Source: Spirochaetales bacterium (GTDB lineage: Bacteria; Spirochaetota; Spirochaetia; Sphaerochaetales; Sphaerochaetaceae). Taken from it: a stretch of 39,305 bases of DNA. The notes beneath the pieces are model-generated. The model did not search any database and was not told the DNA's origin. It saw only the letters and a program-made list of their open reading frames with translations. Positions 1 through 39,305 of this stretch are shown here, piece after piece. The stretch covers positions 1 through 39,305 of the forward strand of contig JAFVDZ010000054.1 of assembly GCA_017478205.1 (NCBI GenBank), written 5' to 3'. Position numbers and translations under genes: made by a program. The number at the start of each line of letters is the position of its first letter. The first letter of the stretch is position 1.

Positions 1-39
1 AGAATGTATCCAATCCTTGGCATAAGCTACGAGTTCTGA
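1..39 (+). CDS. 3' end of an unknown gene, possibly an outer-membrane beta-barrel
   Basis: Frame 1 is open from the window edge and ends at TGA 37-39, giving a tail that finishes in ...ILGISYEF. A final aromatic residue after alternating hydrophobic residues is the usual C-terminal signature of outer-membrane beta-barrel proteins recognised by BamA, so this may be the end of an outer-membrane protein gene. Only 12 codons are visible, so the call is an inference. The next gene's Shine-Dalgarno begins two bases after the stop, which suggests co-transcription with the following lipoprotein gene. Confidence 0.35.
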   Translation, partial: RMYPILGISYEF

Positions 40-54
40 TAGGAGGGAAAGAAT

Positions 55-466
55 ATGAAGAAGATTATTTTGTTGGCTCTTGCAGCCCTGCTTATATTTA
101 CTATGGTTTCCTGTGATGGAAATGCTGACTTCCTGCTTTGGAATGAAGAGGAAGAAAAGTATAATACTTGAATTTGGCGATGGTATTTATTATTCGTTTG
201 ATAGTGACACTGAAGTCAAAACATTCAAATGGGTACTGGAAGGTAGTCCTAGCACATTTGAAGGCTTGGTTGGAAAAACAGTAAAATATTACGGTAACAA
301 CGACGAATTAGAATTCGCGATTGCTAAGGGTTCTGGCATCATTTATTTACCAGTCACGGGTTCTTCCTTTTCTTTTGATTTAAAGCTTGGCGATGAATAT
401 GTTGCACCAGAAGATCCTGTAAGTTATGGTTCAACTTACACAGTATCTATAAATTATCAGCCATAA
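55..466 (+). pseudogene. small lipoprotein gene broken by a frameshift
   Basis: An AGGAGG at 41-46 precedes ATG 55. Frame 1 gives a classic lipoprotein signal (MKK, hydrophobic core, lipobox MVSC with Cys about residue 20), then stops at TGA 169-171. The protein continues in frame 2 as an open reading frame of about 100 residues, rich in Tyr, Gly and acidic residues and ending ...TVSINYQP at 466. Removing one A from the A-run at 155-158 would join the frames into a single lipoprotein of about 136 residues. This is a real frameshift mutation, a slippage-prone (phase-variable) site or a sequencing error. The mature part is not a family I recognise. The gene lies between a possible beta-barrel gene and a CotH lipoprotein, so an envelope role is plausible. 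Confidence 0.65.
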
Positions 467-491
467 CCGTTATTTTATCGAAGCACAATTT

Positions 492-517
492 ACGGCTGGA
501 GCGTTTGTTCCAGCCGT
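492..517 (+). terminator. hairpin between the broken lipoprotein gene and the CotH gene
   Basis: A perfect 9-bp stem (ACGGCTGGA at 492-500, TCCAGCCGT at 509-517) with an 8-nt loop lies 26 nt after the preceding stop and 12 nt before the CotH start. There is no strong T-run after it (TATTGCAATATT), so it may attenuate, terminate weakly or restrict translation of the next gene, which has no clear Shine-Dalgarno. Confidence 0.45.
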
Positions 518-529
518 TATTGCAATATT

Positions 530-1960
530 ATGAGAAAGCTTTTATCTGGTTTTGTTCTTTTGTTGATTTTTTGTTCCTGTTCTCAGGATTCCCCTGTACA
601 GAGCAGTGAAATCTCTCTTATTGCTAATCCTTCTGTGTGGTCTTTCCTTTCTAACGGAGAGAAAGCTCTGCTAAGCATTCAAGTATCAGAAGGTATTGAT
701 ACATTTGACTCTGCCCAATGGTATGAGAGTAACGAGGAAGGTGAACTTGTAGCCCTTATAGAAGGTGCCAATACTCTTGAATATGAAGTAGAAGCATTTG
801 ATGATAAAGATATCAAGTATTTTGTCTGTCAAGTCAAGAAAGATGGTATAACAGAAACAAGCAAAATCTTCGCAGTTGCACATACAGGTCTTCCTGTTGT
901 TAGCATAACTACAGATGGTTCTGAAATTAATAAAAAAGACTGGCTTGATGATACCCAGATCGATATCAATGGATCTCCTTTGGCTGGAAGCATAAAGGGT
1001 AGAGGTAATTCTTCATGGAGATTTCCAAAGAAAAGTTTTTCGCTGAAGCTTAGCGAGAAGTCTTTTGTTCTAGAAATGCTTTCCCATAAGCGCTGGGTCC
1101 TGATTTCAAATATCAGAGATAGCTCTCTGCTTCGAAATTATTTTGCTGCTTATCTTGGAAACAAAGTGTTTACGGGAAAAGGATGGAACCCTTCTTTCAA
1201 GTTTGTCGACCTTGTCATGAACGGTGAATATTGGGGCAACTACATCATCGGTGAGCAGATAAAGATAGATGAGAACAGAGTCAATATTCAAGACATCGAA
1301 AAGAAAGGCATAGGCAAAGGAGGCTTCATTGTTGAAGTCAATTTCTGGAGGGATGAAGACTTCAATTTTGTAACAGAAAGAAATGTAATTTTCAGTTTGA
1401 AAGATCCTGATAAGGTTTCTTCTGATATACAGGAATATGTAAAAGAAACAATTCAAAATGCAGAAAATATCTTGTTCAGTGATGATTTTGCAGATCCAGA
1501 TAACGGTTATGCCAACGTTTTTGATGTTGGTTCCGTCGTGGATTGGTACCTTGTAAATGAAATAACAGCAAACCTGGATGCAGCCTTCCAGTCATCTGTC
1601 TATATGTATTATGACAATAAAGATGGAAAGATTCACATGGGACCAAATTGGGATTTTGACCTCTCGAGTGGCAACAGTCAAACTGAAGCTAATAATTGGC
1701 ATATCAAAAACTCTATTTGGATGCAGAGATTCTTCCAGGATGAAAACTTCGAGGACAAGGTGAAGGAAAGATATAAGCAAGTTAGAGACAGTCTGTATGA
1801 AGCTGTCAATGGGATTAAAACTGTTGCCGAAACTATTTCTGTTTCTGCATCCCTTGATTACTCCCGTTGGGAGATAGATAAGGATTACAAGGCACAGGTT
1901 GATGAACTTGTCAACTGGCTTAGAAATAGACTTGATTTTCTAGATGAGCAATGGCTGTAG
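530..1960 (+). CDS. CotH-family protein kinase-like lipoprotein with N-terminal Ig-like domain
   Basis: This 476-residue protein has a lipoprotein signal (lipobox ...FCSC, lipidated Cys about 17). An Ig-like beta domain (about 25-118) precedes a CotH domain (about 122-476). CotH hallmarks are visible: GRGNSSW with PKKSFSLKL (157-174), NGEYWGNYIIGEQIKID (231-247) and the metal-binding GPNWDFD motif (371-377; Asp375/Asp377). CotH is an atypical secreted protein kinase first described for Bacillus spore coats; here the predicted location is the periplasmic or surface face of a membrane. The ATG has no obvious Shine-Dalgarno, and a stem-loop sits just upstream. The gene ends 3 bp from the convergent MATE gene, with no terminator between them. 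The family call is firm; the substrate is unknown. Confidence 0.85.
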   Translation: MRKLLSGFVLLLIFCSCSQDSPVQSSEISLIANPSVWSFLSNGEKALLSIQVSEGIDTFDSAQWYESNEEGELVALIEGANTLEYEVEAFDDKDIKYFVCQVKKDGITETSKIFAVAHTGLPVVSITTDGSEINKKDWLDDTQIDINGSPLAGSIKGRGNSSWRFPKKSFSLKLSEKSFVLEMLSHKRWVLISNIRDSSLLRNYFAAYLGNKVFTGKGWNPSFKFVDLVMNGEYWGNYIIGEQIKIDENRVNIQDIEKKGIGKGGFIVEVNFWRDEDFNFVTERNVIFSLKDPDKVSSDIQEYVKETIQNAENILFSDDFADPDNGYANVFDVGSVVDWYLVNEITANLDAAFQSSVYMYYDNKDGKIHMGPNWDFDLSSGNSQTEANNWHIKNSIWMQRFFQDENFEDKVKERYKQVRDSLYEAVNGIKTVAETISVSASLDYSRWEIDKDYKAQVDELVNWLRNRLDFLDEQWL

Positions 1961-1963
1961 GAA

Positions 1964-3340
1964 TCAAGCAAGATGTTTTCTTTTAAGCTGTACTATCTCG
2001 TATGCAACAAGGAATGTAGAAAGGATACCTGAAAGCATGTGGGAGATCATCATCATGACACCTGGAATCTCATCTCCTAGATTTGTAAACTTCTCAAGGA
2101 TCATGAGGACAGGTATCCTGAAAAGGAACATCCTGCACAGCCCATTGAAAAGCGCAAGCTTTGTCTTTCCTATACCTACGAGAAAACCAACATTGGAGCT
2201 GTTTATTACAAGCAGAACTCCTCCTATGAGGTCATAGAGGAAAACACTCCTTATCATAAGCTCGAACTCTCTATCCACACCTCCTCTTGCTGTTGCAAAG
2301 ATGTGGATGAGAGGGGATGAGAATAGCAGCAGAAGAAGAGAGATTATAACATTGGCAATAGAGACAATTATAGTCGTAAGGAAGTAGGCCTTGATGGCTC
2401 TGTCATACCTTCCTGCTCCAATATTCTGGCTTATTATCGCACTTTCGCTATCAGAGAAGCCTCCCTGGAAGTTATTGGATATTCCCGTGAGGTTGTTTGA
2501 AATACCCAAAGCTCCAACCATGGCAGAGCCGTAGTAGATTATCATGGAGTTTACAAGTGCCTTGCCCATCGAAAAGGAAGCCTTCTCGATAGCAAGTGGG
2601 TATGAAATGTTTATGAGTTTTCCAATCTTCTTTCTGTCAAACTTCAAGAGATTGATGTCGATCGAGAAGTGACTCTTCTTGTCTGTGATGCAGAAGATTG
2701 CAAAGAAGAAGATGAAGAGATATGAAAGCAATGAGGCTAGTGCAATCATGATGATATCAGCATCCATTCCATAGATGAAAATAGCAGTCAAGCCAAGCTT
2801 CAATATCATCGAAAGGATATTTAGGACCATTATCTTCCTGGTATTTCCTCTTGTCTTCTCTATGCTGACAAATAGCTGGTTGTAGAAGTTTAGACAGGTT
2901 GCGACCAAAAGAAGTGAAAAGTATTTTGAACCCTCTGCTATGAACTCCTCTGGAGTCCTTATGAGTCTCAATATTGCAGGCATGAATGGGATCGAGACAA
3001 GAACGATCAGGCTCAAGAGGGTAAGAAGAAGGATAAGTTGGTTTGTGTAATGCTTTGTCTCCTGATATCTCTGCATTCCAAAGCTTCTGTTGATCTTTAC
3101 CATAGAGCCTGCAATTACACCCTGCGCAACTGTATGGACTATCATCTGAAGCTGGGACATGTAGGCAACAGCTGAGACTGCAACGGTACTGACATGGCTT
3201 GCCATCATCATGTCAAGGATATTGAAGACACTATTGAATAGTGAAAATAATGCTAGAGGGAGACCTACCTCTAGCAGTACATTCAATAACTTGCCACTTG
3301 TTGAATACTCTCTGAACTCTTCTTCTGTTCTCTTCATCAT
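1964..3340 (-). CDS. MATE-family multidrug/toxin exporter
   Basis: A 458-residue polytopic membrane protein with about twelve hydrophobic segments and two pseudo-repeated halves, matching the MATE (NorM/DinF-like) family in size and layout. Family-typical features include the N-terminal helix with PLALFSLFNSVFNILDMMMAS, an AYMSQLQMIVHTVAQGV segment, and a second half beginning around SYPLAIEKASFSMG. MATE proteins expel cationic drugs or metabolites using Na+ or H+ gradients; the substrate cannot be read from sequence. Two adjacent ATGs (3338-3340 and 3335-3337) are possible starts and neither has a strong Shine-Dalgarno. The gene is divergent from rsmI and convergent with the CotH gene. Confidence 0.9.
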   Translation of the reverse strand: MMKRTEEEFREYSTSGKLLNVLLEVGLPLALFSLFNSVFNILDMMMASHVSTVAVSAVAYMSQLQMIVHTVAQGVIAGSMVKINRSFGMQRYQETKHYTNQLILLLTLLSLIVLVSIPFMPAILRLIRTPEEFIAEGSKYFSLLLVATCLNFYNQLFVSIEKTRGNTRKIMVLNILSMILKLGLTAIFIYGMDADIIMIALASLLSYLFIFFFAIFCITDKKSHFSIDINLLKFDRKKIGKLINISYPLAIEKASFSMGKALVNSMIIYYGSAMVGALGISNNLTGISNNFQGGFSDSESAIISQNIGAGRYDRAIKAYFLTTIIVSIANVIISLLLLLFSSPLIHIFATARGGVDREFELMIRSVFLYDLIGGVLLVINSSNVGFLVGIGKTKLALFNGLCRMFLFRIPVLMILEKFTNLGDEIPGVMMMISHMLSGILSTFLVAYEIVQLKRKHLA

Positions 3341-3354
3341 GCGATTATTAAAGT

Positions 3355-3383
3355 CTTATAAAATGATAATGTAAAGAACACAA
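3355..3383 (-). promoter_or_regulatory. candidate promoter of the MATE gene
   Basis: On the minus strand TTGTGT (3378-3383) and TATAAG (3355-3360) are separated by 17 nt. The -10 matches consensus at 5 of 6 positions, the -35 at 3 of 6. It lies 14 nt upstream of the ATG in the 98-bp divergent region shared with rsmI. Confidence 0.4.
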
Positions 3384-3438
3384 GGACAAGTATTTGTCTA
3401 TATAGCTAGAGTTCGAAAGATGAGTTATCCTTACTTTC

Positions 3439-4146
3439 ATGAGCACGCTTTACATGGTGGCAACACCAATTGGTAATTTGGATGATATAACTCTCAGAGC
3501 CCTCAAAATCCTTGAGAGTGTCGATATCATAGCCTGTGAGGATACAAGGCATACTGGACTTCTGCTTTCTCACTACAATCTGAAGAAGAAGACAATTGCA
3601 TGTCATGCACATAATGAAATACAAAGCAGCAAGGGGATAATACAACTGCTTGAGCAGGGCCATGACATTGCCTACTGCTCTGATGCCGGAACCCCAGGCA
3701 TCTCAGACCCGGGCTCTCGGCTTAGCGAGGCTGTAAGGGAAGCAGGCTTTCCAGTTGTCCCGATTCCTGGCTGTTCTGCTGTGATAACTCTCCTTTCTGC
3801 AGCGGGCAATATAGGAAGAACCTTCACATTTGAAGGTTTCCTGAGCCCAAAGAAGGGAAGAAGGACAAAGAGACTTGGTGAACTGATTGACAGAGGTGAA
3901 ACCTTTGTCTTCTATGAGTCGCCTTTCAGAGTTCTCAAGACGCTTGAGGAGATCAAGGAGATTTCTCCTTCATCTCGACTTGCAATCGGAAGAGAGCTGA
4001 CAAAGGCCTTTGAAGAGATAATAGTTGGAAATATATCAACCTGTATCGACAGTCTGAAAAATAGGGATGCGATAAAGGGTGAGTTTGCTATCGCTGTGAC
4101 ATCAAAACTTGATGAGAGAGAAGATGATAACGATAAAGAAGATTGA
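3439..4146 (+). CDS. rsmI: 16S rRNA (cytidine1402-2'-O)-methyltransferase
   Basis: This 235-residue tetrapyrrole-methylase-fold protein carries RsmI hallmarks: LYMVATPIGNLDDITLRA at the N terminus (4-21), EDTRHTG (34-40) and the SAM-pocket GTPGISDPG (84-92). RsmI 2'-O-methylates C1402 of 16S rRNA in the ribosomal decoding centre. It is about 50 residues shorter than the E. coli enzyme at the C terminus, a common variant. It overlaps the next gene, a second RNA methyltransferase, so the two are probably translationally coupled. Confidence 0.92.
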   Translation: MSTLYMVATPIGNLDDITLRALKILESVDIIACEDTRHTGLLLSHYNLKKKTIACHAHNEIQSSKGIIQLLEQGHDIAYCSDAGTPGISDPGSRLSEAVREAGFPVVPIPGCSAVITLLSAAGNIGRTFTFEGFLSPKKGRRTKRLGELIDRGETFVFYESPFRVLKTLEEIKEISPSSRLAIGRELTKAFEEIIVGNISTCIDSLKNRDAIKGEFAIAVTSKLDEREDDNDKED

Positions 4147-4867
4147 AACTCTTAAACCTCGATTGAAAATAAGGAAGGTAGGAGAGCTTATGCACCTTTC
4201 TTATAAAGGTGAAAAGCTTGAAAACGAGTATGTCCGCTCCCTTCTTTCAATCCTTCTTTCTTCAGAACTTGTCAGTGAAAGAGATAAGGAGTTTTTCAGG
4301 AAAGGTTTTGAAAACTACCTTCTGGGAGAAAATCTGGCCGCTGAGGATATCTACTACAGAGTCCTCACGATACTTGGAGAAGAGGTTGCAGATTGGGACT
4401 TTGTTGATACTGAAGGAAAGCTGGATGTGTCAAAGAGAACTGTTCTTCCTCATCGCCTTCTGCTTGATAGAGTGCGCTCTCCTTTCAATATAGGTGCAAT
4501 ATTTCGCTCGGCAGAGAGTCTTGGTGTTGAACACATATATCTTAGAGAGGGGTGTGGAGACATCTCTTCTCCAAGGTGCCTGAGGACAGCGCGTGGCGCC
4601 TTGGATGTTGTTCCACATTCCTTTGTTTCTTCTCTTGATGAGATCGATGGACCATTCTTTGCTCTGGAGCTTGGAGGAAAGAGTCTTCCAGATTTTAATT
4701 TTCCTTCTTCAGGTGTGTGCGTAATAGGAAGTGAAGAAACAGGTGTCTCCCCTGATGCCCTTAGGCTATGTTCAGATAGGGTTTCGATCCCTCAGCTCGG
4801 AGCCAAGGGATCTTTGAATGTTTCAGTTGCAACTGGAATACTCCTCTATTCCTGGAGTATCTCTTAG
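4124..4867 (+). CDS. TrmH/SpoU-family RNA 2'-O-methyltransferase
   Basis: The C-terminal half carries the three SpoU (SPOUT knot) motifs: RSPFNIGAIFRSAESLG, then CVIGSEETGVSP, then IPQLGAKGSLNVSVATGILLY. This predicts SAM-dependent 2'-O-methylation of a tRNA or rRNA ribose; the exact target is not readable. The N-terminal 110 residues are less conserved and probably bind RNA. I chose ATG 4124 because GAGAG lies just upstream; ATG 4112 is an in-frame alternative without a Shine-Dalgarno. Either start overlaps the end of rsmI. The stop overlaps the 3' end of the convergent LonB-like gene by 4 bp. Confidence 0.88.
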   Translation: MITIKKIETLKPRLKIRKVGELMHLSYKGEKLENEYVRSLLSILLSSELVSERDKEFFRKGFENYLLGENLAAEDIYYRVLTILGEEVADWDFVDTEGKLDVSKRTVLPHRLLLDRVRSPFNIGAIFRSAESLGVEHIYLREGCGDISSPRCLRTARGALDVVPHSFVSSLDEIDGPFFALELGGKSLPDFNFPSSGVCVIGSEETGVSPDALRLCSDRVSIPQLGAKGSLNVSVATGILLYSWSIS

Positions 4868-6747
4868 TTTCCCTTTCCTGCTTCGTAGAGTCTTCTGAGT
4901 CTATCTTCGATCTGACGATTGAAGCTTCCAGATGCGAAGTTTCCTTTCCTGTCTCTCTCGGAGGCTTTCATTCCTGTGAGAAGTTCCATACCTTCCTCAA
5001 CATCTGAAAGTGCCCAGATATGGAAATCTCCCCTCTGTATTGCTTCTTCGATCTCTCTTGGGAGTATGAGGGACTTGATATTCGAGCGAGGGATGATTAC
5101 TCCTTGCTTTCCTGTGAGTCCGCAGGTGAGGCAAGTTTTCCAGAAGCCTGTAATCTTTTCGTTGATTCCTCCAACTGGCTGGAGTATTCCCATCTGATTT
5201 ACAGAGCCTGTTACTGCAATATCCTGTCTGACAGGAAGCTCTCCGATTGCAGAAAGCAGTGCATAGAGCTCTGAGGAAGAGGCTGAGTCTCCATCAACTT
5301 CGCTATAGTTCTGTTCAAAGCAGATACCTGCATAGACAGAGAGAGGGAATGAGCGTGCATACATCTTTCTGAGGTAGCCTTCAAGTATCAAGATGCCCTT
5401 GTCGTGGATTTCACCAGAAAGACCTGCTTCGTGCTCGATATTTATTATTCCTTCACTACCAGGTGCTACAGTTGCGCTGATCACAGCTGTTGTTCCGAAA
5501 GAGGCAAGTCCTCTATCCATTACAGCAAGCCCGTTTACGATACCTACCTTGGTTCCTGTTACATTGATGATCAAGTCACCTGAAGCAATTTCATTGTTGA
5601 TCTTCTCTTCTGTGATACTGGTTATATAGTTTCTTGTCTCTATCGCCTTGAGAATATCCTCTCCTGTTATCGTGCCATCTTCTGAGGAGAGGCTAGCTTC
5701 GACCATGAGATCTCCAAGAATCGATAGCTGACATGTGAGTTCCTCTCTAGATTCTGCAAACCAGCTTGAGTATCTCAAGAGCTCGAGAATTGCACTCTTT
5801 TCAAGTGTAAGGTTATTCTTTCTGGCAGCCGAGAGAAGATAATCGACAGTGCCACTGATGTTATCTGCACTTGCCTTCATTATGTAGTCAAACTGAGGTG
5901 AAACCTTGAAAAGGCGCAAGAATTGATCATCTTTCTCTGTCAGATTTTCATATGTGTCGTCAGCACCCAAAAGTATTACTTTTGTATAGAGAGGAATTGG
6001 TTCTGGTCTGATTCTTGCTTCCTTGCCAATTTCTCCCTGCACGTGGGCATCGGTCAGTGCCATGCCTGTTGAATCAAGGTGTCGCTTCAAGGCATCCCAA
6101 AGGCCTTCCTTTGCAAGGATCTCTTCAGCTGTCAGGACAAGAAAGCCACCAGCAGCTCTATGATATGAGCCGATGTGGATTCCCATGTGCCCTGAAGTGC
6201 CATCGTAGTAGCCAAATAGATTTTCAAAGGAAGGGTGGCTTTCTATTATGAATGGTCTTCTCTTTTCACCTCTTCTATCTAGAACCAGATTGACTTCAGA
6301 AAGAGTCTTCGAGTAGGGGAAGGCCATCAGGTGGGCAAGGTAGGTCTTTGCCTCGGGATACTTCTCCATAAGAACTTTGAGATGGCCCTGATAGTTCTCT
6401 TCAGAGAGAAGTGCCATATCACGCTTGAAATCTGAGCCTCTTCCTGCAGGAAGAAGCAGTGTGTATGGGCTTATCGGACTTGCGGGGTTTGCAAGGTATA
6501 GAACATCCTTTACTTTCGTCTCGTCATCTCTAAGTTTTTCACACTCAGTTCTGACTGCTGTGAGCTTTCCTGTACCAAAGTCTCCACTCACGAAAAGGTT
6601 ATAACCTTCTCTGTCGGTCCTGAGACCGACCCTGAGTGCCTGATAGGCCCTGTCCTGGCCTATATTCCCCTTCACAGCAGGAGATTCTGGAATACTTTCC
6701 AGGTCATAGTGGAAGATAATGTCGTTACTCTTCAGCTCTTGAATCAT
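4864..6747 (-). CDS. LonB-like ATP-dependent serine protease (AAA_32 + Lon-protease domain)
   Basis: This 627-residue protein has an N-terminal ATPase region with a P-loop (GDFGTGK, 55-61; the usual Ser/Thr after Lys is replaced by Leu), and a GGFLVL...WDALKRHL segment typical of the YcbZ/LonB branch. Its C-terminal S16 protease domain has a Ser-Lys dyad at Ser488 (in GDSASSS) and Lys531 (in GGINEK). The 43-residue spacing equals that of E. coli Lon (679/722). It lacks the LonA N-terminal substrate-binding domain. A cytoplasmic quality-control role is expected. The start has no Shine-Dalgarno and lies only about 2 nt from the predicted transcription start, so the mRNA may be leaderless. Confidence 0.88.
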   Translation of the reverse strand: MIQELKSNDIIFHYDLESIPESPAVKGNIGQDRAYQALRVGLRTDREGYNLFVSGDFGTGKLTAVRTECEKLRDDETKVKDVLYLANPASPISPYTLLLPAGRGSDFKRDMALLSEENYQGHLKVLMEKYPEAKTYLAHLMAFPYSKTLSEVNLVLDRRGEKRRPFIIESHPSFENLFGYYDGTSGHMGIHIGSYHRAAGGFLVLTAEEILAKEGLWDALKRHLDSTGMALTDAHVQGEIGKEARIRPEPIPLYTKVILLGADDTYENLTEKDDQFLRLFKVSPQFDYIMKASADNISGTVDYLLSAARKNNLTLEKSAILELLRYSSWFAESREELTCQLSILGDLMVEASLSSEDGTITGEDILKAIETRNYITSITEEKINNEIASGDLIINVTGTKVGIVNGLAVMDRGLASFGTTAVISATVAPGSEGIINIEHEAGLSGEIHDKGILILEGYLRKMYARSFPLSVYAGICFEQNYSEVDGDSASSSELYALLSAIGELPVRQDIAVTGSVNQMGILQPVGGINEKITGFWKTCLTCGLTGKQGVIIPRSNIKSLILPREIEEAIQRGDFHIWALSDVEEGMELLTGMKASERDRKGNFASGSFNRQIEDRLRRLYEAGKGN

Positions 6748-6755
6748 ATATGCAA

Positions 6756-6784
6756 AGTCTAAGGAGTGGAAAATTGAGTGTCAA
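6756..6784 (-). promoter_or_regulatory. promoter of the LonB-like gene
   Basis: On the minus strand TTGACA (6779-6784) is followed after exactly 17 nt by TAGACT (6756-6761). The -35 is perfect and the -10 matches 4 of 6. The predicted start of transcription (about 6749) nearly coincides with the ATG at 6747. No heat-shock CIRCE-type repeat is visible. Confidence 0.55.
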
Positions 6785-6801
6785 CGTAATATACTTGCCT
6801 C

Positions 6802-7563
6802 ATGAAACTTAATGACCTTGAAAAAGAACTCTTCAGAAGACTGATGATCGATGAATACCCATTCGATATATCCATGAATGGACTTCAGGTTGCGCCTAAT
6901 GAGGAAAAAGATATCAAGAAGGTGGCAGTTAGCGTAGATGCCTGTCAGGCAACAATAGATGAGGCTGCTGCTAAGGGAGCTGATATGCTCTTTGTCCACC
7001 ATGGTCTTTTCTGGGGCTCTCCTCTTTCTTTGAGAGGCAGCCACCTTGCCAGAGTGAGAAAGCTCATAGAGTCTGATATGGCACTCTTTGCCTGTCATCT
7101 TCCTCTAGATGCCCATCCAGCTCTTGGCAACAATGCACAGATGGCACTTGCTCTCGGGATCAGGGAGTATGACCCATTCTGTAGCTACAAGGGTAAGTAC
7201 ATCGGTTTCAAGGGAAAGCTTCCGATGGCTATGAATACGAGTGAGATTTCATCCCTTTTGGGTTTCTCGACCAATTGGGGCCTTCGAGTGCTTCCCTTTG
7301 GTAAAGAGATGATAGAAAGTGTTGCAATAGTATCTGGTTCAGGAGGCGATGATCTGGATCAGGCAATGAATGCCGATGTTGATTGCTACATCACTGGTGA
7401 AATTGGCCATGTTGCATATCACACATGCCTTGAAGAGAAGTTCAATGTAATTGCAGGTGGTCATTACCAGACTGAAGTCTTCGGTGTAAGAGCAGTTGGA
7501 AGGATGCTTGAAAAGGCACTGGGGATCGAAACCTTCTTTATCGATAGGAGAACTGGACTATGA
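6802..7563 (+). CDS. Nif3/DUF34 family metal-binding protein
   Basis: A 253-residue Nif3-like protein (PF01784), the usual size for the short bacterial form. The di-metal site is visible: FVHHGLFWG (His66/His67), CHLPLDAHP (Asp103) and GGHYQTE (His221, Glu225). The family is often annotated as GTP cyclohydrolase I type 2, but its physiological role is unsettled. It opens a tightly coupled group: its TGA overlaps the ATG of lspA (ATGA at 7560-7563). Confidence 0.9.
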   Translation: MKLNDLEKELFRRLMIDEYPFDISMNGLQVAPNEEKDIKKVAVSVDACQATIDEAAAKGADMLFVHHGLFWGSPLSLRGSHLARVRKLIESDMALFACHLPLDAHPALGNNAQMALALGIREYDPFCSYKGKYIGFKGKLPMAMNTSEISSLLGFSTNWGLRVLPFGKEMIESVAIVSGSGGDDLDQAMNADVDCYITGEIGHVAYHTCLEEKFNVIAGGHYQTEVFGVRAVGRMLEKALGIETFFIDRRTGL

Positions 7564-8075
7564 ATGAGAGAACGAGACCTCTCCTTCTTTCATTGGGAAT
7601 AATTATTCTGGACCAGATCACAAAACAGCTGGTCGTACTCAATATCCCTGAAAACACAATAGGGTTTTCCTGCCTTGGTGATTTTCTCAGGATCATCCAT
7701 GTAAGAAACACAGCAGTAGCCTTTTCTCTTGGAACTGATCTTGATGCAGGCCTCAAGGTTGTGCTTTTTATTCTCTTGCCACTTGCAGTCATGTTCATGT
7801 TGTTCTATGTAATTGTCTCAAAGAAGGATATAGGTAAGTTTACGACAGTTCAAAGATGGTGCCTTGCCGGAATCCTTGGTGGTGGATGTGGAAACCTTAT
7901 CGATAGAATATTCAGAAGCTTCAGAGTTGTCGATTTCATCAGCAACAAGTTCTATGGCCTTCTGGGCTTTGATAGATGGCCAACCTATAATATTGCAGAT
8001 TCTGCAGTTGTTGTTTCTGTCATCATACTTGCTGTTACGATAATTTTCGAAAAGAAGGAGGAATCTAGGGCATGA
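7560..8075 (+). CDS. lspA: prolipoprotein signal peptidase (signal peptidase II)
   Basis: This 171-residue inner-membrane aspartyl protease has four predicted transmembrane helices. It cleaves signal peptides from diacylglyceryl-modified prolipoproteins. The catalytic dyad is Asp125 (in FRVVDFI) and Asp147 (in YNIADS); the conserved LDQITK (17-22), VRNTAVAFS and GGGCGNLIDR motifs are present. It overlaps both neighbours by ATGA junctions, so translation of all three genes is coupled. At least ten predicted lipoproteins in this window are its likely clients. Confidence 0.96.
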   Translation: MNERTRPLLLSLGIIILDQITKQLVVLNIPENTIGFSCLGDFLRIIHVRNTAVAFSLGTDLDAGLKVVLFILLPLAVMFMLFYVIVSKKDIGKFTTVQRWCLAGILGGGCGNLIDRIFRSFRVVDFISNKFYGLLGFDRWPTYNIADSAVVVSVIILAVTIIFEKKEESRA

Positions 8076-9055
8076 TGCTTTCTCCTATCAGCACCTTGAT
8101 CGATTCCTCTTGGTATATATACTCCGATGAACCAGTCATCTCTGGTTCCTTCTACAAGCAGCGCCTTTCAGACCCTGAAGTGCTGACTCCCGAGGAGTCA
8201 CCTGATGGAAGATGGCATATGTTTGCTCACACCTGGGTTGGTGTTGAGCACTTTGTCTCCAATTCTGGTTTCGATTGGAAACCGATGAAGCTGGTTGTAG
8301 TCAGGGGACAGTCTCCTTTCATCTACAAGCAAGATCAGAGCTACTATCTTTTCTACGAAACACACGATAGAGATTACCAGGGACGAAAGAGGAGAAAGAA
8401 CAGAGCAAGCAGGATCTCTGTAATGAAAAGTAACGACCTTGCTATGTGGACAACCCCAGAGGTCGTCCTTGAATCAAAGGACGTGCCCTGTGCAAGTGAT
8501 TTCTCACAACCTAGAGTCTCGAGACCTCAGGTTATATTCAATGAAGGAAAGTACTTTTTATACTTTGGCTCATCTGAAGTAAAGATGTATGACTCTAAGC
8601 AGAAGGCTGCCGCCTACTTCTGCTTAGCTACATCAGATAATCTTATGGGACCTTACAAGGTTGAAGCTAAGCCTATAATTTCAATAGAGCCAGATGGAAG
8701 ATTCAATAACCTCGCTGTTGGCTCAGTAAAGGTGCTTCCATGCCTCGATGCCTTGGCTGCAATCCAGAGCACTTTCATCTTTGATGAGAAACAGGGGAAA
8801 AGCCGTTCTGTTCTCATCCTTCTTTCAAGTAAGGATGGAAGGTCTTTCAAGTTCGAACGAGTCTTGATGGAGAGCCCTGAAAAAGGGTGGGCTAGTGGCT
8901 ATATTTCCTGTGCTGAAGTGATAAGAATAGAAAATGAGCAGAGCTGGTATTGCTACTTCTCAGCTAATGTGCGCTCATCCATCCTTCCTTTCCCATCCAA
9001 GGGAGGGCTGGGGCTTTTGCTTGGACATGATAAAATAAAAACCGTCTTCTCATGA
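8072..9055 (+). CDS. five-bladed beta-propeller glycosidase-like protein (GH43/GH130-type fold)
   Basis: This 327-residue protein shows repeated Asp-Pro-Glu and Trp/Tyr beta-blade motifs (SDPEVLTPEESPDGRWHMFAH; YYLFYETHDRD; SRPQVIFNEGKYFLYFGSSE) seen in GH43/GH32/GH130-like five-bladed propellers. This predicts recognition or cleavage (or phosphorolysis) of a glycan; the exact family and catalytic residues are not secure. It has no signal peptide, so it is probably cytoplasmic. It starts at ATG 8072, overlapping the lspA stop by 4 bp, with AAGGAGG upstream. Its stop lies inside a hairpin (9041-9062). Confidence 0.65.
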   Translation: MMLSPISTLIDSSWYIYSDEPVISGSFYKQRLSDPEVLTPEESPDGRWHMFAHTWVGVEHFVSNSGFDWKPMKLVVVRGQSPFIYKQDQSYYLFYETHDRDYQGRKRRKNRASRISVMKSNDLAMWTTPEVVLESKDVPCASDFSQPRVSRPQVIFNEGKYFLYFGSSEVKMYDSKQKAAAYFCLATSDNLMGPYKVEAKPIISIEPDGRFNNLAVGSVKVLPCLDALAAIQSTFIFDEKQGKSRSVLILLSSKDGRSFKFERVLMESPEKGWASGYISCAEVIRIENEQSWYCYFSANVRSSILPFPSKGGLGLLLGHDKIKTVFS

Positions 9056-9062
9056 AGACGGT
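9041..9062 (-). terminator. hairpin terminator best read on the minus strand
   Basis: A 9-bp perfect stem (ACCGTCTTC 9041-9049, GAAGACGGT 9054-9062) with a TCAT loop. On the minus strand it is followed by TTTTATTTTA, a proper U-tract, so it would stop leftward transcripts coming from the intergenic region. On the plus strand no T-run follows. It overlaps the stop codon of the glycosidase-like gene. Confidence 0.6.
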
Positions 9063-9427
9063 GACTGAATGGATTTAAATTGGAATTAAGAGACGTCCTC
9101 AAGGGCTTTTCCCAACACCCTTTTGCTTTTTCCTGCTTTCACTTTATTGTATCTAAAGTTGTTTTACAAGCTTTATTTTTGACAGGGAAAAGTTTTTATT
9201 TGGTCATAAAAAACCTTGAATAAAAGCCTAAAATGAAGGTTTTATAGAAAAAGTGTTATTATAATAACTAAAAAATGGATTTAAAAAATTGTGTTTCTTT
9301 TGTGAAGAAAATGAGGATTGAGTGAATGATCATCAAGAGATATTCATCATAGGTAGAAAACATATCTAAGAGCATCATAAGCCCACATGAGATGGATAGT
9401 CTTTGTGCCTTATTATAAAGGAAACTA
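9063..9427. other. 365-nt AT-rich intergenic stretch without a recognisable gene
   Basis: No reading frame with protein-like content is visible. The stretch has runs of A/T, a TTGACA at 9179-9184 without a well-placed -10, and a TATAAT at 9260-9265 without a clear -35. A very short frame after it (ATG 9275, about 16 codons) is not convincing. Terminator hairpins on both sides leave room for an untranslated RNA. Confidence 0.4.
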
Positions 9428-9454
9428 AAAGCAGCCCCGCAGGACTGCTTTTTG
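9428..9454. terminator. bidirectional terminator downstream of the DUF1846 gene
   Basis: AAAGCAG (9428-9434) pairs with CTGCTTT (9445-9451), extended inward by CC/GG pairs. A T-run follows on the plus strand (9450-9453), and a T-rich tract (TTTTAGTTT) follows on the minus strand. It sits 32 nt beyond the DUF1846 stop and is its probable terminator. Confidence 0.75.
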
Positions 9455-9485
9455 TTGACTAATCATTATAGGTTCACTCAAACCC

Positions 9486-11006
9486 TTAAGTTGGATTGTA
9501 TAGATTCTTGGTTGGGAAGAGTGGGTTCGATGTTACATTGAGCCCTAGCTTTCTCAGTCCGATCTGATCACCTGCTGAAGGGATGTGAGTAAAGTGGAGC
9601 TCACACTCTTTCAAGTTAGGAAGCTGATGCATTGCCTCTTTTGCTTTTGCGTCGAAGGTGGCACTCATGGCAAGACAGATCAATATCTCATCGACATTGA
9701 GAGAAACGCCACGTCCTGAAAGGATATCTCTTTTCATTGCAGTGATAGAGTTGATGACCTGAGGTGCGATGATATCATACTCCTGGTCGATTCCTGCAAG
9801 CTTCTTGATTGCATTGATGATAAGAGCAGAGCCTGCGTGCATCAAAGCAGAGTTGTGGGCTGTTACAAGTCTTCCATCAGGAAGCTCAAGTGCTGCTGTG
9901 CAGATAGTTCCCTTATAACCGCTATTATTGTCACTAATTGCTTTCTTCAAGGCTTCCTCAGCTGCTGGAACAACCTTTCTGTCGTTGATTGTGACACCAA
10001 CCTTATCAAGCAGAGCCTTTGCCTTGTTGACTGTTTCGATATCACAGATTCCCTGTGCATACTCTGTCCTTGCTCTGAAGAAGCGACGGATTATCTCCTG
10101 CCTTCCTGCTTCTCTGCAAACCTCATCATCTGAGATTCCAAAGCCGATTCTGTTTACACCCATATCGGTTGGTGACTTGAATACACACTCTTCGTTTGTA
10201 ATCTTCTCAAGGATTCTCTTCAAAAGAGGGAAGGCTTCAAGGTCTCTGTTGTAGTTGACTGTGATCTTGCCATAGGCATCGAGATGGAAGTGATCTATCT
10301 GGTTGAAGTCTCCGATATCGACAGTTGCAGCTTCGTATGCGATATTCACTGGGTGGTTGAGAGGAAGGTTCCAGACAGGGAATGTCTCGAACTTTGAGTA
10401 TGAGCACTTTCTACCGTTTCGATATTCGTGATACATCTGGTTGAGGCAAGTTGCGAGCTTTCCACTTCCCGGACCTGGTGCAGTTACAAGCACGATAGGC
10501 TTTTCGGTTGGTATATATTCATTCTTGCCATATCCATCATCGGAAACGATCAAGTTGATGTCTGTTGGATATCCTGGTGTTGCAGAGTGAGTGTAGACAT
10601 TGATGCCCTTTGCTTCAAGTTTTGCCTTGAACGCAAGAGCTGCAGGCTGGCTATCGTAGCGGGTAATGACAACTCTTGAGCACTTTAGGCCATACTTTGA
10701 GAAGTCATCGATCATCTTGAAGACATCACTGTCGTAGCTGATTCCAAAATCGGCTCTCATCTTTCGTCTTTCGATATCTCCTGCATAGATACAGATGATG
10801 ACATCGATCTTGTCCTTGAGGGTTTCAAAGACCTTCATCTTGATGGAAGGCTCAAAGCCTGGAAGAACTCTGGCTGCATGGTAATCGAAAAGCAGCTTAC
10901 CGCCACATTCGACATACAGTTTTCCTTCACTCTGTTCGACTCTTTCGAGAATGTATCTTGCCTGTTCGGTGATGTACTTCTGGTTGTCAAAGCCTTTCTT
11001 TAGCAT
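9486..11006 (-). CDS. DUF1846 family protein
   Basis: This 506-residue protein matches the DUF1846 family (PF08903) in length and conserved blocks (LYVECGGKLLFDYHAARVLPGF near the N terminus; APGPGSGKLATCLNQMYHE, a P-loop-like Gly-rich segment, in the first half). Its biochemical function is unknown; it is a cytoplasmic protein found in many anaerobes. I chose ATG 11006 because AGGAGGG (11014-11020 on the minus strand) is ideally spaced, so the longer open frame reaching 11036 is untranslated leader. It lies downstream of gdhA on the same strand, but a terminator separates them. Confidence 0.88.
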   Translation of the reverse strand: MLKKGFDNQKYITEQARYILERVEQSEGKLYVECGGKLLFDYHAARVLPGFEPSIKMKVFETLKDKIDVIICIYAGDIERRKMRADFGISYDSDVFKMIDDFSKYGLKCSRVVITRYDSQPAALAFKAKLEAKGINVYTHSATPGYPTDINLIVSDDGYGKNEYIPTEKPIVLVTAPGPGSGKLATCLNQMYHEYRNGRKCSYSKFETFPVWNLPLNHPVNIAYEAATVDIGDFNQIDHFHLDAYGKITVNYNRDLEAFPLLKRILEKITNEECVFKSPTDMGVNRIGFGISDDEVCREAGRQEIIRRFFRARTEYAQGICDIETVNKAKALLDKVGVTINDRKVVPAAEEALKKAISDNNSGYKGTICTAALELPDGRLVTAHNSALMHAGSALIINAIKKLAGIDQEYDIIAPQVINSITAMKRDILSGRGVSLNVDEILICLAMSATFDAKAKEAMHQLPNLKECELHFTHIPSAGDQIGLRKLGLNVTSNPLFPTKNLYNPT

Positions 11007-11100
11007 ACAGTTTCCCTCCTGATTGGAATCATTCATGCGTCAGTATACATAATAATTCTATTAGCGTATCCATTGATGACTAGTAGAATGAGAAATATTT

Positions 11101-11131
11101 TAAAGAAAAGCGCCAGCGGTGAAACTGGCGC
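11101..11131 (-). terminator. terminator of gdhA
   Basis: Inverted repeat GCGCCAG (11110-11116) / CTGGCGC (11125-11131) with an 8-nt loop, followed on the minus strand by CTTTTCTTTA. It lies 26 nt past the gdhA stop. Confidence 0.8.
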
Positions 11132-11156
11132 AAATCCATTCAGTTACCAAAATTTA

Positions 11157-12515
11157 TTATACATATCCCTGGCCAAGCATTGCGTCAGCAACCTTCAAAA
11201 AGCCTGCAATGTTTGCGCCATCGATGAAATTGTTGTGTTCTGAATACTTGTCTGCTGCAGCTGACATATTCTGGTAGATGTTGGTCATGATGTTCTTGAG
11301 TCTTGCATCGACCTCTTCCTTTGTCCAAGCAAGGCGCATGGAGTTCTGGCACATTTCAAGACCAGATACTGCTACACCACCAGCGTTTGCAGCCTTAGCA
11401 GGAGCGATGAGGACGCCTGCATCCATCATCAACTTCTCAGCTTCAGCGGTACAAGGCATGTTAGCACCCTGGCCTACATACTTTACGTGGTTGTTGACAA
11501 GGTTTCTTGCATCCTCGATTGTGATCTCATTCTGGGTTGCACAAGGGAATGCGTAATCAGCCTTTACATCCCAGATTGGGTTAGCAATCTGCTTGTCGCG
11601 AGGAATGTAGTTTGCCTGTGGATACTTGTCCTTGTACTCAGCAATTCTGCCTCTCTTGACGTTCTTGAGCTGTTTTACGAATGCAAGCTTTTCGAGTGTG
11701 ATACCTTCTTCATCGTAGATCATACCGTTACTGTCAGAAAGTGTTACTGGGATTGCTCCAAGCTGGTTGAGCTTTTCGACTGTGTACTGTGCAACGTTAC
11801 CAGAACCGGAAACGATACATCTCTTGCCCTCGAGAGAAAGACCTTCACCCTTCAAGATGGCATCGGAAATATAGACAAGGCCATAGCCTGTTGCTTCTGG
11901 GCGGATAAGAGAACCACCGAAGGAAAGGCCCTTACCTGTGAGAACACCTGTGAAGGAGTTTGTGAGTCTCTTGTACTGGCCAAACATGTAGCCAACCTCT
12001 CTGCCACCTACACCGATATCACCTGCAGGTACATCAGTATCTGGACCAATATGTCTATAGAGCTCAGTCATGAAAGACTGACAGAATCTCATTACCTCTG
12101 CGTCACTCTTTCCTCTTGGGGAGAAATCTGAACCACCCTTGCCACCGCCCATAGGAAGGCCAGTGAGGCTGTTCTTGAAAGTCTGCTCGAAACCGAGGAA
12201 CTTGAGAATTGAAAGGTTTACAGATGCGTGGAATCTGAGTCCGCCCTTGTATGGGCCGATTGCTGAAGAGTGCTGTACTCTGAAGCCTCTGTTGATCTGG
12301 AGCTGACCCTTGTCGTCGATCCAAGGAACCCTGAACATGACTACTCTCTCTGGTTCGATAACGCGCTCGAGAATCTTGTGGTAGGTGAGCTCTGGGCGGT
12401 CGTCAACGATTTTATCCATAGAGTTAAGAAAAACACCCACAGCCTGAAGGTATTCCTTCTGGTTTGGGTCCAATTGGCAGGCCTTTTGATAGACCTTCTC
12501 TGTTACTTCGTTCAT
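11157..12515 (-). CDS. gdhA: NADP-type hexameric glutamate dehydrogenase
   Basis: A 452-residue enzyme that interconverts 2-oxoglutarate plus ammonia and glutamate. Family signatures are intact: PMGGGKGGSDF with catalytic Lys126, the block DTDVPAGDIGVGGREVGYMFGQ with catalytic Asp166, and a C-terminal Rossmann domain (CIVSGSGNVAQYTVEKL). Length and motifs fit the class I GdhA usually linked to ammonia assimilation (EC 1.4.1.4). The chosen start ATG 12515 has a GGGAG-type Shine-Dalgarno; the longer frame to 12533 has none. It is monocistronic, with its own terminator and a leader of about 75 nt if the candidate promoter at 12597-12626 is right. Confidence 0.96.
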   Translation of the reverse strand: MNEVTEKVYQKACQLDPNQKEYLQAVGVFLNSMDKIVDDRPELTYHKILERVIEPERVVMFRVPWIDDKGQLQINRGFRVQHSSAIGPYKGGLRFHASVNLSILKFLGFEQTFKNSLTGLPMGGGKGGSDFSPRGKSDAEVMRFCQSFMTELYRHIGPDTDVPAGDIGVGGREVGYMFGQYKRLTNSFTGVLTGKGLSFGGSLIRPEATGYGLVYISDAILKGEGLSLEGKRCIVSGSGNVAQYTVEKLNQLGAIPVTLSDSNGMIYDEEGITLEKLAFVKQLKNVKRGRIAEYKDKYPQANYIPRDKQIANPIWDVKADYAFPCATQNEITIEDARNLVNNHVKYVGQGANMPCTAEAEKLMMDAGVLIAPAKAANAGGVAVSGLEMCQNSMRLAWTKEEVDARLKNIMTNIYQNMSAAADKYSEHNNFIDGANIAGFLKVADAMLGQGYV

Positions 12516-12596
12516 AGTAGTTTCTCCCTGCAAAATAGATCTTGGTTAAAAAATCCTGTGAAATAATAGAGAAAAAAAATAAATAATGAAAACCCT

Positions 12597-12626
12597 TTTA
12601 TAAATACTTTTTCAATAATTATTCAA
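12597..12626 (-). promoter_or_regulatory. weak candidate promoter for gdhA
   Basis: On the minus strand TTGAAT (12621-12626) and TATAAA (12597-12602) are 18 nt apart in a very AT-rich region. Alternatives exist nearby, so this is only the best-looking pair. Confidence 0.3.
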
Positions 12627-12812
12627 AATTCTGCATATGGAAGAATAGTTTCTGTTACTATCCTAACAAAAGCGATATTTTGGGGTAAAATGCATAAATG
12701 TGAATGTTCTCGTCTGTAGTTTCTGAGAACTTTTTGAAATTGTGTAATATTGCTCTATGTATTATGGATATAATGATATAAGACCAAAACTGTTATATTC
12801 GGAGGGGGTAAG

Positions 12813-13412
12813 ATGAGAAAAAGCATCCTTTGTGTCTTTATTGCACTTCTTTTAGTGATGGTATCATGTGCAACAGCTACCAAGGTAGAGAGACTTGATT
12901 CAAGTGAGGTAGTAGACCTCACAGGGACTTGGAATGATACTGACGTTTCCATCGTCTGCAAGACACTGCTTGAAGAGTGTATTTCCAGCGCAAGGCTCGA
13001 TAGCTTCAGATCTGAGAAAGGGCGCCTTCCTGTAATTACAATCGGATCTTTCAAGAACCAGAGCTCTGAGCATCTTGATACTTCCATCATCACAACAAAG
13101 ATGAGAAATGCGATGATCAACAGTGGAAAGATCGAATTCATTGCAACTCGTGATGCAAAGCAGGAGACTAGAGCTGAAATCTTAGATCAGATGGAGTTTG
13201 CCAAGGTTTCTCAGCAAAAATCCTATGCTCATGAGGATGCTGCCGATTTCATGATGCAGGGCGCTGTGAAGTCCATAGTGCAGGAGAGTGGCAAGAAGCA
13301 GCTCAGAGTCTACTATGTGAGTGCAGAACTTGTAGATATTGAATCTGGGAAGATTGTCTGGACAGGAGAGAACTCCGAAATAAAGAAACTAGTAAAGAAA
13401 GGCACTAGATGA
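12813..13412 (+). CDS. LpoB-like penicillin-binding-protein activator lipoprotein
   Basis: This 199-residue lipoprotein (lipobox MVSC, Cys19) is followed by an LpoB-type domain (PF13036): PVITIGSFKNQSSEHLDTSIIT...MRNAMINSGKIEFI, then a block ADFMMQGAVKSIVQESG and the closing SGKIVWTGENSEIKK. E. coli LpoB activates PBP1b from the outer membrane; in spirochaetes the partner is unproven. GGAGGGGG at 12801-12808 is a strong Shine-Dalgarno. It heads a four-gene lipoprotein operon. Confidence 0.8.
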   Translation: MRKSILCVFIALLLVMVSCATATKVERLDSSEVVDLTGTWNDTDVSIVCKTLLEECISSARLDSFRSEKGRLPVITIGSFKNQSSEHLDTSIITTKMRNAMINSGKIEFIATRDAKQETRAEILDQMEFAKVSQQKSYAHEDAADFMMQGAVKSIVQESGKKQLRVYYVSAELVDIESGKIVWTGENSEIKKLVKKGTR

Positions 13413-13415
13413 TAA

Positions 13416-14738
13416 ATGAAGAAAGCTCTTCTTTACATAGCTTTACTTTCCTTTCTACTTGTATCTTGTACAACAACAGTAAAGTCTGAAAAGACCTATT
13501 CGAAGAATCGCTCCCTCATACAAGAGGGAAAGGTCAGTGAGGTCTTTATCGCTGCAGAAGATTATGAAGATCCTGTTCTCTTTAACCTTGATTCTGGCAT
13601 TGTCGATTTCTACAAGGGAAACTATGAAAGTGCAGTAAGATTTTTCGATTTGGCAGACAAGGAGATGGAAAGGCTCTCTCTTAAGAGTTCTGCAGAGAGT
13701 GTAAGGAGCTATATCGAAAACGACTATGCTAGAAGCTATGCCGGTGAAGATTATGAAGTGATCTTTTCAAATCTCTTCTCGGCACTGAGCTATGCTAAGA
13801 TGGGGAACCTTGAAGAGGCACTTGTCGATATAAAGCAGTCAGATTTGAAGCTGACAGATTATCAGATAAACAAAAGCGATGAAGAGAGCGATTTGACAAA
13901 GATTGTATTTGCTCTCACCCCAAACCCATTCATCTGGCTTACTGATTCCTTTGAAGGTAAGCCATACACGCAGTCCCCAACTGCTGATTACATCAGTATG
14001 ATCACATACAGAAGTCTTGGTGATGATGGGAATGCAGAAGTTGATATGAGACGTCTTCAGGAGAAGGGCATCAATGTAGAGAGCGATGATGTTAAAGTTC
14101 CTGAAGGAATGGCGAGGGTCAATGTGCTCTCTCTCAATGGCCTCATCGGAAGAAAGGTTTCACATTCAGCTCGCTCTGAGCACTTCTTCGGCCTTGTCGA
14201 TTATCTTCCAATCTTAGTTCCATATACAGTTTCCTGGCCCTTTGTGGAGAAAGGAAGCTGCTCTGTTGTCTTGACGCGTGTCGATGTATCGAATGGTGAA
14301 AGCTTTTTGCTATCCCCTCTTGAAGACCTTACAGAGTCTGCACGAAAGTCAGTGAATGCAAACTTGAGGAAGAATTATCTCAGAAGCTGGTACAGAGGAT
14401 ACCTCAAGATAGTTGCACTTGCAGCAACTAGGGATGCAGCTATCGCTATAGCCTACGAGTCAGACAATGCTTTTGCAAAGAATCTCACTATAATAGGTGC
14501 CAACGTCTCATTCTGGGTAGGGGTTGCTGCAGTTAACGAAGCAGAGGTTGCCGACACGAGAATGGCTATGTATCTACCGGATAATATCAGCATGGGAGGA
14601 ATAACTCTCGAACCTGGAATATATGATTTCACTGTAACTTATTTGCTCGAAAATGGTTCTAGATATGTCGTTCCATATTATGGAGTTGAGGTGAAGGAAA
14701 ATACACTCAATCTTCTATCTCCTCAGTGCCCGAAATAA
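13416..14738 (+). CDS. COG3014-like lipoprotein of unknown function
   Basis: A 440-residue lipoprotein (lipobox LVSC, Cys18). The first half looks helical and TPR-like (NLDSGIVDFYKGNYESAVRFFDLAD; LFSALSYAKMGNLEEALVDI); the second half looks beta-rich and ends ...VVPYYGVEVKENTLNLLSPQCPK. The architecture and position beside an LpoB-like gene and LPP20-like genes match the uncharacterised COG3014 group, which I recall occurring in such clusters; the assignment is from memory. It starts 3 nt after the LpoB-like stop. A role in envelope or peptidoglycan-synthesis control is inferred from context only. Confidence 0.65.
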   Translation: MKKALLYIALLSFLLVSCTTTVKSEKTYSKNRSLIQEGKVSEVFIAAEDYEDPVLFNLDSGIVDFYKGNYESAVRFFDLADKEMERLSLKSSAESVRSYIENDYARSYAGEDYEVIFSNLFSALSYAKMGNLEEALVDIKQSDLKLTDYQINKSDEESDLTKIVFALTPNPFIWLTDSFEGKPYTQSPTADYISMITYRSLGDDGNAEVDMRRLQEKGINVESDDVKVPEGMARVNVLSLNGLIGRKVSHSARSEHFFGLVDYLPILVPYTVSWPFVEKGSCSVVLTRVDVSNGESFLLSPLEDLTESARKSVNANLRKNYLRSWYRGYLKIVALAATRDAAIAIAYESDNAFAKNLTIIGANVSFWVGVAAVNEAEVADTRMAMYLPDNISMGGITLEPGIYDFTVTYLLENGSRYVVPYYGVEVKENTLNLLSPQCPK

Positions 14739-14761
14739 ATACAATATAACGGAGGTTTTAT

Positions 14762-15337
14762 ATGAAGAGGTTCTTATTTGTTTCTTTGTCAGTTCTCATG
14801 CTGATACTTACTGTTTCCTGTACATCTTCCAACCATAAGGTCGCTCTCAGCCAGAACAAAGGCGTCAAGGGAAAGAATGGTATAGCAAGACCAGATTGGG
14901 TTGTCAGGGATTTCTCAAACGACACGACCCTCTATGCTTCCGCTTATGGAAAGGGTAGCAACTTCAATGTTTCCTTGAAGAAGGCTCGCATTGAAGCAGA
15001 TGGTAAGCTTGCAATGTATGTAAACAATACTGTCACTATGGCTGTGAATAGAGCCTTCGAGGAAAGTGAAGATAGTGAAGTTATTGCATATCTCGATAAC
15101 TTCTCATCAAAGACTAGCGAAGTTGCCAAGGCAATCCTTTCTGGTGTAAGGGAAGAGGATTTCTGGGAAGACAATGAAGGTGGGGTCTGGATCTTGATCA
15201 GCATCCCTGCTATGAATGTAAAGGCTCAGATGGAAAAGGCAATTTCAGAAACAGCTGTGAAGACACCATCTCCTGTTGATACAAAGAAGGTTGTATCTGT
15301 TCTCAACAAGAATTTAGATGAGGTCCTTTCCAAGTGA
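14762..15337 (+). CDS. LPP20-family lipoprotein (first copy)
   Basis: This 191-residue lipoprotein (lipobox TVSC, Cys20) contains an LPP20-type domain (PF02169): RPDWV, LYASAYGKGSNFNVSLKKARIEADGKLAMYVNN and a later VWILISIPAMNVKAQMEKA block. LPP20 proteins are outer-membrane-associated lipoproteins of poorly known function. GGAGG precedes the ATG by 8 nt. The stop TGA overlaps the next ATG by one base. Confidence 0.78.
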   Translation: MKRFLFVSLSVLMLILTVSCTSSNHKVALSQNKGVKGKNGIARPDWVVRDFSNDTTLYASAYGKGSNFNVSLKKARIEADGKLAMYVNNTVTMAVNRAFEESEDSEVIAYLDNFSSKTSEVAKAILSGVREEDFWEDNEGGVWILISIPAMNVKAQMEKAISETAVKTPSPVDTKKVVSVLNKNLDEVLSK

Positions 15338-16296
15338 TGAAAAGCATATCGATAATAGTTCTTGCTTTTCTTTTGCTACTTACTTCTTGTGTAAGCTCTA
15401 CAGCCTGGACAGAAAATCCATACGATAAGTATTCAGAGGAACGATACCTGTGTGCACTTGGCTATGGCAAGGATATGAGCAGTGCAGAATTGGATGCAAA
15501 AAAATCTCTCATAGAGCTATTTGCACTGCAGGCAGAGAGCAGGAATGAAAAGAGCCTCCTCGAAGCCTTCAGGGATGGAGAGACAAGCTATAGAGAGATG
15601 TTCACAAGTAGTCTATCTACAACCTCTTCTGTTGAAGAGCTCTATGGTGTCCAGATCCTTGAAAGACAGGAAGACAAGAAGAGTGGAGAATGTACAGCTC
15701 TTGCTGTTCTTGACAAGAGAGCGGCTGCAAACCACTACAGACAACTTGTAGCTAGTGAAAAAAATGCACTCGCAGAGTTGAAAGCAGAGGTTGAAGCTTC
15801 GATTGGAACCTTTGAAAGTATTTCCAATGCAGATCTATATCTGAAGCTGATATCTCCATACAATTTGCATGTTGCAACCTATAATTACCTTGCCTCTGAA
15901 AACATGAGCCTAATAAGTCAAGCTGAGGGCGAGAGTCTTTGTAGGAAGGCCATTTCTGCTATCGTATTTGCTATCAAGGTAAATGGCGACTATAGCAGGA
16001 TCATAGAATCTGATATGAGCAAGACGCTCACATCTCTTGGCTTTAGGGTTTCAAGCCTTGGTACCACTACAGAAGCAAATGTAAACGTCAGCTGGAATGA
16101 TGGTGAGATGGGTGTTTTGAAATATGCTGCCTATGATGCAAGCATCTTCATTACAGATAAGGAGTCTGGAAAGACCTTGCTTGCGTTCACAACAAAAGAG
16201 CGCGAGATTCAGAAGACCTATTCTGCTGCCTACAGCAGGGCTTGCAAGATGATTGCTCAAGCCTTTGACGAAGAACTGAGAAAAGCGCTTAATTAA
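15337..16296 (+). CDS. LPP20-like lipoprotein (second, longer copy)
   Basis: A 319-residue lipoprotein (lipobox LTSC, Cys18). Its N-terminal third echoes the preceding gene (YLCALGYGKDMSSAELDAKKSLIELFALQAES), so the pair probably arose by duplication. An extra C-terminal beta domain (about 200-319) has a pattern like secreted LPP20/TolB-like folds. ATG 15337 is chosen (TGATG overlap with the upstream gene); the GTG one codon earlier is the alternative. Last gene of the operon, followed by a strong terminator. Confidence 0.7.
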   Translation: MKSISIIVLAFLLLLTSCVSSTAWTENPYDKYSEERYLCALGYGKDMSSAELDAKKSLIELFALQAESRNEKSLLEAFRDGETSYREMFTSSLSTTSSVEELYGVQILERQEDKKSGECTALAVLDKRAAANHYRQLVASEKNALAELKAEVEASIGTFESISNADLYLKLISPYNLHVATYNYLASENMSLISQAEGESLCRKAISAIVFAIKVNGDYSRIIESDMSKTLTSLGFRVSSLGTTTEANVNVSWNDGEMGVLKYAAYDASIFITDKESGKTLLAFTTKEREIQKTYSAAYSRACKMIAQAFDEELRKALN

Positions 16297-16315
16297 ATTT
16301 TATCAATTCAATTAC

Positions 16316-16357
16316 ATGTACCTCGCATCCAGATAGGAAGTGAGGTACATTTTTTTG
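16316..16357 (+). terminator. terminator of the lipoprotein operon
   Basis: ATGTACCTC (16316-16324) pairs perfectly with GAGGTACAT (16342-16350), followed by a T7 run. The stem and part of the loop resemble a second terminator at 21566-21597, after the next operon. Confidence 0.85.
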
Positions 16358-16604
16358 CTTTGATAAAAATCGTCATGCTCATGACCAAACCATTAAATGT
16401 ATTACGGTTTGTGTGGCTGGATAATATACGAAAGATTTCCGAGTAATGTAAAAACTTAGGAAACAACAGGGAGGTTGCCTTAAATAGAGTGGTATGATAC
16501 TTTTATAAAAGAGTTAGCTTAAACTAACTTTTAAATATCTCTTTTATTCGTAAGAGTTAAATATAATTTTTCGAATCAAAACAGATAAAAAAAGGAGGGC
16601 TCTG
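16358..16604 (+). promoter_or_regulatory. 247-nt leader/promoter region of the ABC importer operon
   Basis: No gene is visible. The stretch contains several inverted repeats: GTCATGCTCATGAC (16372-16385), AGTTAG-N6-CTAACT (16512-16529) and CTCTT-N8-AAGAG (about 16540-16555). A TATAAT (16562-16567) lies 37 nt before the start codon, without a good -35. The repeats could be operators or RNA hairpins. No riboswitch class was recognised. Confidence 0.35.
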
Positions 16605-18239
16605 ATGAAAAGAGTGTTATTGATTCTTCTGATGGTATGTTTGGCGATTTTAGCCACACAGTTCGTATCGTGCAAGAAAGATAATTCCAAGGACCAGATT
16701 GAAGGTCGCAACAGGAAGGGTAGACCAACTAATGAGCTGGTAGTGAGTATGGGTGCGATGATTCCTCACGAGTTTGAGCCTAGAAACCGTTATGGAATGT
16801 ATAATGAAGCGCATATTACACACAGCACTCTACTTAGAAGGACTGCAGACTTGGAGATTGTTGGCGATTTGGCCAAATCCTACACAATCTCTCCAGATGG
16901 ATTGATTTGGACCTTCGACCTTCATGATCATTTCAAATTCTCAAATGGTGAACCTGTAACAGCTAATGACGTTAAGTTTACCTATGAAATGCTCATAGAG
17001 GATGGAAGGCATTGGAGTCTGGATTTTGTATCAAGAATAGAGATTCCGGAGAAAAATAGAATTGTTTTCATTCTTAACGAACCTTGTTCTACCTTTGCTT
17101 CATCCCAGCTTGTAGAAGTCCCAATTGTTCCTGAGGCATATTATGACGATAACTATAAGTTCAATCCTATAGGGTCAGGACCATATATGGTTGCAGAGTA
17201 CCAGCCAGGCGAACAGGCAATCTTTGTTGTCAATCCATATTGGCATGGAGAAGAGCCATACTTCAAAAAATGGACATGGGTCCTTCTTGATGAGAATGCA
17301 GCTATTGCAGCGCTCCAGTCGGGCGATGTCGATGTAGTCTACGCTTCTCCAGAATTGGCGGATAAACCTATCAACGGCTGTACTCTTTTTGATATACCAG
17401 CAAACGATGTTCGTGGTTTATCTCTTCCATACGTCAGAGAAGGAGTAATAACTGATTCTCCTGATGGATATAAGGTTGGAAACAATATTACAAGCGATCC
17501 TATTCTCCGAAAAGCCATGAATATTGGTGTAGACAGGCAGAGAGTTGTCGATGTTGCCTTAAATGGCCATGGAAGACCTGCCTATTCTGTTATAGACAAT
17601 ATGCCTTTCTGGAATCCTGAAGCGATGATAAAGGACAATGATGTACAGGAAGCTATGAGAGTTCTTGATGAAGGTGGATGGCTTGTTGGTCCGGATGGAA
17701 TCCGTGTAAAGAATGGAGTGAGGGCAGAATTTGATCTGTATTATGCAACTTCTGACCTGCTTAGGACCAATGTTGCAATTGAAGCGGCCAACCAGCTAAA
17801 AAAACTAGGAATCAAAGCTAACCTCGTTGGCAGCAATTGGGATGAGATGATGAAGAAGTCTCATGAAGTTGCATTGCTTTACGCAGGAGGAAGGCATAAT
17901 CCTAACCCATTCTTTATTTCTCACCATCCTAGTACCGCAGGACGTGGATGGACTAATGTTACATTCTACAACAATCCTAAGGTAACAGAGTACATTGAAA
18001 AAGCTATGAGCTCTGCAGATCTTGATGAAGCAATACGCTATTGGAAACTGGCCCAGTGGGATGGGGAAACGGGTTGTTCCGTAAGAGGAGATCTTCCATA
18101 TCTCTGGCTGGTTAGCATAAACCACACATATGTTGGTGATTCTCGCATCGATGTTGGAAATCAAGGAATTCACTCCCACGGTCACGACTGGTCACTGATT
18201 GCAAACATTGCAGAATGGACATGGAAAGGTGACAAATAG
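16605..18239 (+). CDS. ABC importer substrate-binding lipoprotein (SBP_bac_5, peptide/nickel/metallophore type)
   Basis: A 544-residue lipoprotein (lipobox FVSC, Cys23) of the SBP_bac_5 family (OppA/NikA/CntA). Visible blocks include LAKSYTISPDGLIWTFDLHDHFKFSNGEPVTANDV-type N-lobe residues, NPIGSGPYMVAEYQPG and a conserved tail. The tail has IHSHGHDW (522-529), a His-rich segment that could bind a metal or a metal-chelate. It delivers substrate to the permeases encoded next. GGAGGG lies 6 nt before the ATG. The peptide-versus-metal choice is inferred from the His tail and the style of the second ATPase. Confidence 0.85.
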   Translation: MKRVLLILLMVCLAILATQFVSCKKDNSKDQIEGRNRKGRPTNELVVSMGAMIPHEFEPRNRYGMYNEAHITHSTLLRRTADLEIVGDLAKSYTISPDGLIWTFDLHDHFKFSNGEPVTANDVKFTYEMLIEDGRHWSLDFVSRIEIPEKNRIVFILNEPCSTFASSQLVEVPIVPEAYYDDNYKFNPIGSGPYMVAEYQPGEQAIFVVNPYWHGEEPYFKKWTWVLLDENAAIAALQSGDVDVVYASPELADKPINGCTLFDIPANDVRGLSLPYVREGVITDSPDGYKVGNNITSDPILRKAMNIGVDRQRVVDVALNGHGRPAYSVIDNMPFWNPEAMIKDNDVQEAMRVLDEGGWLVGPDGIRVKNGVRAEFDLYYATSDLLRTNVAIEAANQLKKLGIKANLVGSNWDEMMKKSHEVALLYAGGRHNPNPFFISHHPSTAGRGWTNVTFYNNPKVTEYIEKAMSSADLDEAIRYWKLAQWDGETGCSVRGDLPYLWLVSINHTYVGDSRIDVGNQGIHSHGHDWSLIANIAEWTWKGDK

Positions 18240-18241
18240 TG

Positions 18242-19222
18242 ATGAATAAAACCTTTGTCTTTATTGTAAATAAGATTCTGCGCTGTCTCTTGTTGCTTTT
18301 CGGTGTATCGCTTTTGGCTTTCACTCTTCTAAAGCTATCTCCTGTAGATCCTGTGCTTGCAAGCGTGAATTACGATCCAAACCTGACCGTTGAGCAGTAT
18401 GAGAGAATAGCAGAATACTATGGACTCAATAAACCTGAGCCAGTTCAGTACCTGAGCTGGCTCAGGAACTTCCTTTCCGGTGATATGGGGATGTCTCTAC
18501 TTCATAGGGAACCTGTGGCTGATGTAATACGGCAGAAGGCCTGGGCCTCTGCTGCTCTCATGGGTTTTTCCTGGGTTGTTTCCGGTCTGCTTGGTTTCCT
18601 CTTGGGGTCAGTTGCAGCTTTCAGGAGGGGAAGATTATGGGATGGAATAATCAAATGGTTGTCTTATCTTCAGGTTACAGTTCCTACCTTTTGGATAGGT
18701 CTCATCTTTCTACTCTTTTTTTCCGTATATTTAGGATGGTTTCCAATCGGCATCTCCGTGCCTATAGGACGGCTTGTATCCGATACATCCTTGATAGAAA
18801 GGTTTCATCATCTCGTTCTGCCTGCATTGACTCTTAGTCTACTTGGAATTGCCAATGTGACACTTCATACAAGGGAAAAGATGATAGATGTGCTCAACAG
18901 TGAATATGTGTTGTTTGCAAAAGCCAGAGGAGAAAGTGATTTCCAAATTTTCATTAATCATGGAATACGCAATGCTGTTGTTCCGGCTATAACAATTCAT
19001 TTTACCTATTTTGGAGAATTGTTCGGAGGTTCTGTGTTGGCAGAAGAGGTCTTCTCTTATCCGGGACTGGGTGCGACTCTGACGGAGGCAGGTCTGAAAG
19101 GAGATACTCCTCTTCTTTTGGGAATCACAGTCATAGCAGCAATTTTTGTATTCTTGGGCAATACCATTGCAGATATTCTGAATGGTCTGTTGAATCCTGC
19201 ACTTAGGAGTTATCCATCATGA
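18242..19222 (+). CDS. ABC importer permease, OppB/NikB type
   Basis: A 326-residue inner-membrane permease. N-terminal signature KILRCLLLLFGVSLLAFTLLKLSP, a DPV...Y..YGL..P...QYLSWLRNFLSGDMGMS segment typical of OppB/NikB, and an EAA-loop region (VLFAKARGESDFQIFINHGIRNAVVP) that contacts the ATPases. ATG 18242 is preferred; the GTG at 18239 overlaps the upstream stop. The 3' end overlaps the next permease by ATGA. Confidence 0.92.
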   Translation: MNKTFVFIVNKILRCLLLLFGVSLLAFTLLKLSPVDPVLASVNYDPNLTVEQYERIAEYYGLNKPEPVQYLSWLRNFLSGDMGMSLLHREPVADVIRQKAWASAALMGFSWVVSGLLGFLLGSVAAFRRGRLWDGIIKWLSYLQVTVPTFWIGLIFLLFFSVYLGWFPIGISVPIGRLVSDTSLIERFHHLVLPALTLSLLGIANVTLHTREKMIDVLNSEYVLFAKARGESDFQIFINHGIRNAVVPAITIHFTYFGELFGGSVLAEEVFSYPGLGATLTEAGLKGDTPLLLGITVIAAIFVFLGNTIADILNGLLNPALRSYPS

Positions 19223-20040
19223 AAATAGATGCAAGAAAGAAAGTGATTGCTTCCTTGGTTTTTTCTGTGCTTTTCATAGGACTGATAATTGTTCTCAGTT
19301 TCACAATAGGGGAAAAGGGGTTGGAAACAGATCACACTATGAAAAATCATTCCCCATCACTTCTAGCTCTGTTTGGTACAGACTCACTGGGGCGCGATAT
19401 GCTGACTAGAACTGTTAAAGGGTTGAAGTTTTCTCTCTATGTTGGAATTGTTGGATCCACTTTGGGTGTGTTGATTGCATTGTTTCTTGGTATTTTGGCT
19501 GCTGTCGGAGGCGTTTATGTAGACAGAGTTGTAATGTGGTTTGTCGATATGTTTATAGGTATGCCGCATCTTGTGTTTATGATTCTAGTCTCGTTTGCAG
19601 TAGGCAGAGGGGCTATGGGAGTCATAGTTGCTACAGCAGTTACCCATTGGCCAGCTCTTGCAAGAGTTGTTAGGAATGAAGTCATGGCAATCAAGAAGGC
19701 CGAATACATACTTATTTCGAAAAATACAGGGAAAAGCAGATGGTTCATTGTTAGAAAGCATATACTACCAGCTATTTTCCCTCAGATTTTCATAGGTTTT
19801 GTTCTTCTGTTCCCACACGTGATACTTCATGAAGCCTCAATGACATTCCTTGGCTTTGGACTTTCTGCGCAACAACCTTCTATAGGGATAATTCTCTCAG
19901 AGGCAACCAAACATATTTCTCTGGGTAACTGGTGGCCGGTAGTCTTTCCTGGGCTTGCATTGATAATCCTCGTGAAGTGTTTCGATAATATTGGCTCTTC
20001 TCTGAGGATACTTAATAATCCGCAGACACGCTATCTGTAA
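19219..20040 (+). CDS. ABC importer permease, OppC/NikC type
   Basis: A 273-residue partner permease. The OppC/NikC pattern is clear: LFGTDSLGRDMLTRTVKGLKFSLYVG near the N terminus, EYILISKNTGKSRWFIVRKHILP as EAA loop, and HEASMTFLGFGLSAQQPSIG near the end. It forms the heterodimeric pore with the preceding permease. Translational coupling is indicated by the 4-bp overlap. Confidence 0.92.
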   Translation: MKIDARKKVIASLVFSVLFIGLIIVLSFTIGEKGLETDHTMKNHSPSLLALFGTDSLGRDMLTRTVKGLKFSLYVGIVGSTLGVLIALFLGILAAVGGVYVDRVVMWFVDMFIGMPHLVFMILVSFAVGRGAMGVIVATAVTHWPALARVVRNEVMAIKKAEYILISKNTGKSRWFIVRKHILPAIFPQIFIGFVLLFPHVILHEASMTFLGFGLSAQQPSIGIILSEATKHISLGNWWPVVFPGLALIILVKCFDNIGSSLRILNNPQTRYL

Positions 20041-20051
20041 GGAAGGAGAAT

Positions 20052-20849
20052 ATGAATATGCCTCTATTGCAAGTAAACAACCTGTCTGTATCTTTTGACC
20101 AATATGGTAGAGGATTGGAACGATTTGTAACCACTCCGATCAGGAGTCTCAGTATAGAAATAGGCAAAGGAGAAATCTTGGCTGTTGTAGGTGCTAGTGG
20201 ATCAGGTAAAAGTCTTCTTGCACATGCTATAATGGGAATTCTTCCTGCGAATGCAATCGTAGGAGGAGAAATAAAATTCAAGGGTAATTTGATTGACGAA
20301 AGGTCGATAAAGAAATATCGCGGAAAACAGATTGCCTTTATACCCCAGTCAGTTAACTATCTCGATCCTTCCATGAAGGTAAAGAATCAAGTCAGAATTG
20401 GCCTTCCAGGTATCAAGAGCGAGCGAATAGAAAAACAGGAGCACCTCTTCGAGAAATTCGGACTCAAGAAATCAGATGGTGATTTGTATCCTTTCGAGCT
20501 CTCTGGTGGAATGATGCGCAGGGTTCTTTTTACAACAAGCATGATAAGTCCTGATACTGAACTTGTAATTGCGGATGAACCTACTCCTGGAATTCATCGT
20601 TCGGCTTTGGACCTTGTCCTTAATCAACTCAAGACTATTGCGGATAGTGGTATTGGTGTAATGCTGATAACTCACGACATTATTTCTGCCTTGAAGATAG
20701 CGGACAGGGTTTCTGTTTTCAAAGATGGTTGTACAGTGGATGACATTCCTGCTTCATTTTTCAGTGCAGATGGTGAATCTCTTGAAAATGAGTATACGCG
20801 CATGCTTTGGAAATCTCTTCCAGAGCATTCTTTCATGGAGGCCATCTGA
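20052..20849 (+). CDS. ABC importer ATPase 1 (NikD/OppD-like)
   Basis: A 265-residue ATP-binding subunit: Walker A GASGSGKS (47-54), Q-loop near FIPQSVNYLDP, signature LSGGM (150-154), Walker B LVIADEP (171-177), H-loop ITHD. It is shorter than OppD (about 330) and lacks most of the C-terminal oligopeptide/dipeptide extension, which is NikD-like. AAGGAG precedes the ATG. The stop abuts the next ATG directly. Confidence 0.92.
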   Translation: MNMPLLQVNNLSVSFDQYGRGLERFVTTPIRSLSIEIGKGEILAVVGASGSGKSLLAHAIMGILPANAIVGGEIKFKGNLIDERSIKKYRGKQIAFIPQSVNYLDPSMKVKNQVRIGLPGIKSERIEKQEHLFEKFGLKKSDGDLYPFELSGGMMRRVLFTTSMISPDTELVIADEPTPGIHRSALDLVLNQLKTIADSGIGVMLITHDIISALKIADRVSVFKDGCTVDDIPASFFSADGESLENEYTRMLWKSLPEHSFMEAI

Positions 20850-21461
20850 ATGTCACTTAAAGTAAACAATCTCGGATTCTGCTATAGGCCAGAAAGTTGG
20901 GTTTTCAGAAATGTCAGCATCGAAGTGCCTAAAGGTGGAAGAATTGGTATATATGGAAACAGTGGCTGTGGAAAAACCACTCTGGCCAAGATTCTTGCAA
21001 GTTTCATATCTCCGAAGGAAGGAGAAGTCGTCGTTGATGGAGAAAACCAGAAAAGGGAAGGCTTTCAGCCAGTGCAGCTAATTTTCCAACACCCTGAGAA
21101 AACGATGAATCCTTTGTGGCGTATGAAGGATTCCCTTTGTGAGAGTTATGTCCCAGAAAAAAGTCTTTTGGATGCTTTTGGTATCAGAGATGAATGGATG
21201 GAGCGTTATCCAATTGAACTGTCAGGTGGGGAACTGCAGCGATTTTCCATTGTAAGGGCATTGCATCCTGAAACCAAATACATTATTGCAGATGAGATGA
21301 CAACAATGTTGGATGCTATAACACAGGCATCGATCTGGAAAGGCTTGTTAGAGATAGTTAAGGAGCGAAATCTTGGCCTGATAGTCATCAGTCATGAAAT
21401 GGCCATAATAGATAAGATCTGCGATAGCTGTCTGAATCTAGAGGATTATTGCCACGCTTGA
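20850..21461 (+). CDS. ABC importer ATPase 2 (NikE/CntF-like, short)
   Basis: A 203-residue ATPase: Walker A GNSGCGKT (36-43), signature LSGGE (124-128), and the unusual Walker B/D-loop stretch ADEMTTMLDAITQ (147-159). To my knowledge that stretch is typical of nickel/metallophore-type NikE/CntF subunits rather than classic OppF, which reads DEP.S.LD. It is about 50 residues shorter than usual and lacks the C-terminal extension. It ends the operon; a hairpin terminator follows at 21566. Confidence 0.88.
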   Translation: MSLKVNNLGFCYRPESWVFRNVSIEVPKGGRIGIYGNSGCGKTTLAKILASFISPKEGEVVVDGENQKREGFQPVQLIFQHPEKTMNPLWRMKDSLCESYVPEKSLLDAFGIRDEWMERYPIELSGGELQRFSIVRALHPETKYIIADEMTTMLDAITQASIWKGLLEIVKERNLGLIVISHEMAIIDKICDSCLNLEDYCHA

Positions 21462-21565
21462 CAAGTCCATTCATTATCTTATTTTAGCTACAGCTTATAA
21501 GAGATATCTCAACTAGGCTCTCTCATAATGTGTAGCAAAATGCTGATTGAAACAGCATAAAGATT

Positions 21566-21604
21566 TGTACCTCACACCAAATAGTAGGTGAGGTACAGTC
21601 TTTT
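21566..21604 (+). terminator. terminator of the ABC importer operon
   Basis: A 10-bp perfect stem TGTACCTCAC (21566-21575) / GTGAGGTACA (21588-21597), then GTCTTTT. Related in stem and loop to the terminator at 16316. A smaller hairpin (ATGCTG 21540-21545 / CAGCAT 21553-21558) precedes it. Confidence 0.75.
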
Positions 21605-21648
21605 GGGAACATAACTCTATCTTTTGTACAACATTGGGTAGTTCCCAA
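21603..21648 (+). promoter_or_regulatory. inverted repeat upstream of thrS
   Basis: TTGGGAAC (21603-21610) and GTTCCCAA (21641-21648) are perfect 8-bp arms 30 nt apart, followed by TTTTG. This may be a second terminator or a protein site. A TTGACT (21651-21656) follows immediately and could be the thrS -35. Confidence 0.35.
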
Positions 21649-21689
21649 TTTTGACTAATTTAATCTATAATGCTATCTGATTAATCATG

Positions 21690-21718
21690 TCCTACTTTAG
21701 TAGGAGCCAATAGGAGCC
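21690..21718 (+). promoter_or_regulatory. thrS leader hairpin with duplicated TAGGAGCC
   Basis: TCCTAC (21690-21695) can pair with GTAGGA (21700-21705). The octamer TAGGAGCC occurs twice (21701-21708 and 21711-21718); the second copy is the likely Shine-Dalgarno of thrS (9 nt from the ATG). TCCTA could pair with either copy, so alternative folding could hide or expose the ribosome site. Autogenous control by ThrRS is known in E. coli; here it is only a hypothesis. Confidence 0.4.
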
Positions 21719-21725
21719 TAGAGAA

Positions 21726-23510
21726 ATGAAGATTATCTATAAGGATGGCACCATTGCAGAGTGTCCAGAAGAAGAAGTAACACACGTACTCAGACACTCA
21801 GCCGCGCACATCATGGCACAGGCTATCCAGAGACTTTATCCACATGCAGACTTTGGTTATGGTCCAGCAACTGAAAAGGGATTTTTCTACGATGTAGATC
21901 TTGGAGATACGAGACTCACTGACGAAGACCTCGTAAAGATTGAGGATGAGATGAGAAAGATCGTCAAAGAAAAGCTCCCTGTCAAGCCATTCATCCTTAA
22001 CCGTGAAGATGCTATCAAGCTCATGCAAGAGAGAGGTGCAAAGTACAAGGAGGAGCACATTGGTGATCTTCCTGAAGATGCTGTGATCAGCTTCTATCAG
22101 CAGGGCGATTATATCGATATGTGTGTTGGCCCACACATCACATACACAAGTGCACTCAAGGCATTCAAGATCACCCAGCAGGGTGGTGCTTACTGGAAGA
22201 ACGACTCTTCTAGAAAGATGCTTACAAGAATCAACGGCGTTGCCTTCCAGACCAAGGAAGAGCTCGCAGAGTATGAGAAGGAGCAGGAGGAGGCTAAGGC
22301 TCGCGACCACAGAAGAATTGGTCAGCAGATGCATCTCTTCATGTCTGATGACCTTGTTGGAAAGGGTATGCCAATGTTCCTTCCAAACGGTTATACCGTC
22401 TGGAGAGAACTTGAGAACTATATCAGGGACAAGGAGCTCAAGCTTGGATATCAGCATGTAATGACTCCATGTGTCGGTACTGTTGACCTTTATAAGACAT
22501 CTGGTCACTGGGCACACTACCAGAAGAACATGTTCCCTCCAATGGAAGTTGAGGGTGAGACATTTGTTCTCAGGCCAATGAACTGTCCACACCACATGAT
22601 GATCTACGCAAACAGACCACACAGCTACAAGGAGCTCCCAATCCGTCTTGCTGAGATTGCACACGACTTCAGATTCGAGACCAGTGGTACTTTGAAGGGT
22701 ATCGAAAGAGGTCGCCATTTCTGCCAGAACGATTCACATATCTTTGTAACTCCTGACCAGATCGAAAGTGAATTCAAGGGTGTTGTCGATTTGATCTTCG
22801 AAACCTATAAGGACTTTGGAATCACAGACTATCGCTGTGTTCTTTCCCTTAGAGATCCTAACGACAAGGTAAAGTATCATCCAGATGATGAGATGTGGGA
22901 TAAGGCAGAGGCTTCCCTTAGAAGAGTTCTCGATGATATCGGTATCGAATATACCGAGGAAATCGGTGAGGCAGCCTTCTATGGTCCAAAGCTCGATGTA
23001 AACGTAAAGCCAGCAATCGGCAACGAGTATACACTCTCAACCTGCCAGCTTGACTTCTGTCTCCCAGCAAAGTTCAATCTCAAGTACATCGACCAGGATA
23101 ACTCAGAGAAGTGTCCAGTTGTTCTTCACAGAGCAATTCTCGGTTCTATCGATCGCTTCATGGCATATATTATCGAAGAGACAAAGGGTAAGTTCCCAAC
23201 TTGGCTAGCTCCAATGCAGGTCAAGGTCCTTCCTGTTTCCGAGAAGACTATCGATTACGCAACAAAGGTATACGATGCACTCCTTGATGAGAATGTACGT
23301 GCAGTTCTTGATGACAGATCTGAAAAGATCGGCTACAAGATCCGTGAAGCACAGCAGGAGGACAGAGTTCCTTACATGCTCATCATCGGTGCAAAGGAAG
23401 AGGAAGAGGGCACTGTCAGCGTAAGAAACCGCAAGGGTGAGACAACCACAATGAAAGCAGATGAGTTCGTTGCCATGGTCAAGAAAGAGATCAAGACAAG
23501 AGCTTATTGA
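21726..23510 (+). CDS. thrS: threonyl-tRNA synthetase lacking the TGS domain
   Basis: A 594-residue class II synthetase that charges tRNA-Thr. The chain begins directly with the editing (SAD) domain: HSAAH (His24, His28) and DMCVGPH (Cys133, His137), the four-ligand editing site. The catalytic core follows with MNCPHHM (zinc Cys287), the FRFETSGTLKGIERGRHFCQ motif 2 and a motif 3 around HRAILGSIDRFMAYIIEE. The C-terminal anticodon-binding domain is from about 490. E. coli ThrRS (642 aa) carries about 60 extra N-terminal TGS residues that are absent here. No upstream in-frame TGS coding is visible, so the loss is probably genuine. Confidence 0.96.
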   Translation: MKIIYKDGTIAECPEEEVTHVLRHSAAHIMAQAIQRLYPHADFGYGPATEKGFFYDVDLGDTRLTDEDLVKIEDEMRKIVKEKLPVKPFILNREDAIKLMQERGAKYKEEHIGDLPEDAVISFYQQGDYIDMCVGPHITYTSALKAFKITQQGGAYWKNDSSRKMLTRINGVAFQTKEELAEYEKEQEEAKARDHRRIGQQMHLFMSDDLVGKGMPMFLPNGYTVWRELENYIRDKELKLGYQHVMTPCVGTVDLYKTSGHWAHYQKNMFPPMEVEGETFVLRPMNCPHHMMIYANRPHSYKELPIRLAEIAHDFRFETSGTLKGIERGRHFCQNDSHIFVTPDQIESEFKGVVDLIFETYKDFGITDYRCVLSLRDPNDKVKYHPDDEMWDKAEASLRRVLDDIGIEYTEEIGEAAFYGPKLDVNVKPAIGNEYTLSTCQLDFCLPAKFNLKYIDQDNSEKCPVVLHRAILGSIDRFMAYIIEETKGKFPTWLAPMQVKVLPVSEKTIDYATKVYDALLDENVRAVLDDRSEKIGYKIREAQQEDRVPYMLIIGAKEEEEGTVSVRNRKGETTTMKADEFVAMVKKEIKTRAY

Positions 23511-23533
23511 TTTTCAAAATAAACCTATTCAGG

Positions 23534-23562
23534 CCTCCATATCGCTTGGTATGGAGGTTTTT
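23534..23562 (+). terminator. terminator of thrS
   Basis: CCTCCATA (23534-23541) / TATGGAGG (23550-23557) with an 8-nt loop and a T5 run followed by more pyrimidines. It lies 24 nt after the thrS stop. Confidence 0.88.
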
Positions 23563-23576
23563 CTTTTCTACTTTTA

Positions 23577-23590
23577 CTAAAACGTTTTAG
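23577..23590 (+). promoter_or_regulatory. LacI-type operator O1
   Basis: CTAAAACGTTTTAG is a perfect 14-bp palindrome with the central CG typical of LacI/PurR-family operators. It sits 166 bp upstream of the lacI-type start codon. A second matching site lies about 101 bp downstream, centre to centre. Confidence 0.7.
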
Positions 23591-23675
23591 ATAACTTCTG
23601 TCGATTTAATTGCCTGGCAAAAAAGTTTAGTGAATTTTAGTAGTTTATTTTCCGAAATCAGACATACGATATCTC

Positions 23676-23693
23676 AACTAAAACGATTTAGTT
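23676..23693 (+). promoter_or_regulatory. LacI-type operator O2
   Basis: AACTAAAACGATTTAGTT is an 18-bp near-palindrome around a central CG (arms match at 8 of 9 positions) sharing CTAAAACG with O1. It lies 63 bp upstream of the regulator's ATG. Two sites upstream of the first gene suggest autoregulation of the whole operon by looping. Confidence 0.72.
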
Positions 23694-23755
23694 GACAGGC
23701 AATGCTGGATTTCTGGTCTTTTAGCGCACACTTGGTTCGCATAAGGAGGCAATAT

Positions 23756-24763
23756 ATGAAGCATGTTACTATAAAGACCATTGCGAAGGAGATGAATCTT
23801 TCGGTATCCGCAGTTTCAAAGGCCTTGAACAATTATCCAGATATAAATGATGAAACGAAGGATGCAGTTGTTTCGAAGGCAATCGAACTTGGCTACTCTC
23901 CCAACATGATTGCAAGGAATCTGGTAAAGAACTCCTCCAATTCGATTGGAGTTGTCGTTCGTGATTCAGCAACTATCTATGGCGAAATCCTGAAGCCTCT
24001 TTCTGAAGCTGCATTGAACAACAACTACACAATCGTAATGGGCGATTCAAACAGAAGCAGAGAGAGGGAGATGAGCCATGTAAGGGCCATGGTCGAATCG
24101 AGGGTGACAGGACTTGTTGTCGCTCCTGTAGATACAGATGTCGAGGAAATAGAAAGGGCCGTGTCTGGCCGTTTTCCAATTGTCTATCTCGGGGGCCATG
24201 TTTCTGATCCGAAGAAGAATTATGTTGCTGTCGATTGTGACAACGGGGTAGTTCAGGCTGTCGATTACCTATATTCCCTTGGGCACAGAAGCATTGCCCT
24301 TGTTGCAGATGCCAAGACAACAGCATCAACAAAGACTAAACTTTTTGCCTTCAAGAGAGAGATGCTGAAAAGATCTCTCGAGCCAAATATCTTCATTGAC
24401 AGGATTGACGATGGAAACCTTGTAAGGGCAGGCAAGGCTCTCTTTGATCAGATAAAGGCCTCCGAGAAGAAGTTCACAGCAATATTTGCTGTAAAGGATA
24501 TGCTTGCCGCGGGCGTCATGCAGGCCCTCAAGGATAACAATATATCTTGCCCCGAGGATATATCTGTACTTGGTTATGATGGTGCTGAAGTCTCATCCTT
24601 TCCTTTGATCAATTTGACCACGATTGCACAGCCAAAGGTTGAAATGGCAAGGCATATCTTAGATATCATCCTCTCTCATCAAGACCCAAATAGACCACAG
24701 GGTGCGAAGCACTATTTTCTCACACCCAAGCTAATTGAAAGAAATAGTTGTAAACGGATCTGA
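23756..24763 (+). CDS. LacI/PurR-family transcriptional regulator
   Basis: A 335-residue repressor: N-terminal HTH (VTIKTIAKEMNLSVSAVSKALN, residues 4-25), hinge helix region (SPNMIARNLVKNSSNSIGVVV), then a periplasmic-binding-like effector domain ending in a C-terminal VEMARHIL...RNSCKRI. It is expected to bind the operators O1/O2 just upstream and respond to a small sugar-like ligand. ATG 23756 follows AAGGAGG; the longer frame from 23702 would overlap the operator region and is rejected. It lies 31 nt upstream of the binding-protein gene in the same operon. Confidence 0.92.
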   Translation: MKHVTIKTIAKEMNLSVSAVSKALNNYPDINDETKDAVVSKAIELGYSPNMIARNLVKNSSNSIGVVVRDSATIYGEILKPLSEAALNNNYTIVMGDSNRSREREMSHVRAMVESRVTGLVVAPVDTDVEEIERAVSGRFPIVYLGGHVSDPKKNYVAVDCDNGVVQAVDYLYSLGHRSIALVADAKTTASTKTKLFAFKREMLKRSLEPNIFIDRIDDGNLVRAGKALFDQIKASEKKFTAIFAVKDMLAAGVMQALKDNNISCPEDISVLGYDGAEVSSFPLINLTTIAQPKVEMARHILDIILSHQDPNRPQGAKHYFLTPKLIERNSCKRI

Positions 24764-24794
24764 GGATCCATCAAATAAAAAGGAGGACGTAATT

Positions 24795-25967
24795 ATGAAG
24801 AAAATAATTGCGGTTATATTGGTAGCAAGCGTAATGCTTTGTGTTTTTGCAGGTGGCTCCAAGGAAGAAGCCACAGTTCAGGAGTCTCCTGTACAGATTG
24901 CGATCAAGGAAGCTGAATCTCTTGGCTGGGATGAACTCCTTGCAAAGGCAAAAGCTGAAATTGGCGACAAGGAGCTTGTAATTTATGGAACAACATCTCG
25001 TGTACAAGAAAACTCCTTTACCGAGAAGACTGGCATCAAGATCAAGACTGAGCAGCCTGATGACACTCAGATCTATGAAAAGATGCAGGCAGAGGTTGGA
25101 AATGGAATCTATGGTGCAGATGTCTTTGTCACAACCGATAGCTTCAACCTTGTAAACCTAGCTTTTGCAAATGGCTGGGCTGAGAACTATGTCCCTGCTG
25201 CTTACAGTGATAAACTTGCCCAAGGGGACAAGAATCCTCTTGTAGCACTCTACTATGGTCGTCTCTTCATCTACAACAATGGTGGAAAGATGAATAATTA
25301 CATCAAGAATATCTGGCAGGTGACAGAGCCAGAATTCAAGGGCATTGAAATGAAGAGCCCTCTGCTCGAGAAGTGTTCCATGAACTTCCTTATTACTCTT
25401 ACAAGCCCAGAATGGCAATCTAAGCTTGCTGATGCCTACAAGAGCTATTATGGCAAGGAATGGAAGAGTGATGGCTCCTTTGCAAACATCTCCTATGAGT
25501 GGATCTATAAGTTCATCCAGAACTGCTCCTTCATCAACAAGGATAGTACAATTGCTAAGGATCTTGCCGCAGGTGCAAAGGGCTCAACTGGTTTCTTCGT
25601 ATTCTCAAAGTTCCGTTCTGTTGACTATTCCAACCTCTCTGTTGCAGCACTGGAGGGTGTAGAAGGCTTTGGTGGTATGCTGTATCCGATCTACTCGGTC
25701 ATCTCGTCCAACGCAAAATATCCATACGCAGCATGTCTCTACATCAACTATCTTCTCAGTGAGGATGGCTTCATGAACATCTTCGGTAAGGATATGGGTG
25801 CTTACTCTTCGAATACTTCTGTCGCTATCAGTGAGAAGGCAAAGAGTGTAGGAGACCAGGATCTTGCATACTGGCTTGATAAGTGTGTACTCGAAGACAG
25901 TGCCTATATTTCAAGCGTATATGCTCAGGCATACACAAAGATTGCTGCATGGTGTGCAGGTAAATAA
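24795..25967 (+). CDS. ABC importer periplasmic binding protein, FbpA/AfuA-like
   Basis: A 390-residue protein with a signal peptide ending VFA-GG (no lipobox Cys), a form common in spirochaete binding proteins. The mature part fits the iron(III)/2-aminoethylphosphonate/sugar-phosphate type: ELVIYGTTSRVQENSFTEKTG, then a YGADVFVTTDSFNL block, and KFRSVDYSNL. No clear iron-binding Tyr-Tyr pair could be identified. With a LacI regulator and a TIM-barrel sugar enzyme in the operon, a sugar or sugar-phosphate substrate is more likely than iron. ATG 24795 follows AGGAGG; the upstream TTG at 24735 is rejected. Confidence 0.85.
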   Translation: MKKIIAVILVASVMLCVFAGGSKEEATVQESPVQIAIKEAESLGWDELLAKAKAEIGDKELVIYGTTSRVQENSFTEKTGIKIKTEQPDDTQIYEKMQAEVGNGIYGADVFVTTDSFNLVNLAFANGWAENYVPAAYSDKLAQGDKNPLVALYYGRLFIYNNGGKMNNYIKNIWQVTEPEFKGIEMKSPLLEKCSMNFLITLTSPEWQSKLADAYKSYYGKEWKSDGSFANISYEWIYKFIQNCSFINKDSTIAKDLAAGAKGSTGFFVFSKFRSVDYSNLSVAALEGVEGFGGMLYPIYSVISSNAKYPYAACLYINYLLSEDGFMNIFGKDMGAYSSNTSVAISEKAKSVGDQDLAYWLDKCVLEDSAYISSVYAQAYTKIAAWCAGK

Positions 25968-25977
25968 TCTTGAATAG

Positions 25978-26009
25978 GTGGATGTCGGGAGTAAACTCCC
26001 GATGTCCAC
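25978..26009 (+). promoter_or_regulatory. stable stem-loop between binding-protein and permease genes
   Basis: Outer arms GTGGA/TCCAC, an internal TG/TG loop, then TCGGGAGT (25985-25992) / ACTCCCGA (25995-26002) around AA. No T-run follows, so it is more likely an mRNA-stabilising or processing hairpin. Such a hairpin would let the binding protein be made in excess over the permease, as in malE-malF. A second small palindrome, ATGGGTAACCCAT, lies just before the permease start. Confidence 0.65.
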
Positions 26010-26026
26010 TCTGATGGGTAACCCAT

Positions 26027-27862
26027 ATGAATGACAGACAGACACTTTCCAGACCGGAGAAGGTTTTCAATAAGCTTATTGCCTACTTGACCAAGCCCTC
26101 AAACGTTATAGTTATTTCATTTCTAATCATCCTGACATCTTGTATTGTCTATCCTCTCTATTCGGTCTACAGCGCTGCAATGAGTGTAGGGCAGATGGAC
26201 AGCATGATGTACAACTCTCTCTTTGGCCTTCATCTCAAGAAAGGAGACATGACATTCCTGAACTTCTCCATGCTGATGCTGGGCAAGTATTCAAGAGAGT
26301 ACTCGACCTCCTTTTTCTGGAAGCCTCTATGGAACAGCATCAGGATGTCTACCTATTCTTCTATTATTGCTCTCCTTGTCGGAGGGATCATTGCTTGGCT
26401 TATCACAAGAACTGATATCAAGTACAAGAAGTACATCTCATCAGTCTTTGTATTCCCATATATAATGCCCTCCTGGACACTGGCTCTTGTATGGAAGAAC
26501 GTATTTGCAAACTCCAAAGTAGGAACAGGAATCACCGGCATGCTTGAAAGCCTTACTGGGATCTGTGTTCCTTCATGGTTCGTATATGGAATCTTCCCTT
26601 GTTCTGTTGTAATGGGTATTCACTATGCACCCTTTGCCTACATTCTGATCGGAGGAATATTGAGGAACATGGATGCGAACCTTGAAGAGGCTGCGACTAT
26701 TCTCAAGGCTGACAGGTGGAGGATAATTAGGAAGGTTACACTACCTATCGTCCTTCCTGCACTCATTTCTACAGTCCTTCTGGTTTTCTCGAGCACAATG
26801 GCTTCTTATGCAGTTCCTGTGTTTGTTGGTTCTCCTGGAGACTTCTATGTAATGAGCACGATGCTCAGGTCCCTCTATAGTTCATCCTATTCAGGTCAGT
26901 CCTATGTAATGACTCTGGTGCTTGTCCTGATAGGGATTGGAATGCTGGCACTGAACCAGGCAGTAATTGGAAAGAGGAAGTCATTCACAACAGTCACAGG
27001 AAAGTCAGGGCAGGTTTCCTTCGTAAGACTCAAAGGGAACAAGCTCATCTCTCTTGTCATTGTAATTGTTCTCTTCTTCATGGCGATTTTCCCAATCATA
27101 TCCTTTGCTCTGGAATCCCTCTGCGAGGTACAGGGAGACTACTCGACCCTTACTTTGAAGTATTGGTTGAGCCGAGAAGAGATAGGAGGCATCCATGTCG
27201 CTGTTGGTAAGGGTATCCTCTTCAACTCCACGATTCTTGGTGCTCTCTGGGGCAGTATCAAGCTATCAGCAGTTGTTTCTCTGGTAGTAGGTACTGCAGG
27301 ATTCCTGATCGGCTATGGTGTTTCAAAGAATAGAGGCTCAAAGTTGGCAACCTTGCTTTCGAATGTTGCCTTCTTCCCCTATTTGATTCCTTCGATGGCT
27401 TTTGGTTCTATCTTCCTTGCGGTATCGACGAAGCTTTTGTTCCTTAGAGGAACCTTTCTGCTTCTTGTCATTGTCGCATCGATAAAGTATCTGCCATTTG
27501 CCTCTCGTTCGGGAGCAAGCGCTATGATGCAGCTGTCAGGAGAGATCGAGGAGGCTGCAATAATAGTAGGTGCCCCTTGGCATATAAGAATGACAAAGAT
27601 TCTCTTCCCAATCCAGAAGGCAAGCTTCATCAGCGGATATCTTCTTCCGTTCGTCTCCTGTATCAGAGAGCTTTCTCTCTTCATATTGCTGACATCGAGC
27701 GGAACTCTGATCACGACATTACTTTCCTATTTTGATGAGAGGAATGTTGTTCAGATGTCGAATGGAATCAATCTCTTGATAATTTTGGTCGTCTTGATTG
27801 TCAACTTCACGATCAATAAGCTTACTGGAGCATCAATCGATAAGGGAATTGGAGGAAACTGA
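26027..27862 (+). CDS. ABC importer double permease, FbpB/AfuB-like
   Basis: A 611-residue membrane protein with two fused BPD_transp_1 domains (about 60-310 and 340-600). Each carries an EAA-loop: NLEEAATILKADRWRIIRKVTLPIVLP (first) and EIEEAAIIVGAPWHIRMTKILFPI (second). Fused double permeases are typical of the Fbp/Afu/Thi importers. It begins 59 nt after the binding-protein stop, past the hairpin, and is followed after 1 nt by the ATPase start. Confidence 0.9.
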   Translation: MNDRQTLSRPEKVFNKLIAYLTKPSNVIVISFLIILTSCIVYPLYSVYSAAMSVGQMDSMMYNSLFGLHLKKGDMTFLNFSMLMLGKYSREYSTSFFWKPLWNSIRMSTYSSIIALLVGGIIAWLITRTDIKYKKYISSVFVFPYIMPSWTLALVWKNVFANSKVGTGITGMLESLTGICVPSWFVYGIFPCSVVMGIHYAPFAYILIGGILRNMDANLEEAATILKADRWRIIRKVTLPIVLPALISTVLLVFSSTMASYAVPVFVGSPGDFYVMSTMLRSLYSSSYSGQSYVMTLVLVLIGIGMLALNQAVIGKRKSFTTVTGKSGQVSFVRLKGNKLISLVIVIVLFFMAIFPIISFALESLCEVQGDYSTLTLKYWLSREEIGGIHVAVGKGILFNSTILGALWGSIKLSAVVSLVVGTAGFLIGYGVSKNRGSKLATLLSNVAFFPYLIPSMAFGSIFLAVSTKLLFLRGTFLLLVIVASIKYLPFASRSGASAMMQLSGEIEEAAIIVGAPWHIRMTKILFPIQKASFISGYLLPFVSCIRELSLFILLTSSGTLITTLLSYFDERNVVQMSNGINLLIILVVLIVNFTINKLTGASIDKGIGGN

Positions 27863-27863
27863 T

Positions 27864-28976
27864 ATGCCAGAAATAATCTTGAAAAATATATCCAAGCGTT
27901 GGGGCAGCTTCAAGGCTGTGTCGAATCTTGATCTGGTCATCGAGGATGGTGCTTTCATCACCTTGCTTGGACCTTCGGGCTGTGGCAAGACCACAACACT
28001 TAGAATGATTGCGGGTCTTGAGACCCCAACAGAGGGTGAAATCACAATCGATGGGAAAGTGGTTTTCAGTAGCGAGAAGGGTATCAACATCTCAGCGGCG
28101 AAGCGTGATGTAGGCTTTTTGTTCCAGAACTATGCACTTTGGCCACATATGACTGTCTTCCAGAATATTGCATTTGGTCTTGAGACTTTGAAGTGGAAGA
28201 AGCCAGAGATTGAAAAAAGAGTACAAGAAATGCTTGAAACCATGCAGATTGTCCAGTTCAGAGATCGTTATCCAGCCGAGCTGTCTGGTGGTCAGCAACA
28301 GCGTGTTGCAATTGCAAGAACACTTGCTCCAAGACCAAAGGTCCTTTTCATGGACGAGCCTCTTTCCAACCTCGATGCAAAGTTGAGAGGTGAAATGAGA
28401 ACAGAACTCAAGCGCCTGCATAAGGATACGGGTTCGACTTTTGTCTATGTAACTCATGACCAGCTTGAGGCTATGACAATGGCTACAAAGATCTGTTTGA
28501 TGAAGGATGGGTTCTTGCAGCAATATGATCCTCCTCTCACTGTATATACTCTGCCTGCAAATCGCTTTGTTGCCGATTTCGTTGGAAATCCAACGATGAA
28601 CTTCATCTCAGGAGAGGTGTTATCAAACAATGGAAGCAGTGCAGAAGTGAGAATATTGGGAGAGCACTTCACCTATAAGGCTTCTAGAGACTTCACGATT
28701 CAGATAGGTGCTGCAACTATTGGTATCAGGCCTGAATATCTTCCAATTTCAGAGAGTGGATCCTTGAAAGGCACGGCTTATTCAACACTTCCTGCTGGCA
28801 TGGAGACCACAGTAAAGATCAAGATAGCTGATACATTGCTTTCGTCAGTAATGTTTGGTTCTCTCGATTACAAGATCGATTCGGACATCTGTTTCGATAT
28901 CGTCGGCTCCAACATTCTGCTCTTCGATGGAGAAGGAAAGAGAGTGGCTGCTGGTACATTGAGTAAGGTGGAATGA
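27864..28976 (+). CDS. ABC importer ATPase, FbpC/AfuC-like
   Basis: A 370-residue ATPase: Walker A GPSGCGKT (36-43), Q-loop FLFQNYALWPHMTV, signature LSGGQ (140-144), Walker B VLFMDEP and a C-terminal TOBE regulatory domain (about 240-370). ATG 27864 follows GGAGG at the end of the permease gene; the longer frame from 27798 runs inside the permease gene and is rejected. It pairs with the double permease. Confidence 0.92.
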   Translation: MPEIILKNISKRWGSFKAVSNLDLVIEDGAFITLLGPSGCGKTTTLRMIAGLETPTEGEITIDGKVVFSSEKGINISAAKRDVGFLFQNYALWPHMTVFQNIAFGLETLKWKKPEIEKRVQEMLETMQIVQFRDRYPAELSGGQQQRVAIARTLAPRPKVLFMDEPLSNLDAKLRGEMRTELKRLHKDTGSTFVYVTHDQLEAMTMATKICLMKDGFLQQYDPPLTVYTLPANRFVADFVGNPTMNFISGEVLSNNGSSAEVRILGEHFTYKASRDFTIQIGAATIGIRPEYLPISESGSLKGTAYSTLPAGMETTVKIKIADTLLSSVMFGSLDYKIDSDICFDIVGSNILLFDGEGKRVAAGTLSKVE

Positions 28977-28979
28977 TCT

Positions 28980-29759
28980 ATGAACCTTGGTATACCGTCG
29001 TTGATTGAATTCAGAACCGTCAGGGAGCATTTGGCATTTGCCAGAGAAAAGGGCTTTTCTTTCTTCGAGATGAACCTTTCCTTCCCTTGGTTCCAGTCTG
29101 ACAAGCTCGATATAGCTGAGCTTGTCAGATTATCAAAGGAATATAAGGTAGGATATACGATTCACCTTCATGACCAGCTAAATCCTTTTGATTTCTCTCC
29201 TGAGATAAGAGAAGGAGCCATCAAGAGCATCGAATATGCTCTGCATCTTGCAGAGAGCGTGAACGCAAAAAAGCTCACTATCCATCTTCAGAATGGAATG
29301 TATTCATCAGTAAATGGAACAAAGATCTATGCTTATGAAGTTGCAAGCGATGAATACATTTACTATGTTGATAAGATGGCAAGACTGGTCGAAAGTTGTC
29401 TCGGTAACTCTGATAGCTTCTTCTGTATTGAAAACACCAAGGGATTTCTTCCTTATCACAAGAAGGCTATTGAGCACCTACTTTCATTTCCTTGCTTTGG
29501 TTTGACCTTCGATGTTGGTCACAACGCAAAGGCGAGTGAGGATGATGAAGCCTTCATCCTATCTTACAAGGACAGGATAAAGCACTTTCACATCCACGAT
29601 GTCACCATAAAGGCTAATCATGTTGCCTTGGGAACTGGATACCTTGATATTCCATATTACATTGATCTTGCAAGAAAAATAGATGAAAGTGTAGTGCTTG
29701 AAGTGAAAGAGACAAAGGCTATCGAGGAGAGTCTGGTATACCTTGAAACAATCCAATAG
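28980..29759 (+). CDS. sugar isomerase/epimerase-like TIM-barrel protein (AP_endonuc_2 family)
   Basis: A 259-residue xylose-isomerase-like TIM barrel. Candidate metal ligands sit on successive strands: Glu151 (FCIENTK), Asp178/His181 (TFDVGHN), His204/His206 (HFHIHD) and Glu241 (VVLEVKE). The family includes sugar and inositol isomerases, epimerases and endonuclease IV. Being the last gene in a LacI-controlled importer operon, it most likely converts the imported sugar or polyol derivative. It starts 3 nt after the ATPase stop. Confidence 0.82.
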   Translation: MNLGIPSLIEFRTVREHLAFAREKGFSFFEMNLSFPWFQSDKLDIAELVRLSKEYKVGYTIHLHDQLNPFDFSPEIREGAIKSIEYALHLAESVNAKKLTIHLQNGMYSSVNGTKIYAYEVASDEYIYYVDKMARLVESCLGNSDSFFCIENTKGFLPYHKKAIEHLLSFPCFGLTFDVGHNAKASEDDEAFILSYKDRIKHFHIHDVTIKANHVALGTGYLDIPYYIDLARKIDESVVLEVKETKAIEESLVYLETIQ

Positions 29760-29922
29760 GAGTTAGATTAGTTCTTCTATTTTTGCATAAAATTTGGGTA
29801 TATAAGCAAGGTAGACCAATACCTATGACATGTAAGAGAAGAAGAAACTCTTTCCCGATTTGAATTAGAAACACTTCATTGCAAGATTAAAATAACAGAT
29901 AATGTGCCCTTATATATGACAA

Positions 29923-29953
29923 CCCCCATGTTGGACATGTTCCAACCTGGGGG
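29923..29953 (-). terminator. terminator-like hairpin of repeat-lipoprotein gene 1
   Basis: CCCCCA/TGGGGG outer stem plus GTTGGA/TCCAAC inner stem separated by one mismatch. It lies 37 nt past the stop of gene 1. The T-tract is weak on both strands. It belongs to a family of four related hairpins, one after each repeat-lipoprotein gene, and may also stop the rightward LacI operon. Confidence 0.6.
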
Positions 29954-29989
29954 CGTTATGTGATTTTATTTCTAGTCCTGTTTTTTCAA

Positions 29990-31183
29990 TTACTCAGCAT
30001 CGATAGTCGTCCAGCCAGATGGAATACCATTTGCATCCGTTGTCCAGAAATCTGCATCTGCTGGTCTTGTGAATGATCCAGTAGGAGCTACGGAACTTAG
30101 CCAGATTTTTGTTGCATCGAGTGCTGTAGTCTTTGCAAGGCATGTAACAGAAGCAAGATTTGTACAACCAGAGAACATTCCTTCGTAACAGCGCTCAACA
30201 AGTGTAGTAGCCGGAAGTTCTGGTGCTTTTGTGAGGCTCGTGCATCCAAAGAACATATAACCATAGCAAAGTCTGAACAATGTATTAGCAGGAAGAGATG
30301 GTGTTGAAGTGAGTCCTGTACAGTTGCTAAACATTCCTTCGTAACAGCGCTCAGCAAGTGTAGTAGCTGGGAGCTCTGGGGCCTTTGTAAGGTTTGAACA
30401 GTTGTTGAACATTGTTTGATAACAAAGAGGAGCCAAGGTTGTAGCTGGGAGCTCTGGTGCTGAAACAAGTGCTTCGCATCCAAAGAACATTGAAGAGTAG
30501 CACTGTTCAGCCAAGTTCATGGCTGGTAGTTTTGGAGCTTTTATAAGCTTTTTGCATCCATAGAACATGAAAGAGTAGCAAGCTTCGGCAAGCGTAGTAG
30601 CAGGAAGCTCTGGTGCCGTGATAAGTCCTTCGCATTCATAGAACATTTCATTGTAACAATTGTCAGATAATGTAGTTGCTGGCAGTACAAGGTCTTTTGT
30701 TTCGTGGTTCTTTATATGTGAGTTACCTTTGAACAGGACCCTGAATGCATAAGAATGATTTTCCAGGGATGTATTGGATGCAAAATCAGTTGATGTGATC
30801 AAGCTCATTATGTTGCCATAGATATAACAGTCAGAAGAGCAGCTAATGGATACGGCTTTTGCAGTTGAACCTGAGTTTTCTTTTCTGTCTCCATAGAAGC
30901 AGATTGTCTCGCCTGGTCCTACTGGAAAGGAATGAATTCCGGCACCAGATATTTCATGTTGATCTCCACCAGAGATAGAGTATTTCAGTTTGATCTCCTC
31001 GTCGCTGTATCTCGTGATATTAACTGTAACCATCATGTCGCTGTCTCCACAATTTTCCAGTGTCAGTGGAGTTGACTTTGCATCGAATGATGGTTTCTTT
31101 GAAGAGCTATTGTCGTCACACGCGACAAAGCAGAATAGCATGGCCAGAACAATAAGAGAGGCTAATAGAAGTTTTTTCAGCAT
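29990..31183 (-). CDS. BspA-like repeat lipoprotein 1 (7 repeats)
   Basis: A 397-residue lipoprotein (lipobox FVAC, Cys about 21; then a Ser-rich linker). A beta-rich N domain (about 35-155; FYGDRKENSG, YIYGNIMSLI) precedes seven 26-residue repeats of the form CY..MF..C..L..AP.LPATTLA.. (about 165-350) and a conserved C-terminal cap (FWTTDANGIPSGWT). The repeats resemble BspA-type leucine-rich repeats, so a cell-surface or adhesion role is plausible but unproven. The DNA period is 78 nt; two blocks 156 nt apart (about 30175 and 30331) are nearly identical, a sign of recent internal duplication. Start ATG 31183 has AAGGGG 8 nt upstream. Confidence 0.85.
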   Translation of the reverse strand: MLKKLLLASLIVLAMLFCFVACDDNSSSKKPSFDAKSTPLTLENCGDSDMMVTVNITRYSDEEIKLKYSISGGDQHEISGAGIHSFPVGPGETICFYGDRKENSGSTAKAVSISCSSDCYIYGNIMSLITSTDFASNTSLENHSYAFRVLFKGNSHIKNHETKDLVLPATTLSDNCYNEMFYECEGLITAPELPATTLAEACYSFMFYGCKKLIKAPKLPAMNLAEQCYSSMFFGCEALVSAPELPATTLAPLCYQTMFNNCSNLTKAPELPATTLAERCYEGMFSNCTGLTSTPSLPANTLFRLCYGYMFFGCTSLTKAPELPATTLVERCYEGMFSGCTNLASVTCLAKTTALDATKIWLSSVAPTGSFTRPADADFWTTDANGIPSGWTTIDAE

Positions 31184-31216
31184 ATTTAATTCCCCTTGTT
31201 AAAAATACTTACCTCA

Positions 31217-31245
31217 AAGATATCTTCTCTTTTTTTGCTTGTACA
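31217..31245 (-). promoter_or_regulatory. promoter of repeat-lipoprotein gene 1
   Basis: On the minus strand TGTACA (31240-31245), 17 nt, TATCTT (31217-31222). The same architecture precedes genes 3 and 4. The -10 is embedded in an almost perfect AAAGATATCTT palindrome (31216-31226). Confidence 0.65.
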
Positions 31246-31412
31246 TGAGATAAAGAATTTTTCATGAGTGCAAGATGACTATTTGAACGGTAAACAGTTA
31301 ATTGATGAAAACGATTAGGTGATTACACATTTTGCTTTTGTTTGTCGAATAAACCATGGATAAAAGGAAAGATTTGCTCTAATGTCATTCTGTGCCAATC
31401 TACTATAAAGAA
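31246..31412. other. non-coding spacer between repeat-lipoprotein genes 1 and 2, homologous to 34311-34477
   Basis: No gene. This spacer, upstream of the gene 1 promoter, aligns by eye with the spacer upstream of gene 3 (shared TTTGTCGAAT, GGAAAG.TTTG, TTCTGTGCC.ATCT). This indicates that spacer and gene were duplicated as a unit. Confidence 0.6.
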
Positions 31413-31447
31413 ATCCCCATTGTTGGTTAGCTCCAACGAATGAGGAT
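31413..31447 (-). terminator. terminator of repeat-lipoprotein gene 2
   Basis: ATCC.CATT.GTTGG pairs with CCAAC.GAATG.GGAT with one mismatch and one bulge. On the minus strand it is followed by TTCTTTAT. It lies 60 nt past the gene 2 stop. Confidence 0.7.
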
Positions 31448-31506
31448 GTTTCTTTACTTGTTTTCTGGTCTTGGCCTATTTAAAAGAATATCTTGTGTGA
31501 ATTTGC

Positions 31507-32628
31507 TTACTTCGCAACTAAACTCTCCCAGCCGGAAGGAATACCATCTGCATCCGTTGTCCAGAAATCTGCATCTGCTGCTTTAGTGAATTTTCCAGAA
31601 GATGCTACGCCATTTAACCATTTTTTTGTTGCTTGATTTGCTGTCTGGGTTGCAAGACAAGTAACAGCTGTGAGGTTTGAACATCCTTGGAACATCCCCC
31701 AATAGCAGTAATCAGCCAATGTTGTGGCCGGGAGTAGTGGAGCCTTAGTTAAGCTTGTGCAGTCACCGAACATTCCATTGTAGCAATTAGATACAAGATC
31801 CATCGCTGGAAGTTCTGGTGCTTCTGCAAGCTTTGCGCAGCCACCGAACATGTTTTCGTAGCAATTGGCAACTAGTGTTGTGGCAGGGAGTTCTGGTGCT
31901 TTTTCGAGGCTTGAACAATTTAAGAACATCCAAGAGTAGCAACTAGCAGCGAGAGACCTTGCAGGAAGTGCTGGTGCCTTTGTTAATCCTGCACAGTTGA
32001 AGAACATGCTGAAATAGCAGTTATCAGTGAGTGTTGTAGCTGGAAGCTCAGGGGCCTCTGTGAGCTTCTCGCAAAACGAGAACATTTCACAGTAGCACCA
32101 ATCTGCTAGCTTTGTTGCAGGAAGGATCAAGCTCTTTGTCTTATGATTCTTTAGGTGTGAGTTTTCTAGGAACAACTTATAGAATGCATAAGGGTGGTTC
32201 TCTAGCGATGTGCTGGATGCGAAATCCTCTGAATTTATGAGACTCATCACATTGCCATATACATAGCAATCGGAAGAGCAGGTAATTGATATATAGCTTC
32301 TTGCAGAACCTGTCATTTCTTGCCTGTCTCCGTAGAAGCTGATCGTCCCACCTGCTCCTACCGAAATAAGAGGCGCTCCAGAGCTAGGTATATCTTGTTT
32401 TTCTCCACCATCGACAGAGTATTTCAGGTTGATCTCATCTGCTTCATATCCTTCGATTGTGACCGAAACAATCATGACGCTGTTCCCACTGTTTTCTAGT
32501 GTCAGTGGAGTTGCTTTTTCTCCGACGGGGAGGATTTTCTTTGTTGATGAAGTGCTGTCATCACAGGAAACGAAGCAGAAGAGTGTAGCTAAGACCACAA
32601 GAGAGAAAACTAGAATTATTTTGTACAT
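31507..32628 (-). CDS. BspA-like repeat lipoprotein 2 (6 repeats)
   Basis: A 373-residue paralogue with a different signal peptide (MYKIILVFSLVV..., lipobox FVSC), the same N domain, six CY..MF..C repeats and the same cap (FWTTDADGIPSGW). ATG 32628 has AAGGAGA upstream; the longer frame from 32676 is rejected. Unlike its three paralogues, its promoter region lacks the TGTACA-N17-TATCTT element and instead has an inverted repeat TTCAAGA/TCTTGAA (32651-32671). It is the most divergent upstream, yet its 3' end shares a 32-nt identical stretch with gene 1. Confidence 0.84.
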   Translation of the reverse strand: MYKIILVFSLVVLATLFCFVSCDDSTSSTKKILPVGEKATPLTLENSGNSVMIVSVTIEGYEADEINLKYSVDGGEKQDIPSSGAPLISVGAGGTISFYGDRQEMTGSARSYISITCSSDCYVYGNVMSLINSEDFASSTSLENHPYAFYKLFLENSHLKNHKTKSLILPATKLADWCYCEMFSFCEKLTEAPELPATTLTDNCYFSMFFNCAGLTKAPALPARSLAASCYSWMFLNCSSLEKAPELPATTLVANCYENMFGGCAKLAEAPELPAMDLVSNCYNGMFGDCTSLTKAPLLPATTLADYCYWGMFQGCSNLTAVTCLATQTANQATKKWLNGVASSGKFTKAADADFWTTDADGIPSGWESLVAK

Positions 32629-32650
32629 TGCTGTATCTCCTTTTTTTGAG

Positions 32651-32671
32651 TTCAAGATCAGATGTCTTGAA
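32651..32671 (-). promoter_or_regulatory. inverted repeat upstream of repeat-lipoprotein gene 2
   Basis: TTCAAGA (32651-32657) and TCTTGAA (32665-32671) lie 23 nt upstream of the start codon, where the paralogues have their -10 palindrome. It could be an operator or a 5'-leader hairpin specific to this copy. Confidence 0.4.
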
Positions 32672-32905
32672 TTCAAATTCTTTTTTCTATGTTTCCTATC
32701 TCCTTTTGTGTTGTTTTCTCGTGTCTAAGATAGCTCTTACTCTATTTCTTTGTATATTGGGAACAGGCAGACTTATTAATTTAAGTTAATTATTTAGACA
32801 GAATATAATTAATTAGAGGAAAAGAGATTATAAATCAGACACTTTATCAAAGTGTGTTGAGGTATCATTGTACTTTTAGATTATATTGATTAGAAGGGTT
32901 AACAA
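32672..32905. other. AT-rich non-coding spacer between repeat-lipoprotein genes 2 and 3
   Basis: No gene. T-rich on the plus strand (32680-32760), then very AT-rich. It does not resemble the other two spacers of the array by eye. The promoter of gene 2 must lie here but I could not place it. Confidence 0.4.
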
Positions 32906-32935
32906 ACCCCATGTCAGATTGTTTCTGCATGGGGT
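32906..32935 (-). terminator. terminator of repeat-lipoprotein gene 3
   Basis: ACCCCATG (32906-32913) / CATGGGGT (32928-32935) with an inner CAG/CTG, followed on the minus strand by TTGTT. It lies 36 nt past the gene 3 stop. Confidence 0.7.
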
Positions 32936-32970
32936 AGTTGTGATTTTACGTCTGGTTCTGTTTTTTTCAA

Positions 32971-34245
32971 TTACTCTGCATCGACAGTCTCCCAACCAGA
33001 AGGAATACCGTTTCTTCCTGTTTCCCAGAATGTTGCGTCTGATGCTTTGATGAATTTTCCAGAAGAAGATACTCCCTCTGTCCAACTGGAGGTTGCATTT
33101 GTAGCTGTAGTAGTTGCAAGACATTCAATATAAGAGATCTTTGAACATTCAACGAACATTCCTTCGTAGCAGTCGTTGGCAAGTGTTTTAGCAGGGAGTT
33201 TTGGTGCTTTGGTAAGGCTTCGGCACCCTGCAAACATGACACTGTAACAATGATCCTGTAATGTCTCGGCTGGAAGAATTTCTGGTGCAGAAGAAAGCTC
33301 TATACAGCCATAGAACATGCCATCGTAGCAGTTTTTAGCAAGGCTGGTAGCATTGAGAGCTGGTGCTTCCAAAAGGGCTTCGCAACCATTGAACATTCTA
33401 TGGTAGCAATATTCAGTAAGCTCAGTGGCTGGTAATGCCGGTGATTTTGTTAAAGCAGTGCAGCCGTTGAACATAGCGTTATAGCAATATCCAGCAAGTT
33501 CAGTAGCAGGGAGTTTAGGTGCTTCCTTGAGGGCTTCGCAATCAGAGAACATTCCATCGTAGCAATTATTTTTTAATGTCTTTGCTGGGAGAGCTGGAGC
33601 TTTTTCAAGTGCAGTGCAACCACTGAACATCGAGCTGTAGCAATACTCAGCAATATTGGTAGCAGGGAGCGCTGGAGCCTTGTTAAGGCCTTCACATCCA
33701 TAGAACATTTCTGCGTAGCAATGAGGTGCCAGTGTCTGTGCAGGAAGGACTAGCTCCTTTGATTCATGCAGTTTTAATTTCGTATTATTCCTGAACAAGC
33801 CTTTAAATGCATATGCATATTTCTCTAGCGAAGTATTGGACTCAAAATCAGTTGATGTTATAAGGCTCATCACGTTGCCATAAACATAACAAGCAGAAGA
33901 ACAGGCAATTGAGATAGTCTTTGCTTGTGAGCTTGCATTTTCAGCTCTGTCTCCGTAAAAGCTGATGGTCTTGCCTGCTTCTACCTCAATGAAGGGCATT
34001 CCAGTGCTAGGTATTTCTTGCATGTTTCCACCATCTATAGAATATTTCATATTGGCTTCGTCTGGACCAAATCCTGAGATAGTTATTGTTACTATCAAGG
34101 AGTCGTTGCCGATGTTTTCCAGTGTCAGTGGGGTTGACTTTGCATCGAATGATGGTTTCTTTGAAGAGCTGCTGTCGTCACATGCGACAAAGCAGAATAG
34201 CATGGCCAATATTATAAGTAAGGCCGATATTAGTTTTTTCAACAT
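32971..34245 (-). CDS. BspA-like repeat lipoprotein 3 (8 repeats)
   Basis: The longest paralogue, 424 residues: lipobox FVAC, the same N domain, eight CY..MF..C repeats (one is a residue longer around EILPAETL) and the C-terminal cap (FWETGRNGIPSGWE). ATG 34245 with AGGGGA upstream is preferred over the open frame reaching 34311, which contains the promoter. Signal and linker DNA are almost identical to genes 1 and 4, as expected of recent duplicates. Confidence 0.85.
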   Translation of the reverse strand: MLKKLISALLIILAMLFCFVACDDSSSSKKPSFDAKSTPLTLENIGNDSLIVTITISGFGPDEANMKYSIDGGNMQEIPSTGMPFIEVEAGKTISFYGDRAENASSQAKTISIACSSACYVYGNVMSLITSTDFESNTSLEKYAYAFKGLFRNNTKLKLHESKELVLPAQTLAPHCYAEMFYGCEGLNKAPALPATNIAEYCYSSMFSGCTALEKAPALPAKTLKNNCYDGMFSDCEALKEAPKLPATELAGYCYNAMFNGCTALTKSPALPATELTEYCYHRMFNGCEALLEAPALNATSLAKNCYDGMFYGCIELSSAPEILPAETLQDHCYSVMFAGCRSLTKAPKLPAKTLANDCYEGMFVECSKISYIECLATTTATNATSSWTEGVSSSGKFIKASDATFWETGRNGIPSGWETVDAE

Positions 34246-34281
34246 ATTAGTTTCCCCTTTTTTGTTAAAGATACTGTCACA

Positions 34282-34310
34282 AAGATATCTTTCTATTTTC
34301 AGCCTGTACA
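34282..34310 (-). promoter_or_regulatory. promoter of repeat-lipoprotein gene 3
   Basis: On the minus strand TGTACA (34305-34310), 17 nt, TATCTT (34282-34287), with the perfect palindrome AAAGATATCTTT at 34281-34292. Same layout as at genes 1 and 4. Confidence 0.68.
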
Positions 34311-34477
34311 TGAGCTGGGGTAATTTTTCTGAGTGCCAGATAACTATTTGAACGATAAATAATTAATTGAAGGATTTTGTTGGATGATTATACGTTTTAC
34401 CTTTATTTGTCGAATGAACTATGGAAAACGGAAAGGATTTGTTCAAATGTCTTTCTGTGCCGATCTGACATAAAAAA
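34311..34477. other. non-coding spacer between repeat-lipoprotein genes 3 and 4
   Basis: No gene. Homologous by eye to 31246-31412 (the spacer upstream of gene 1), so it is part of a duplicated unit. Confidence 0.6.
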
Positions 34478-34512
34478 ACTCCCATGTTGGATCTAGTCCA
34501 TCGAATGGGAGT
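34478..34512 (-). terminator. terminator of repeat-lipoprotein gene 4
   Basis: ACTCCCAT (34478-34485) pairs with A-TGGGAGT (34505-34512), with inner TTGGA/TCCA pairing. On the minus strand it is followed by TTTTTTTATG, the strongest U-tract of the four. Confidence 0.8.
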
Positions 34513-34578
34513 GTTTTACATCTTGAATTGTTCTCCGGTCTAGTATTTGATTTTAGACCTCTTTTGCAGTGTATTTAA

Positions 34579-35532
34579 CTACATCGTCTTGATAGTCCAT
34601 GCTGTTGGAATACCATTTTCTCCGGTTTCCCAGAATGAAGCGTCTTGTGCCTTTGTGAAAGTTCCATCAGGTGAAACATATTGCAACCACGATTTTGTTG
34701 CCTCTGTATCTGTAGTTGTTGCATGACATGTAACAGAAGCAAGATTTGTGCAACCTTGGAACATCGAAGCATAGCAGTGTATAGCCAGTCTTCTAGCAGG
34801 GAGTTCTGGTGCTTCTGTGAGGGCAGAGCATCCTGTGAACATATTTTGGTAGCAACCAGCAAACAATTCATTAGCAGGTAAGCTTGGTGCAGAAACGAGT
34901 CCAGTACAGTTAGAGAACATTCCTTTGTAACAAAAAAAGGAAAGATTGGTAGCTGGAAGCTCTGGTGCCTTCGTTAGTCCGACGCATCCATAGAACATTT
35001 GGCTGTAACAGAGAGCGCTCAATTTCGTTGCAGGAAGGACTAGTTTCTTTGATTCGTGGTTCTTTATGTTATAGTTGTCTAAGAACAAGTTTAAGAACGC
35101 ATAATCATGACCTTCAAGGGATTTATTTGTTGCGAAATCAGTTGAGGTGATCAAGCTCATCACGTTGCCATATATATAGCAGTCAGTAGAACAGTCGATT
35201 GTGAAATATTTTGTTGATGCGCTTGAATTTTTTGTCCTATCCCCATAGAAACTGATTTTCTTTCCTGCTCCTACTATAATAAGTGAATCAGTTTCAGTTA
35301 TTTCGATTGCGTCTTCATTGTCGATAGAATACTTCAGTTTTACTTCCTCTAGGCTGAATCCAGTGATTGAAACTGTAACAGTCATGTCTGTGTCTCCATA
35401 GTTTTCCAGAGTCAAAGGAGTTGACTTTGCATCGAATGATGGTTTCTTTGAAGAGCTGCTGTCGTCACATGCGACAAAACAGAATAGTATGGCCATGAAT
35501 ATAAGAGAGGCCGATATTAGTTTTTTCAACAT
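34579..35532 (-). CDS. BspA-like repeat lipoprotein 4 (4 repeats)
   Basis: The shortest paralogue, 317 residues: lipobox FVAC, the same N domain, only four CY..MF..C repeats and the cap (FWETGENGIPTAWT) with an altered last few residues. ATG 35532 with AAGGGG upstream is used; the open frame to 35679 extends over the promoter. It is the outermost (5'-most) member of the array and borders the mobile-element zone. Confidence 0.85.
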   Translation of the reverse strand: MLKKLISASLIFMAILFCFVACDDSSSSKKPSFDAKSTPLTLENYGDTDMTVTVSITGFSLEEVKLKYSIDNEDAIEITETDSLIIVGAGKKISFYGDRTKNSSASTKYFTIDCSTDCYIYGNVMSLITSTDFATNKSLEGHDYAFLNLFLDNYNIKNHESKKLVLPATKLSALCYSQMFYGCVGLTKAPELPATNLSFFCYKGMFSNCTGLVSAPSLPANELFAGCYQNMFTGCSALTEAPELPARRLAIHCYASMFQGCTNLASVTCHATTTDTEATKSWLQYVSPDGTFTKAQDASFWETGENGIPTAWTIKTM

Positions 35533-35566
35533 ATTTAATTCCCCTTGTTTAAATATACTAGTCACA

Positions 35567-35595
35567 AAGATATCTTTCTCATTAACGCATGTACA
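35567..35595 (-). promoter_or_regulatory. promoter of repeat-lipoprotein gene 4
   Basis: On the minus strand TGTACA (35590-35595), 17 nt, TATCTT (35567-35572), with the palindrome AAAGATATCTTT at 35566-35577. Confidence 0.68.
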
Positions 35596-35728
35596 TGAGA
35601 TATGGGAAACTTTTAGGTTTATGATAACTAATTGAACGATAAGGAAATAAACGATGAATATTGATGGGTGATACGACACTTTCTGTTATTGTGTTGAATT
35701 ATCAAAAGTTCTCAGTTTTTACTTTTTT

Positions 35729-35806
35729 GAAAATGAAAGAATCCTCAACACCCGCAACAAAGATGTTAAGAAGAGAATGTACATGGCCATGCAGGTGGTA
35801 AAGTAG
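35729..35806 (+). pseudogene. possible C-terminal gene remnant
   Basis: The frame ENERILNTRNKDVKKRMYMAMQVVK ends at TAG 35804-35806. It has protein-like composition (basic, with a closing amphipathic stretch) but no start codon or upstream coding. It could be the tail of a decayed transposase-type gene; I cannot name it. Confidence 0.25.
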
Positions 35807-35825
35807 GGTAGAGGATATAGCAAAA

Positions 35826-35948
35826 GTGGAAACACTTACACCGATTCAGAAAGAAATAGTAACTGCACTTGAAGACGATGTGAATGCAGATGAAAATGAT
35901 ATTTCTCATATAGCCCTTTTTGAAAACGGAAGAATAAATTTGAAGTAA
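35826..35948 (+). CDS. small 40-codon ORF or remnant with a TPIQKEIVT motif
   Basis: From GTG 35826 the frame encodes V-E-T-L-TPIQKEIVTALEDDV..., ending ...NGRINLK at TAA 35946-35948. There is no clear Shine-Dalgarno. The same TPIQKEIVT start occurs in a second frame directly after the ATPase gene (37285), and the DNA is 29/30 identical there. It may be a decayed copy of a small partner gene of the ATPase. Function unknown. Confidence 0.35.
   Translation: METLTPIQKEIVTALEDDVNADENDISHIALFENGRINLK
35836..35865 (+). repeat. 30-nt direct repeat, left copy
   Basis: Begins TTACACCGATTCAGAAAG and ends AGTAACTG. It matches 37295-37324 at 29 of 30 positions, and the two copies bracket the ATPase gene. 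Confidence 0.85.
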
Positions 35949-36054
35949 TGAAAAATGGTTATGGGGGTAATATTCGTTAAAATGTAAAAATATACCTCGA
36001 TAACTTGCAAATAACGTATGTTTTACATATAATCATGTTGAAAATGAGGTGAAA

Positions 36055-37284
36055 ATGAAATATTACAAGCGCGAATCCTATTTGCAAAAAATACGTGGTT
36101 TTTACGATGAAGCAGAAATTATAAAGGTAATAACTGGAGTTCGTCGTTGCGGGAAGTCTAGCCTTATGCAAACTATTGCAGATGAAGTTTCAGAAAAAGG
36201 AATCGCTGCAGAGAATATCATCTATCTTAATCTGGATAAACGCGGATACAGAAGTGTAAAAACTCCAGAACAACTTGAAAAACTTATTGATGAAAAATCA
36301 AAGGCTTCAGGTTTAAAATATCTTTTTATTGATGAAGTTCAGAATGTTAAAGATTTTGAGGTAGTTCTAAACGAATACCGCGATGACGGTGAGTTTTCAA
36401 TTTTTATAACAGGATCAAATTCATATCTCTTAAGTGGTGAATTGATTACAAAACTGACAGGCCGCTATATTGAGTTTGAAATGTTTCCTTTGAATTTCAA
36501 TGAGTATCTCGAAATGAAAAAATTCTTTAAAAAGAATGTCAGTTCGACTCTGCTGGAAGAATTTGATAACTATCTTATTGAAGGAGGTTTTCCTAAGGCT
36601 ATTCAATTTGATTCGATTCAAGACAAGAGAACTTACATTTCCAGCGTAATTACTGAAATCTTCGAAAAAGATATTAAACGCCGTGTGAAGATAAAAAATA
36701 CATCTGTCTTTAATAAAGTTCAGCAGTACCTTATTAATAATTTTGGTTCAACAACGAGTCTCACAAATATTCTTTCAGATTTAGAAAAGTCCGGCATGAG
36801 AATTAAACGTGAGACTTTAAACCGTTATATAAAGATTCTCTGTGATTCAAAAGTTTTATATGAATGTGAACGCTTTGATTTAAAGTCCAGAAAATCAATT
36901 TCTGGAGAAAAGAAGTATTATCTCTCAGATTTAGGATTTTATTATGCTACTAATACAGATAACCGTATTAATTATGGTCCTGTTATGGAAAACCTTACAT
37001 ACATTTATGCAAGAGGCAATAATTACTTTGTTAGTGTAGGACGTATAGGAAAGTTTGAATGCGATTTTATTCTTCGCAAAAATAACAGTGATTACAGTTA
37101 TATTCAGGTATGCATGACTATGATGGCAAGTACTGAAACTGAGGAACGAGAATACAAACCTCTTGAAACAATAAAAGATAATTATCCCAAATACATTCTG
37201 ACTCGAAGCGATCCAATTCAGCATCGTAATGGCATTATTCATAAAAATATGCCAGAACTTATGAAGAACGGAGAACTCTTTTAG
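36055..37284 (+). CDS. AAA ATPase with DUF4143-type C-terminal domain
   Basis: A 409-residue protein: Walker A GVRRCGKS (28-35), Walker B YLFIDEVQN (89-97), sensor-like FITGSNSYLLSGE, the family-typical RYIEFEMFPLNFNEYLE, and a C-terminal nuclease-like DUF4143 region with FECDFILRK and YIQVCMTM (a decayed-looking PD-(D/E)XK pattern). The family is widespread, often horizontally transferred, and its function is unknown. ATG 36055 follows GAGGTG; the GTG at 36049 is an alternative. The gene is AT-rich compared with the rest of the window, which suggests transfer. A second frame starts immediately after its stop. Confidence 0.88.
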   Translation: MKYYKRESYLQKIRGFYDEAEIIKVITGVRRCGKSSLMQTIADEVSEKGIAAENIIYLNLDKRGYRSVKTPEQLEKLIDEKSKASGLKYLFIDEVQNVKDFEVVLNEYRDDGEFSIFITGSNSYLLSGELITKLTGRYIEFEMFPLNFNEYLEMKKFFKKNVSSTLLEEFDNYLIEGGFPKAIQFDSIQDKRTYISSVITEIFEKDIKRRVKIKNTSVFNKVQQYLINNFGSTTSLTNILSDLEKSGMRIKRETLNRYIKILCDSKVLYECERFDLKSRKSISGEKKYYLSDLGFYYATNTDNRINYGPVMENLTYIYARGNNYFVSVGRIGKFECDFILRKNNSDYSYIQVCMTMMASTETEEREYKPLETIKDNYPKYILTRSDPIQHRNGIIHKNMPELMKNGELF

Positions 37285-37362
37285 ATGACTGATTTTACAC
37301 CGATTCAAAAAGAAATAGTAACTGTCCTTTATGATGTGACCACATTTTGTTGGACACATTGA
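37285..37362 (+). pseudogene. 5' fragment of a gene coupled to the ATPase, cut by an IS
   Basis: ATG 37285 follows the ATPase TAG directly. The frame reads MTDFTPIQKEIVTVLYD and then runs into the end of an IS3-type remnant (about 37335), ending artificially at 37362. It shares TPIQKEIVT with the small ORF at 35826. The original gene was probably longer and co-translated with the ATPase. Confidence 0.5.
37295..37324 (+). repeat. 30-nt direct repeat, right copy
   Basis: Matches 35836-35865 with a single G-to-A difference. A shorter, imperfect inverted copy (TTACACCGAATTCAG on the minus strand) lies at 37669-37683, exactly at the broken end of the IS remnant. Confidence 0.85.
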
Positions 37363-37686
37363 TTATGCAACTAGTTTAAAGGCTTGTTTCCTGTATTGTA
37401 AAGGGGACAGGCCTTTCAGTTTGTGTTGTATTCTCTCCGCGTTGTACCATTTTATGAAGTCGTCTATTGCTGCATAAAGATTCTCGACTGACTTGTAGTC
37501 TTTCTCGTGACCGAACCAGATAGTTTTCTTGAGAGTGGAGAAGAAGGTTTCCATCTTGCTGTTGTCCAGGCAGTTTCCCTTTCTGGACATGCTCTGCGTT
37601 ATGCAGTGGTCATCCAGCTTCTTCACATAGGTCTCATGCTGGTATTGCCAGCCCTGATCGGAATTATCCTGAATTCGGTGTAACAC
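37335..37686 (-). mobile_element. truncated IS3/IS150-type element
   Basis: It comprises the 3' part of a transposase gene and an IS end that begins near 37335 (TGTGACCACATTTTG...). The 5' part of the element, with orfA and the first half of orfB, is missing. Confidence 0.7.
37363..37686 (-). pseudogene. C-terminal fragment of an IS3-family OrfB transposase
   Basis: About 100 residues of the rve/DDE domain: SDQGWQYQHETYVKKL (second Asp), QSMSRKGNCLDNSKMETFFSTLKK (catalytic Glu) and the closing WYNAERIQHKLKGLSPLQYR. The first catalytic Asp and the whole N-terminal half are absent, so it is inactive. Typical full-length OrfB is about 280-300 residues. Confidence 0.85.
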
Positions 37687-37688
37687 GG

Positions 37689-37711
37689 AAAGAGGATGGG
37701 AGAGATAAAAC
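37689..37711 (+). repeat. 23-nt direct repeat, left copy
   Basis: AAAGAGGATGGGAGAGATA followed by AAAC; matches 37906-37928 at 21 of 23 positions. The copies are 217 bp apart in an otherwise non-coding, AT-rich stretch. Confidence 0.7.
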
Positions 37712-37905
37712 CTTTATTGACTGGAACATACAAAAAACCAAAAACTTGTAATTTCGTGAAAAATACAGTGTAAAGATTTGGTATTTTCGGTATATTTTTG
37801 ACTTTAAAATAAAGATGATGATATTACTTTTATTCCTATATATATGACAATGTGCTTGTAGGTATTTCTCTTCAATTTAGAGGTGAGATAGAAAGCTGAA
37901 AAGAG
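37712..37905. other. AT-rich non-coding stretch between direct repeats
   Basis: No gene. It contains a TTGACT with AT-rich DNA downstream (about 37798) but no complete promoter and no open frame of note. Confidence 0.4.
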
Positions 37906-37928
37906 AAAGAGGATGAGAGAGATAGAAC
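37906..37928 (+). repeat. 23-nt direct repeat, right copy
   Basis: AAAGAGGATGAGAGAGATA followed by GAAC. It ends one base before the stop codon of the minus-strand gene remnant at 37930. Confidence 0.7.
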
Positions 37929-37929
37929 T

Positions 37930-38070
37930 CTAATTTAGGATCTTACATTGCCCAGACATTGCCGCATCTGATACTGGTTCATGTCTTACTATGACTTCTT
38001 CCAGCATCTTTTTCTTTTCTTCATCGCTCAGTTTCAAAAGCTGAACCTTTGGATATGGTACGTTTTTCTT
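37930..38070 (-). pseudogene. 3' remnant of an unknown gene, interrupted by the IS3 element
   Basis: On the minus strand the frame reads KKNVPYPKVQLLKLSDEEK, then a charged helix and ...DAAMSGQCKILN, ending at TAG (37930-37932). It is open up to the left end of the IS3 element (about 38050-38070), where coding is lost. Composition looks like the C terminus of a soluble protein. I do not recognise the family. Confidence 0.5.
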
Positions 38071-38116
38071 GACAGATAGTTAAGAGAATACTGTTAATGG
38101 TTACAGAGGAAGAACG

Positions 38117-38410
38117 ATGCCACGAAGAGTATTTGACAAGGATTTCAAGGTCGCTGCTGTAAAATTGATCTTGGAGGATGAAATGGATGTCAAGACTGTC
38201 TCACAGCAGCTGGATATCCACGCCAACAGTCTTTACCGATGGGTCTCCGAGTACGAGAAATACGGAAAGGAGGCTTTTCCTGGAAATGGGACAAGAATCT
38301 ATGACTACCAGGCTGAGATCCACAGGCTGAACAGAAGGAACAGAGAACTGGAAGAGGAACTTGACCTGCTAAAAAAATTCCGGGTCTTCTTGAAGAAAAA
38401 AAGCAAGTGA
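38117..38410 (+). CDS. IS3-family transposase OrfA
   Basis: A 97-residue protein with an N-terminal HTH (FDKDFKVAAVKLILEDEMDVKTVSQQLDIHANSLYRWV-type, here 6-43) that binds the inverted repeats, and a leucine-zipper-like coiled coil (about 67-90). Two A7 runs (38371-38377 and 38396-38402) near its end are candidate -1 slippage sites for making the OrfAB fusion transposase. Confidence 0.92.
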   Translation: MPRRVFDKDFKVAAVKLILEDEMDVKTVSQQLDIHANSLYRWVSEYEKYGKEAFPGNGTRIYDYQAEIHRLNRRNRELEEELDLLKKFRVFLKKKSK

Positions 38411-39267
38411 GATATGAGTTTCTTAAAAAGAATCGAGGAAACTACAATATCGAGAGGGCCTGCAGAATACTGAAAGTCTCACGAGGTGGATTCTATGAAT
38501 ATCTCAAGCGGAAACCTTCCGCACGGCAAATAGAGAATGAATACATACTTTCTCTTGTCAAGGAGATATTCGACCGTCATGAAGGAAGATATGGTGCTCT
38601 CAGAATCAGTCTGGAACTGAAAGATAAGGGTGTCATTGTCAACCGCAAGAGAGTGGCAAGACTGATGAGGGAGAATGGACTCTACGCACTGGGAACAAGT
38701 CGGCATTACAGGAACTATCACAGGAAGAACAACAATAAAGAAAAGCCAAATCTCCTGAAAAGAGTTTTCGAGTCGAATGGAAGAAACAGGATATGGCTTG
38801 GTGACATGACATATATCCCTACAAAAGAAGGATTCCTTTATCTGGCTGTCATGCTGGATGTGTTCTCCCGAAAGGTCACTGGATGGGCAATGGGAAATAG
38901 AATGACCGAGAACCTGGTCATGGATGCTCTCAGACAGGCACATGGCAAGGAGCAACCTGAAAAGGGATTCATAGTCCACACAGATCAGGGCTCCCAGTAT
39001 ACAGGGAGGAATTTCAGAGCTCTGGTCTCATCTTTGGGTGGTTGCTGCTCAAACAGTCGCAAGGGGAATCCCTATGACAATGCGATGATGGAATCATTCT
39101 ATAGGACTCTCAAGAGAGAACTCATAGATGTAAGAAAATATGAGACGAGAGAGGAAGCAATGAACGATGTCTTCAAATATATAGAGCTTTACTATAATCC
39201 AGTGAGAAGGCATTCAGGTATAGGATATATCTCCCCTCGTCAATTCGAGGAGAGATATTCACAATAA
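38407..39267 (+). CDS. IS3-family transposase OrfB (DDE integrase domain)
   Basis: A 286-residue protein with an HTH_21 region at the start (about 20-75) and a complete rve domain: first Asp in WLGDMTYI, second Asp in IVHTDQGSQYTG, Glu in NAMMESFYRTLKREL. All catalytic residues are present, so the element may be active. It starts at GTG 38407 in the -1 frame relative to OrfA, overlapping it by 4 bp. The OrfB frame is open upstream as far as 38365, consistent with production as an OrfAB fusion. Confidence 0.94.
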   Translation: MRYEFLKKNRGNYNIERACRILKVSRGGFYEYLKRKPSARQIENEYILSLVKEIFDRHEGRYGALRISLELKDKGVIVNRKRVARLMRENGLYALGTSRHYRNYHRKNNNKEKPNLLKRVFESNGRNRIWLGDMTYIPTKEGFLYLAVMLDVFSRKVTGWAMGNRMTENLVMDALRQAHGKEQPEKGFIVHTDQGSQYTGRNFRALVSSLGGCCSNSRKGNPYDNAMMESFYRTLKRELIDVRKYETREEAMNDVFKYIELYYNPVRRHSGIGYISPRQFEERYSQ

Positions 39268-39305
39268 TCTCTTAACTTTGTGTCAAGAAATGCTGGACAA
39301 GTCCA

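Follow-up and report, generated by a model that had tools for sequence, protein, structure and literature searches.

The four-gene array and its repeat unit

The window, by which we mean the whole stretch of 39,305 nucleotides analysed here, belongs to an assembly of 1.90 Mb in 98 contigs that is 97.5% complete. It carries four genes for leucine-rich repeat (LRR) lipoproteins, g1 to g4, all on one strand and all within a longer inserted segment, laid out as follows:

29749..39305, window part of the inserted segment (about 11 kb in total, absent from the sister species, continuing on contig C1)
29990..31183, minus strand, LRR lipoprotein g1, 397 aa, from ORF call and alignment; lipobox C22 and N domain, 7 units at 30113-30658, C cap at 29993-30112
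31184..31350, minus strand, conserved region upstream of g1, from alignment; resembles the regions upstream of g3 and g4, that of g2 less
31507..32628, minus strand, LRR lipoprotein g2, 373 aa; 6 units at 31630-32097, C cap at 31510-31629
32971..34245, minus strand, LRR lipoprotein g3, 424 aa, from ORF call, alignment and AlphaFold2 model; signal and lipobox C22, beta N domain at 33859-34143, 8 units at 33094-33720, C cap at 32974-33093
34246..34420, minus strand, conserved region upstream of g3, from alignment
34579..35532, minus strand, LRR lipoprotein g4, 317 aa; 4 units at 34699-35010, C cap at 34582-34698
35533..35744, minus strand, conserved region upstream of g4, from alignment
36049..37284, plus strand, gene for an AAA_14/DUF4143 ATPase, within the insert
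38407..39267, plus strand, transposase ORF of IS3 type (integrase core, rve), within the insert, at the end of the contig

A first-pass annotation of this DNA had described four same-strand lipoprotein genes with 7, 6, 8 and 4 units and a common N domain and C-terminal cap, and the ORF calls and the alignment confirm this description. The proteins are 57-60% identical to each other, and share a signal peptide and lipobox, the N domain and the cap. Each runs from a signal peptide, which closes with [AS]-Cys-Asp-Asp, through a Ser/Lys tether to the N domain, which ends in CYxYGN, then to a degenerate capping "unit 0" (AF..LF..N in most of the genes), the array proper, and a cap ending in GIPxxW. 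The unit reads CYxxMFxxCxxLxxAPxLPATTLxxx and recurs in register at a spacing of 26 residues (27 in a single case). The tabulated window units all have C1, Y2, M5, F6 and C9, which together with L12 are near-invariant for the unit as such; L18 and L23 are mostly kept, and positions 3, 4, 7, 8, 25 and 26 vary freely. Over the window and the related loci a spacing of 26 is much the commonest, with 654 counts, and 27 comes second with 34; such dominance means that the period is not due to chance. A leader of about 150-200 bp is common to g1, g3 and g4, with that of g2 less similar in the alignment, and since each gene has a conserved leader of its own, each looks like its own transcription unit.

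Fold, cysteine pair and lipid anchor

The AlphaFold2 model of g3 (pLDDT 94.9, pTM 0.88, from an alignment of 37 sequences) has a beta N domain at residues 39-124, then an LRR solenoid and the cap, and so bears out the solenoid that had been predicted from the repeats. Its best solved match is the BspA-type LRR protein 4fs7 (Foldseek E 3.7e-5; VIA Z 18.6 over 298 residues at 4.1 A), in keeping with the early impression of a likeness to BspA-type LRRs; 4fd0, 4fdw, 4h09 and 4gt6 also stand high in the list of structure matches, and the TpLRR structure 6mlx scores Z 13.2. Many LRR chains exceed a VIA Z of 10, which places the model among the solenoids of the LRR superfamily.

The canonical BspA-type unit has about 23 residues. 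The 26-residue unit found here leads us to file g1-g4 as a distinct branch of the BspA-type LRR superfamily and not as a canonical member, and both the period and the cysteine pair, singled out at first reading, are indeed unlike the canonical unit. When TpLRR is aligned by phmmer, the unit matches it in the "F..C..L" and "LP" segments, which identifies C9 with the Cys of the BspA-type unit; C1, unlike C9, is peculiar to the 26-residue branch. The original suggestion of an undescribed system was too strong, as a branch of an established superfamily is not a new system. General libraries barely detect this branch: against PF13306 (LRR_5, cut-off 27.7 bits) g1 scores 29.0 and g2-g4 fall below, with a Segatella protein at 28.3 and the locus L022 at 27.5 among the relatives, while TIGR02167 (cut-off 30) gives 23.9, 19, 26 and 17.3 bits for g1 to g4. 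Literature searches on the 26-residue family found no paper. The N domain modelled alone has a pLDDT of 87, and the structure search returned no convincing solved relative for it. A carbohydrate-binding module was rejected for this domain, the Foldseek rows for CBM35 being weak (best E 0.18) and the best VIA match, at Z 5.2, being a CUB domain.

Disulfides, metal binding and simple buried stacking had all been offered for the two cysteines. Of 844 in-array units, taken from a family set of 99 ORFs with the capping unit 0 left out, 800 have both residues, 13 only C1, 31 only C9 and none neither. A strong association between C1 and C9 proved to be an artefact of unit 0 ([AT]F..LF..N) matching a loose pattern, and was gone after its removal. 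Obligate partners should be lost singly only rarely and together commonly; the reverse is seen, and we therefore reject a disulfide or metal ladder. The presence of C1 and C9 each in more than 96% of the in-array units, together with the cysteine ladder published for the LRR of InlJ (3bz5, Z 11.4), might speak for an array with a function in disulfide bonding, metal binding or redox chemistry, but units that lack one Cys keep the other, and C1 is mostly replaced by a small residue (V, A, S, G), C9 in many cases by N or S. Moreover, the four mature proteins contain 19, 16, 19 and 11 Cys, an odd total in three of the four, and the genome, at its 97.5% completeness, has no match to DsbA, DsbB or VKOR, which several control genomes do match. 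We give such an array hardly any credence; the pair is most likely buried thiol packing, the simplest reading and close to the last of the three early proposals.

All 12 paralogues of this genome have a lipobox, that is, a basic and hydrophobic stretch closed by x-[AS]-Cys, and are accordingly predicted lipoproteins. Among the relatives, 28 of the 44 proteins from other spirochaetes and 19 of the 42 from Bacteroidota have a lipobox too. Ten further Bacteroidota relatives without a lipobox end in a tail found by pattern search, which we call T9SS-like only, as it does not reach the cut-offs of the curated profiles. We take g1-g4 to be lipid-anchored envelope proteins, most likely at the outer surface, a location that we infer. 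After the lipobox the window genes have Cys-Asp-Asp, and most paralogues of the second set Cys-Asp-Ser-Asp. In E. coli, lipoproteins with Asp at +2 stay in the inner membrane, and a mature N terminus of Cys-Asp-Asp, being the retention signal there, speaks against surface display. These residues are what would favour inner-membrane lipoproteins facing the periplasm, with a structural or scavenging role, over surface adhesins. To our knowledge, however, spirochaete lipoprotein sorting does not simply obey the +2 rule, and the acidic SKDD, SSDD or GDDD starts of several Bacteroidota relatives resemble known surface-export signals. The use of other anchors by Bacteroidota relatives, including the T9SS-like tails, and the diversification of the exposed positions described below also make a periplasmic location improbable.

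Two islands and the distribution of relatives

The feature is larger than first noted: a fifth gene lies on the neighbouring contig, and a second locus has seven or more. The genome has at least 12 paralogues; besides the four of the window, contig C29 carries six and C1 and C70 one each. These 12 form one clade (support 100/99) with two subclades, one of the window and C1 genes and the other of those on C29 and C70. The last 141 bases of the window (39165-39305) are identical to the first 141 of C1, an exact overlap from which it follows that the two contigs adjoin and that C1 carries the fifth LRR gene of the island; the start of g4 and its upstream sequence (about 246 bases from 35501) are 80% identical to the corresponding region of this fifth gene. 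In the sister genome G004, of the same genus and with DNA identical to that of Sphaerochaetaceae isolate RUI394, the AP_endonuc_2 gene (28980-29759 in the window) and pgi lie 53 bp apart with nothing between them. Homology to G004 breaks at position 29748 of the window and 1563 of C1, which delimits an insert of about 11 kb containing g1-g4, the AAA_14/DUF4143 ATPase, the IS3-type transposase and the fifth LRR gene.

A single contig of G004 (C44) carries the enolase-like gene that flanks the C70 paralogue and then, after about 130 bp, the carbonic-anhydrase region that flanks C29. Because it joins both flanks, C70 and C29 probably adjoin, and their seven or more genes would make up a second island. 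Both island sites are empty in the sister species, and the genes have thus been inserted at two sites. With 14 of 16 genus genomes lacking a convincing match and 12 of 139 family genomes having one, gain is likelier than loss by the sister; the LRR lipoproteins were recently acquired and expanded in one Sphaerochaetaceae lineage. The two clean insertion sites, with their empty-site references, could be used for studying island acquisition.

A scan of named genomes gave 79 loci in Treponema, Sphaerochaetaceae, other Spirochaetota and Prevotella/Bacteroidales, whose source, where stated, is largely rumen or other ruminant foregut. The branch is tied to rumen spirochaetes and Bacteroidales, and patchy in rumen Spirochaetota and Bacteroidota. 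A tree of the relatives, inferred from the N domain plus the beginning of the array, requires five switches of phylum label, and neither phylum is a single clade in any bootstrap tree, yet the starred branches alone force no more than one change; on these sequences, transfer between Spirochaetota and Bacteroidota is likely, not proven. More distant relatives are a Segatella copri plasmid fimbrillin fusion, Enterococcus faecalis plasmid "BspA family" proteins and a cyanophage tail protein (30.6%).

The repeats in the cyanophage protein and the plasmid fusion, the IS3 and AAA_14/DUF4143 genes in the island and the patchy distribution (matches in two of the 16 genus genomes and a small part of the family) could together point to a phage- or plasmid-derived receptor-binding module that travels as mobile cargo without a host role. 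We think this very unlikely, given the lipobox and open frames in 12 paralogues, the strong purifying selection on the rest of each unit (pN/pS 0.2-0.3) and the lack of any phage structural genes noted near the array.

Unit turnover, selection and proposed role

The first-pass annotation had also read the differences in copy number as surface variation, and proposed a comparison of unit counts between strains. In five orthologue pairs at 86-97% protein identity the number of units is the same and there is no unit-sized indel (in one pair a substitution, not a difference in length, makes the strict counts unequal); at 74-78% identity, orthologue pairs do show indels of 26 and 52 residues. Counts therefore change between the more distant relatives and are kept between close ones. 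The units of the window are at most about 74% identical in DNA and do not form a hypermutable repeat, Tandem Repeats Finder reporting 2.8 copies only, in g1; this and the constancy in close orthologues tell against copy number as a means of surface variation. In the first gene of C29, by contrast with the window, the units are 88-96% identical in DNA (four successive ones at 94-96%) and there is a 66-base exact direct repeat; the contig itself breaks inside this gene. Unit amplification thus happens, but not in g1-g4.

These data also bear on the idea of an antigenic-variation locus, in which the arrays would be a recombination reservoir and units or blocks would be shuffled rapidly between genes. 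The differing unit numbers of the tandem paralogues, the exact DNA blocks of up to 59 bases found in more than one gene, the near-identical units and direct repeat on C29, and the unit-sized indels between the more distant orthologues would all fit. Rapid shuffling is hard to reconcile, however, with the divergence of the window units and with equal counts in the five close pairs, and none of the window genes is a silent cassette, all being full length and each having an upstream region of its own. The genome has no match to a reverse transcriptase (PF00078), and hence no diversification by a DGR, which was rejected on that ground. We regard such a locus as unlikely.

Sequence change is concentrated at particular positions of the unit. 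Young unit duplicates were taken as pairs with 85% DNA identity or more, of which 18 loci supply 30 independent ones; in these, positions 3, 4, 7, 8, 25 and 26 have a pN of 0.27 and a pS of 0.13, for a pN/pS of 2.03 (locus bootstrap 1.38-3.21), vs. 0.30 at the other positions. The variable positions were first chosen from the same data; a split-half test that guards against this circularity, with positions taken from half of the loci and tested on the remaining loci, yields a median of 1.95; positions picked by family-wide entropy give 2.12. In the youngest pairs (at least 90% identity) the ratio at the variable positions is 1.44, with an interval of 0.66-3.8, and is not significant, and in orthologous units it is 0.83 vs. 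0.27 elsewhere. Since the former interval includes 1 and the orthologous value is 0.83, part of the excess may be relaxed constraint. An excess of nonsynonymous change at these six positions after duplication is moderately supported, and it makes them candidates for a ligand-contacting or immune-selected face on each turn.

We consider g1-g4 probably to be envelope-anchored, likely surface-exposed LRR proteins that bind ligands in the manner of adhesins and have been amplified and diversified by selection. Tannerella forsythia BspA and Treponema denticola LrrA are surface adhesins that bind extracellular matrix proteins or partner bacteria (PMC2843621), and by analogy with them an adhesin or recognition role is our best guess. 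Computation establishes the fold, the lipobox pattern, the growth in paralogue number, the insertions at two sites and the surplus of nonsynonymous change at the variable positions; the surface location, the binding role, the face that binds and the agent of selection are proposals. The lipobox signal peptide and short Ser-rich tether would carry the beta N domain, the solenoid of 26-residue turns and the C cap, with C1, Y2, M5, F6, C9 and L12 probably forming the packed core and positions 3, 4, 7, 8, 25 and 26 presumably exposed. Such lipid-anchored rods would present one exposed strip per turn, which may bind host, plant-fibre or neighbouring-cell surface molecules, as with BspA and LrrA, or may alternatively be under immune, phage or predator pressure. 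Whole genes have been amplified into tandem islands, with occasional unit duplication lengthening the proteins; duplication would supply new strips, on which selection could alter the exposed positions while the core is held for the solenoid. The arrays matter as a repertoire of putative binding proteins whose exposed residues appear driven to diversify.

A broader reading, to us a doubtful one, would make them a bacterial repertoire of variable LRR receptors, with a fixed Cys-containing core, a strip on each turn diversified after unit duplication, islands amplified within the genome, and the family exchanged between rumen Spirochaetota and Bacteroidota. If true, this would be formally similar to the variable LRR repertoires of eukaryotes.

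Among named systems, g1-g4 are to be set beside the BspA-type LRR proteins (PF13306), such as Tannerella BspA, T. denticola LrrA, T. pallidum TpLRR (6mlx) and Bacteroides ovatus BACOVA_04585 (4fs7), with which they have in common the solenoid fold, the F..C..L and LP segments, envelope anchoring and expanded gene families. They differ in the 26-residue unit, in the second Cys at position 1 before the Tyr with its CYxxMF core, and in having their own beta N domain and GIPxxW cap, and g1 alone passes the PF13306 cut-off. In Entamoeba moshkovskii, the genes reported to be under diversifying selection include some for BspA-type proteins (PMC6414313). The PARCEL repeat (TIGR02167, DUF285) is also a tandem unit of 25/26 residues with an MF core, often found in lipoproteins, patchy and horizontally spread, but the unit of g1-g4 is without the W-[ND]-[VT]-S segment of the published examples (PMC2996958). 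Dyad symmetry in the repeat-coding DNA, tested for short-loop dyads only and by a method different from the MEME method of the PARCEL paper, was not above that of synonymous shuffles, and none of the arrays has a hairpin arm with a score of 7 or higher. Membership in PARCEL was rejected on this absence of short-hairpin dyads, on TIGR02167 scores below 30 bits in all four proteins, and on a unit of 26 rather than 25 residues. Listeria InlJ likewise has an LRR solenoid with Cys recurring in its repeats; its unit is of the internalin type, and g1-g4 differ from it in having two Cys per unit, lost independently. The Segatella copri plasmid fusion WP_218413110.1 has the same type of repeat, with 47.5% identity over 58% of g3, and carries an Mfa_like_1 fimbrillin domain in place of the beta N domain.

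Contig junction and inserted segment

The last 141 bp of the window (39165-39305) overlap exactly with positions 1-141 of C1, the contig of the source genome that carries a fifth LRR gene, which shows the two contigs to be neighbours, with the assembly break between them at the IS3-type element. A 30-bp direct repeat (96.7%; window 35836-35865 and 37295-37324) lies on either side of the AAA_14/DUF4143 ATPase gene of the inserted segment.

Paralogues and array length

The first gene of contig C29 in the same genome (L124:3-1127) is a paralogue in which four successive units share 94-96% DNA identity; its array, which is interrupted by the end of the contig and may hold further units, is freshly amplified. 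Relatives L028, L034, L044, L049, L063 and L098 have 9-21 CY..MF units, and in L028 the module of N domain plus array is repeated inside a single protein.

Resemblances to known families

For two of the window's lipoprotein genes, g3 (32971-34245) and g1 (29990-31183), the AimP_fam (NCBIfam) matches are weak and the PHROG matches short; both fall in the region of the signal peptide and seem to reflect no more than a likeness between signal peptides. At the C-termini of the Bacteroidota relatives L063, L064, L086, L097 and L098 there is a tail of the type G[RK]..GIYIxNGKKxxIK; it is similar to a T9SS type A sorting signal but scores under the curated profile cut-offs. A separate long ORF (G000:C94:16779-18872) has strong PF13306 matches (best E 3e-34) and encodes a canonical BspA-type LRR protein, in the same genome as the window array.
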